Shown here piece by piece: positions 1 to 34,817 of a stretch of DNA of 34,817 nucleotides. The stretch's first letter is position 1. Every line of letters begins with the position of its first letter. Origin of the DNA: Candidatus Omnitrophota bacterium (lineage in GTDB: Bacteria; Omnitrophota; Omnitrophia; Omnitrophales; Aquincolibacteriaceae); assembly GCA_023247035.1 (NCBI GenBank), contig JAHFHG010000023.1, positions 1-34,817 of the forward strand. The letters are read 5' to 3'. A model generated the notes under the pieces. It made no database searches, was not told the origin of the DNA, and saw only the letters and a list, made by a program, of their open reading frames with translations. Position numbers and translations under genes: made by a program.

Positions 1-2
1 AC

Positions 3-92
3 GCCCGGCTGGAGGAAGCGCGCCACGAGCTTGAAGATGCCTCTTCGCATATTGAGTTGCTTCTCATGCAACCCATGAATAAAAGATTATGA
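3..92 (+). CDS. C-terminal end of an ExbB/TolQ/MotA-type proton channel protein (partial)
   Basis: Only the last 29 codons are inside the window, in the frame starting at base 3 and ending with TGA at 90-92. The peptide is helical and charged (ARLEEARHELEDASSH...), then hydrophobic (IELLLMQPM). The stop overlaps the ATG of exbD (ATGA), the usual sign of translational coupling. ExbB or TolQ is nearly always encoded directly before ExbD or TolR, so the identity rests on position rather than on a motif. If it is ExbB, it would form the inner-membrane proton channel with ExbD that drives TonB. Confidence 0.55.
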   Translation, partial: ARLEEARHELEDASSHIELLLMQPMNKRL

Positions 93-523
93 AAATCCCG
101 CCTCTTAATCCCCGGCGCCTGGCAAGGATTGAAATCATTCCGCTGATTGACATTGTATTTTTCTTGCTCGCCACGTTTGTGATGGTTTCTTTGTCGATGA
201 TCAAAAATCAGGCGATTCCGGTGAACCTTCCGGCGGCCGCAGCGAGCGCTCCTCAAGAGCGGAAGGTTTCCGCAGCGCTTAGCGTCACGGAGGACGGGCT
301 CATTTATTTGGATAAGGAACGGATGACCCTGGAGGAACTTGCGGCGCGGTTGAGAAAGTTAAAACGCGCAGAGCCTGATATCAAAATTTTTATTCACGGA
401 GATGAAAAGGCCAGTTTCGGCAGCGCCATTCAGATTTTGGATGAGGTCCGGAGGCAGGGGATTATGAAAGTTGCGATCCAAACTGCGGGAAAGCCGGATG
501 AAAAGAAAGGGAGTGGAAAATGA
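89..523 (+). CDS. exbD: ExbD/TolR-family biopolymer transport protein
   Basis: A 144-residue inner-membrane protein of the usual ExbD/TolR length and layout. It has a short basic cytoplasmic N-terminus, one membrane helix at about residues 14-38, and a periplasmic domain to the end. The helix carries the conserved acidic residue in IPLIDIVFFLLATF (Asp21), which in the family takes part in proton movement. The periplasmic part shows the typical beta-alpha pattern (PDIKIFIHGDEKASFGSAIQ). It is coupled by start-stop overlaps to the ExbB/TolQ-like end upstream and to tonB downstream. It should therefore work with them to pass proton-motive force to outer-membrane receptors. The adjacent tonB favours the name ExbD over TolR. 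Confidence 0.9.
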   Translation: MKIPPLNPRRLARIEIIPLIDIVFFLLATFVMVSLSMIKNQAIPVNLPAAAASAPQERKVSAALSVTEDGLIYLDKERMTLEELAARLRKLKRAEPDIKIFIHGDEKASFGSAIQILDEVRRQGIMKVAIQTAGKPDEKKGSGK

Positions 524-1284
524 GCGCCCATGTTTTAGATCCGCACTCTTTTGCCGCGCCCGTCCGCGATCTTTTGGCCGTTCCGGAAAAAGAGAGGCGT
601 CCGTTTTCAATCAGTTTCATTTCGGCGCTGGCCTTCCACGCCATTCTTTTATTTTTCGGCGGGATGATTTTTGTAAGGCCTCCGGAGTACGGGATTGATT
701 TAGGCCGGGGAGGAATGGAGATTTATCTTGTGGCCGCGCCTGTGAACGGAATCCCAGATCCGTTTCCGTCCCGCCAAACCCTTCCTCAAGAAAAGAGTTC
801 GGCGCTTGAAGATAATCGTAACGCTGAAATGGCCCTTCCGTTCTCTCAAAAAACAAATCGGGCGAAAAAAATCAAAGCCCTAGAAAAAGGGGCTTCCGTT
901 CCTGCCGAAAAAAATTCTCACAGCCACGGCGACGGCAGTTCCCCTGTTGCGGGACAAGATTCCACGACTTTTTACTCTCCCGGCGGGGCGTGGATGGAAG
1001 CCAAGGCCGGCCATTTAAGAAATCCAGCGCCTCCGTATCCGCAAACCGCCATTGAGCGCGGCCAGGAAGGTTTAGTGGTGATTTCAGCGCTCGTCAATCC
1101 AGAGGGGCGGCCCGGGCGGGTCGAAATCAAACAGAGTTCGGGTTTCCCTTTGCTCGATCAATCCGCGCTGGCGGCCATAAAAAAATGGAAGTTTAATCCC
1201 GGCCGCGCGGGGCTGCTGGCTCACGAGGCCTGGGTCACGATTCCCGTCCGTTTCAGGCTCGAAGACGCGGAGTATTCATCGTAG
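520..1284 (+). CDS. tonB: TonB-family energy transducer
   Basis: A 254-residue protein whose ATG overlaps the exbD stop. Residues 1-28 are cytoplasmic. One membrane helix at about 29-51 contains a His (His40 in LAFHAILLFF), reminiscent of the functional His in the TonB helix. Residues 55-155 form a low-complexity periplasmic spacer. Residues about 160-250 are a TonB C-terminal domain, with NPAPPYPQTAIERGQEG, then VISALVNPEG, SSGFPLLDQSALAAIKKWKF and a closing VTIPVRF strand. The protein spans the periplasm and transmits ExbB/ExbD energy to outer-membrane transporters. None of those transporters is in the window. The spacer is less Pro/Lys-rich than in enteric TonB. Confidence 0.9.
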   Translation: MSAHVLDPHSFAAPVRDLLAVPEKERRPFSISFISALAFHAILLFFGGMIFVRPPEYGIDLGRGGMEIYLVAAPVNGIPDPFPSRQTLPQEKSSALEDNRNAEMALPFSQKTNRAKKIKALEKGASVPAEKNSHSHGDGSSPVAGQDSTTFYSPGGAWMEAKAGHLRNPAPPYPQTAIERGQEGLVVISALVNPEGRPGRVEIKQSSGFPLLDQSALAAIKKWKFNPGRAGLLAHEAWVTIPVRFRLEDAEYSS

Positions 1285-1288
1285 CGGT

Positions 1289-1317
1289 TTGACGATTGTC
1301 TCTAGAATTTCCATAAT
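1289..1317 (+). promoter_or_regulatory. Sigma-70-type promoter for efp
   Basis: TTGACG at 1289-1294 and CATAAT at 1312-1317 are separated by 17 bases. Each box is one base off consensus. The site lies just after the tonB stop and about 35 bases before the efp start, so efp can probably be transcribed independently of the tonB operon. Confidence 0.6.
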
Positions 1318-1353
1318 AAGCCGAAATATAGCGCAGGTTTTAAGGAGATCCCT

Positions 1354-1929
1354 ATGTCGGGTGCGACGGAAGTCAGGGTCGGGAACGTGATTCGAGTGGA
1401 CGGAAAGATTTGCAAGGTCCTTTCTCAGGAAATCCGCGGAACGGGAAAATTCGGGAAAACGGTTCATGCCAAGATTAAAAGTCTCGAGGACGGCAATGTG
1501 CAGGAGAAAAGCTGGCGCGCCGAGGATAAGATTGAAACCGTCGAAGTTCAATACGTAAAAATGCAGTACCTTTACCGCGAAGGCGGCCGATTTTATTTCA
1601 TGAATATGACCAATTATGAACAGTACGCCTTGCCGGCCGGCGCGGTCGGAAAACAGGAAGTGTTTCTCAAAGAAAATTTAGAGATCAACGTGCTGTTTGC
1701 GGAAAACAAGCCCGTGAACGTGGAGTTCCCGCGTTTGATTGAACTTAAGGTGGTGAGTTCTCCTCTGGGAGTCAAAGGGGGAGGCGATTCAACCTATAAA
1801 GAAGTCGAGCTCGAAAACGGCCTGAAAATTTTGGCGCCGCAGTTTATCAAAGAAGGCGAAATCATCCGGGTTAGCGCGGAAGATCTTTCCTACGTGGAAC
1901 GCGTCCCCGTCAAGAGTTTGAAAAATTAA
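1354..1929 (+). CDS. efp: Translation elongation factor P
   Basis: A 191-residue protein of normal EF-P length with the three-domain pattern. Domain I is at about 1-65. Domain II (VQYLYREGGRFYFMNMTNYEQYAL) is at about 67-130. The C-terminal OB domain ends in GEIIRVSAEDLSYVERV. EF-P binds ribosomes stalled on polyproline and promotes peptide bond formation. The tip loop of domain I reads RGTGKFGKTVHAK, with Lys32 at the place of the modified Lys34 of E. coli EF-P. The wording TGKFG recalls the hypusine loop of eIF5A (TGKHG), but the loop length is that of EF-P. No epmA/epmB or other modification gene is in the window. The RBS AAGGAG is well placed. Confidence 0.95.
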   Translation: MSGATEVRVGNVIRVDGKICKVLSQEIRGTGKFGKTVHAKIKSLEDGNVQEKSWRAEDKIETVEVQYVKMQYLYREGGRFYFMNMTNYEQYALPAGAVGKQEVFLKENLEINVLFAENKPVNVEFPRLIELKVVSSPLGVKGGGDSTYKEVELENGLKILAPQFIKEGEIIRVSAEDLSYVERVPVKSLKN

Positions 1930-1944
1930 CTTTGGGGAGGATTT

Positions 1945-2196
1945 ATGACGGAATCGAAAAAAGAAGAAAAAACGAAAACGCCCCCGCCCGCTAAAGAGGC
2001 AAAACCGCAAGAAGCGGCCCCGGGCGCGGAATCAGGCAAGCGCCGGCAAGCCAAGATTTCAGGCATGAGCCTTGCGGAAATTGAAAAGGCCTTGGAGCAT
2101 ACGCAAAAAAATATGGGCGGACTGGCTTCCCATTATGCGCGAACCCTTTTGGCGCGAAAGGCTTTTCTTTCGGGCCGGAAGCCTGCGATCCGGTAA
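1945..2196 (+). CDS. Small Lys/Pro-rich protein of unknown function
   Basis: 83 residues starting 15 bases after efp with a good RBS (GGGGAGG). Residues 1-38 are a low-complexity, highly charged Lys/Glu/Pro/Ala tail, probably disordered. Residues 39-83 look folded and helical (ISGMSLAEIEKALEHTQKN, then HYARTLLARKAFL) and are basic. There is no signal peptide or membrane segment. The spacing behind efp suggests co-transcription. A role at the ribosome or on nucleic acid would fit the charge, but that is only a guess. I do not recognise the family. Confidence 0.65.
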   Translation: MTESKKEEKTKTPPPAKEAKPQEAAPGAESGKRRQAKISGMSLAEIEKALEHTQKNMGGLASHYARTLLARKAFLSGRKPAIR

Positions 2197-2239
2197 ATTT
2201 CAGATTGCGGTTTTGCAGCCCCCGCTTCCCTTTTAGAAA

Positions 2240-3028
2240 ATGACCCAAGGGCCTATCGTACTTCTTACCGATTTCGGTGCCGCCGATCCCTATCCAGGCA
2301 TCTTAAAAGGAGTGATTCTTTCCCTCGCCCCGGACGCGCGGATTGTGGATCTTACCCACGGCATTGAACCCCAGAATATTTTACAAGGCGCTTACGTTTT
2401 AAGATCGTCTGTTTCTTATTTCCCGGACCGCTCGATTTTTCTCTGCATCGTGGACCCCGGCGTCGGAACCTCAAGGGATATTGTGTGCGTCAAAACAGGG
2501 CAGCGTTTTTTTATCGGGCCTGACAATGGCCTGCTCACCCTTGCTGTGAAAAACCAGAAAGCGGAAATCCGCTCGGTTCGGAATCCGAAATATTTTATCT
2601 CGGATTCTCCGTCGCCGACATTCCACGGCCGGGACATTATAGCGCCGCTCGCCGCGCGCCTCCTTCAGGGCGCGGCTAAGATATTTGCGAACCTCGGGCC
2701 GCTAAAGCCGAGGCTCGCGCCGCTCGCGCAGGCGCCGGTGACAAGGCTCGCGAACCGGATTCGGGGAAAGATTTTATATTTCGATCACTTTGGAAATGCG
2801 ATCACGAATATTCAATACAGCGACGGCCCGAAAAATTTTTGGAATCACGGAAAAGTTTTTGTAAAAGCAAAGGCCTTGGGGCTTGTGAGGAAATCTTATT
2901 TGGACGGGCCGCCGCGGCTTTGCGCATTATGGAACAGTTCTCAGGCGCTTGAAATCGCGCTGCCGTGCGGTTCGGCGCGGCGGGGAGCGAATCTGAAATC
3001 CGGGGACGCGGTGGAGGTGAAAGGATGA
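2240..3028 (+). CDS. SAM hydroxide adenosyltransferase (SAM hydrolase, DUF62 family)
   Basis: 262 residues with the marks of the S-adenosyl-L-methionine hydroxide adenosyltransferase family. These are VLLTDFGAADPYPGILKGVI near the start, IVDLTHGIEPQNILQGAYVL, a VDPGVGT loop, FIGPDNGLLT, FHGRDIIAPLAARL, and a C-terminal beta domain with YFDHFGNAITNI. Family members characterised elsewhere split SAM with water into adenosine and methionine. They are related to the halide-using fluorinase and chlorinase. The enzyme is cytoplasmic and of normal length. Its stop overlaps the start of the NUDIX gene (ATGA), so the two are probably co-translated. The physiological purpose in bacteria is unclear. No clear RBS precedes the ATG. 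Confidence 0.88.
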   Translation: MTQGPIVLLTDFGAADPYPGILKGVILSLAPDARIVDLTHGIEPQNILQGAYVLRSSVSYFPDRSIFLCIVDPGVGTSRDIVCVKTGQRFFIGPDNGLLTLAVKNQKAEIRSVRNPKYFISDSPSPTFHGRDIIAPLAARLLQGAAKIFANLGPLKPRLAPLAQAPVTRLANRIRGKILYFDHFGNAITNIQYSDGPKNFWNHGKVFVKAKALGLVRKSYLDGPPRLCALWNSSQALEIALPCGSARRGANLKSGDAVEVKG

Positions 3029-3561
3029 GGGGGAAATATCAGCTTCTCAAGCGCCGCGTGATTTTTTCAAAAGGGCCGATCCATCTTGTAGATTGCAATG
3101 TCAAAATGCCGGACGGGAAAATCTTATCGCGTCAAATTCTTGAGCACCCCGGGGCCGTGGTCATTATTCCTAAACTTGCGCGCGGCCGTTATATCCTGAT
3201 CCGGCAATTCCGGTTTGCGGCTCGAGGCTGGCTTTGGGAATTCCCGGCCGGAGGGATTGAAAAAGGGGAGTCTTTAAAGCGGGCCGCGGCGCGTGAACTG
3301 GCGGAGGAAACGGGACTCAAGCCCGGAAGATTAAAGAAACTTTTCCGGTTCTTTCCTACGCCGGGAATCTCCGGGGAAATGATGTCTCTTTATTTGGCGG
3401 AAAACTTGACTCCCGCCAAAGCCTTCAAAGACGAAGATGAGGTTATTGAAGCGGCCGAGTTTTCACTTTCACAAATTGGCCGGATGATTAAACGCGGCGC
3501 CATCCGCGACGCCAAAACCCTTCTCGGCTATTTTTATCTGCGGGATGCAATTAAGGATTGA
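3025..3561 (+). CDS. NUDIX hydrolase, ADP-ribose pyrophosphatase type
   Basis: 178 residues. The ATG at 3025 overlaps the previous stop and has AGGTGAAAGG just upstream. An upstream in-frame start at 2965 lies inside the SAM-hydrolase gene and is not needed. The NUDIX box is complete at about residues 75-97 (GGIEKGES, then RELAEETGL), giving the metal-binding glutamates. The preceding LWEFPAGGIEKGE and the late FFPTPGISGE match ADP-ribose pyrophosphatases, which split ADP-ribose into AMP and ribose-5-phosphate. Substrate choice within NUDIX enzymes cannot be settled by eye. It is followed after one base by a tRNA gene on the other strand. Confidence 0.85.
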   Translation: MRGKYQLLKRRVIFSKGPIHLVDCNVKMPDGKILSRQILEHPGAVVIIPKLARGRYILIRQFRFAARGWLWEFPAGGIEKGESLKRAAARELAEETGLKPGRLKKLFRFFPTPGISGEMMSLYLAENLTPAKAFKDEDEVIEAAEFSLSQIGRMIKRGAIRDAKTLLGYFYLRDAIKD

Positions 3562-3562
3562 A

Positions 3563-3634
3563 GCTGGCGCTCGGACTTGAACCGAGGACCTGCGGTTTAC
3601 GAAACCGCTGCTCTACCAGCTGAGCTACGCCAGC
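3563..3634 (-). tRNA. tRNA-Thr (anticodon CGT)
   Basis: Read on the minus strand, 72 bases fold as a full cloverleaf. It has a 7-bp acceptor GCTGGCG/CGCCAGC, a D-arm GCTC/GAGC, an anticodon stem GCGGT/ACCGC with loop TTCGTAA, a 5-base variable loop, and a T-arm CTCGG/CCGAG with TTCAAGT. The anticodon CGT reads the ACG threonine codon. CCA is not encoded, so it must be added enzymatically. The gene starts just downstream of the rpoN stop on the same strand and abuts the NUDIX stop on the opposite strand. Confidence 0.95.
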
Positions 3635-3647
3635 ACAAATGGCGGCC

Positions 3648-3653
3648 ATTATA
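3648..3653 (-). promoter_or_regulatory. -10 box of a probable tRNA-Thr promoter
   Basis: On the minus strand a perfect TATAAT lies 14 bases before the tRNA 5' end, in the short gap after rpoN. A start about 7 bases before the mature tRNA would follow. No good -35 box is seen at 16-18 bases, so this is a moderate call. Confidence 0.45.
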
Positions 3654-3675
3654 CCAAACAAGTCCTTTCTTTCGA

Positions 3676-5118
3676 TTATCTTTTTCGGCGCAAATGCGAG
3701 GGGAGAATTTTTAAAAGATCGCGGTATTTTGCGACGGTGCGGCGGGCAATCAGGACTCCTTCGTCGCGCAGGATTTGAACGAGGCCCTGATCGCTTAAAG
3801 GCTTTCGAGGGTTTTCTTTCTCAACCACGGTTTTCAATCTTTCCATAATGCTTTTTTGAGACTCCTGATTGCCGTCCGTTGTTTCAAGCTTCGTCGAGAA
3901 AAAACTTTTATACGGGATCGTCCCTTGAGGAGTAGAAATATATTTCCCCTGGATGGCCCGGCTTACCGTCGATTCATGGATTCCAAGGCTGTCGGCAATG
4001 TCTTTAAGGCGGAGCGGTTTGAGGTGCGCGAAACCTTTTTCGAAAAAATCGGACTGGATTTTAACAAGTTCTTCGGTAATTTCACGCAGCGTCGACTTCC
4101 GTAGCTTCAGGGCCCTCAAAAAGTTGATCGCCGACTGCATCTTTTCATTCAGAAAGGCCTTGGATTTCTCATCCAAGTCTTTGCTTCTCAAGAGGCGGCG
4201 GTAATAGGAACTGATCCGGATTTCAGGAATCATTTCATCATGGATTTCGATTTTGAGTTTTCTGTCACTTTCGTCTTCGGCAAAGCTGACCGTGCCATCG
4301 GGAGTCACGGCGATCGGCTCTTCGACATAAAAGGTTCGGCCCGGCTTGGGCTCCAGGCGGCTGATCAGGGACATCGCCTTTTTGATTTTTTCGATATCGG
4401 TCGACAGCGCCCGCGCCAGGCCTGCAGGGTCCCGCTTCTCAAGAAGAGGCAGGTGGTTTGAGATAATTTCAGCCGCCAGTTTCGCGTCCTCTTTTTTCCG
4501 CAATTGGATCAGAAGGGCCTCGCGCAGATCCCGCGCGCCGATCCCGGGCGGTTCAAGCGTTTGAATTTGGCGGAGTACGGCCTCGGCAGCCGGGATCGTG
4601 GCCTGGCAAGCTTTAGCAATTTCCTCCAGGCTGGCTTTCAAATACCCGTCCTCAGTCATATTGCCAATGATTTCTTCCGCGATTTTTCGCTCGTGGTCGG
4701 TGAATTCCAGAAAGCGGGTTTGCCATAATAGAAAGGCCGACAAAGTCTCCGGCTTGGTAATGAGAGTTTCTTGAAAATTTTTCCGCTGCTCCATTGTTTT
4801 TCGGTCCTGGAGAGAAAAGTCGGGATAATAACCTTCCTTAAAGTTTTCATCCAGATCTTCAAAGTGGCTGAGCGATTCACCGAGCCTAATTTCTTCGGCA
4901 GGATTTTTTTCAGAATTTTGAGTTTCCTCAGCCCCTGTCTCGTCATTGCCGGCGCCGGGCGAAACCTCCTCAAGAAGGGGATTATCGGTCAATTCGGCGT
5001 CTACGGCCTGCTCCAGGGCCGTAATGGGAAGTTGCAGCAGACGCAGATACAGCCTGATTTGGGGGGAGAGAATAAGTCGCTGAGTTTGCTGCTGTATGAG
5101 CCGTGGTTCCACATTCAA
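3676..5118 (-). CDS. rpoN: RNA polymerase sigma-54 factor
   Basis: 480 residues, full length for sigma-54. Region I is the Gln/Leu-rich activator-contact segment (LIQQQTQRLILSPQIRLYLRLLQLP) at about 7-45. An acidic linker spans about 50-100, then comes the core-binding region. A helix-turn-helix (LKDIADSLGIHESTVSRAI) is at about 370-395. The RpoN box, ARRTVAKYRD at 458-467, recognises the -24 element. The factor directs RNA polymerase to -24/-12 promoters and needs an AAA+ activator. No such activator is encoded in the window. The start is a TTG at 5116-5118, or a GTG two codons later. No strong RBS marks either. Confidence 0.95.
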   Translation of the reverse strand: MNVEPRLIQQQTQRLILSPQIRLYLRLLQLPITALEQAVDAELTDNPLLEEVSPGAGNDETGAEETQNSEKNPAEEIRLGESLSHFEDLDENFKEGYYPDFSLQDRKTMEQRKNFQETLITKPETLSAFLLWQTRFLEFTDHERKIAEEIIGNMTEDGYLKASLEEIAKACQATIPAAEAVLRQIQTLEPPGIGARDLREALLIQLRKKEDAKLAAEIISNHLPLLEKRDPAGLARALSTDIEKIKKAMSLISRLEPKPGRTFYVEEPIAVTPDGTVSFAEDESDRKLKIEIHDEMIPEIRISSYYRRLLRSKDLDEKSKAFLNEKMQSAINFLRALKLRKSTLREITEELVKIQSDFFEKGFAHLKPLRLKDIADSLGIHESTVSRAIQGKYISTPQGTIPYKSFFSTKLETTDGNQESQKSIMERLKTVVEKENPRKPLSDQGLVQILRDEGVLIARRTVAKYRDLLKILPSHLRRKR

Positions 5119-5195
5119 ATAAATATCACGGTTTATAAAGAATGTAAAGACGTGAATTATTGTAAGGCTATGAAAGATAATCAGTTAGAAATTAA

Positions 5196-5224
5196 TTGAC
5201 AGTGTAAAATGATTCTCTTACAAT
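5196..5224 (+). promoter_or_regulatory. Near-consensus sigma-70 promoter for accD
   Basis: TTGACA at 5196-5201, a 17-base spacer, then TACAAT at 5219-5224. The -35 box is perfect and the -10 box one base off. It sits in an AT-rich gap between divergent rpoN and accD, giving a leader of about 35 bases. Confidence 0.8.
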
Positions 5225-5266
5225 TGCCTCCAATTTTGAAATTCACAGAAAAATAAGGAATTCCCT

Positions 5267-6112
5267 TTGGTTGAGACGGATACTGAAAATAAAGTGCCTG
5301 TCAAGGACGGTTTGAAAAAGAAAAGCATCCCTGCCGGCTTATGGACAAAATGCCCATCCTGCCAGCACGTTGTTTTCAACAAGACCCTCCGCGAAAATTA
5401 TTCGGTATGCCGGAAATGCGGCTATCATTTCATTATTGGCGCCCAAGAGCGAATCCAGCAGATACTTGAACCTAAAAGTTTTAAAGAAATCAATCGCGAT
5501 TTAGAATCCCTCGATCCCCTCAATTTTGAAGGCGTTAAATCGTATCTGGAGAAAATCAAGCAGGATCAGAAGAAGACCGGCTTAAAAGAGGCCTGTGTGA
5601 CGGGAGAAGGGAAACTTTATGATCGTGCGGTAGCCTTCGGCATTACGGATTCGCGCTTTATTATGGGTTCGATGGGCTCGGTCGTGGGGGAGAAAATCAC
5701 GCGTCTTGTGGAATATGCGCTGGAAAATAAGTTGCCTCTCATTATTGTCTCGGGCTCGGGCGGCGGCGCGCGAATGTACGAAGGACCTTTGAGCCTGATG
5801 CAGATGGCAAAAACTTCCGCGGCTCTTCACCGGTATCAAAAATCCAAATTCCCGTTTATTTCTGTCCTGACCAACCCCACGATGGGCGGCGTGATGGCCA
5901 GTTTTGCTTCCTTGGGAGACGTGATTATCGCAGAACCGATGGCGCTGATCGGTTTCGCGGGCCCTCGCGTGATTGAACAGACCATCCGGCAGAAATTACC
6001 CGCCGATTTTCAAACTTCGGAATTCCTCCTCGAACACGGGTTGATCGACAAGGTCGTGCCACGGCACGCGATGAAAAAAACTCTCGGCTTATTACTTGAC
6101 TATTTTGATTGA
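5267..6112 (+). CDS. accD: Acetyl-CoA carboxylase carboxyltransferase subunit beta
   Basis: 281 residues, normal for AccD. The N-terminal zinc ribbon is intact (Cys29, Cys32, Cys48, Cys51; CPSC...CRKC). The carboxyltransferase core follows with VSGSGGGARMYEG, SVLTNPTMGGVMASFA, GFAGPRVIEQT and LLEHGLIDKVV. With AccA it moves the carboxyl group from carboxybiotin to acetyl-CoA, giving malonyl-CoA for fatty-acid synthesis. accA, accB and accC are not in the window. The start is TTG at 5267, chosen because AAGGAA lies 6 bases upstream. The strong promoter before it fits a housekeeping gene. Confidence 0.95.
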   Translation: MVETDTENKVPVKDGLKKKSIPAGLWTKCPSCQHVVFNKTLRENYSVCRKCGYHFIIGAQERIQQILEPKSFKEINRDLESLDPLNFEGVKSYLEKIKQDQKKTGLKEACVTGEGKLYDRAVAFGITDSRFIMGSMGSVVGEKITRLVEYALENKLPLIIVSGSGGGARMYEGPLSLMQMAKTSAALHRYQKSKFPFISVLTNPTMGGVMASFASLGDVIIAEPMALIGFAGPRVIEQTIRQKLPADFQTSEFLLEHGLIDKVVPRHAMKKTLGLLLDYFD

Positions 6113-6131
6113 TTAAGGAAAGGAAAAATCA

Positions 6132-7235
6132 GTGGCGACCGTTGTCTTGAGAAGCATTTCCAAAGTTTATGCCAGCAATGTTTATGCGGTGCGGAAGGTT
6201 AATCTGGAGGTTCAAGACAAGGAATTTGTCGTTATTGTAGGGCCTTCCGGGTGCGGAAAATCGACGACCCTGCGGATGGTTGCAGGGCTGGAGGAAACCA
6301 GCGAAGGCGAGATCTTGATCGCCGATCAAATCGTCAATGATGTGCCGGCCAAGAACCGCGACATCGCGATGGTTTTCCAAAACTATGCCCTTTATCCTCA
6401 TATGACCGTCTATGAAAATTTGGCCTTTGGACTTAAGCTCAGGCATTATCCCAAAAAGGAAATCGAGCGCAGGGTCCAGGAGGCCGCGGAGATTCTCGGC
6501 CTGGGGCAAATGCTCGAGCGCAAACCGAAGGAATTATCGGGCGGCGAAAGGCAGCGTGTCGCGGTGGGGCGGGCGATTGTCCGCAAACCCAAAGTCTTCC
6601 TGTTTGATGAGCCCTTAAGCAATTTGGACGCAAAGCTGCGGGTCCAAATGCGGATGGAGCTTCAAAAGCTCCACAACCGTTTACAATCCACGATGATTTA
6701 TGTGACGCACGATCAGGTTGAAGCGCTGACCCTGGGCGACCGTATCGTGGTGATGAAAGGCGGATCCATTATGCAGGTCGCCGATCCCGTGAATCTCTAT
6801 GAAAATCCTGCCAATAAATTTGTCGCAGGCTTTATCGGCTCCCCGCCCATGAATTTTTTAACCGGGAAAATAGTCCCGCAAAACGGAGACTACTTTTTTC
6901 AGGAACGCGGGATCAAATTGCGCCTCCTGCCGCAGCATCACGCCAAGATCGCGCCTTTCCGGGAACAGGAAGTGATCTTCGGAATCCGCCCGGAAGATAT
7001 TTACGACAAAATTTTTGCCCAGGACGCCCGGCCGGAGTTTACGATCACCGCCACGGTGGATGTCGTCGAGCCGATGGGATCGGAAATTTATTTATACCTC
7101 AATGCGGGGCAAAACAGTTTTGTCGCGCGTGTCTCCAACCAGGATACGGCAGCGGTCAATCAGGATCTTCAGGTTGTTTTTGATATGAGCAAAGCCCATT
7201 TCTTCGACCCTAAAACGGAAGATGCGATATTCTGA
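6132..7235 (+). CDS. ABC transporter ATP-binding protein, MsmK/UgpC (carbohydrate) type
   Basis: 367 residues with GTG start and RBS AGGAAAGGA. The motifs are Walker A GPSGCGKST (37-45), Q-loop FQNYALYPHM, signature LSGGERQRVAVGRAI, Walker B VFLFDEPLSNLDAKLR and H-loop THDQVEALTL. After about residue 235 comes the MalK/UgpC-like regulatory extension, with PPMNFLTG, FGIRPEDIYD and a TOBE-like end. Such ATPases power sugar or glycerol-phosphate importers and can serve several permeases. No permease or binding protein is adjacent, so this looks like a shared or orphan ATPase. It follows accD by 19 bases and may be co-transcribed. Confidence 0.9.
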   Translation: MATVVLRSISKVYASNVYAVRKVNLEVQDKEFVVIVGPSGCGKSTTLRMVAGLEETSEGEILIADQIVNDVPAKNRDIAMVFQNYALYPHMTVYENLAFGLKLRHYPKKEIERRVQEAAEILGLGQMLERKPKELSGGERQRVAVGRAIVRKPKVFLFDEPLSNLDAKLRVQMRMELQKLHNRLQSTMIYVTHDQVEALTLGDRIVVMKGGSIMQVADPVNLYENPANKFVAGFIGSPPMNFLTGKIVPQNGDYFFQERGIKLRLLPQHHAKIAPFREQEVIFGIRPEDIYDKIFAQDARPEFTITATVDVVEPMGSEIYLYLNAGQNSFVARVSNQDTAAVNQDLQVVFDMSKAHFFDPKTEDAIF

Positions 7236-7349
7236 CTTTAGGCGTTCCTTTCGGGCCGTTCGTTGCGAAAAATAAATCTCGAAAATTCTTTTGAATTCAA
7301 CCGCGGCGCAATTCCCAAAATGGACGGGAACGTGATCAATCCCTGAGGG

Positions 7350-8795
7350 ATGATGGCTCGAAAATCAATCAGCCTTGCCGGCTCCATACTTTTCACGCTT
7401 TTTTTAACTTACCAAATCCTCACGGCTCTTTCCGGATTAAAAAATACAGTTTTCCCCGAGACTTATCTTGTCCGGACCGCCCTCGCGCTTGCCGGCTTCT
7501 TTTTTTCGATCCTCGGCGGCTGGCTGGCATTCCGGATCGTCGGCGGCGCGCTCTTCGCCTTTTTCGGCTCTGTGATGGTTCTTTTTGTGTGGAGCGTTTC
7601 CGGTATTTCGGTTTTTATTTGGTTTCTTTTGGAATATGCCGGAGTCTGTTTCATCTTGTTTCGTACGGACCAGTATTTTGAAAATCAAATTGCCGGTATC
7701 GGCGTGGACCGGGAAAAATACCAGAATGAAAAGAACGATCTGGAGATCGCTCATAAAACCAAGGGCGAGGGGATCAGTATTTTATTCGAAAAATATTCAA
7801 CCTATTACAATCTCAGAAAGCGCGCCGAAGAGCTTGCCGGCTCGCTTTCAGTCTCTGAGCTTGCGAAGGTCATTGTCAAATGCGCCGCTGATTTTATTTC
7901 CCGCGGCAACGTGGTGATCCTGGCCCTGACGGACACTAAAGCGGAGCATCTTTCGATGATTGCGCATCAGTCGGTGACGAGGCGCGAGAAAGAACCGGAG
8001 GAGCTCCGCCAGAGCGGAGACTTATTCGATTATTGGGTCATTAAGAATCAAAGGCGCCTTATTGTCACTGACGCCCACCAGGATTTCCGCTTTGATCTCA
8101 AAGAGGCGGCGCGCCTTGAGCGCCTCCGCAGTTTGATCCTTGCGCCCTTGCTTCACGAACGGCGCGTGATCGGAGTGCTCCGCATGAATTCGACCGAGTC
8201 CGGGACATTCACCAACGACGATCTGAGGCTTCTTGACATTATCGCCGTCCTTGCCTCCTCGGCTTTATTCAACGCCGCTCTGTTTGAGCAAACGGAAGAA
8301 TTGGCGATCCGCGATTCCTTAACCGGCCTTTATGTCCGGCGCCACTTTTTTGACCGGTTAAAAGAAGAGCACCGCCGCGCGCTTCTGACGCAGAGGCCGC
8401 TTTCCCTTTTAATGTGCGACCTCGATCATTTTAAAGATTGCAATGACAGGTTCGGCCACGGGGTGGGGGATTTAATGCTTGTCCGGATCGCGCAGATCTT
8501 AAAAGACGCAAGTGAAAACGCGATTGTCGCGCGGTACGGAGGAGAGGAATTTTCCGTTTTGCTGCCCGAAACTTCAAAAGAAGAAGCCCATGCCCTGGCC
8601 GAAAAAATCCGCCGGACTGTTGAAGGCGAGCCTTTCGAGATTCGCCGCCGGCCGATTGCAATGACCGTTTCCGTCGGGGTCGCCAATATGCCTCAAGACG
8701 CGCTCGATTTGGAATCCCTCGTTCAAAAATCTGATCAAGCGCTTTATCAAGCCAAACGCCAGGGAAGGAACAAAGTATGTTCAAACGCCGGCTGA
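7350..8795 (+). CDS. Membrane-anchored diguanylate cyclase with GAF-like sensor (no I-site)
   Basis: 481 residues. Hydrophobic segments at about 8-25, 33-55 and 62-105 anchor the N-terminus in the membrane. A GAF-like domain at about 165-315 (LAPLLHERRVIGVLRMNS) is followed by a GGDEF domain to the end, with DSLTGLYVRRHFFDRL, MCDLDHFKDCNDRFGHGVGD and active-site GGEEF at about 396-400. It should make cyclic di-GMP from two GTP. The inhibitory RxxD site five residues before GGEEF is absent (SENA), so feedback inhibition is not expected. The GAF ligand is unknown. A second ATG at 7353 is an equally good start. The gene overlaps the next cyclase by 19 bases. Confidence 0.88.
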   Translation: MMARKSISLAGSILFTLFLTYQILTALSGLKNTVFPETYLVRTALALAGFFFSILGGWLAFRIVGGALFAFFGSVMVLFVWSVSGISVFIWFLLEYAGVCFILFRTDQYFENQIAGIGVDREKYQNEKNDLEIAHKTKGEGISILFEKYSTYYNLRKRAEELAGSLSVSELAKVIVKCAADFISRGNVVILALTDTKAEHLSMIAHQSVTRREKEPEELRQSGDLFDYWVIKNQRRLIVTDAHQDFRFDLKEAARLERLRSLILAPLLHERRVIGVLRMNSTESGTFTNDDLRLLDIIAVLASSALFNAALFEQTEELAIRDSLTGLYVRRHFFDRLKEEHRRALLTQRPLSLLMCDLDHFKDCNDRFGHGVGDLMLVRIAQILKDASENAIVARYGGEEFSVLLPETSKEEAHALAEKIRRTVEGEPFEIRRRPIAMTVSVGVANMPQDALDLESLVQKSDQALYQAKRQGRNKVCSNAG

Positions 8796-10153
8796 TTTTC
8801 ATTGTCTTTCTTTGTCTGGCCGTGAATGTCTGTATTCAAAGCGAGGATATTTTCTTAGCTTATTATGCTTTTTTCCCGCTTCTGATGATCGCCCTGTTTT
8901 TCTTTTTAGAGGAGCAATACCGCCCGTTTTTTCTTAAAGCAGCGTTCGTCGTTTCCGGAATTTATTTTGTGTATTTGGTCCGCCGCCCCTCGTTTGAAGC
9001 GGTCCTTTTTGGGATGGGCAATTTGCTGTTTATGGGAACTTTTTTCCTTTATCGCCGGATGTGGGCAGGCCGGCTCCAATTGGAAAGCGACCAATGTGGC
9101 GTTGCGCTCAGAGAGTTTGAAGCGCTTAAGGAAAAGCACCGCTCAAGGCTGGAAAGCCTTCATCATTTGGAAAAGCAGGTGGGGGGGCTTTTGAATCTCT
9201 TTGAGATCGCCCGCGATTTTAATGATTGCTTGAGCTTTGAAGGAATGGCCCAGATGCTTTTTGAGCGCGTCATGCCGCAGCTTCCGTTTAAGCGATTTCG
9301 AATGATCCTGCTGGAGAAAGGCGTTTCGCAGGCCTCGATCCAGAAAATTTTCTCAATCACGCAGCATGGATTCGAAGAACTCGCAAGCCCCGAGCCTTTA
9401 GCGGGTCATGAAAAGGATTTATTCGGAAAGGTTCTGCAAACCAAGCGGATGCTTCAGGAGACAGACACCCTGGTTTTCCCTTTAGTTGTCGATGAAGAAA
9501 TCGATGCCGTTCTGATGATTGAAGGAACCCAGGCGGATGATCTGGCGAAATTTGAAGTCCTCGCCGCTTATATGACCCTCCAAGTCCGGAAAATACGCCT
9601 TTATGAAACCGTCAAGGAGCTTTCGATCCGTGACGGCCTTACCGGAGTTTTTGTGCGGCGGCATTTTTTAGAGCGTTTCGAAGAAGAGCTGAAGCGAAGC
9701 ATGAAATACAATCTCCCGCTTGCCGTATTAATGTTAGACATTGATCATTTCAAAAGATATAATGACGACTACGGTCATTTAGCCGGTGACGCGACGTTAA
9801 AACAATCGGCTTCACTTTTAAGGCAAAATTTGAGAAAAGTTGACATCGTGGCGAGGTATGGAGGCGAAGAATTCGCCATCGTGATTCCGGAAACCAGCCG
9901 GGCCGAAGCTGCGGAAGTGGCCGAGCGTATCCGTTCAAGCATTGCACGGCATAATTTTAAGGTTTATAACGACCAAACGCAAGTGACCGTGAGCATTGGA
10001 ATCGCATTGTTTCCTGAAAATCTCCAGAGCGGCGCTCCCTTCGGGCCGGAAGTTTCCGAGATTACAAACCAGCTTATTCAAATGGCAGATAACGCACTTT
10101 ATCGGTCAAAAGAAGAAGGCCGTAACCGGGTTGTTCTTTTTAGCGATCTTTAA
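8777..10153 (+). CDS. Membrane-anchored diguanylate cyclase with GAF-like sensor (I-site present)
   Basis: 458 residues, starting inside the previous gene with RBS AGGAA. Hydrophobic segments lie at about 5-20, 26-45 and 53-92. A short coiled segment follows (FEALKEKHRSRLESLHHLEKQ). A GAF-like domain at about 125-275 contains LVFPLVVDEEIDAVLMIEG. The C-terminal GGDEF domain has DGLTGVFVRRHFLERFE, MLDIDHFKRYNDDYGHLAGD and GGEEF at about 361-365. RKVD sits five residues before GGEEF and matches the RxxD inhibitory site, so product feedback is likely. It shares its layout with the upstream cyclase and is probably an old duplicate. It ends 9 bases before lptD. Confidence 0.88.
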   Translation: MFKRRLIFIVFLCLAVNVCIQSEDIFLAYYAFFPLLMIALFFFLEEQYRPFFLKAAFVVSGIYFVYLVRRPSFEAVLFGMGNLLFMGTFFLYRRMWAGRLQLESDQCGVALREFEALKEKHRSRLESLHHLEKQVGGLLNLFEIARDFNDCLSFEGMAQMLFERVMPQLPFKRFRMILLEKGVSQASIQKIFSITQHGFEELASPEPLAGHEKDLFGKVLQTKRMLQETDTLVFPLVVDEEIDAVLMIEGTQADDLAKFEVLAAYMTLQVRKIRLYETVKELSIRDGLTGVFVRRHFLERFEEELKRSMKYNLPLAVLMLDIDHFKRYNDDYGHLAGDATLKQSASLLRQNLRKVDIVARYGGEEFAIVIPETSRAEAAEVAERIRSSIARHNFKVYNDQTQVTVSIGIALFPENLQSGAPFGPEVSEITNQLIQMADNALYRSKEEGRNRVVLFSDL

Positions 10154-10162
10154 GCACTGTCC

Positions 10163-12433
10163 ATGAAATCTTTCCGGTCTTTGTACTTCTTGGGGATAGC
10201 GTTAATGTTGGCGCTGTACCCCGTTTCAGCCCCCGCGCAAGAAAAAGAAAGTCCACGCTCCCGCAAAACCCTGGACCTTCCTATCGCAGATATTTTTTCA
10301 CGGAACACCGCCAAAGTCGAAACCGTGGCCGACGCCATTGAGTACATTAAAGGCGCCAAGAAGGCAGTCGCCAAGGGCAATGTTGTCGTCCGAAATGAAG
10401 ACATCCGTCTTACGGCGGATTATGCGGAGGTGGAAACCGAAACCAAGAAGGTCTACGCAAAAGGCCACGTCATTATCTTTCGCGGGACCATTCCCGTCGC
10501 CAAGGCCGACGAAGTTCATTATGACTTTACAACGCATAGCGGGAGTTTTCCCGACGGGCGCATCATCAGCTTCCCGTGGTTTATTGCAGCCGAAGATATT
10601 CAGCAGGTCAGGAAGGGCGTGAAGATCGCCAAGAACGCCACGATCACCACCTGCAATTTTGAGAAACCCCACTTCGACATCCGCGCGCGGAAAGTCACGA
10701 TCTATGACAAAAATAAAATGATCGCGACGAATATCCGTCTTTATGTTTTGGATAAACCTTTTTTTTGGTGGCCTTATCTTGTTATTCCCCTTCAAAATAC
10801 GGACAGAAATCTTCCCTTTGGCCTGGGCGCCGGCTACACCTCCCGCTACGGAGCCTACATCGAGACCACGAAAGGAATAAGCTTTACAAAAAATATTTGG
10901 GGCAAATTGCACGCCGACTGGCGCTCCAAAAGAGGAGTCGGCGGGGGAGTGGATATCGATTATGATTTCGCCGCGCGGGGGCGGGGTCTTATAAAAACCT
11001 ACCTCACGCAGGACAAGCGGGCGCCTTCCCCGGGCACGGATAATCCTTTCGACCATTTGGAGCGGAGGGCGCGGGGCCGCGTCACGTGGCTTCACCGGAC
11101 GGATTTGGATTCGCAGACGAACGTCATCCTGCGCTATAACCGTCTGGCCGATGAGTTCTTCCTGCAGGATTTTTTCCGTAAAGAATCCCGCGCCGAGATC
11201 GAACCTCAATCGTTTGTAACCTTCACCAAAAACTCCGAGCGCCACGGTTTTCTTACCCACGTCGAAAAAAGGATGAACCGGTTTGAATCCTCGGTCCAAA
11301 AACTTCCCCTGATTCAGTTTGACTGGAAAAACCAGCCGTTTTTTAATCCCGGATTTTTTTATGAGAGCCAATTCAGCTTCGCAAATTTTTCCAAAGTCTT
11401 CGGGCGCTCCTCCAACCATGAGGACGTCGTGCGCTTTGACCAGGCCAATGAATGGTCGGCTCCCTTAACGTGGAAACACATTACGGCGACGCCTTTTTTC
11501 AATTGGCGCAATACGCTCTACAGCCGGGATCGGGAATCCTCAGACGGCCAGTACCGCCTTGCCGTGGGGGGCGGGCTGGATGTCCGGACGCATTTTTATA
11601 AAACCTTTCCGGCCTCGTCTGATCGTCTGGGGATTGAAATCAACCAATTGCGCCATCTCATTGAGCCTTATGTGCAATACCGCACGGTGACATCAACCGT
11701 GAGCGATGAAACGATCCATCAATTTGATCCGGTCGACCGGATTGACGATGCGAATATTGTGACGTTCGGGATTGAAAACAGGCTTCAGACAAAACGGGTG
11801 GTTGGAGGCCGGATGCAGCGGGTGGATGTTGTCAGCCTCAATACCTTTTTGAGTTATGAACTTCATCCCGACGGCCGGCCCCTCGGGACCTTTTTTGCGC
11901 CCTTTGAAGACGGCCGAACCGCAAGTAATTTTACGATCCTCGGGGAAGAAATCATCCTGCGCCCTTATCAATGGCTTTTGCTGGAGTCACGGTTTGACTA
12001 CGATATGGAGCGCGATCAGTTCCGGATTGCCAATCAAGATATCAAACTCCGGACGCGCCGGTTCTCCGTGATCTTCGGCAACCGTTTTATCCGTGATTTT
12101 CCGAGCATTGCCGGAAGCAACCAATTTGTTTTTGACGGCCGGTGGACGATCAACCCTCTTTGGTCTTTAGGCGGGTATATTCGCTGGGATCCTAAAAAAG
12201 ACGGCCTTCAGGAATGGCAGATCTCCGCAACCCGGGACCTCCACGATTTCATTTTGGATTTCGGATATAATGTGCGCGACTCCTCAATCGACAGCGCCAA
12301 TAAAACTCTTTTTTTTGATTTCCGCCTGAAGGCCTTTCCCAATTTAGGTCTTCACGGGGGCGGAAACCGGTCTTCTTTCTCAGAACCGCGGATTGGAGAG
12401 ACGGTCGCGGGTTCTAATTCCTCGCCTGCCTAA
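10163..12433 (+). CDS. lptD: LPS-assembly protein LptD
   Basis: 756 residues. The signal peptide is at 1-25, ending after SAPA. An LptA/OstA-like jellyroll at about 55-150 (AVAKGNVVVRNEDIRLTADYA, VYAKGHVIIFRG) is followed by the LptD barrel. The barrel entry shows the typical KPFFWWPYLVIPL then LPFGLGAGYTSRYGAY, and many alternating aromatic beta strands run to the end. The protein inserts lipopolysaccharide-type lipids into the outer membrane, so its presence argues for a diderm envelope. Only one cysteine occurs (Cys164), so the disulfides needed by E. coli LptD cannot form. No LptE is seen. It follows the second cyclase by 9 bases. Confidence 0.88.
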   Translation: MKSFRSLYFLGIALMLALYPVSAPAQEKESPRSRKTLDLPIADIFSRNTAKVETVADAIEYIKGAKKAVAKGNVVVRNEDIRLTADYAEVETETKKVYAKGHVIIFRGTIPVAKADEVHYDFTTHSGSFPDGRIISFPWFIAAEDIQQVRKGVKIAKNATITTCNFEKPHFDIRARKVTIYDKNKMIATNIRLYVLDKPFFWWPYLVIPLQNTDRNLPFGLGAGYTSRYGAYIETTKGISFTKNIWGKLHADWRSKRGVGGGVDIDYDFAARGRGLIKTYLTQDKRAPSPGTDNPFDHLERRARGRVTWLHRTDLDSQTNVILRYNRLADEFFLQDFFRKESRAEIEPQSFVTFTKNSERHGFLTHVEKRMNRFESSVQKLPLIQFDWKNQPFFNPGFFYESQFSFANFSKVFGRSSNHEDVVRFDQANEWSAPLTWKHITATPFFNWRNTLYSRDRESSDGQYRLAVGGGLDVRTHFYKTFPASSDRLGIEINQLRHLIEPYVQYRTVTSTVSDETIHQFDPVDRIDDANIVTFGIENRLQTKRVVGGRMQRVDVVSLNTFLSYELHPDGRPLGTFFAPFEDGRTASNFTILGEEIILRPYQWLLLESRFDYDMERDQFRIANQDIKLRTRRFSVIFGNRFIRDFPSIAGSNQFVFDGRWTINPLWSLGGYIRWDPKKDGLQEWQISATRDLHDFILDFGYNVRDSSIDSANKTLFFDFRLKAFPNLGLHGGGNRSSFSEPRIGETVAGSNSSPA

Positions 12434-12513
12434 TTGACTTGAAAGATCTAACGTGTAGTTGGCTGCCGGTTCTTCGCCCCTCCCTAAAATAAATAGAGAA
12501 AGGCTCCGAAGAA

Positions 12514-13821
12514 ATGAAAATAGGGATCATTGGATCAGGTTATGTAGGGCTCGTCACAGGGGCTTGCTTTGCCCATCTCGGCAATCAGGTCATCTGCGTG
12601 GATAATAATCTTGAAAAAATCACCCTGCTGAAGAAAGGGAAGCCGCCCATTTATGAGCCCGGCCTGGAAGAAATGCTCCAGGAAAATATCAAGCGCAAAA
12701 GGCTTTTTTTTGCATCCCGGATTGAGCAGGCGGTCAAGAATGCCGAAGTATTGTTCATTTGCGTCAATACGCCTCCGAAGGAAAATGGGGAGGCCGACCT
12801 TTCTTATGTTGAGAATGTCTCCCGCGAAATCGCCCGGAATTTAAAAGAATACCGGCTGATTGTGGAAAAGAGCACGGTACCCGTTCAAACGGGAGAATGG
12901 ATCCATAAAACCATTAAGCTGATCCAGCCGCGCGAATCTTTGTTTGACGTGGCCTCGAACCCCGAGTTTTTGCGCGAGGGTTCGGCGATTCATGATTTTT
13001 TGAATCCCGACCGGATCATCTTGGGAGTTTCCAGCGCCCGGGCCGGAAAACTTTTGCGCCAGCTCTACGCCTCGTTTAGCGCCCCTTTGGTCGTGACCGA
13101 CATCAAGAGCGCTGAAATTATCAAGCACGCCTCCAATTCTTTTCTGGCCACGAAAATCGCTTTCATCAACGTGGTTTCCAGGATTTGCGACGCGACCGGC
13201 GCGGACATTGAAAATGTGGCCTACGGAATGGGCCTCGATCCCCGCATCGGCCCCGGTTTCTTGAAAGCCGGAATTGGTTTTGGAGGCTTCTGCTTTCCGA
13301 AGGATCTGGCGGCCTTTGAACGGATGGCCGAAAAAGCAGGCGTGCCTTTCGGGATCTTGCGCGAGGTGTTAAACAGTAACGAGGAGCAAAAAAAATATTT
13401 CATCCAAAAGGTCTCCAATGCGCTTTGGAATCTCCGCAACAAAACGATCGGCGTGCTGGGTCTTTCATTTAAACCGAATACGGATGATATGCGTTTTGCG
13501 CCGTCGATCGATATTATTCAGGGCCTTCAACGAGAGGAGGCCCTTATCCAAGCTTACGACCCTCAGGCTATGCCGAAATGCAAGACGATTTTTAAAAAGG
13601 TCAAATATGCGAAAGACGCTTACCAGGCGGCCGAGCACACGGATGCTTTGGCGGTCCTGACCGAATGGGACGAATTTAAAAAACTGGATCTTAAGCGGAT
13701 CAAAAAACTCATGCGGAATCCGATTTTATTTGACGGGCGCAATATTTTTGATCCGGCCGAGGCCAGAAAGTTGGGATTTCATTATTACGCGATGGGCCGC
13801 AAATTAAGGCGAACGAGGTGA
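12514..13821 (+). CDS. ugd: UDP-glucose 6-dehydrogenase
   Basis: 435 residues, normal length. The NAD-binding Rossmann start is GIIGSGYVGLVTGACFAHLG. Other marks are FICVNTPPKENGEADLSYV, EKSTVPVQTG, NPEFLREGSAIHDFLNPDRI, and the catalytic cysteine in GFGGFCFPKDL at about 260. The C-terminal domain has LGLSFKPNTDDMRFAPSIDI. The enzyme oxidises UDP-glucose to UDP-glucuronate with two NAD+. NPEFLREG and PNTDDMR favour UDP-glucose over UDP-HexNAc as substrate. It opens the nucleotide-sugar block. With the UDP-glucuronate decarboxylase at 18739 it gives a route to UDP-xylose. The RBS GAAAGG lies upstream of the ATG. Confidence 0.92.
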   Translation: MKIGIIGSGYVGLVTGACFAHLGNQVICVDNNLEKITLLKKGKPPIYEPGLEEMLQENIKRKRLFFASRIEQAVKNAEVLFICVNTPPKENGEADLSYVENVSREIARNLKEYRLIVEKSTVPVQTGEWIHKTIKLIQPRESLFDVASNPEFLREGSAIHDFLNPDRIILGVSSARAGKLLRQLYASFSAPLVVTDIKSAEIIKHASNSFLATKIAFINVVSRICDATGADIENVAYGMGLDPRIGPGFLKAGIGFGGFCFPKDLAAFERMAEKAGVPFGILREVLNSNEEQKKYFIQKVSNALWNLRNKTIGVLGLSFKPNTDDMRFAPSIDIIQGLQREEALIQAYDPQAMPKCKTIFKKVKYAKDAYQAAEHTDALAVLTEWDEFKKLDLKRIKKLMRNPILFDGRNIFDPAEARKLGFHYYAMGRKLRRTR

Positions 13822-13837
13822 CCATGAGGCGCATCGA

Positions 13838-14572
13838 GTGAAAGGCATTATTTTAGCAGGGGGATTGGGAACGCGCCTTTATCCGCTGACCAAGGTGACC
13901 AACAAACACCTGCTTCCGGTTTTTAATAAGCCCATGATTTATTATCCCATCCAAACCCTGGTCCGGGCAGGCATCCGGGATATTCTTTTGGTTGCGGGCG
14001 GAAATTCAGCCGGCGATTTTTTGAGACTGCTGGGCAACGGCAGGGAATTCGGCCTCAATCACATCAACTACACTTATCAGGAGGGTGAGGGCGGTATTGC
14101 CCAGGCCTTGTCCCTTGCCGAACATTTTGCGGACGGCGGAAAAGTCGCCGTTATTTTAGGCGACAATATTATCGAAGACGATATCACGGTCCATATCGAG
14201 CGGTTTAAAAAACAAAAAAAAGGGGCCAGGCTCCTCCTTAAAGAGGTTCCGGATCCGCAGCGCTTTGGGGTGGCCGAGTTGAAAGGGCGGAAAGTGGTGC
14301 GGATCGTGGAGAAGCCTGCGCGGCCCAAGAGCCCGTACGCGGTGATTGGACTCTATATGTATGACGCCGAAGTGTTCAATATCATCCGCCCCCTCCGGCC
14401 TTCCCGCCGCGGTGAACTTGAAATCACCGAGGTGAATAATGCTTATTTGAAAAAAGGACTCCTGGAGTACGATATCCTCAAAGGCTTTTGGACGGACGCC
14501 GGGACGTTTGAATCTTTGTTTCGAGCGAATTCCCTTACCGCTAAGCGCCACGTCAAACAGAGAGCCTTGTGA
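13838..14572 (+). CDS. rmlA: Glucose-1-phosphate thymidylyltransferase, short type
   Basis: 244 residues from a GTG start. The nucleotidyltransferase signature GGLGTRLYPLTKVTNKHLLPV is at about 7-27. It continues with KPMIYYPIQTLVRAGI, VILGDNIIEDDI, FGVAELKGRKVVRIVEKP, YAVIGLYMYDAEV and RGELEITEVNNAYL. The enzyme joins dTTP and glucose-1-phosphate to give dTDP-glucose. It lacks about 45 C-terminal residues found in enterobacterial RmlA, as in a common shorter group of RmlA-like enzymes. rmlB and rmlD directly follow, which supports the dTDP assignment. The stop overlaps the rmlB start. Confidence 0.85.
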   Translation: MKGIILAGGLGTRLYPLTKVTNKHLLPVFNKPMIYYPIQTLVRAGIRDILLVAGGNSAGDFLRLLGNGREFGLNHINYTYQEGEGGIAQALSLAEHFADGGKVAVILGDNIIEDDITVHIERFKKQKKGARLLLKEVPDPQRFGVAELKGRKVVRIVEKPARPKSPYAVIGLYMYDAEVFNIIRPLRPSRRGELEITEVNNAYLKKGLLEYDILKGFWTDAGTFESLFRANSLTAKRHVKQRAL

Positions 14573-15546
14573 GAACCCTTCTTGTCACCGGAGGCTGTGG
14601 TTTTATCGGCTCTCATTTTATCAAGGGATTTTTGAAATCCCATTCGGGCTGGAAAATCCTCAACCTCGATAAACTTTCTTACTGCGGCAATCGCGAAAAT
14701 ACGCGCGCCTTGGAAGGCCATGACCGGTATGAATTTATCCAAGCGGATATTTGCGATCAGGACGCAGTGGGCCCGGCCATCCAAAAAGCGGAAGCCGTGG
14801 TCCATTTTGCGGCGGAAACTCACGTGGACCGCTCGATTGAAAATGCCGGAGATTTTTTAATGACCAACGTATTCGGGACACGGGTTCTCCTGGACGCGGC
14901 CCGCAAATTTCAAATCAAACGTTTTATCCACATCTCGACCGATGAAGTTTACGGCTCGATCTCTCAAGGATCCGCAGATGAAAGTGCGCCGCTTCATCCG
15001 AGCAGCCCGTACTCCGCTTCAAAGGCGGGCAGTGATCTGTTAGCGCTCTCCTATTGGAAGACTTATCAATTTCCCGTGATCATCACGCGGAGCTCCAACA
15101 ATTTCGGGCCTCATCAGTTTCCCGAAAAAGTCATCCCTCTTTTTATCACGAACCTGATCGAAGGGAGAAAGGCTCCCCTTTACGGCGACGGTCAAAACCG
15201 GCGGGACTGGATTTATGTGGAAGACCACTGCGCGGCCCTTGAGCTTGTCTTCGATAAAGGAAAAGAAGGCGAAATTTACAACCTCGGCGCGGGCGAAGAA
15301 ATCAGCAATTTGGAGCTTACGCGCCTTATTTTGCGCCAGATGGGCCTAGGGGAGGATCGAATCCATTATGTCCCGGACCGGCTGGGCCATGATTTCCGCT
15401 ACAGCGTGAACACGGCGAAAATAAAGGCGCTCGGTTTCAAACCGCGCTGGACTTTTCCGGTTGCGCTGACGCAGACCCTCGCTTGGTATCGGCAGCATCC
15501 CGAATGGTGGCAACCGCTCAAACGGGACAAGTTCACAATTAAATAA
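14569..15546 (+). CDS. rmlB: dTDP-glucose 4,6-dehydratase
   Basis: 325 residues from a GTG overlapping the rmlA stop. It is an extended SDR enzyme. The nucleotide-binding motif is TGGCGFIGSHF (Cys where Ala is usual). It has VHFAAETHVDRSIENAGDF, the catalytic region HISTDEVYGS, YSASKAGSDLL with the Tyr/Lys pair at about 147-151, RSSNNFGPHQFPEKVIPLFI, and the RmlB mark LYGDGQNRRDWIYVEDHC. It converts dTDP-glucose to dTDP-4-keto-6-deoxyglucose. Its length is close to the family norm of about 330. It overlaps rmlD by one base. Confidence 0.93.
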   Translation: MRTLLVTGGCGFIGSHFIKGFLKSHSGWKILNLDKLSYCGNRENTRALEGHDRYEFIQADICDQDAVGPAIQKAEAVVHFAAETHVDRSIENAGDFLMTNVFGTRVLLDAARKFQIKRFIHISTDEVYGSISQGSADESAPLHPSSPYSASKAGSDLLALSYWKTYQFPVIITRSSNNFGPHQFPEKVIPLFITNLIEGRKAPLYGDGQNRRDWIYVEDHCAALELVFDKGKEGEIYNLGAGEEISNLELTRLILRQMGLGEDRIHYVPDRLGHDFRYSVNTAKIKALGFKPRWTFPVALTQTLAWYRQHPEWWQPLKRDKFTIK

Positions 15547-16478
15547 TGAAAATTCTGGTCACCGGCGCGGGCGGAATGCTCGGCTCGGATCTCGTAAAAG
15601 CCCTGCGGCCTCATTTTGATGTGATCGGCGCCGGCCGCCGCGACGCGCCTCCTCACTTAACAGATTTACGCTACTGGAAAATCGACCTTACCGACCCCGA
15701 ATCGATCGCCCGGCTCTGCGCGGCGGAAAAGCCACGGTTGATTTTTCACACCGCGGGAATGACCCAGGTGGACTTATGCGAACTTGACCGCACCGCCGCG
15801 CTCCGGGGCAATCTCGAAGCGACGAAAAACGTTGTGGCAGCAAGCAACCGCAGCCGCTCCACGCTTATTTTTTTTAGTACGGATTATATTTTTGACGGCA
15901 AAAAAAGAGGCGAATACACGGAGGACGATCCCGCCGCTCCTCGAAATGTCTATGGAGAAAGTAAACTTCTTGCCGAAAAATATATCCAGCAAACGGCCGG
16001 AAAATTCCTCATTTTTCGGATTTCTTGGCTCTATGGGCTTCACGGCGCCTCTTTCCCGCGAACCCTTTTGGAGCGCGCTAAGACAGAACGGAAATTTAAA
16101 ATTGTGAGCGATCAAACCGGCCGGCCGACTTATACCGCGGACTTGGCGAATTTTTTTTTGGATGTTTTATCGGCAAATGAAAATGCGCTTGAGCGCCTTG
16201 GAAATCAAACTTTTCATTGGGCCAATGAAGGCATTGCTTCGTGGGCCGAGTTCGGCTCCTTTATTTTGAGCCTTCAATATGGGAATGCCGTCAGCGTAGA
16301 ATTTGTTTCCAGCCGGGAAGTTCCCCGTCCCGCCCGGCGGCCTCAGAATTCCATCTTATCCTTGCGCAAGATGAAGGGAGTTTTCGGCTTCGAGCCCCGG
16401 CACTGGCAAGAAGCGGCCGGGGATTTTTTTCAGGAATACAGGCAATTCAATCCCATTCAAAAGGATATTCCTTCATGA
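15546..16478 (+). CDS. rmlD: dTDP-4-dehydrorhamnose reductase
   Basis: 310 residues. The cofactor motif is TGAGGMLGSDL at the start. It has IFHTAGMTQVDLCELDRTAA, FFSTDYIFDGKKRGEYTEDD, the catalytic YGESKLLAE and RISWLYG. DQTGRPTYTADLANF follows, typical of the RmlD substrate domain. It reduces dTDP-4-keto-L-rhamnose to dTDP-L-rhamnose. The 3,5-epimerase RmlC that must act before it is not encoded beside it or elsewhere in the window. The stop overlaps the next start (ATGA). Confidence 0.9.
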   Translation: MKILVTGAGGMLGSDLVKALRPHFDVIGAGRRDAPPHLTDLRYWKIDLTDPESIARLCAAEKPRLIFHTAGMTQVDLCELDRTAALRGNLEATKNVVAASNRSRSTLIFFSTDYIFDGKKRGEYTEDDPAAPRNVYGESKLLAEKYIQQTAGKFLIFRISWLYGLHGASFPRTLLERAKTERKFKIVSDQTGRPTYTADLANFFLDVLSANENALERLGNQTFHWANEGIASWAEFGSFILSLQYGNAVSVEFVSSREVPRPARRPQNSILSLRKMKGVFGFEPRHWQEAAGDFFQEYRQFNPIQKDIPS

Positions 16479-17785
16479 ACGAAGCGCAGAAACTCAGCGG
16501 CAAAATCCGTTCCCGGAAAGCCAAAATTGCCGTCATCGGACTGGGTTACGTGGGACTGCCGCTGGCCCACGCCTTTGCGGCAAAAGGTTTTCGCGTGACG
16601 GGGATCGATATTGATTCCCGCCGGGTGGAAGCCCTGAATCACGGGCAATCCTATATTCGTGACCTGACTTCAAAGGATCTGAGGTCCGTCGTCAAACGGG
16701 GGTTGCTGAGCGCGGCTGTGGATTATGATGCCCTGCAAGACAAAGATGTCGTGATCATTTGCGTGCCCACGCCGCTCAACCGGTTTAAAGATCCGGATAT
16801 CTCCTACATTACCGCAGTCACGGAGGCTATGGCCAAGCGCCTCCACCCCGGCTTGCTTGTGATTCTTGAAAGCACGACTTATCCGGGGACGACCGAAGAA
16901 GTCATCCTTCCGTCTTTTGAGCGCTCCGGCTTAACGGTCGGCAAGGATTTTTTTCTGTGTTTTTCCCCGGAGCGGATCGATCCGGGAAACCCAAAATTTA
17001 AAACGCAAAATATTCCCAAAATTGTCGGAGGCGTGACCCCGGCCTGCGGACGTTTGGCCGCTTCTCTTTATCAGGCCGTGACTCCGGAAGTCGTGAAGGT
17101 CAGTTCCTCGCGTACCGCGGAAATGGCAAAACTTCTTGAAAATACCTTTCGGATTGTCAATATCGGGCTGATGAACGAATTGGCGAAAGCCGCGGTCAAT
17201 TTGAAAGTGGATATTTGGGAGGCGATTGAAGCGGCGAAGACCAAACCGTTTGGTTTTATGCCCTTTTATCCCGGCCCTGGCATTGGCGGGCATTGCATCG
17301 GAATCGACCCGATCTATCTTTCTTGGAAGGCGAGGATTCACGGCTCGGACCTTCATTTTATCGAGCTCGCGCGGCGAGTGAATGCCGAAATGCCGCATTA
17401 CGTCGTCTCTCAAGCCGTTTATGCGCTCAACCGCCACATCGGCAAAGCCATCAAGGGATCGAAGGTTTTGATTTTAGGCGTGACTTACAAACCGGACGTT
17501 GAGGACACCCGCGAATCCCCGGCCTTGGAAATCTTGGAAAATTTAAAACAGATGGGCGCTCAGGTCAATTATAGCGATCCGTACGTGAAGGCGCTCGATG
17601 CCCGGTCGTTTCATTTGCAATCCAAGCCCCTTACCCCCGCGCTTCTGCGGCGGCAAGATTTGGTCCTTTTGCTGACCGGGCATTCCAAATTCAATTATAA
17701 AATGATTGCCGAACACAGCCGGCTGATTTACGATACGCGGAATGCTTTCGGCCAGTTCAGGAAAAAAAATATTGTGAGGTTGTGA
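16475..17785 (+). CDS. UDP-N-acetylhexosamine 6-dehydrogenase (WbpA/TviB-like)
   Basis: 436 residues from the ATG at 16475, chosen for its overlap with the rmlD stop and AAAAGGA upstream. The frame is open further 5' but only within rmlD. Motifs are AVIGLGYVGLPLAHAFA, IICVPTPLNRFKDPDISYI, ILESTTYPGTTEE, CFSPERIDPGNP, KLLENTFRIVNIGLMNELA, the catalytic Cys in GPGIGGHCIGIDPIYL at about 274, and LGVTYKPDVEDTRESPALEI. These mark the WbpA/TviB/WecC branch rather than Ugd. It oxidises UDP-GlcNAc or a similar sugar to the uronic acid. The epimerase 2 bases downstream suggests the TviB-TviC/WbpP type of pairing. Confidence 0.88.
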   Translation: MNEAQKLSGKIRSRKAKIAVIGLGYVGLPLAHAFAAKGFRVTGIDIDSRRVEALNHGQSYIRDLTSKDLRSVVKRGLLSAAVDYDALQDKDVVIICVPTPLNRFKDPDISYITAVTEAMAKRLHPGLLVILESTTYPGTTEEVILPSFERSGLTVGKDFFLCFSPERIDPGNPKFKTQNIPKIVGGVTPACGRLAASLYQAVTPEVVKVSSSRTAEMAKLLENTFRIVNIGLMNELAKAAVNLKVDIWEAIEAAKTKPFGFMPFYPGPGIGGHCIGIDPIYLSWKARIHGSDLHFIELARRVNAEMPHYVVSQAVYALNRHIGKAIKGSKVLILGVTYKPDVEDTRESPALEILENLKQMGAQVNYSDPYVKALDARSFHLQSKPLTPALLRRQDLVLLLTGHSKFNYKMIAEHSRLIYDTRNAFGQFRKKNIVRL

Positions 17786-17786
17786 T

Positions 17787-18734
17787 ATGAAACGTTCCCT
17801 TTGCTTGGTGACGGGGGGGGCCGGGTTTATCGGCTCCCATCTTGCCGAGGCCCTGTTGGAGAGAGCATATCCGGTCCGTGTTTTGGATAATCTTTCGACC
17901 GGGAAATTGGCCAATCTCAAAGCCCTCAAAGGGGACTTGGATTTTCAAAAAGGCGATCTGCGCCGCCGGCGGGATATCGAGAAGGCCCTGCGAGGAGTGA
18001 AATATGTTTTTCATATCGGAGCCAACCGTGCCGTGCTTCGGTCGGTCGATAATCCCCTCGAAACTAATGAGGTCAACGTGACGGGCACTTTAAATCTCCT
18101 GCTTGCCGCCAAGGAGGCGAAGGCAGAAAGATTTGTTTTTTCTTCTTCCTCCTCCGTCTACGGGAACACCCAAAAATTTCCTTCGGTGGAAACGGATACG
18201 CCGCGCCCGGAATCTCCTTATGCGGCCTCCAAGATAATGGGGGAATATTACTGCAAACTGTTTGCCTCGCTTTACCGGCTTAGCACGGTCTCGCTCCGGT
18301 ATTTCAATGTCTTCGGCCCGCGCCAGAATCCCGAGTCGGTCTATTCGGCCGTGATCCCCATTTTTATTGACTGTTTACTGAAAAAGAAATCCCCGGAAAT
18401 TCACTGGGACGGCCGGCAGTCGAGGGATTTTTCTTATGTGGATAACGTGGTGCACGCCAACCTCCGGGCGATGAAGGCCAAAGGAGTATCAGGCGAGGTG
18501 TTTAATATTGCGTGTCACGAGGAGTTTTCTATTTTGGATATTCTTAATGCGCTGAAAAAAATTATGCGCGCGGGCAATGTGAAACCCGTTTTTTTATCCA
18601 AGCGCCGGGGGGACGTCCGAAGAACTTTTGCGGATATCTCGCGGGCAAAACGGCTGCTGGGTTTCAAAGTCCAGACGCGATTTTATCCGGGCCTTGAGAA
18701 AACCGCGGCGTGGTTTTTGGAAGAAAGAGGCTGA
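17787..18734 (+). CDS. NAD-dependent sugar-nucleotide 4-epimerase (WbpP/TviC-like)
   Basis: 315 residues, extended SDR fold. [16 protein letters not shown] leads, then [44 protein letters not shown] and the catalytic Tyr/Lys in [49 protein letters not shown] and a C-terminal [20 protein letters not shown] complete it. The [16 protein letters not shown] tail and the RSV segment resemble UDP-GlcNAc/UDP-GlcNAcA 4-epimerases. With the dehydrogenase upstream it may make a UDP-GalNAcA-type sugar. The exact substrate cannot be settled from sequence alone. Confidence 0.82.
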
Positions 18735-18738
18735 GGCG

Positions 18739-19692
18739 GTGGAGAAAATAGTCGTGATCACCGGAGGCGCCGGGTTTATCGGCTCTCATCTTTGCGACGC
18801 ATTGATCCGGGAAGGATTCCGGGTGAGCGCGATCGACAACCTGCTGACGGGGAGCCTGAAAAATATCGCGCACTTAAAAAGTGAGCCCCGCTTTAGCCTG
18901 ATCCGGCATAATGTCAGCCAGTATATTGACTATCCCGGCCCGGTGCATTACGTGCTTCACTTCGCCTCGCCGGCAAGCCCTGTGGATTATTTGAATCTGC
19001 CGATTCCCACGCTGAAAGTCGGCGCCCTCGGGACGCACAATGCGTTAGGCCTGGCGAAATCAAAAAATGCAGTCTTTGCGCTCGCCTCCACCTCGGAGGT
19101 CTACGGCGATCCTTTGGTGCATCCTCAGAAGGAAGATTATTGGGGGAATGTGAATCCCATCGGCCCGCGCGGGGTTTACGATGAAGCCAAACGGTTTGCG
19201 GAAGCCCTTACGATGGCCTATTTTCACCATCATAAACTGGACGTAAAGATTGTAAGGATTTTTAATACCTACGGCCCGAGGATGAGATTGCGCGACGGGC
19301 GGGCGATTCCTGAATTTATTTCCAGCGCTCTTAAGAACGAACCCATTCCCGTGTTCGGAGACGGAACGCAGACGAGGAGCTTTTGTTATGTCGAGGATTT
19401 GATTCAGGGAATCGTGAAAGTCATTTTCTCTTCTTTGAATGAACCGGTCAATCTCGGCAATCCTCATGAAATGACGATCTTGGAGCTGGCCGAACGGATC
19501 ATTCAAATGACGCAAAGTAAAAGTAAAGTCCAGTTTCAGCCGCTTCCTAAAGATGATCCGAAAGTGCGCCGGCCGGATATTGCAAAAGCCAGGACCCAAC
19601 TGGGCTGGGAACCGAAGGTCCGGCTGGAGGACGGATTAAGAAAGACAATCGAATATTTCCGTGAAAATCTTGCGGAATGCTTAACCTCATAA
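18739..19692 (+). CDS. UDP-glucuronate decarboxylase (UDP-xylose synthase)
   Basis: 317 residues from a GTG at 18739, five bases after the previous stop. In-frame sequence further upstream lies in the preceding gene and is not family-like. Diagnostic segments of UXS enzymes are [105 protein letters not shown] and [16 protein letters not shown]. It converts UDP-glucuronate to UDP-xylose and CO2 with bound NAD. Ugd at 12514 supplies its substrate. No membrane segment is seen, so it is cytosolic. Confidence 0.93.
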
Positions 19693-19699
19693 GGACGAC

Positions 19700-19879
19700 A
19701 TGAAACGAAAAGCCCTCATTACAGGAATCGCCGGCCAAGTTTTATGCGGGGAGGCTTCTCAATCGCGGCGGGATTTAAAATGGAAATCCGAAGTGACTTT
19801 CCGCAGGCTCGTGGAAATGACGGTCGATCATGACAGGGAACTTCTTTCATCCGCAATAAGCCTGCCTTCAACCGCTTGA
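19700..19879 (+). pseudogene. gmd: Internally deleted GDP-mannose 4,6-dehydratase remnant (59 codons left)
   Basis: RBS AAGGA and ATG open an uninterrupted 59-codon frame. Residues 1-13, MKRKALITGIAGQ, match the Gmd N-terminus, where family members read LITGITGQDGSYL. From about residue 14 the frame jumps to the Gmd C-terminus. LCGEASQSRRDLKWKSEVTF, then RRLVEMTVDHDRELL, matches the usual LLGDPSKARxxLGWKPxVSFxELVxxMVxxDLE. Some 280 central residues, including the catalytic TDE and YxxxK, are missing in frame near base 19738. The product cannot be an enzyme. It sits in operon position after UDP-xylose synthase. Intact Gmd starts GDP-deoxyhexose synthesis. A real deletion and an assembly error both remain possible. 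Confidence 0.75.
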
Positions 19880-19975
19880 GAAAATCCGTCCTTATAACCG
19901 GAGCCGCAGGTTTCAGCGGCCGATACCTTTGCGGCCTTTGAAGAACTGCTCGCGGATTGGAGGCGAGGAATCTAA
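19876..19975 (+). pseudogene. Internally deleted GDP-4-keto-6-deoxy-D-mannose reductase remnant
   Basis: A TTG at 19876 overlaps the gmd-remnant stop and encodes RKSVLITGAAGFSGRYL, the N-terminus of an SDR sugar-nucleotide enzyme. It stops at TGA after 21 codons. In the next frame, from about 19922, DTFAAFEELLADWRRGI ends in TAA at 19973-19975, directly before the glycosyltransferase ATG. That tail matches the FExxLxxLLxxWR ending of Rmd-type reductases, the usual partner of Gmd. About 250-270 central residues are gone and the two ends are out of frame. CGGCC flanks the junction area twice (19918 and 19932). The family name rests on short ends and on gmd next door. Confidence 0.6.
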
Positions 19976-20704
19976 ATGAATCAAGATCCGAACGGCGTCT
20001 TCCTTTCGGTGGTGATTCCGGCTTACAATGAGCAAGAAAGAATCGGCCGGACCCTGGAAGCAATGATTGCGTTTCTGAAACGCCAGCCTTACCGCTCGGA
20101 AATCCTTGTGGTGGACGACGGAAGCACCGATGCCACCTTGGAAACAGCGTCGGGGAAGTTGCAAGATTTTCCCCACCGGATATTTAAGAATTCCACGAAT
20201 CAGGGCAAAGGCGCGGCTGTGAAAAAAGGAATGCTGGCCGCCGCAGGGGAATACGTCCTTTTTAGTGATGCGGATATGTCCACGCCGATTGAGGAGGTGC
20301 GCCGTTTCATCGAGCTTTTGGAGAAAGAAAACTACGATTGCGTGATCGGCTCACGCGCGCTGCCCCAGTCGCAGGTTGAAATCCGCCAAGGACTTCTTCG
20401 CGAAAACATCGGAAGAATTTTTAACTTTTTCGCGCGAGGCTTAAGTTTTCAGGGCATTTCGGACTCCCAGTGCGGATTCAAATGCTTCAAGCGGGATACG
20501 GCGCGCGACCTCTTCAGCCGCCAGCGCCTCAAAGGATTTAGTTTCGACGCGGAGATTCTCTATCTGGCGCAGCGGCGGGGTTATCGAATCCTCGAAGCCC
20601 CCGTCATCTGGAGGAATTCCGCCCAAAGCCGCGTTCGAATTTTAAGCGACCCCTTCAATATGTTTTTAGATTTGCTGCGAATCCGCTGGCTGCACCGCTC
20701 GTGA
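19976..20704 (+). CDS. GT2 glycosyltransferase, ALG5-like polyprenyl-phosphate glucosyltransferase
   Basis: 242 residues. The GT-A fold starts with LSVVIPAYNEQERIGRTLE, then VVDDGSTDATLE, NQGKGAAVKKGML, the metal-binding DAD in LFSDADMSTPIEEV at about 98-100, VIGSRALPQSQV and SDSQCGFKCF. The last resembles the SQCGFK/TQCGFK mark of dolichyl- or undecaprenyl-phosphate glucosyltransferases. It should move a sugar from a nucleotide donor to a lipid phosphate carrier on the cytoplasmic face. No membrane helices are present, in contrast to many ALG5-like enzymes. It starts immediately after the reductase remnant stop, so it belonged to the same operon. It is the only glycosyltransferase in the sugar block. 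Confidence 0.85.
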   Translation: MNQDPNGVFLSVVIPAYNEQERIGRTLEAMIAFLKRQPYRSEILVVDDGSTDATLETASGKLQDFPHRIFKNSTNQGKGAAVKKGMLAAAGEYVLFSDADMSTPIEEVRRFIELLEKENYDCVIGSRALPQSQVEIRQGLLRENIGRIFNFFARGLSFQGISDSQCGFKCFKRDTARDLFSRQRLKGFSFDAEILYLAQRRGYRILEAPVIWRNSAQSRVRILSDPFNMFLDLLRIRWLHRS

Positions 20705-20785
20705 AAAATCAGCCGGAGGAAGCAGGATTGAGTGACCGATAGCCGCCCAAATGTGAAAAGGCTTCCCGCAGGAAATACTTTTCGC

Positions 20786-20791
20786 TATAAT
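20786..20791 (+). promoter_or_regulatory. Possible -10 box (TATAAT)
   Basis: A perfect TATAAT about 40 bases before the TTG of the small frame at 20829. The -35 area at 17-base spacing (TTCCCG) matches poorly. It may serve the small frame and tatA. Confidence 0.35.
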
Positions 20792-20828
20792 CCATTTTTC
20801 ATCAAAATCAGATAGGCAAGGAATACCT

Positions 20829-21212
20829 TTGAAGGATGAAGACGGGCTTCCCGATGACGGAACCGGCTGCCGAAAAACCTCCGGAGCTTTCTACCGCCAG
20901 GAACTCTTCGCAGAAAAAAACAAAGCGGCCAATATTTTCGTCTCGGCTCGTGACGCGGCGCTTGTTTTCGGGATCCCGCCGGAGATTCAATATTTAGAGA
21001 AGCGTCATGAGGCGGATGAGGCGTCTGCGATCACTCAAAAGCGAAAACCATTCTGCGAATCGGGGATGATCTCCGGCTTGGCGAAGGGATTCGAAGAATG
21101 GCGGAATGGGCCGAGCGGGACGGGGCGAGGAAGAGTAAAAGTTTTGAAAATATCGAAATTGGAATCAACCTGCCGCCCTCGTGGGAGAATCACAGTACGG
21201 AGCTTTCCATAA
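20829..21212 (+). CDS. Uncertain small protein before tatA, possibly frameshifted
   Basis: 127 codons from a TTG with AAGGA six bases upstream and a TATAAT further up. It ends about 8 bases before the tatA RBS. Residues about 1-70 look protein-like (ELFAEKNKAANIFVSARDAA, VFGIPPEIQYLEKRHEADE) with codon use like the neighbours. From about 21043 the frame becomes Arg/Gly-rich. Another frame (+2) reads more naturally there (TILRIGDDLRLGEGIRRMAE, then IEIGINLPPSW), but it runs on into tatA. It could be a real orphan gene, a frameshifted gene or decaying sequence. I do not recognise any family and see no signal peptide or membrane helix. The 124 bases before it (20705-20828) hold no other gene. 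Confidence 0.4.
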   Translation: MKDEDGLPDDGTGCRKTSGAFYRQELFAEKNKAANIFVSARDAALVFGIPPEIQYLEKRHEADEASAITQKRKPFCESGMISGLAKGFEEWRNGPSGTGRGRVKVLKISKLESTCRPRGRITVRSFP

Positions 21213-21230
21213 AATCAAGAAGGAGGAATC

Positions 21231-21410
21231 ATGATGAGTATGCCGGGACCTTTGGAGGTCGTCGTTATTCTGCTGGTTGTTTTGCTTTTGTTCGGCGCCA
21301 AACGCCTGCCAGAAATTGGAAGGGCCTTAGGCGAGGGTGTCAGGGAGTTTAAGAAATCTTTAAAAGACATCGACAAAGATACGGATAAGGATACAAAATC
21401 GGAGAAATGA
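21231..21410 (+). CDS. tatA: Sec-independent translocase protein TatA/TatE
   Basis: 59 residues with a strong RBS (AAGGAGG). One membrane helix at about 7-24 ([15 protein letters not shown]-like) is followed by the hinge [20 protein letters not shown]. That is the TatA signature of FG, then LPxxGxxxGxxxxxFKK. An amphipathic helix and a charged tail [15 protein letters not shown] end it. TatA lines the pore that exports folded proteins with twin-arginine signals. tatC is not in the window, so the core receptor must be elsewhere. The next gene encodes an exported thioredoxin-like protein, but its signal has no twin arginine, so Sec export is more likely there. Confidence 0.9.
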
Positions 21411-21475
21411 GGAATAGACGGTCCGGTTTTGCATATTCGAGAATCCGCGAAAAATTATCATAGGATTTATTTCTA

Positions 21476-23512
21476 TTGTTCAAATTGAAAAGGATCGTCA
21501 TGATAGGGGTGACGCTGCTTCTCAGCGCCGCCCGCCCCGATTCCGTTTTTGCAATGGCCCAAAATCATCCCATCAAAAAATCTCCCGTGAAAGAGCCCGT
21601 CCTCGACGACAGGCGGCTGGAGGGCTTTGTCACGGCTCCAGAATTCCCCGAGGATTTAGAGTGGCTCAATACGGGCCGCCCCCTTTCCATCAAACAGCTC
21701 GCGGGGAAAATCATTCTTTTGGATTTTTGGACCTATTGCTGCATCAATTGTATGCACGTCATCCCGGATCTGAAGCGGCTTGAGGAGAAATATTCCCAGG
21801 AACTTGTCGTGATCGGCGTTCATTCCGCAAAGTTTGCCAACGAAAAGGGGACGGAATCGATCCGGCAGGCCATTCTCCGGTATGAGATTAAACACCCGGT
21901 CGTGAATGATAAGGATATGGAGGTCTGGTCGCAATACGGAGTTCAGGCGTGGCCTACCTCAGTTTTGATCAACCCGAAGGGGAAAATCATAGGCGCTCAT
22001 TCCGGCGAAGGCGTTTATGAGATATTCGATCGTATTATCGCTTCAGCCGTGGCTCATTTTGACTCCCACGGTGAGCTTAAGAGAAGCCGCCTGCAAGTTG
22101 CTTTGGAAGAAGCTCAAAGGCCTCAAGGGATTTTATTTTTTCCCGGTAAAGTTCACGCCGATCCCGCGAAAAAACGTTTTTTTATCAGTGATTCCAACAA
22201 TAACCGGATCCTGATCACGACGCTTGACGGGGAAGTGCTGGACGTGATTGCCGGCGGCCGCGCTGGAAAAAAGGACGGGGTTTTTGAAGATGCGGAATTG
22301 AATCATCCACAAGGTATTTTTGCGGACGGCGAGGCGCTTTACATTGCCGATACGGAAAACCATTTGATCCGGAAGGCTGACCTCTCAACCCGTCAAGTCC
22401 AAACTCTTTTTGGAACGGGCAGGCAAGCCGGTCATTTTGGCGGCGCGGGTATGGGAACGCAGGTTGCGCTCAATTCTCCTTGGGATCTGCTGGCCCACAA
22501 GGGAAAACTTTATATTGCAATGGCCGGTTCTCACCAACTTTACGAGGCCGACCTCAAGAGTCTGCAATTCAAACCGTTCGCCGGCTCCGGCCGTGAGGCG
22601 CGGATTGACGGGCCGCTTCTTCAGGCTGCGCTCGCCCAGCCCAGCGGCATTACGACCGACGGAGAAAAGCTTTATTTTGCCGACAGCGAGGTAAGCTCAG
22701 TCCGCTCGGCGGATCTTCATCCGGACGGAAAAGTTGAAACGCTCATCGGTGAAGATTTATTCGTCTTCGGCGACGCGGACGGCGCTCAAAAAAAGGCCCG
22801 GCTTCAGCACCCGTTGGGGGTCGTTTATCACAAGGGAATGCTTTATGTCGCGGACACGTACAATTCAAAAATTAAAATCATCGATCCGATTCGCAAAACG
22901 AGCGAGTCGCTTGCCGGCAATGGAAAGCACGGCAGCCAAGACGGCGCGGCTGGCGAGGCGGAATTTTTCGAGCCGAGCGGCCTTACGATTTTGGATGACC
23001 ACCTGTATGTGGCCGACACCAATAATCACGCGATCCGGATTCTCGATTTAGCCTCCGGGCAGGTATCGACTTTGAAATTACGGGGCCTTCAGAAATCGCC
23101 TGGACAGAACCGCGGCGAATTTAAAGGCCGGATTATCGAAGCGCCTGAGAAAAAGGTGAAGCAAGGCCGCGTTGTCCTTTCGGTGAGTTTTATTCTGCCT
23201 TCAGGATACAAGTTTGTGGATAACGGCCCCTTTCACCTTGAGTGGAAATCGGAAGAGAGCGCGATTCTGAAATTTTCCGGAAGCTCAAATCAGCTGGATA
23301 CAAACCGTTTGGCGTTTCCTTTTGAAATTCCGATCCAAGCCTCTCCCGGGCGTGAAACGGTCGTCTTGGAGGCCGTAATCTATTACTGCAATAAAAAATC
23401 CAAAGTCTGCCTGTTTGAAAATCTAAGGATCCGGATTCCTATCGAGGTAGGAACCGAAGGCTTGTCGCGCGTTGCGTTGAAGATTCCGGTCGAGCCTAAG
23501 GCCGGTGTCTAA
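21476..23512 (+). CDS. Exported NHLRC2-like protein: thioredoxin-like domain, NHL propeller, DsbD-N-like C-terminus
   Basis: 678 residues from TTG 21476, which gives a full signal peptide (MFKLKRIV...SVFA, 1-26). ATG 21500 has the better RBS (AAAAGG) but loses the basic start. Residues about 45-190 are thioredoxin-like with redox motif WTYCCINCMHV and cis-Pro region AWPTSVLINPKG. Residues about 205-545 hold five to six NHL repeats (FFISDSNNNRILI, LYIADTENHLIRK, LYVADTYNSKIKI, LYVADTNNHAIRI). Residues about 560-670 resemble the DsbD N-terminal immunoglobulin-like domain, with a Cys pair in YYCNKKSKVCLF. The order matches NHLRC2 family proteins. It is probably a periplasmic thiol-redox protein. 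The substrate is unknown. Confidence 0.85.
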   Translation: MFKLKRIVMIGVTLLLSAARPDSVFAMAQNHPIKKSPVKEPVLDDRRLEGFVTAPEFPEDLEWLNTGRPLSIKQLAGKIILLDFWTYCCINCMHVIPDLKRLEEKYSQELVVIGVHSAKFANEKGTESIRQAILRYEIKHPVVNDKDMEVWSQYGVQAWPTSVLINPKGKIIGAHSGEGVYEIFDRIIASAVAHFDSHGELKRSRLQVALEEAQRPQGILFFPGKVHADPAKKRFFISDSNNNRILITTLDGEVLDVIAGGRAGKKDGVFEDAELNHPQGIFADGEALYIADTENHLIRKADLSTRQVQTLFGTGRQAGHFGGAGMGTQVALNSPWDLLAHKGKLYIAMAGSHQLYEADLKSLQFKPFAGSGREARIDGPLLQAALAQPSGITTDGEKLYFADSEVSSVRSADLHPDGKVETLIGEDLFVFGDADGAQKKARLQHPLGVVYHKGMLYVADTYNSKIKIIDPIRKTSESLAGNGKHGSQDGAAGEAEFFEPSGLTILDDHLYVADTNNHAIRILDLASGQVSTLKLRGLQKSPGQNRGEFKGRIIEAPEKKVKQGRVVLSVSFILPSGYKFVDNGPFHLEWKSEESAILKFSGSSNQLDTNRLAFPFEIPIQASPGRETVVLEAVIYYCNKKSKVCLFENLRIRIPIEVGTEGLSRVALKIPVEPKAGV

Positions 23513-25598
23513 ATTGACCGAAGTGTCCCCTCCGGCATTAACTCCTCCGAAAGCAAAACAAATCCCCCGCACGATCAGCGCTCATCGCATCACCTGGCAG
23601 GATGAGTTTTTCTGGCTGCGCCGCAAAGAGGATCCGGAAGTCATTGCCTATTTGGAATCCGAGAATGCCCACACCGACTTGGTCATGAAGAACACGCAGG
23701 CGCTTCAGGAAAAGTTGTACAACGAAATGCTCGGCCGGATCAAGGAAACGGACCTCTCGGTGCCCGTAAAAATCGACGGCTATTTTTATTATTCGCGGAC
23801 GGAGCAGGGCAAGCAGTATCCCATTCAATGCCGGAAGCTCGGCAGTTTGGAGGCGCAGGAAGAGATGATCCTGGATCCGAATGAGCTTGCGGCCGGCCGG
23901 CCCTATTTCCAAGTTGGAATTTCAAAGATCAGCCCGGATCACCGTTTTCTTGCGTATTCCACCGATACCGCGGGCTCCGAGGATTTCACCCTTTTTGTAA
24001 AGGATATGAAGACGGGTGAGCATCTTCCCGAAAAAATTACGGGAACTTATCCGTCCCTTGAGTGGGCCGCAGACAGCCGGACTCTTTTTTACCTGCGCCT
24101 GGATCCAACGCGCCGGCCGTTTCAAGTGCGCAGGCATCAACTCGGATCGAATCCGGATCGGGATCAACTCGTTTTTGAAGAGCCGGACGAGGCCTTTTTT
24201 CTTTCGCTTTATAAAACAAAGGACCGCAGGTTTCTTGTCTTGGACCTAAGCAGCAAGGATACCAGCGAACAGCGCTGGCTTCTTTCGGATGATCCGGAAG
24301 CGCACTTTGCGGTTGTCCAGCCGCGCGAAAAAGGCATTGAATATTCGATCGAGCACCGCGAGGGTTATTTTTTTATTCTGACAAACGACAAGGCTAAAAA
24401 TTTTCGGATGGTTAAAACTCCGGTTTCGGCGTCTTTAAAATCGAACTGGCAGGAGGTGATCGCGGGGCGCGCCGGGGCGCTCCTGGAAGGCCTTGAGATT
24501 TTTCAGGATTATCTTGTCGTCGTGGAGCGCGAGAAGGGCTTGAGAAAAATCCGGATTCAAAATTGGAAGACGGAAACTTTTCATTACGTAAGCATTGAAG
24601 AGCCTATTTATACGTTGAGTCTCAAGGCGAATCCGGAATACCCGTCACGGTCTTTGCGATTTGAGTACGCCTCGCTTAAGACGCCTCATTGTATTCTTGA
24701 TTACGATATGGAGAGCCGGAAGCGGGAAATCAAAAAACAGCAAGAAGTTCTGGGCGGTTATGATCCGGGCCAATATATTTCGGAAAGGATTTGGGCGAAG
24801 TCTCACGACGGAGTTCAAGTGCCGGTTTCATTGGTTTACCGGAAGGGGATTCGAAGGGACGGCTCAAGCCCGCTTTTACTTTATGGCTACGGATCATACG
24901 GAATTCCGGTGGAGCCGGGATTTTCCTCCAGTCGCCTCAGCCTTTTGGATCGGGGTTTTATCTTTGCGATTGCCCACGTCCGGGGAGGGGGCGAACTCGG
25001 ACGGCCTTGGTACGAATCCGGAAAGCTCCGCGCCAAGAAAAATACCTTTTATGATTTTATTGCGGCCGCCGAGCGCCTTATCGAAGAAAAATACACGGCA
25101 CCGGACAAGCTCGTCATTAGCGGCGGCAGCGCGGGCGGGCTCCTGATGGGCGCGGTCATCAATATGAGGCCGGAACTTTTTCACGGGGTGATCGCCGAAG
25201 TCCCTTTTGTGGACGTCTTGAATACGATGCTGGACGATTCCCTGCCGTTGACGGTCACCGAGTTTGACGAGTGGGGAAACCCGGCGGAAAAAGAATTTTT
25301 CGATCTCTTGCGCTCTTATTCACCTTATGAAAATGTGAGATCTCAAAAGTATCCGCATCTCTTGGCGACGGGCGGCCTCCACGATCCGCGCGTGCAATAT
25401 TGGGAGCCCGCAAAGTGGGTCGCCCGGCTCAGAAAATTGAAGACGGACCGGAATCTCCTGCTTTTAAAAATGCAAATGGCCGGACACGGCGGCCCGTCAG
25501 GACGTTACGAGGCCCTGAAAGATTTGGCCTTCCGCTACGCCTTTATCCTGATGATTCTGGAAAAGGTAGAAAAGGGAGAGCCTCCGAAATCCGTTTAG
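23505..25598 (+). CDS. ptrB: Oligopeptidase B (S9A prolyl oligopeptidase family)
   Basis: 697 residues from GTG 23505, overlapping the previous stop by 8 bases. The N-terminal beta-propeller region covers about 1-415 (HRITWQDEFFWLRRKEDPEV, FYYSRTEQGKQYPIQCRK). The C-terminal alpha/beta-hydrolase carries the triad: Ser542 in SGGSAGG, Asp627 in HDPRVQYWEPAKW and His661 in GHGGPSGR. The HGGPSGRYEALKD ending and RVQYWEP segment are typical of oligopeptidase B, which cuts short peptides after Lys or Arg. No signal peptide is present, so it is cytoplasmic although its neighbour is exported. The length fits the family (about 690). Confidence 0.92.
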   Translation: MSKLTEVSPPALTPPKAKQIPRTISAHRITWQDEFFWLRRKEDPEVIAYLESENAHTDLVMKNTQALQEKLYNEMLGRIKETDLSVPVKIDGYFYYSRTEQGKQYPIQCRKLGSLEAQEEMILDPNELAAGRPYFQVGISKISPDHRFLAYSTDTAGSEDFTLFVKDMKTGEHLPEKITGTYPSLEWAADSRTLFYLRLDPTRRPFQVRRHQLGSNPDRDQLVFEEPDEAFFLSLYKTKDRRFLVLDLSSKDTSEQRWLLSDDPEAHFAVVQPREKGIEYSIEHREGYFFILTNDKAKNFRMVKTPVSASLKSNWQEVIAGRAGALLEGLEIFQDYLVVVEREKGLRKIRIQNWKTETFHYVSIEEPIYTLSLKANPEYPSRSLRFEYASLKTPHCILDYDMESRKREIKKQQEVLGGYDPGQYISERIWAKSHDGVQVPVSLVYRKGIRRDGSSPLLLYGYGSYGIPVEPGFSSSRLSLLDRGFIFAIAHVRGGGELGRPWYESGKLRAKKNTFYDFIAAAERLIEEKYTAPDKLVISGGSAGGLLMGAVINMRPELFHGVIAEVPFVDVLNTMLDDSLPLTVTEFDEWGNPAEKEFFDLLRSYSPYENVRSQKYPHLLATGGLHDPRVQYWEPAKWVARLRKLKTDRNLLLLKMQMAGHGGPSGRYEALKDLAFRYAFILMILEKVEKGEPPKSV

Positions 25599-25688
25599 CT
25601 TTATCTCCTGCGCGTCTGCCTCGCCCAGGCCGGAGGGGAATCCAGGGACGGTCAGGTTCCATCAGGCGATTCGGGCCGGGATAAAGTT

Positions 25689-27629
25689 TTACTGAACATT
25701 CATGACCTCAATCCCCCCGGCCGGCATCTTAGGGTTCACAGGGCTAAAGGGATCTTCTTCTCCTTTAAGGATCCGTTCCAGTTTTTCCGCCAGATCTTTT
25801 CTGCCGATTCTTTTGAGCGTTTCCACGGATTCTTCCGCCTTTTCCTTATTCCCCGATAAAAATTGGGCCAGGCCGATTTCATAAAAAGATTTCCAGCTGT
25901 TTCGTTTCAACCCGTCCGGATCCTTCTGAATGGCCAGCGTATGATTTTTAATGGCGCTTTCATAATTGTGATGAAGAAAAAGATAAAGGGTTCCGAGATT
26001 GGCGTAACCTTCAAACGCATCGGGATCGGCTTGAATGGATTTCTCGAAGTATTCAATTGCCTTTTGCGTCTGTTTGCGCCGGGCAAGGATAGCCCCGATG
26101 GCGTTGTAAGCTTTTGAAATTTTAGGATTCAGCGCCAGGGCCTTTTCGTAATATTCCAAGGCCTTGTCTTCCTCTCCTTTTTGGTGATACGCAATGGCGA
26201 GATTGTGATAAGGCCTTTCGCCGGCCGGTGATTTTTTCATCGAATCCGTCCAGAGACTGATTTCATCTTTCCACGCCCGGTTGCGGTTGTAGGTAAGAAA
26301 GCTAAAGACAAAAATGGCGGGAATCAAAATGGCCCAGAATTTTTTCGAGTCCCTGGCCAGCGCATAGAACCCGTAGGAAAAAATCATCGAAAAACCGGCC
26401 ATCGGCAAATAAAGGCGGTGCTCAAAAATCACGTCCCGGATCGGAATGATGCTGGATTCCACGCTCAAGGCCGCAAAAAACCAAAAAATGCCGAAGCTCA
26501 AAAACCTGTGGCGTTTAAAAATTTTGACGGCGAAACCGATCCAGCCTAAATGAAGCAACAGGGAAAGCAGGGTTTTCGGCTCAAAAAGATTCCTGGAAAT
26601 GGGATAAGCGTAATCCAGGTGCTGCTTGACAGGGAGCACTAAAAGCCTGAGGTAAGTCCGGATCACGTTGATTTGCGTCAGAAGGTAATGGCCGCGCGAG
26701 ATGGCTTTCGTTTCTTGGGTCAGTGCAGCGACGGAGTCGGAATCCAGGCCGTATTGAAAGATAAATATCCCGGGGACGACGGCGAGGAGGCCTAGGAAAG
26801 GCAAAAGCTTCGCGATCCTCCGGCTCAATTCCTTAAAGAAATTAGGGAAAAAGACCGCTTCATAGATCACGAGCATCAGGGGCAGAGTAAAGCTGATTTC
26901 CTTGGTGAACATTGCCGCGACAGCGCTTAAGATTGAGGCGAGATAAGCAAGCCGGCCTTGGGTAAGCCTCGCCTGGGCATAACAGGCGACGGAGGAAATA
27001 TAAAACAAGCCGGCGAGCGAGGCCGTGCGCTGAATGATATAAGTCACGGCCTGAGTTTGAATCGGGTGCGCAAGAAAGATCAAGCTCGCCGCACAAGCCA
27101 GGGCTGGAGAATGTTTTTTGAGAGGATTGTCCTGAAGGCCTGGGGTTTGAAAAGTCAAATGGATCAGGCGATAAACCGCAAGGCTCGTTAAAAGATGGAT
27201 GAGGAGATTGGTCAGATGAAGGCTGAAAAGATCGAGGCCGGTAAAATGGTAGTTCAGGGCAAGACTGAGATAAGTCAGGAAGCGTGATCGCGAAAACATC
27301 CAGATGGATTTAAGGTCAGAGAGGTTCCGGATTGCGTAATTGTGAAGAATGGAACGGTCGTCATCAAAATGAAAGCTTGCCTGGAAAGAATTCGAGTAGC
27401 TGAGGAATCCAATCCCAAAGGCGGCGAGGCAGGTCAAAAGAAAAAAAGGTGAAAGAAGGCTTGATCTCGAATCTTGAGAAGGCCCCGGCTGGGGAGGGGA
27501 GGATTGGATCTGCCTGCGCTCTAAAAAACGGGCGACGGTCCGCTCCTTCAGATGCAGGCGTTCGGCAAACTGTTTTGCCGTCAGTTTTTTTGCATTCTCA
27601 AGAATATATTTCCGTTCTTCAGGAGTCAC
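25689..27629 (-). CDS. TMTC-like polytopic membrane protein with TPR tail and N-terminal helix-turn-helix
   Basis: 646 residues from GTG 27627-27629 (AAGG upstream). Residues 1-42 are soluble and read as a small helix-turn-helix (LTAKQFAERLHLKERTVARFL). A Pro/Ser linker follows. About ten membrane helices at 60-440 form a GT-C-like fold with an acidic loop FDDDRSIL (Asp89-91) and HLTNLLIHLLTSLAVYRL. Residues about 455-625 hold TPR units (RPYHNLAIAYHQKGEEDKAL, KAYNAIGAILARRKQTQKAI, EGYANLGTLYLF). The layout resembles TMTC O-mannosyltransferases, which use a lipid-phosphate sugar on the outer face. Activity is not proven. A helix-turn-helix in front of the membrane domain is unusual. Confidence 0.75.
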   Translation of the reverse strand: MTPEERKYILENAKKLTAKQFAERLHLKERTVARFLERRQIQSSPPQPGPSQDSRSSLLSPFFLLTCLAAFGIGFLSYSNSFQASFHFDDDRSILHNYAIRNLSDLKSIWMFSRSRFLTYLSLALNYHFTGLDLFSLHLTNLLIHLLTSLAVYRLIHLTFQTPGLQDNPLKKHSPALACAASLIFLAHPIQTQAVTYIIQRTASLAGLFYISSVACYAQARLTQGRLAYLASILSAVAAMFTKEISFTLPLMLVIYEAVFFPNFFKELSRRIAKLLPFLGLLAVVPGIFIFQYGLDSDSVAALTQETKAISRGHYLLTQINVIRTYLRLLVLPVKQHLDYAYPISRNLFEPKTLLSLLLHLGWIGFAVKIFKRHRFLSFGIFWFFAALSVESSIIPIRDVIFEHRLYLPMAGFSMIFSYGFYALARDSKKFWAILIPAIFVFSFLTYNRNRAWKDEISLWTDSMKKSPAGERPYHNLAIAYHQKGEEDKALEYYEKALALNPKISKAYNAIGAILARRKQTQKAIEYFEKSIQADPDAFEGYANLGTLYLFLHHNYESAIKNHTLAIQKDPDGLKRNSWKSFYEIGLAQFLSGNKEKAEESVETLKRIGRKDLAEKLERILKGEEDPFSPVNPKMPAGGIEVMNVQ

Positions 27630-27699
27630 GAATGCCTTGAACAGAGAAGGCTCGCGGGTTTTCCGGATTTAAAACTGGAAGCCTTTTGTGTGTTTAAGG

Positions 27700-28167
27700 T
27701 TAAAGACTCGCCGCCGGCTGTTTTTCAGTGCGTTCGGTGACCGAGGGTGCAGAAGAAAGTTCCGCCCGCGGGCCTGCGATTAAATCCCCGCCGGTTATTT
27801 CCTTAAAGTGAACCCCATTTTCCGGAAGAGGAATATCCAGCATTGTCGCCGGGGCAGTCGCAGCGTGTAAAAATCCCCCCGCCGTGTTCACCATTCCAAA
27901 CAGGAGGCCTTTCCCAAAACCCGGAAACAAACTGACAAACTTATTTCTTTTGCCGTTTTTTTGCTTATAATTTTCGAAAGGCTGAGAAATGATCTCCGTC
28001 CAGCCGGCAAGAAAATTCATCGCCCCGAAATCGAATTTCTGAAGGGCCTGCTCGCGGTAAGTCGGGGCATCTTTCCACGGGCTTCGCGCCTGGGCTGCCG
28101 AAAAATTTGAAGCGGCAAGGGGAAAACTTACAATAAAGAACACGAAGATGCGGTCATATCGTTTCAT
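27700..28167 (-). CDS. Exosortase system-associated protein, TIGR04073-like
   Basis: 155 residues from ATG 28165-28167, preferred over an upstream TTG because CGGAGG lies 9 bases before it. The signal peptide is at 1-26 (IFVFFIVSFPLAASNFSAAQA). The mature part shows the family layout: a first amphipathic segment FDFGAMNFLAGWTEIISQPF, then a Gly-rich segment FPGFGKGLLFGMVNTAGGFL. An ending MLDIPLPENGVHF corresponds to the usual FPIPLPxxYxP. The function is unknown. The family occurs in genomes that carry exosortase/PEP-CTERM sorting. No exosortase or PEP-CTERM protein is in the window. It is likely periplasmic or membrane-associated. Confidence 0.75.
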   Translation of the reverse strand: MKRYDRIFVFFIVSFPLAASNFSAAQARSPWKDAPTYREQALQKFDFGAMNFLAGWTEIISQPFENYKQKNGKRNKFVSLFPGFGKGLLFGMVNTAGGFLHAATAPATMLDIPLPENGVHFKEITGGDLIAGPRAELSSAPSVTERTEKQPAASL

Positions 28168-28189
28168 AGGCTGGATCCTCCGAAACAAA

Positions 28190-28218
28190 ATTTTACGGCA
28201 AGTCTTTTAAAATGCAAA
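28190..28218 (-). promoter_or_regulatory. Possible promoter for the TIGR04073-like gene
   Basis: On the minus strand TTTGCA (28213-28218) and TAAAAT (28190-28195) are 17 bases apart, matching 4/6 and 5/6. It lies in the divergent gap shared with xthA and would give a leader of about 20 bases with the GGAGG RBS inside. Confidence 0.4.
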
Positions 28219-28237
28219 GGAAATAAATCGGATCACC

Positions 28238-29023
28238 ATGAAGCTGATTTCCTGGAACGTGAACGGGATCCGTTCCGTTTTAAAAAAAGGTTTTTTGGAT
28301 TTTATCGCCAAATACGACCCTGACGTTTTATGCCTTCAGGAAATAAAGATCGGCGCCGAGGCTATAGATCTTCAGCTTCCTCAGTATCACCCGCACTGGC
28401 ATTCGCCCTCGGAGCGCCTGGGGTATTCGGGAACCGCCGTTTTCTCCAAAACAAAACCGGCGTCGGTTGCTTACGGAATGGGGCGGGAAAAGCACGACGC
28501 GGAAGGGCGCATCATCACCGCCGAGTTTCAGAATTTCCGGCTGGTGAATGTCTATGTCCCCAATTCCAAACGTGATTTGAGCCGGCTGGATTACAGGACG
28601 AAGGAATGGGATATTGATTTCTTGGCCTATTTAAAAAAATTGGAAACGCAGAAACCTGTGGTGCTCTGCGGGGATATGAACGTCGCCCATAAAGAAATCG
28701 ATTTGACTTATCCCCAGGCCAATGTCCGCAATCACGGTTTTACGCCTGAAGAGCGGGCTGGTTTCGAGCGGGTTTTGCGCGCGGGATTTCTGGACACATT
28801 CCGTGAATTTTGTCCTGATGGGGGATATTATACGTGGTGGAGCCCCATGAATAATTGCCGGAAACGGAATATCGGCTGGCGCATTGATTATTTTTGCATT
28901 TCGAAAATACTGCGGCCGCGCTTGCGGAATGCCGCAATCTTATCCGGGGTGATGGGCTCGGATCATTGCCCTGTGTTGATAGAGCTTGAGGACGCGGCAT
29001 CTCCGTTGAACGCAAGGGGCTAA
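28238..29023 (+). CDS. xthA: Exodeoxyribonuclease III / AP endonuclease
   Basis: 261 residues of the endonuclease/exonuclease/phosphatase fold. Motifs in order are SWNVNGIRSVLKKGF with catalytic Asn, LCLQEIK with metal-binding Glu, GYSGTAVFSK, VYVPNSKRDLSRLDYR, VVLCGDMNVAH with the Asp/Asn pair, TWWSPMNNCRKRNIGWRIDYF, and a final GSDHCPVLIEL with the catalytic Asp-His. It cuts DNA at abasic sites and trims 3' ends during base-excision repair. Length is normal. NIGWRIDYFCIS is typical of the ExoA/Xth group. No strong RBS is seen close to the ATG. hflX follows after one base. Confidence 0.95.
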   Translation: MKLISWNVNGIRSVLKKGFLDFIAKYDPDVLCLQEIKIGAEAIDLQLPQYHPHWHSPSERLGYSGTAVFSKTKPASVAYGMGREKHDAEGRIITAEFQNFRLVNVYVPNSKRDLSRLDYRTKEWDIDFLAYLKKLETQKPVVLCGDMNVAHKEIDLTYPQANVRNHGFTPEERAGFERVLRAGFLDTFREFCPDGGYYTWWSPMNNCRKRNIGWRIDYFCISKILRPRLRNAAILSGVMGSDHCPVLIELEDAASPLNARG

Positions 29024-29024
29024 A

Positions 29025-30191
29025 ATGGAAATCAACCGGTACCGGCTGCCCGGACTTGAAAACAGGTATATCAGGCAGCCGCTTAATAAAGGATATCTGG
29101 TCATTCTTCAGACAGGAAGAAACCCGCCGTCATTTTTTGAGGAAAGCCTGGAAGAAACCCGCGAGCTCGCCAACTCTTGCGCCATTCGTGAAGCCGGATT
29201 TTTAACGGCAAAAATCCCGCATCCCAGCCCGAGCCATTTTCTTCGGGAGGGAAAACTCAACGAGGTTCGGGAGCTTTCCAAGACCGCCGGCGCAAACGTC
29301 CTTATTTTTAATGTGGATTTAAGCCCTACTCAAGCAAGTCATATTGAAACATTTATGGGAATACCCGTTCTGGACCGGACAGGGCTGATCCTCCATATCT
29401 TTGGCCGCCGCGCCCGATCCAAAGAAGGAAAACTCCAGGTCGAGCTGGCCCAGCTTCATTATGCCTTGCCGCGACTGGCCGGCCTCGGAGGAGTGATGTC
29501 CAGGCTGGGAGGCGGAATCGGCGGCCGCGGCCCGGGCGAACAGGAACTGGAGCGCGACCGGCGTAAAATCCGTTTGCGGATTCAGAGAGTCAAAGGAGAA
29601 CTGGAAAAGGTCAGAACGCACAGGCTCTTGATCCGCTCGGGCCGGAAGAAGAAGAATTTTGTGACGGCCGCGATTATCGGCTATACCAACGCCGGCAAAT
29701 CCACGCTGCTGAACGCGCTGACGGGGGCGCAAACGCGCGTTGAGGATAAAATGTTCGTGACGCTTGATCCTCTCGCGCGGATGGAATCCGTTCAAAAGGG
29801 AAGAAAAATCCTTTTTGTCGACACGGTCGGCTTTTTGAAAAATCTGCCGCACGCGCTCATCGAATCTTTTCACGCGACGCTTGAGGAAGTGACCGAAGCG
29901 GATCTTCTCATCCACGTTTTGGATGTCTTTGACCCCAAGGCAAGTGAATTGAAATCCGCTGTGGAAAAAGTCCTGAAAGATATCCAAGCGGCCGATAAGC
30001 CGCTCATCCTTGCGCTGAACAAGGCCGATTTGTTAAATGAAAATGAAAAGAAACAAATGGGCAGCCGCTGGCCGGAAGGGCTGTGGATTTCCGCTAAAGA
30101 AGGCCTGGGGCTTCACGGCCTTATGGCGCAAATCAATAAAGGAATGGAATCCGAATCCCCGGCGGCGAACGAGCCGTCTTTGGAATCGTAA
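29025..30191 (+). CDS. hflX: Ribosome-associated GTPase HflX
   Basis: 388 residues. The N-terminal HflX domain covers about 20-130 (FLREGKLNEVRELSKTAGAN, IFNVDLSPTQASHIE). A coiled linker has GGGIGGRGPGEQELERDRRK. The G domain carries G1 GYTNAGKST at about 220, G3 DTVGFLKNLPHALIESFHAT and G4 NKADLL. The end is variable. HflX binds the large ribosomal subunit and splits stalled or heat-damaged ribosomes. GRGPGEQELExDRR is diagnostic for the family. It shares an operon with xthA (one-base gap, RBS AAGGGG), a pairing with no obvious functional reason. Confidence 0.95.
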   Translation: MEINRYRLPGLENRYIRQPLNKGYLVILQTGRNPPSFFEESLEETRELANSCAIREAGFLTAKIPHPSPSHFLREGKLNEVRELSKTAGANVLIFNVDLSPTQASHIETFMGIPVLDRTGLILHIFGRRARSKEGKLQVELAQLHYALPRLAGLGGVMSRLGGGIGGRGPGEQELERDRRKIRLRIQRVKGELEKVRTHRLLIRSGRKKKNFVTAAIIGYTNAGKSTLLNALTGAQTRVEDKMFVTLDPLARMESVQKGRKILFVDTVGFLKNLPHALIESFHATLEEVTEADLLIHVLDVFDPKASELKSAVEKVLKDIQAADKPLILALNKADLLNENEKKQMGSRWPEGLWISAKEGLGLHGLMAQINKGMESESPAANEPSLES

Positions 30192-30252
30192 TCGAATCAA
30201 GAAATTCAAATTCGCAGAAAATTTCGCATAAAAAAATTTACCGGGAGGCGGT

Positions 30253-30465
30253 ATGGAAAGAACGGCGGTCCGCTCGCGCGACATCGCGATTGTGGGATAT
30301 GATGAAAAGGAATCGGTTCTGGAAATCACTTTCCGGGGCGGCGGGGTTTATCAGTACCAAGATGTCCCTGAGGCTGTTTACCGGGAGCTGATGGCGGCGC
30401 CGTCCCACGGGAATTATTTTAATGAAAAAATAAAAGATGTTTTTAGTTGTGGCAAAATAAGCTAA
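30253..30465 (+). CDS. KTSC-domain small protein
   Basis: 70 residues with a clear RBS (GGGAGG). The whole protein is one KTSC domain: RSRDIAIVGYDEKESVLEI, FRGGGVYQYQDVPEAVYREL, then GNYFNEKIKDVFSCGKIS. In this family a short beta sheet is followed by a helix and the FNxxIKxxY tail. Here the tail Tyr is Phe. Its function is unknown. The domain also occurs fused to, or next to, nucleic-acid enzymes. It follows hflX by 61 bases and may belong to that operon. Confidence 0.75.
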   Translation: MERTAVRSRDIAIVGYDEKESVLEITFRGGGVYQYQDVPEAVYRELMAAPSHGNYFNEKIKDVFSCGKIS

Positions 30466-30475
30466 TCTACTTTCT

Positions 30476-30597
30476 AACTTGAACTCTGCAGATTTCCGAA
30501 TTCATAGAGTATGACTCTTTGTAAGACAAGCGGTTGTCATTTCTGATAAAAACGTTAAAATGACAGAACGAGAAGCAAAATCTGCGGAACTCAAGTT
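30476..30597. repeat. 122-bp imperfect palindrome with two inner hairpins (MITE-like or structured leader)
   Basis: The outer arms are 30476-30495 and 30578-30597. Their 20 bases match 17 of 20 as an inverted repeat, AACTTGA and GCAGATTT being perfect. Inside are AGAGT-ATG-ACTCT (30506-30518) and TGTCATTT/AAATGACA (30535-30542 and 30558-30565). TCT flanks both ends, which could be a 3-bp target duplication. The stretch is AT-rich relative to its surroundings and has no coding frame. It could be a small non-autonomous element or an RNA with a three-way junction. No second copy was noticed in the window. Confidence 0.5.
30534..30561 (+). promoter_or_regulatory. Sigma-70-type promoter for sufT, inside the palindrome
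   Basis: TTGTCA at 30534-30539 and TAAAAT at 30556-30561 with a 16-base spacer, each one base off consensus. Both boxes overlap the inner inverted repeat TGTCATTT/AAATGACA, so the repeat could be an operator. The leader to the sufT ATG would be about 65 bases. Confidence 0.5.
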
Positions 30598-30632
30598 TCT
30601 AAGCCTATCATTAAGAAAAAGGATCGGGATTT

Positions 30633-31181
30633 ATGAACGCTAAAGAGGTCGCCACACTCAAGCGCACTTGCGAGGCCGTTGAGATTCCAAGCGGCAAAAA
30701 AATCACGCTCTTCGAAGGTACCGAAGTTATGATCACTCAATCGCTGGGCGGGGCCTATACGATCCTGACTTATCAGGGTGTGATGGCGAGCATTTCAGGA
30801 AAAGACGGAGACGCGCTCGGCAAAGAAATCCTAGACGCGCCTTCTGCTCCAGTTGCCGGGCAAATGAATCAGGAATGGATTGAGCAAAATGTGTGGGCGC
30901 AGCTGAAGACTTGTTACGATCCGGAAATTCCTCACAATATCGTCGACCTAGGTCTCGTTTACGAATGTCATATTACGGCTTCCGAAGACCATGACTATTA
31001 CGTAGGTATTAAAATGACGCTGACCGCGCCGGGCTGCGGGATGGGCGATTGGCTGAAGCAGGACGCCCGCAATAAAATTCTAAGTATTCCCGGCGTGAAA
31101 GAGTGCGCGATCGAACTCGTCTTTGATCCTCCTTGGGACCGCGGCAAGATGCACCCCGCCTTGCGCCGCGAATTGATGTGA
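30633..31181 (+). CDS. sufT: Putative Fe-S cluster assembly protein SufT (MIP18/DUF59 family)
   Basis: 182 residues. An N-terminal extension of about 80 residues (IPSGKKITLFEGTEVMITQ, LGGAYTILTYQG) is typical of SufT. The DUF59/MIP18 domain follows with DPEIPHNIVDLGLVYE, IKMTLTAPGCGMGDWLKQD with the conserved Cys at about 135, and ECAIELVFDPPWDRGKMHP. SufT helps mature Fe-S proteins, usually within or near suf operons. Here no sufBCDS genes are adjacent, so it is a stand-alone copy. AAAGGA lies upstream of the ATG. The YciH-like gene follows after 15 bases. Confidence 0.9.
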   Translation: MNAKEVATLKRTCEAVEIPSGKKITLFEGTEVMITQSLGGAYTILTYQGVMASISGKDGDALGKEILDAPSAPVAGQMNQEWIEQNVWAQLKTCYDPEIPHNIVDLGLVYECHITASEDHDYYVGIKMTLTAPGCGMGDWLKQDARNKILSIPGVKECAIELVFDPPWDRGKMHPALRRELM

Positions 31182-31196
31182 AGGCTCGAAGGATCG

Positions 31197-31562
31197 ATGG
31201 AAAATTCCCGCCTCGTTTATTCCACGGATCCCGCGAGGAATAAGAAATGTCCGAAATGCAAGTTTCTGGTTTCTGAATGCGAATGCCTTAAAGCGGAAGC
31301 CTCTCCGCCGGATATTAAAAAACCGTCTGTAGTTTTAAAAATTGAGCGGCCGGGACGGGGCGGAAAGGCAATCACCGTCATCGAAGGCCTTGCGCGGAAT
31401 CATCCTTACCTTCAAAATTTTTGCCGGAAATTGAAAATCCGGTGCGGGGCGGGCGGGACTTACCGGATCGCCGCGGAAGGCGGAAGGATTGAAATTCAAG
31501 GCGATCAGCGTGAAACCCTCCGCCTGATTCTGAAACAGGAAGGGATTCCCTGCAAAGGCTAA
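31197..31562 (+). CDS. yciH: SUI1/YciH-type translation initiation factor
   Basis: 121 residues. The N-terminus (18-30) carries four cysteines, CPKC and CEC, a probable small metal knuckle. The SUI1/eIF1 domain covers about 45-120: VLKIERPGRGGKAITVIEGL, then LQNFCRKLKIRCGAGGTYR and IEIQGDQRETLRLIL. Bacterial YciH can affect start-site choice at initiation. It is of normal length, with RBS GAAGGA close to the ATG. Its stop overlaps the stop of pncA on the other strand by 4 bases, so the two converge tail to tail with no room for a terminator. Confidence 0.9.
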   Translation: MENSRLVYSTDPARNKKCPKCKFLVSECECLKAEASPPDIKKPSVVLKIERPGRGGKAITVIEGLARNHPYLQNFCRKLKIRCGAGGTYRIAAEGGRIEIQGDQRETLRLILKQEGIPCKG

Positions 31563-32131
31563 TTGTTTTCTTGAAGCTCTGAAGACTGAGCCAGCCCAAT
31601 GCCTGCCTGCTTCATTTGATTTAACGCCTTCCGATCGTCCCCGGGACGCACATTCACAGCCCGGATCAAATCCGTAAGAACGACTGCTAAAAATCCACTT
31701 TTGACCGCATCCAAGGCGCTTTCCTTGACGCAGTAATCCGTCGCCAGGCCGCAGATAAAAATCCGGCGGATTTTTCTTATTTTTAATTCCTCCGAAAGAG
31801 AAGTCCGCTCAAAAGCCGAATAGGCGTCTTGATCCGGCTGCTGCGCCTTGAAAATCCGGACGCCAATCCGATCCTGCAGAAGCGCAGAGTGGAGCGCCGC
31901 GCCCCGGGTATTTTGAATGCAATGGGGCGGCCAGGGGCCTCCTTGGGGCTGGAATGAGCAGTGGTTCTTCGGATGCCAATCCTGGCTCGCGGCAACCTGT
32001 TTAAATCTCGGTATTAATTCGTTGATCCCCGAAATAATTTCATCGCCTCTCGGGACGGCCAGCGCGCCGCCGGGACAAAAATCATTTTGCAGATCGACGA
32101 TCAGCAAGGCATCGGATTCGGATATTTTCAT
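31559..32131 (-). CDS. pncA: Nicotinamidase
   Basis: 190 residues of the isochorismatase-like fold. The catalytic triad is visible: Asp13 in IVDLQNDFCPGGAL, Lys95 in IFKAQQPDQDAYSAF and Cys134 in LATDYCVKESALDAV. The metal site is Asp51, His53 and His57 in SQDWHPKNHCSF. The cis-peptide region GGPWPPHCIQ is also typical. It turns nicotinamide into nicotinate for NAD salvage. It starts 2 bases after the pncB stop on the same strand, so the pair forms a salvage operon. It converges with yciH. Confidence 0.95.
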   Translation of the reverse strand: MKISESDALLIVDLQNDFCPGGALAVPRGDEIISGINELIPRFKQVAASQDWHPKNHCSFQPQGGPWPPHCIQNTRGAALHSALLQDRIGVRIFKAQQPDQDAYSAFERTSLSEELKIRKIRRIFICGLATDYCVKESALDAVKSGFLAVVLTDLIRAVNVRPGDDRKALNQMKQAGIGLAQSSELQENN

Positions 32132-32133
32132 AA

Positions 32134-33432
32134 TTAGCGGACTCTCTCGAGCTTTGACCAGTCTCCTTTTTCCCGGCCGATTTTAGCGCAGGCCCGGCCT
32201 TCGTATTCCACAATATCCGCAGTAATGTCGATTTTTTTCCGCAAGAGGCTGGATCCTACGCCGTAGACATCCACCGGGCATTTGCGGCGCTCGAAAAGAT
32301 CAATTTTTTCTTCGTCAAACCCTCCGGACACAATGATTTTTAACTTTTTCGCTCCCCACCGGTCGAATGCTTTCCGCGCTCGGGCCACCAGTTCGGGGCA
32401 GACGCCGCAATATTTTTTTCCGCGAGGAGGCGCACTTTTATCCCTTAAGGTTTGGCTGGTGTCGAAGCGGACTCCCCAAAGTTTTCCTTTGACGTCTCCG
32501 ACGACTTCCGGGACACGCTCAAGAAAAATTTTCTCAGGGAGTTTGTGCGAAGAGATTTTTTTTTGGATCAAGCGTTCCAGAATCGTCCGCGTCGTTCCGA
32601 TGCAGTCATTGTCCCAGTCCACCAGCGCAATGCGTTTGACCTCGGCGGGCGTGTGGCGGTCAAAGGCAAGAAAGGCTTCCGCGGTTTCTCCTCCGAAGCA
32701 ACCGATTAAAAAATGGGGGATCGTCCCCATGCTCTGAGCGCCCCAGTAATCCGCATTGGCGTCCGTGGAAACCCCGAAAGCGCCGGCCTTGAGCGCCGCA
32801 TATCCGTCCGTAGCCTGCGTCCAATAATGATCGAAGCGCGCGGAGAAGAAGACAACCTGTTTTCCCTTGGCGGCGCGAACGACCCGGTCGACTGCGGTCG
32901 CGGTTGCCGTAGGCCGGGCAATCGCGCCGAGAAGGGGCGTTTCCAAATGAACGAAAAAGAGCGGATTGCCTTGGAGCGCAAGAACGACTTCATTCTCCCG
33001 GACAGGCGCTCCATCGTGAAGCGCAAAAACATTAAGGGCCGTCCACCGGTTTTCCCAGAGGAGATTCAACTCCTCGCGAAGGGCCGCGCGCCGGGCCTCC
33101 CATTTTGAAATCTGGGACCGTTTCTGAAGAAAGTTGGCCTGCTGCAACTTCCATTGGACTTCGCGCAGGCTGCGGTAAAGCCTTTCGGCTTGCGGGATAT
33201 TCCGGTACTGTCCCGCGCAAGTCTTCAAAATGGCGATCGCCTCGTCGAGCCCGCAGATCACGGCATCTTTTCGAGGGAAGAACTGGTAACCGACTCGAAT
33301 ATTCTGGCCGCCGCTTCGGAGCACTTCCTGGGTTCGCAGAAAGTAGCGGTCGGTGTAGTAGCCTGCCCGCAGTTTATCGGTCGGGATTTTAAAGACGGAA
33401 GGCTGAAGTCTCATTTTATTTTGGAGATTCAT
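32134..33432 (-). CDS. pncB: Nicotinate phosphoribosyltransferase
   Basis: 432 residues. Family marks are the early LRAGYYTDRYFLRTQEVL, LFFVHLETPLLGAIARPTA, FSARFDHYWTQATDGYAAL, GAFGVSTDANADYWGAQSMG with the conserved substrate region and TIPHFLIGC. VDWDNDCIGTTRTILERL, GVRFDTSQTLRDK and IIVSGGFDEEKIDLF follow in the barrel. It joins nicotinate and PRPP to nicotinate mononucleotide, the step after PncA. The ATG at 33430-33432 is followed by a second in-frame ATG six codons later (MRLQP). No strong RBS decides between them. It is transcribed divergently from gap. Confidence 0.93.
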   Translation of the reverse strand: MNLQNKMRLQPSVFKIPTDKLRAGYYTDRYFLRTQEVLRSGGQNIRVGYQFFPRKDAVICGLDEAIAILKTCAGQYRNIPQAERLYRSLREVQWKLQQANFLQKRSQISKWEARRAALREELNLLWENRWTALNVFALHDGAPVRENEVVLALQGNPLFFVHLETPLLGAIARPTATATAVDRVVRAAKGKQVVFFSARFDHYWTQATDGYAALKAGAFGVSTDANADYWGAQSMGTIPHFLIGCFGGETAEAFLAFDRHTPAEVKRIALVDWDNDCIGTTRTILERLIQKKISSHKLPEKIFLERVPEVVGDVKGKLWGVRFDTSQTLRDKSAPPRGKKYCGVCPELVARARKAFDRWGAKKLKIIVSGGFDEEKIDLFERRKCPVDVYGVGSSLLRKKIDITADIVEYEGRACAKIGREKGDWSKLERVR

Positions 33433-33468
33433 AGGGATTTCACTTTTCCTTTGAAAACGGATAAAATC

Positions 33469-33496
33469 TTGACACCTCGAAAATCTTTTCTATAAT
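33469..33496 (+). promoter_or_regulatory. Consensus sigma-70 promoter for gap
   Basis: Perfect TTGACA (33469-33474) and perfect TATAAT (33491-33496) with a 16-base spacer, about 55 bases before the gap start. It suits a strongly expressed glycolytic gene. It lies in the 119-base divergent gap with pncB. Confidence 0.85.
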
Positions 33497-33530
33497 CGAC
33501 TTTTTATCAGAAATCATAAATGCTTGTTAA

Positions 33531-34651
<1,121 letters not shown>

Positions 34652-34652
<1 letters not shown>

Positions 34653-34693
34653 CACTTGCAAGTTTGTCTCCAAAACACTTGCGGATTTGTCTC
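34652..34693. repeat. Two direct copies of a 19-base repeat, 23 bases apart
   Basis: ACACTTGCAAGTTTGTCTC (34652-34670) and ACACTTGCGGATTTGTCTC (34675-34693) differ at three positions. The first contains the palindrome ACTTGCAAGT. The first copy starts on the last base of the gap stop codon. Short repeated motifs like this can be transposase-binding sites at IS ends, but no known IS end is recognised. Bases 34694-34702 show nothing else. Confidence 0.6.
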
Positions 34694-34702
34694 AAGTCTA
34701 GC

Positions 34703-34817
34703 TTAATCGATTCGGGTTCCTACAGCGTTGCACAAAGTGGCATGTAAATTGGTTGGGAAGCCTGCATCGTAGTCATCGCGCCGAGTTATGGGAATGCCGT
34801 AGTTCAGGTTAGGCACT
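34703..34817 (-). CDS. 3' end of an unidentified minus-strand gene (partial)
   Basis: Reading the minus strand from the window edge, 37 codons stay open and end in TAA (34703-34705). The peptide ends FPTNLHATLCNAVGTRID and begins VPNLNYGIPITRRDDYDAG. Its composition is protein-like and the repeats lie just past its stop. If the repeats are IS end sites, this could be a transposase C-terminus. No transposase motif is visible. The fragment is too short for a firm call. Confidence 0.3.
   Translation of the reverse strand, partial: VPNLNYGIPITRRDDYDAGFPTNLHATLCNAVGTRID

Follow-up and report, generated by a model that had tools for sequence, protein, structure and literature searches.

In the window (the whole 34,817-nucleotide stretch that was analysed), a nested palindrome lies between two genes on the + strand. 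The upstream gene (30253-30465) encodes a 70-aa KTSC-domain protein (Pfam PF13619, E 7.9e-24) and ends 12 nt upstream of the element delimited below. The downstream gene, sufT (30633-31181), encodes 182 aa with an FeS_assembly_P domain (Pfam PF01883, E 5.8e-14) and begins 37 nt downstream of the element. A SUI1-domain gene (Pfam PF01253; window 31197-31562) follows directly, and the genome of origin, G000 (1,849,925 bases in 64 contigs), contains a second relative of the FeS_assembly_P gene at G000:C22:12910-13152.

The earlier note had described the palindrome as a 20-bp outer inverted repeat enclosing two further perfect hairpins. The 20-nt outer arms were present at 30476-30495 and 30578-30597, but they are imperfect, with 17/20 positions complementary (85%). 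Both inner hairpins proved perfect: AGAGT-ATG-ACTCT at 30506-30518 (+ strand), read off the sequence and paired in folds, and the TGTCATTT/AAATGACA pair at 30535-30542 and 30558-30565. We also found the promoter-like TTGTCA (30534-30539), 16 nt and TAAAAT (30556-30561) on the + strand, at 10/12 matches, and the stretch is AT-rich as had been noticed (62% vs 49% across the window). The TCT flanks that had been pointed out exist, as a piece of a longer direct repeat, TTTCTAA, with exactly matching 7-bp copies at 30471-30477 and 30596-30602 (+ strand). The AA/TT at the outer tips of the 20-nt arms is part of this direct repeat and lies outside the element. The element itself spans 30478-30595 (118 bp, + strand), and its own arms are 18 bp long (30478-30495 and 30578-30595) and complementary at 15/18 positions. 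Its left terminal inverted repeat, CTTGAACTCTGCAGATTT (30478-30495, + strand), differs from the family end CTTGAGTTCYGCRAATTT at 3 positions; the right one, read inward as CTTGAGTTCCGCAGATTT (30578-30595, - strand), differs at 1.

The outer repeat alone was only moderately unusual. Arms of 20 nt that pair at 17 or more positions across a gap of at most 110 occur just once in the window, and 2/20 order-1 Markov simulations of the window also contained a comparable pair. The predicted RNA fold of 30474-30600 was better than 200/200 dinucleotide shuffles on the + strand (z -4.5), and on the - strand 2/200 shuffles equalled it (z -3.1).

A search of the same genome for further copies, which the earlier note had suggested, yielded 15 two-ended copies and a number of fragments. 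The window element gave 23 matches at E <= 0.001 (counting itself); as five long copies were matched twice, these fall in 18 elements. The end pattern, with up to 3 mismatches, occurred at 50 places in this genome compared to 13 for a reversed control. The 15 delimited copies are 109-235 bp long, and partial copies and solo ends occur besides; the window copy, aligned with the 14 others, is of the short form. In one copy (C3) the left end is eroded, which counts against the MITE reading. Pairwise identity among the copies over shared columns was 77-97% (mean 87%), so the family is not a recent burst, and the window copy is 80-88% identical to the others. At the small hairpin (30506-30518) most short copies read GGAGTATCGCTCT. 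One near-solo end, CTTGAGTTCCGC at G000:C58:15333-15350 (L041), has AAATTTTAA on either side, as a deletion that collapsed an element might leave it.

As expected of MITEs, the copies are short and lack a transposase gene; their internal ORFs are short and consist of element sequence. They also have terminal inverted repeats, target-site duplications, multiple copies and ends in common with an autonomous element. By a mechanical ORF reading the copies are intergenic, with overlaps limited to short ORFs of element sequence, a few bases at ORF termini, or the extended start of a 152-aa ORF (C14). We saw no interrupted genes at the insertion sites, with neighbours judged by eye from the ORFs. A search in plasmids gave no match to the MITE. 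Among 57 relatives plus the own genome, the whole window element matched the own genome alone, which indicates that its interior is narrowly distributed at that search sensitivity.

We assessed insertion from target duplications and from gene spacing. Exact duplications of 6-8 bp were present at the predicted boundary in 11/16 two-ended elements (the 15 MITEs and one IS remnant), compared to 0/240 mismatched left-right flank pairs. The duplication was inexact or absent in the remaining 5/16, which counts against the MITE reading. An empty site at the sufT locus was not found among 11 relatives, where gene order differs and KTSC never precedes sufT. In one relative, L097, a partial KTSC match was seen beyond sufT. 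The family genomes available for this locus numbered 27, none of them a second species of the genus. Because no empty site was obtainable at sufT, we used another copy for the spacing test, C45, a 117-bp element between a bamA-like and an ompH-like gene (names by eye). The gap between these genes is 170 bp in the own genome and 46 bp without the element (117 bp) and one copy of its 7-bp duplication. In relatives (26 loci) the estimated gap was 14-128 bp, and 14-51 bp in 20/26; in 6/26 it was estimated at 85-128 bp, long as well, which counts against the MITE reading. The relatives show unoccupied bamA-ompH spacing, a comparison of gene spacing and not of a base-exact empty site.

A candidate autonomous partner was found in a genome of the same order, G038. 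It contains two elements with the same ends (1261 and 1237 bp), which enclose transposase ORFs of 401 and 370 aa. The best Pfam match of these transposases was DDE_Tnp_1 (E 6e-20 and 7.9e-19). Their best NCBIfam match was IS701 at 140.5 and 139.7 bits, under the curated cut-off of 150; the best IS4 model scored 101.8 bits where 250 are required, and the IS1634 model 30.7 where 100 are required. The complete YREK motif, Y-(2)-R-(3)-E-(6)-K, was present in 4/4 transposases read. The ten plasmid matches listed for the transposase had 23.9-25.8% identity, with 9/10 annotated IS701, and a solved-structure search returned no useful match. Neither intact G038 copy has an exact boundary duplication of 3 bp or more. 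Transposase matches at E <= 0.001 occurred in 11/47 genomes of the order, several of them weak and perhaps to other DDE transposases.

We observed no intact transposase in the own genome, the assembly of which is 92.8% complete, and this counts against the MITE reading. The only two matches at E <= 0.001 were fragments within C33:1063-1243. They lie inside a decayed IS at G000:C33:956-1344 (389 bp) with family ends and an 8-bp duplication. Its nucleotide identity to the IS is 75-81% in the longer matching stretches, and over 19 bp its right end is identical, when read inward, to the MITE consensus left end. Solo ends at C20:31121, C64:6375, C13:75718 and C58:15333 were considered as ends of an intact IS; the ORF lists at the first two show no transposase by eye, and the genome-wide transposase search gave the C33 fragments only. 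The probable partner IS codes for an IS4/IS701-like DDE transposase and was left unassigned within this group; its scores fall below the NCBIfam cut-offs of both families. The MITE copies would have been mobilised in trans by a transposase of the G038 type that the own genome would since have lost or that its assembly lacks. The outer hairpin is the terminal inverted repeat, the two ends that such a transposase would recognise.

Overall, the nested palindrome is almost certainly a MITE copy, a non-autonomous 118-bp DNA transposon that entered the KTSC-sufT interval and duplicated TTTCTAA there. The earlier note had listed a MITE among its options, and this was the right one, given the genomic copies, the target duplications, an IS that shares its ends, and the unoccupied gene spacing seen at bamA-ompH. 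The family is new and of a kind already known, with a probable IS partner in Omnitrophota. Among the matches listed from the open-access full-text literature, none reported MITEs in this phylum.

The earlier note had also considered a structured RNA and an operator bound by a regulator of the Fe-S or redox type. An operator of sufT, bound by a dimeric repressor on inverted repeats, would fit the position upstream of an Fe-S assembly gene and the symmetry of the repeat. We compared the 300 nt upstream of sufT in the 11 relatives with a full-length match (of 25 with any match). In 11/11 this region neither matched the element nor contained a 20-nt inverted repeat of comparable quality, so the palindrome was shared by 0/11. 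The 14 other two-ended copies adjoin other ORFs, including bamA-ompH and enolase (by eye), and transposon ends explain the symmetry. On this distribution we rejected an Fe-S regulator operator and give this reading practically no credence. A conserved structured RNA of sufT (a riboswitch or leader) would account for the strong + strand fold (z -4.5). It is likewise absent upstream of sufT in the 11 relatives, and it showed no Rfam match at gathering thresholds. Its covariation score was 0.128, compared to 0.122 for shuffles (177/500 as high; 7 short copies). We dropped this reading as extremely improbable, lacking as it does an Rfam match or covariation beyond shuffles. The idea of an Fe-S operator or RNA ahead of sufT was a false lead, and its place is taken by a MITE family with its probable IS partner.

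We next considered whether the MITE affects sufT. Among the 15 two-ended copies, the promoter-like sequence (30534-30561) is found in the window copy only; the best same-strand site in the other 14 scores 7-9 of 12. Its TAAAAT arises from a substitution and an extra A, both private to the window copy. The 701-base region contains 2 promoter-like sites compared to 0.7 expected. The ends of Correia elements (NEMIS, Neisseria) differ from those of the window MITE. Correia elements resemble it in being short, multi-copy, mostly intergenic MITEs with terminal inverted repeats, and they can carry sigma-70-like promoters and be cleaved as mRNA hairpins (PMC10969869, excerpted text). They differ in that the window family has a promoter in one copy only and any function of the window MITE is putative. 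The Chunjie MITE of Geobacter uraniireducens is alike by description, with size variants of 178-235 bp, conserved ends and insertion inside an operon (PMC10969869, excerpted text).

With this precedent of MITE-borne sigma-70-like promoters, with 10/12 matches, in the right orientation and near the start of sufT, the MITE could have been co-opted as a sufT promoter. Transcription would then start near 30568 and produce a leader of about 65 nt holding the right arm only. Against this, the 10/12 site occurs in 1/15 copies, its -10 depends on the private changes, the site count in the region is 2 where 0.7 are expected, and the upstream KTSC gene is co-directional and may share a transcript with sufT. 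We consider such co-option unlikely. A slightly better, still improbable alternative is that the MITE hairpin, within a KTSC-sufT read-through mRNA, alters processing or stability by analogy with RNase III cleavage at Correia elements (precedent in PMC10969869, excerpted text). The element does lie between co-directional genes and a long stem would form, but the pairing has no covariation signal. Judging from the aligned copies, the promoter-like sequence most likely arose by chance, through changes confined to this one diverged copy. Taken together, the palindrome is of an ordinary kind and its internal promoter is probably accidental.

To place the partner IS, we compared it with described families, for which we drew on part of one source (PMC2266710). 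IS701 provides the best NCBIfam model for the partner transposase, and the plasmid matches listed are mostly annotated as IS701. The duplications of IS701 are 4 bp, however, whereas elements with the ends described here have 6-8 bp (PMC2266710, in part). IS701 elements are also longer, at 1.4-1.55 kb compared to 1.21-1.26 kb for the partner IS (PMC2266710, in part). The YREK motif characterises IS4 and is lacking from most of IS701, where 4/27 elements have its tyrosine (PMC2266710, in part); the transposases read here carry it complete in 4/4 cases. Duplication lengths are 4 bp in IS701, 5-6 in IS1634, 7-8 in ISPepr1 and 8-13 in other IS4 subgroups (PMC2266710, in part). The IS4 subgroup ISPepr1 resembles the partner in YREK, 5'-CT ends, an AT-rich target and a 7-8 bp duplication (6-8 here), but is 1.5-1.6 kb long (PMC2266710, in part). 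IS1634, with AT-rich duplications of 5-6 bp (PMC2266710, in part), is likewise close in duplication length, but its profile score was far below cut-off.

The inner inverted repeat of the window copy (30535-30565, + strand) appears to be the remnant of a nested GTCATTCCCG...GAATGAC repeat, the GC-rich middle of which is retained in long copies. We observed extra GC-rich sequence in 8/15 copies where the window copy has only GTCATTTCTGATAAAAAC. Exact direct repeats GTCATTCCCG flank this module in C8 and C14, and repeats with one mismatch do so in C59. Recombination or slippage between the direct GTCATTCCCG repeats would yield the short form seen in C45, C20b and C10b. The GC-rich stretch had 14 matches in the own genome: 7 in two-ended copies, 1 in the partial copy C11 and 6 elsewhere. 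A recognisable MITE end pair was found around 0/6 of the latter. At least two of these six (L235 and L237) retain a GTCATTCC...AATGAC frame. Another, L234, also keeps a stretch resembling the ACAAGCGGTTG of the MITE and may be an eroded MITE copy. Similar GC-rich stretches were present in at least 15 other genomes of the phylum; the tally of 16/384 genomes is a lower bound, because only 2 candidates were scored per genome. Because the module occurs without MITE ends elsewhere, in the own genome and in the phylum, the MITE seems to contain a second repeat of independent origin (GTCATTCCCG - GC-rich module - GAATGAC), of which the inner hairpin would be what is left. Four examples of the GC-rich repeat had strong predicted folds (z -4.4 to -7.6), and an Rfam scan of these four gave no overlapping match at E <= 1. 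This GC-rich hairpin repeat, GAAATGCGAAGCATTTC ... GAAATCGCTCCGCGATTTC, stands alone in several Omnitrophota genomes and is the inner module of the long MITE copies; sites include L220:1490-1585, L221:1490-1585 and L223:1490-1585. Own-genome module sites include L235 (C49:29250-29353), L236 (C30:9000-9073), L237 (C42:7163-7265) and L238 (C52:32490-32554).

We also assessed the distribution of the ends across the phylum. In a search of 384 genomes, own included, the end with at most 1 mismatch was present in 24 genomes. We counted 34 ends in G000 and up to 19 in other genomes, while the reversed control gave at most one in any genome. The exact end CTTGAGTTCTGCAAATTT occurred in 28 stretches of GTDB species genomes, 21/28 of them from Omnitrophota; the approximately 7 chance matches estimated for this 18-mer at even base composition equal the number outside the phylum. 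The 18-bp ends together with 6-8 bp duplications provide a signature for annotating such elements.

We examined 20 stretches from relatives. Ten had two ends and readable flanks, nine were single-ended and in one (L137) a flank was masked. The ten comprise the two G038 IS copies and eight MITEs of G033, G036, G037, G041 and G043. Exact duplications of 6 or 7 bp were present in 5/10, with neither IS copy among them, which counts against the MITE reading. In the control, 4/90 mismatched flank pairs also reached 6 bp because the flanks are AT-rich and alike. By sequence reading, not clustering, 7 of the eight MITEs have interiors unrelated to that of the window MITE, with CCCTCTCCC-type palindromes. 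The interior of the eighth (L136, from G041) resembles its GTCAT...ATGAC frame. The cargo types are thus the GTCATTCCCG...GAATGAC repeat with the GC-rich module (own genome; similar in G041, L136) and the CCCTCTCCC type (G033, G036, G037, G041 and G043). Similar ends around unrelated hairpin repeats in other Omnitrophota were a mild surprise. We tentatively suggest, short of favouring it, that the MITEs of Omnitrophota form a swarm, mobilised by IS4/IS701-like transposases, whose closely similar 18-bp ends enclose unrelated cargo. The ends may have repeatedly captured pre-existing intergenic hairpin repeats, and the MITEs may not have arisen solely by internal deletion of an IS. Such capture, if true, bears on the origin of bacterial MITEs. 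The CCCTCTCCC-type elements with closely similar 18-bp ends are located at L128:402-614, L129:1544-1779, L130:1487-1643 and L131:1544-1720, and more elements of this type at L134:1459-1613, L135:1505-1653 and L138:1557-1708.
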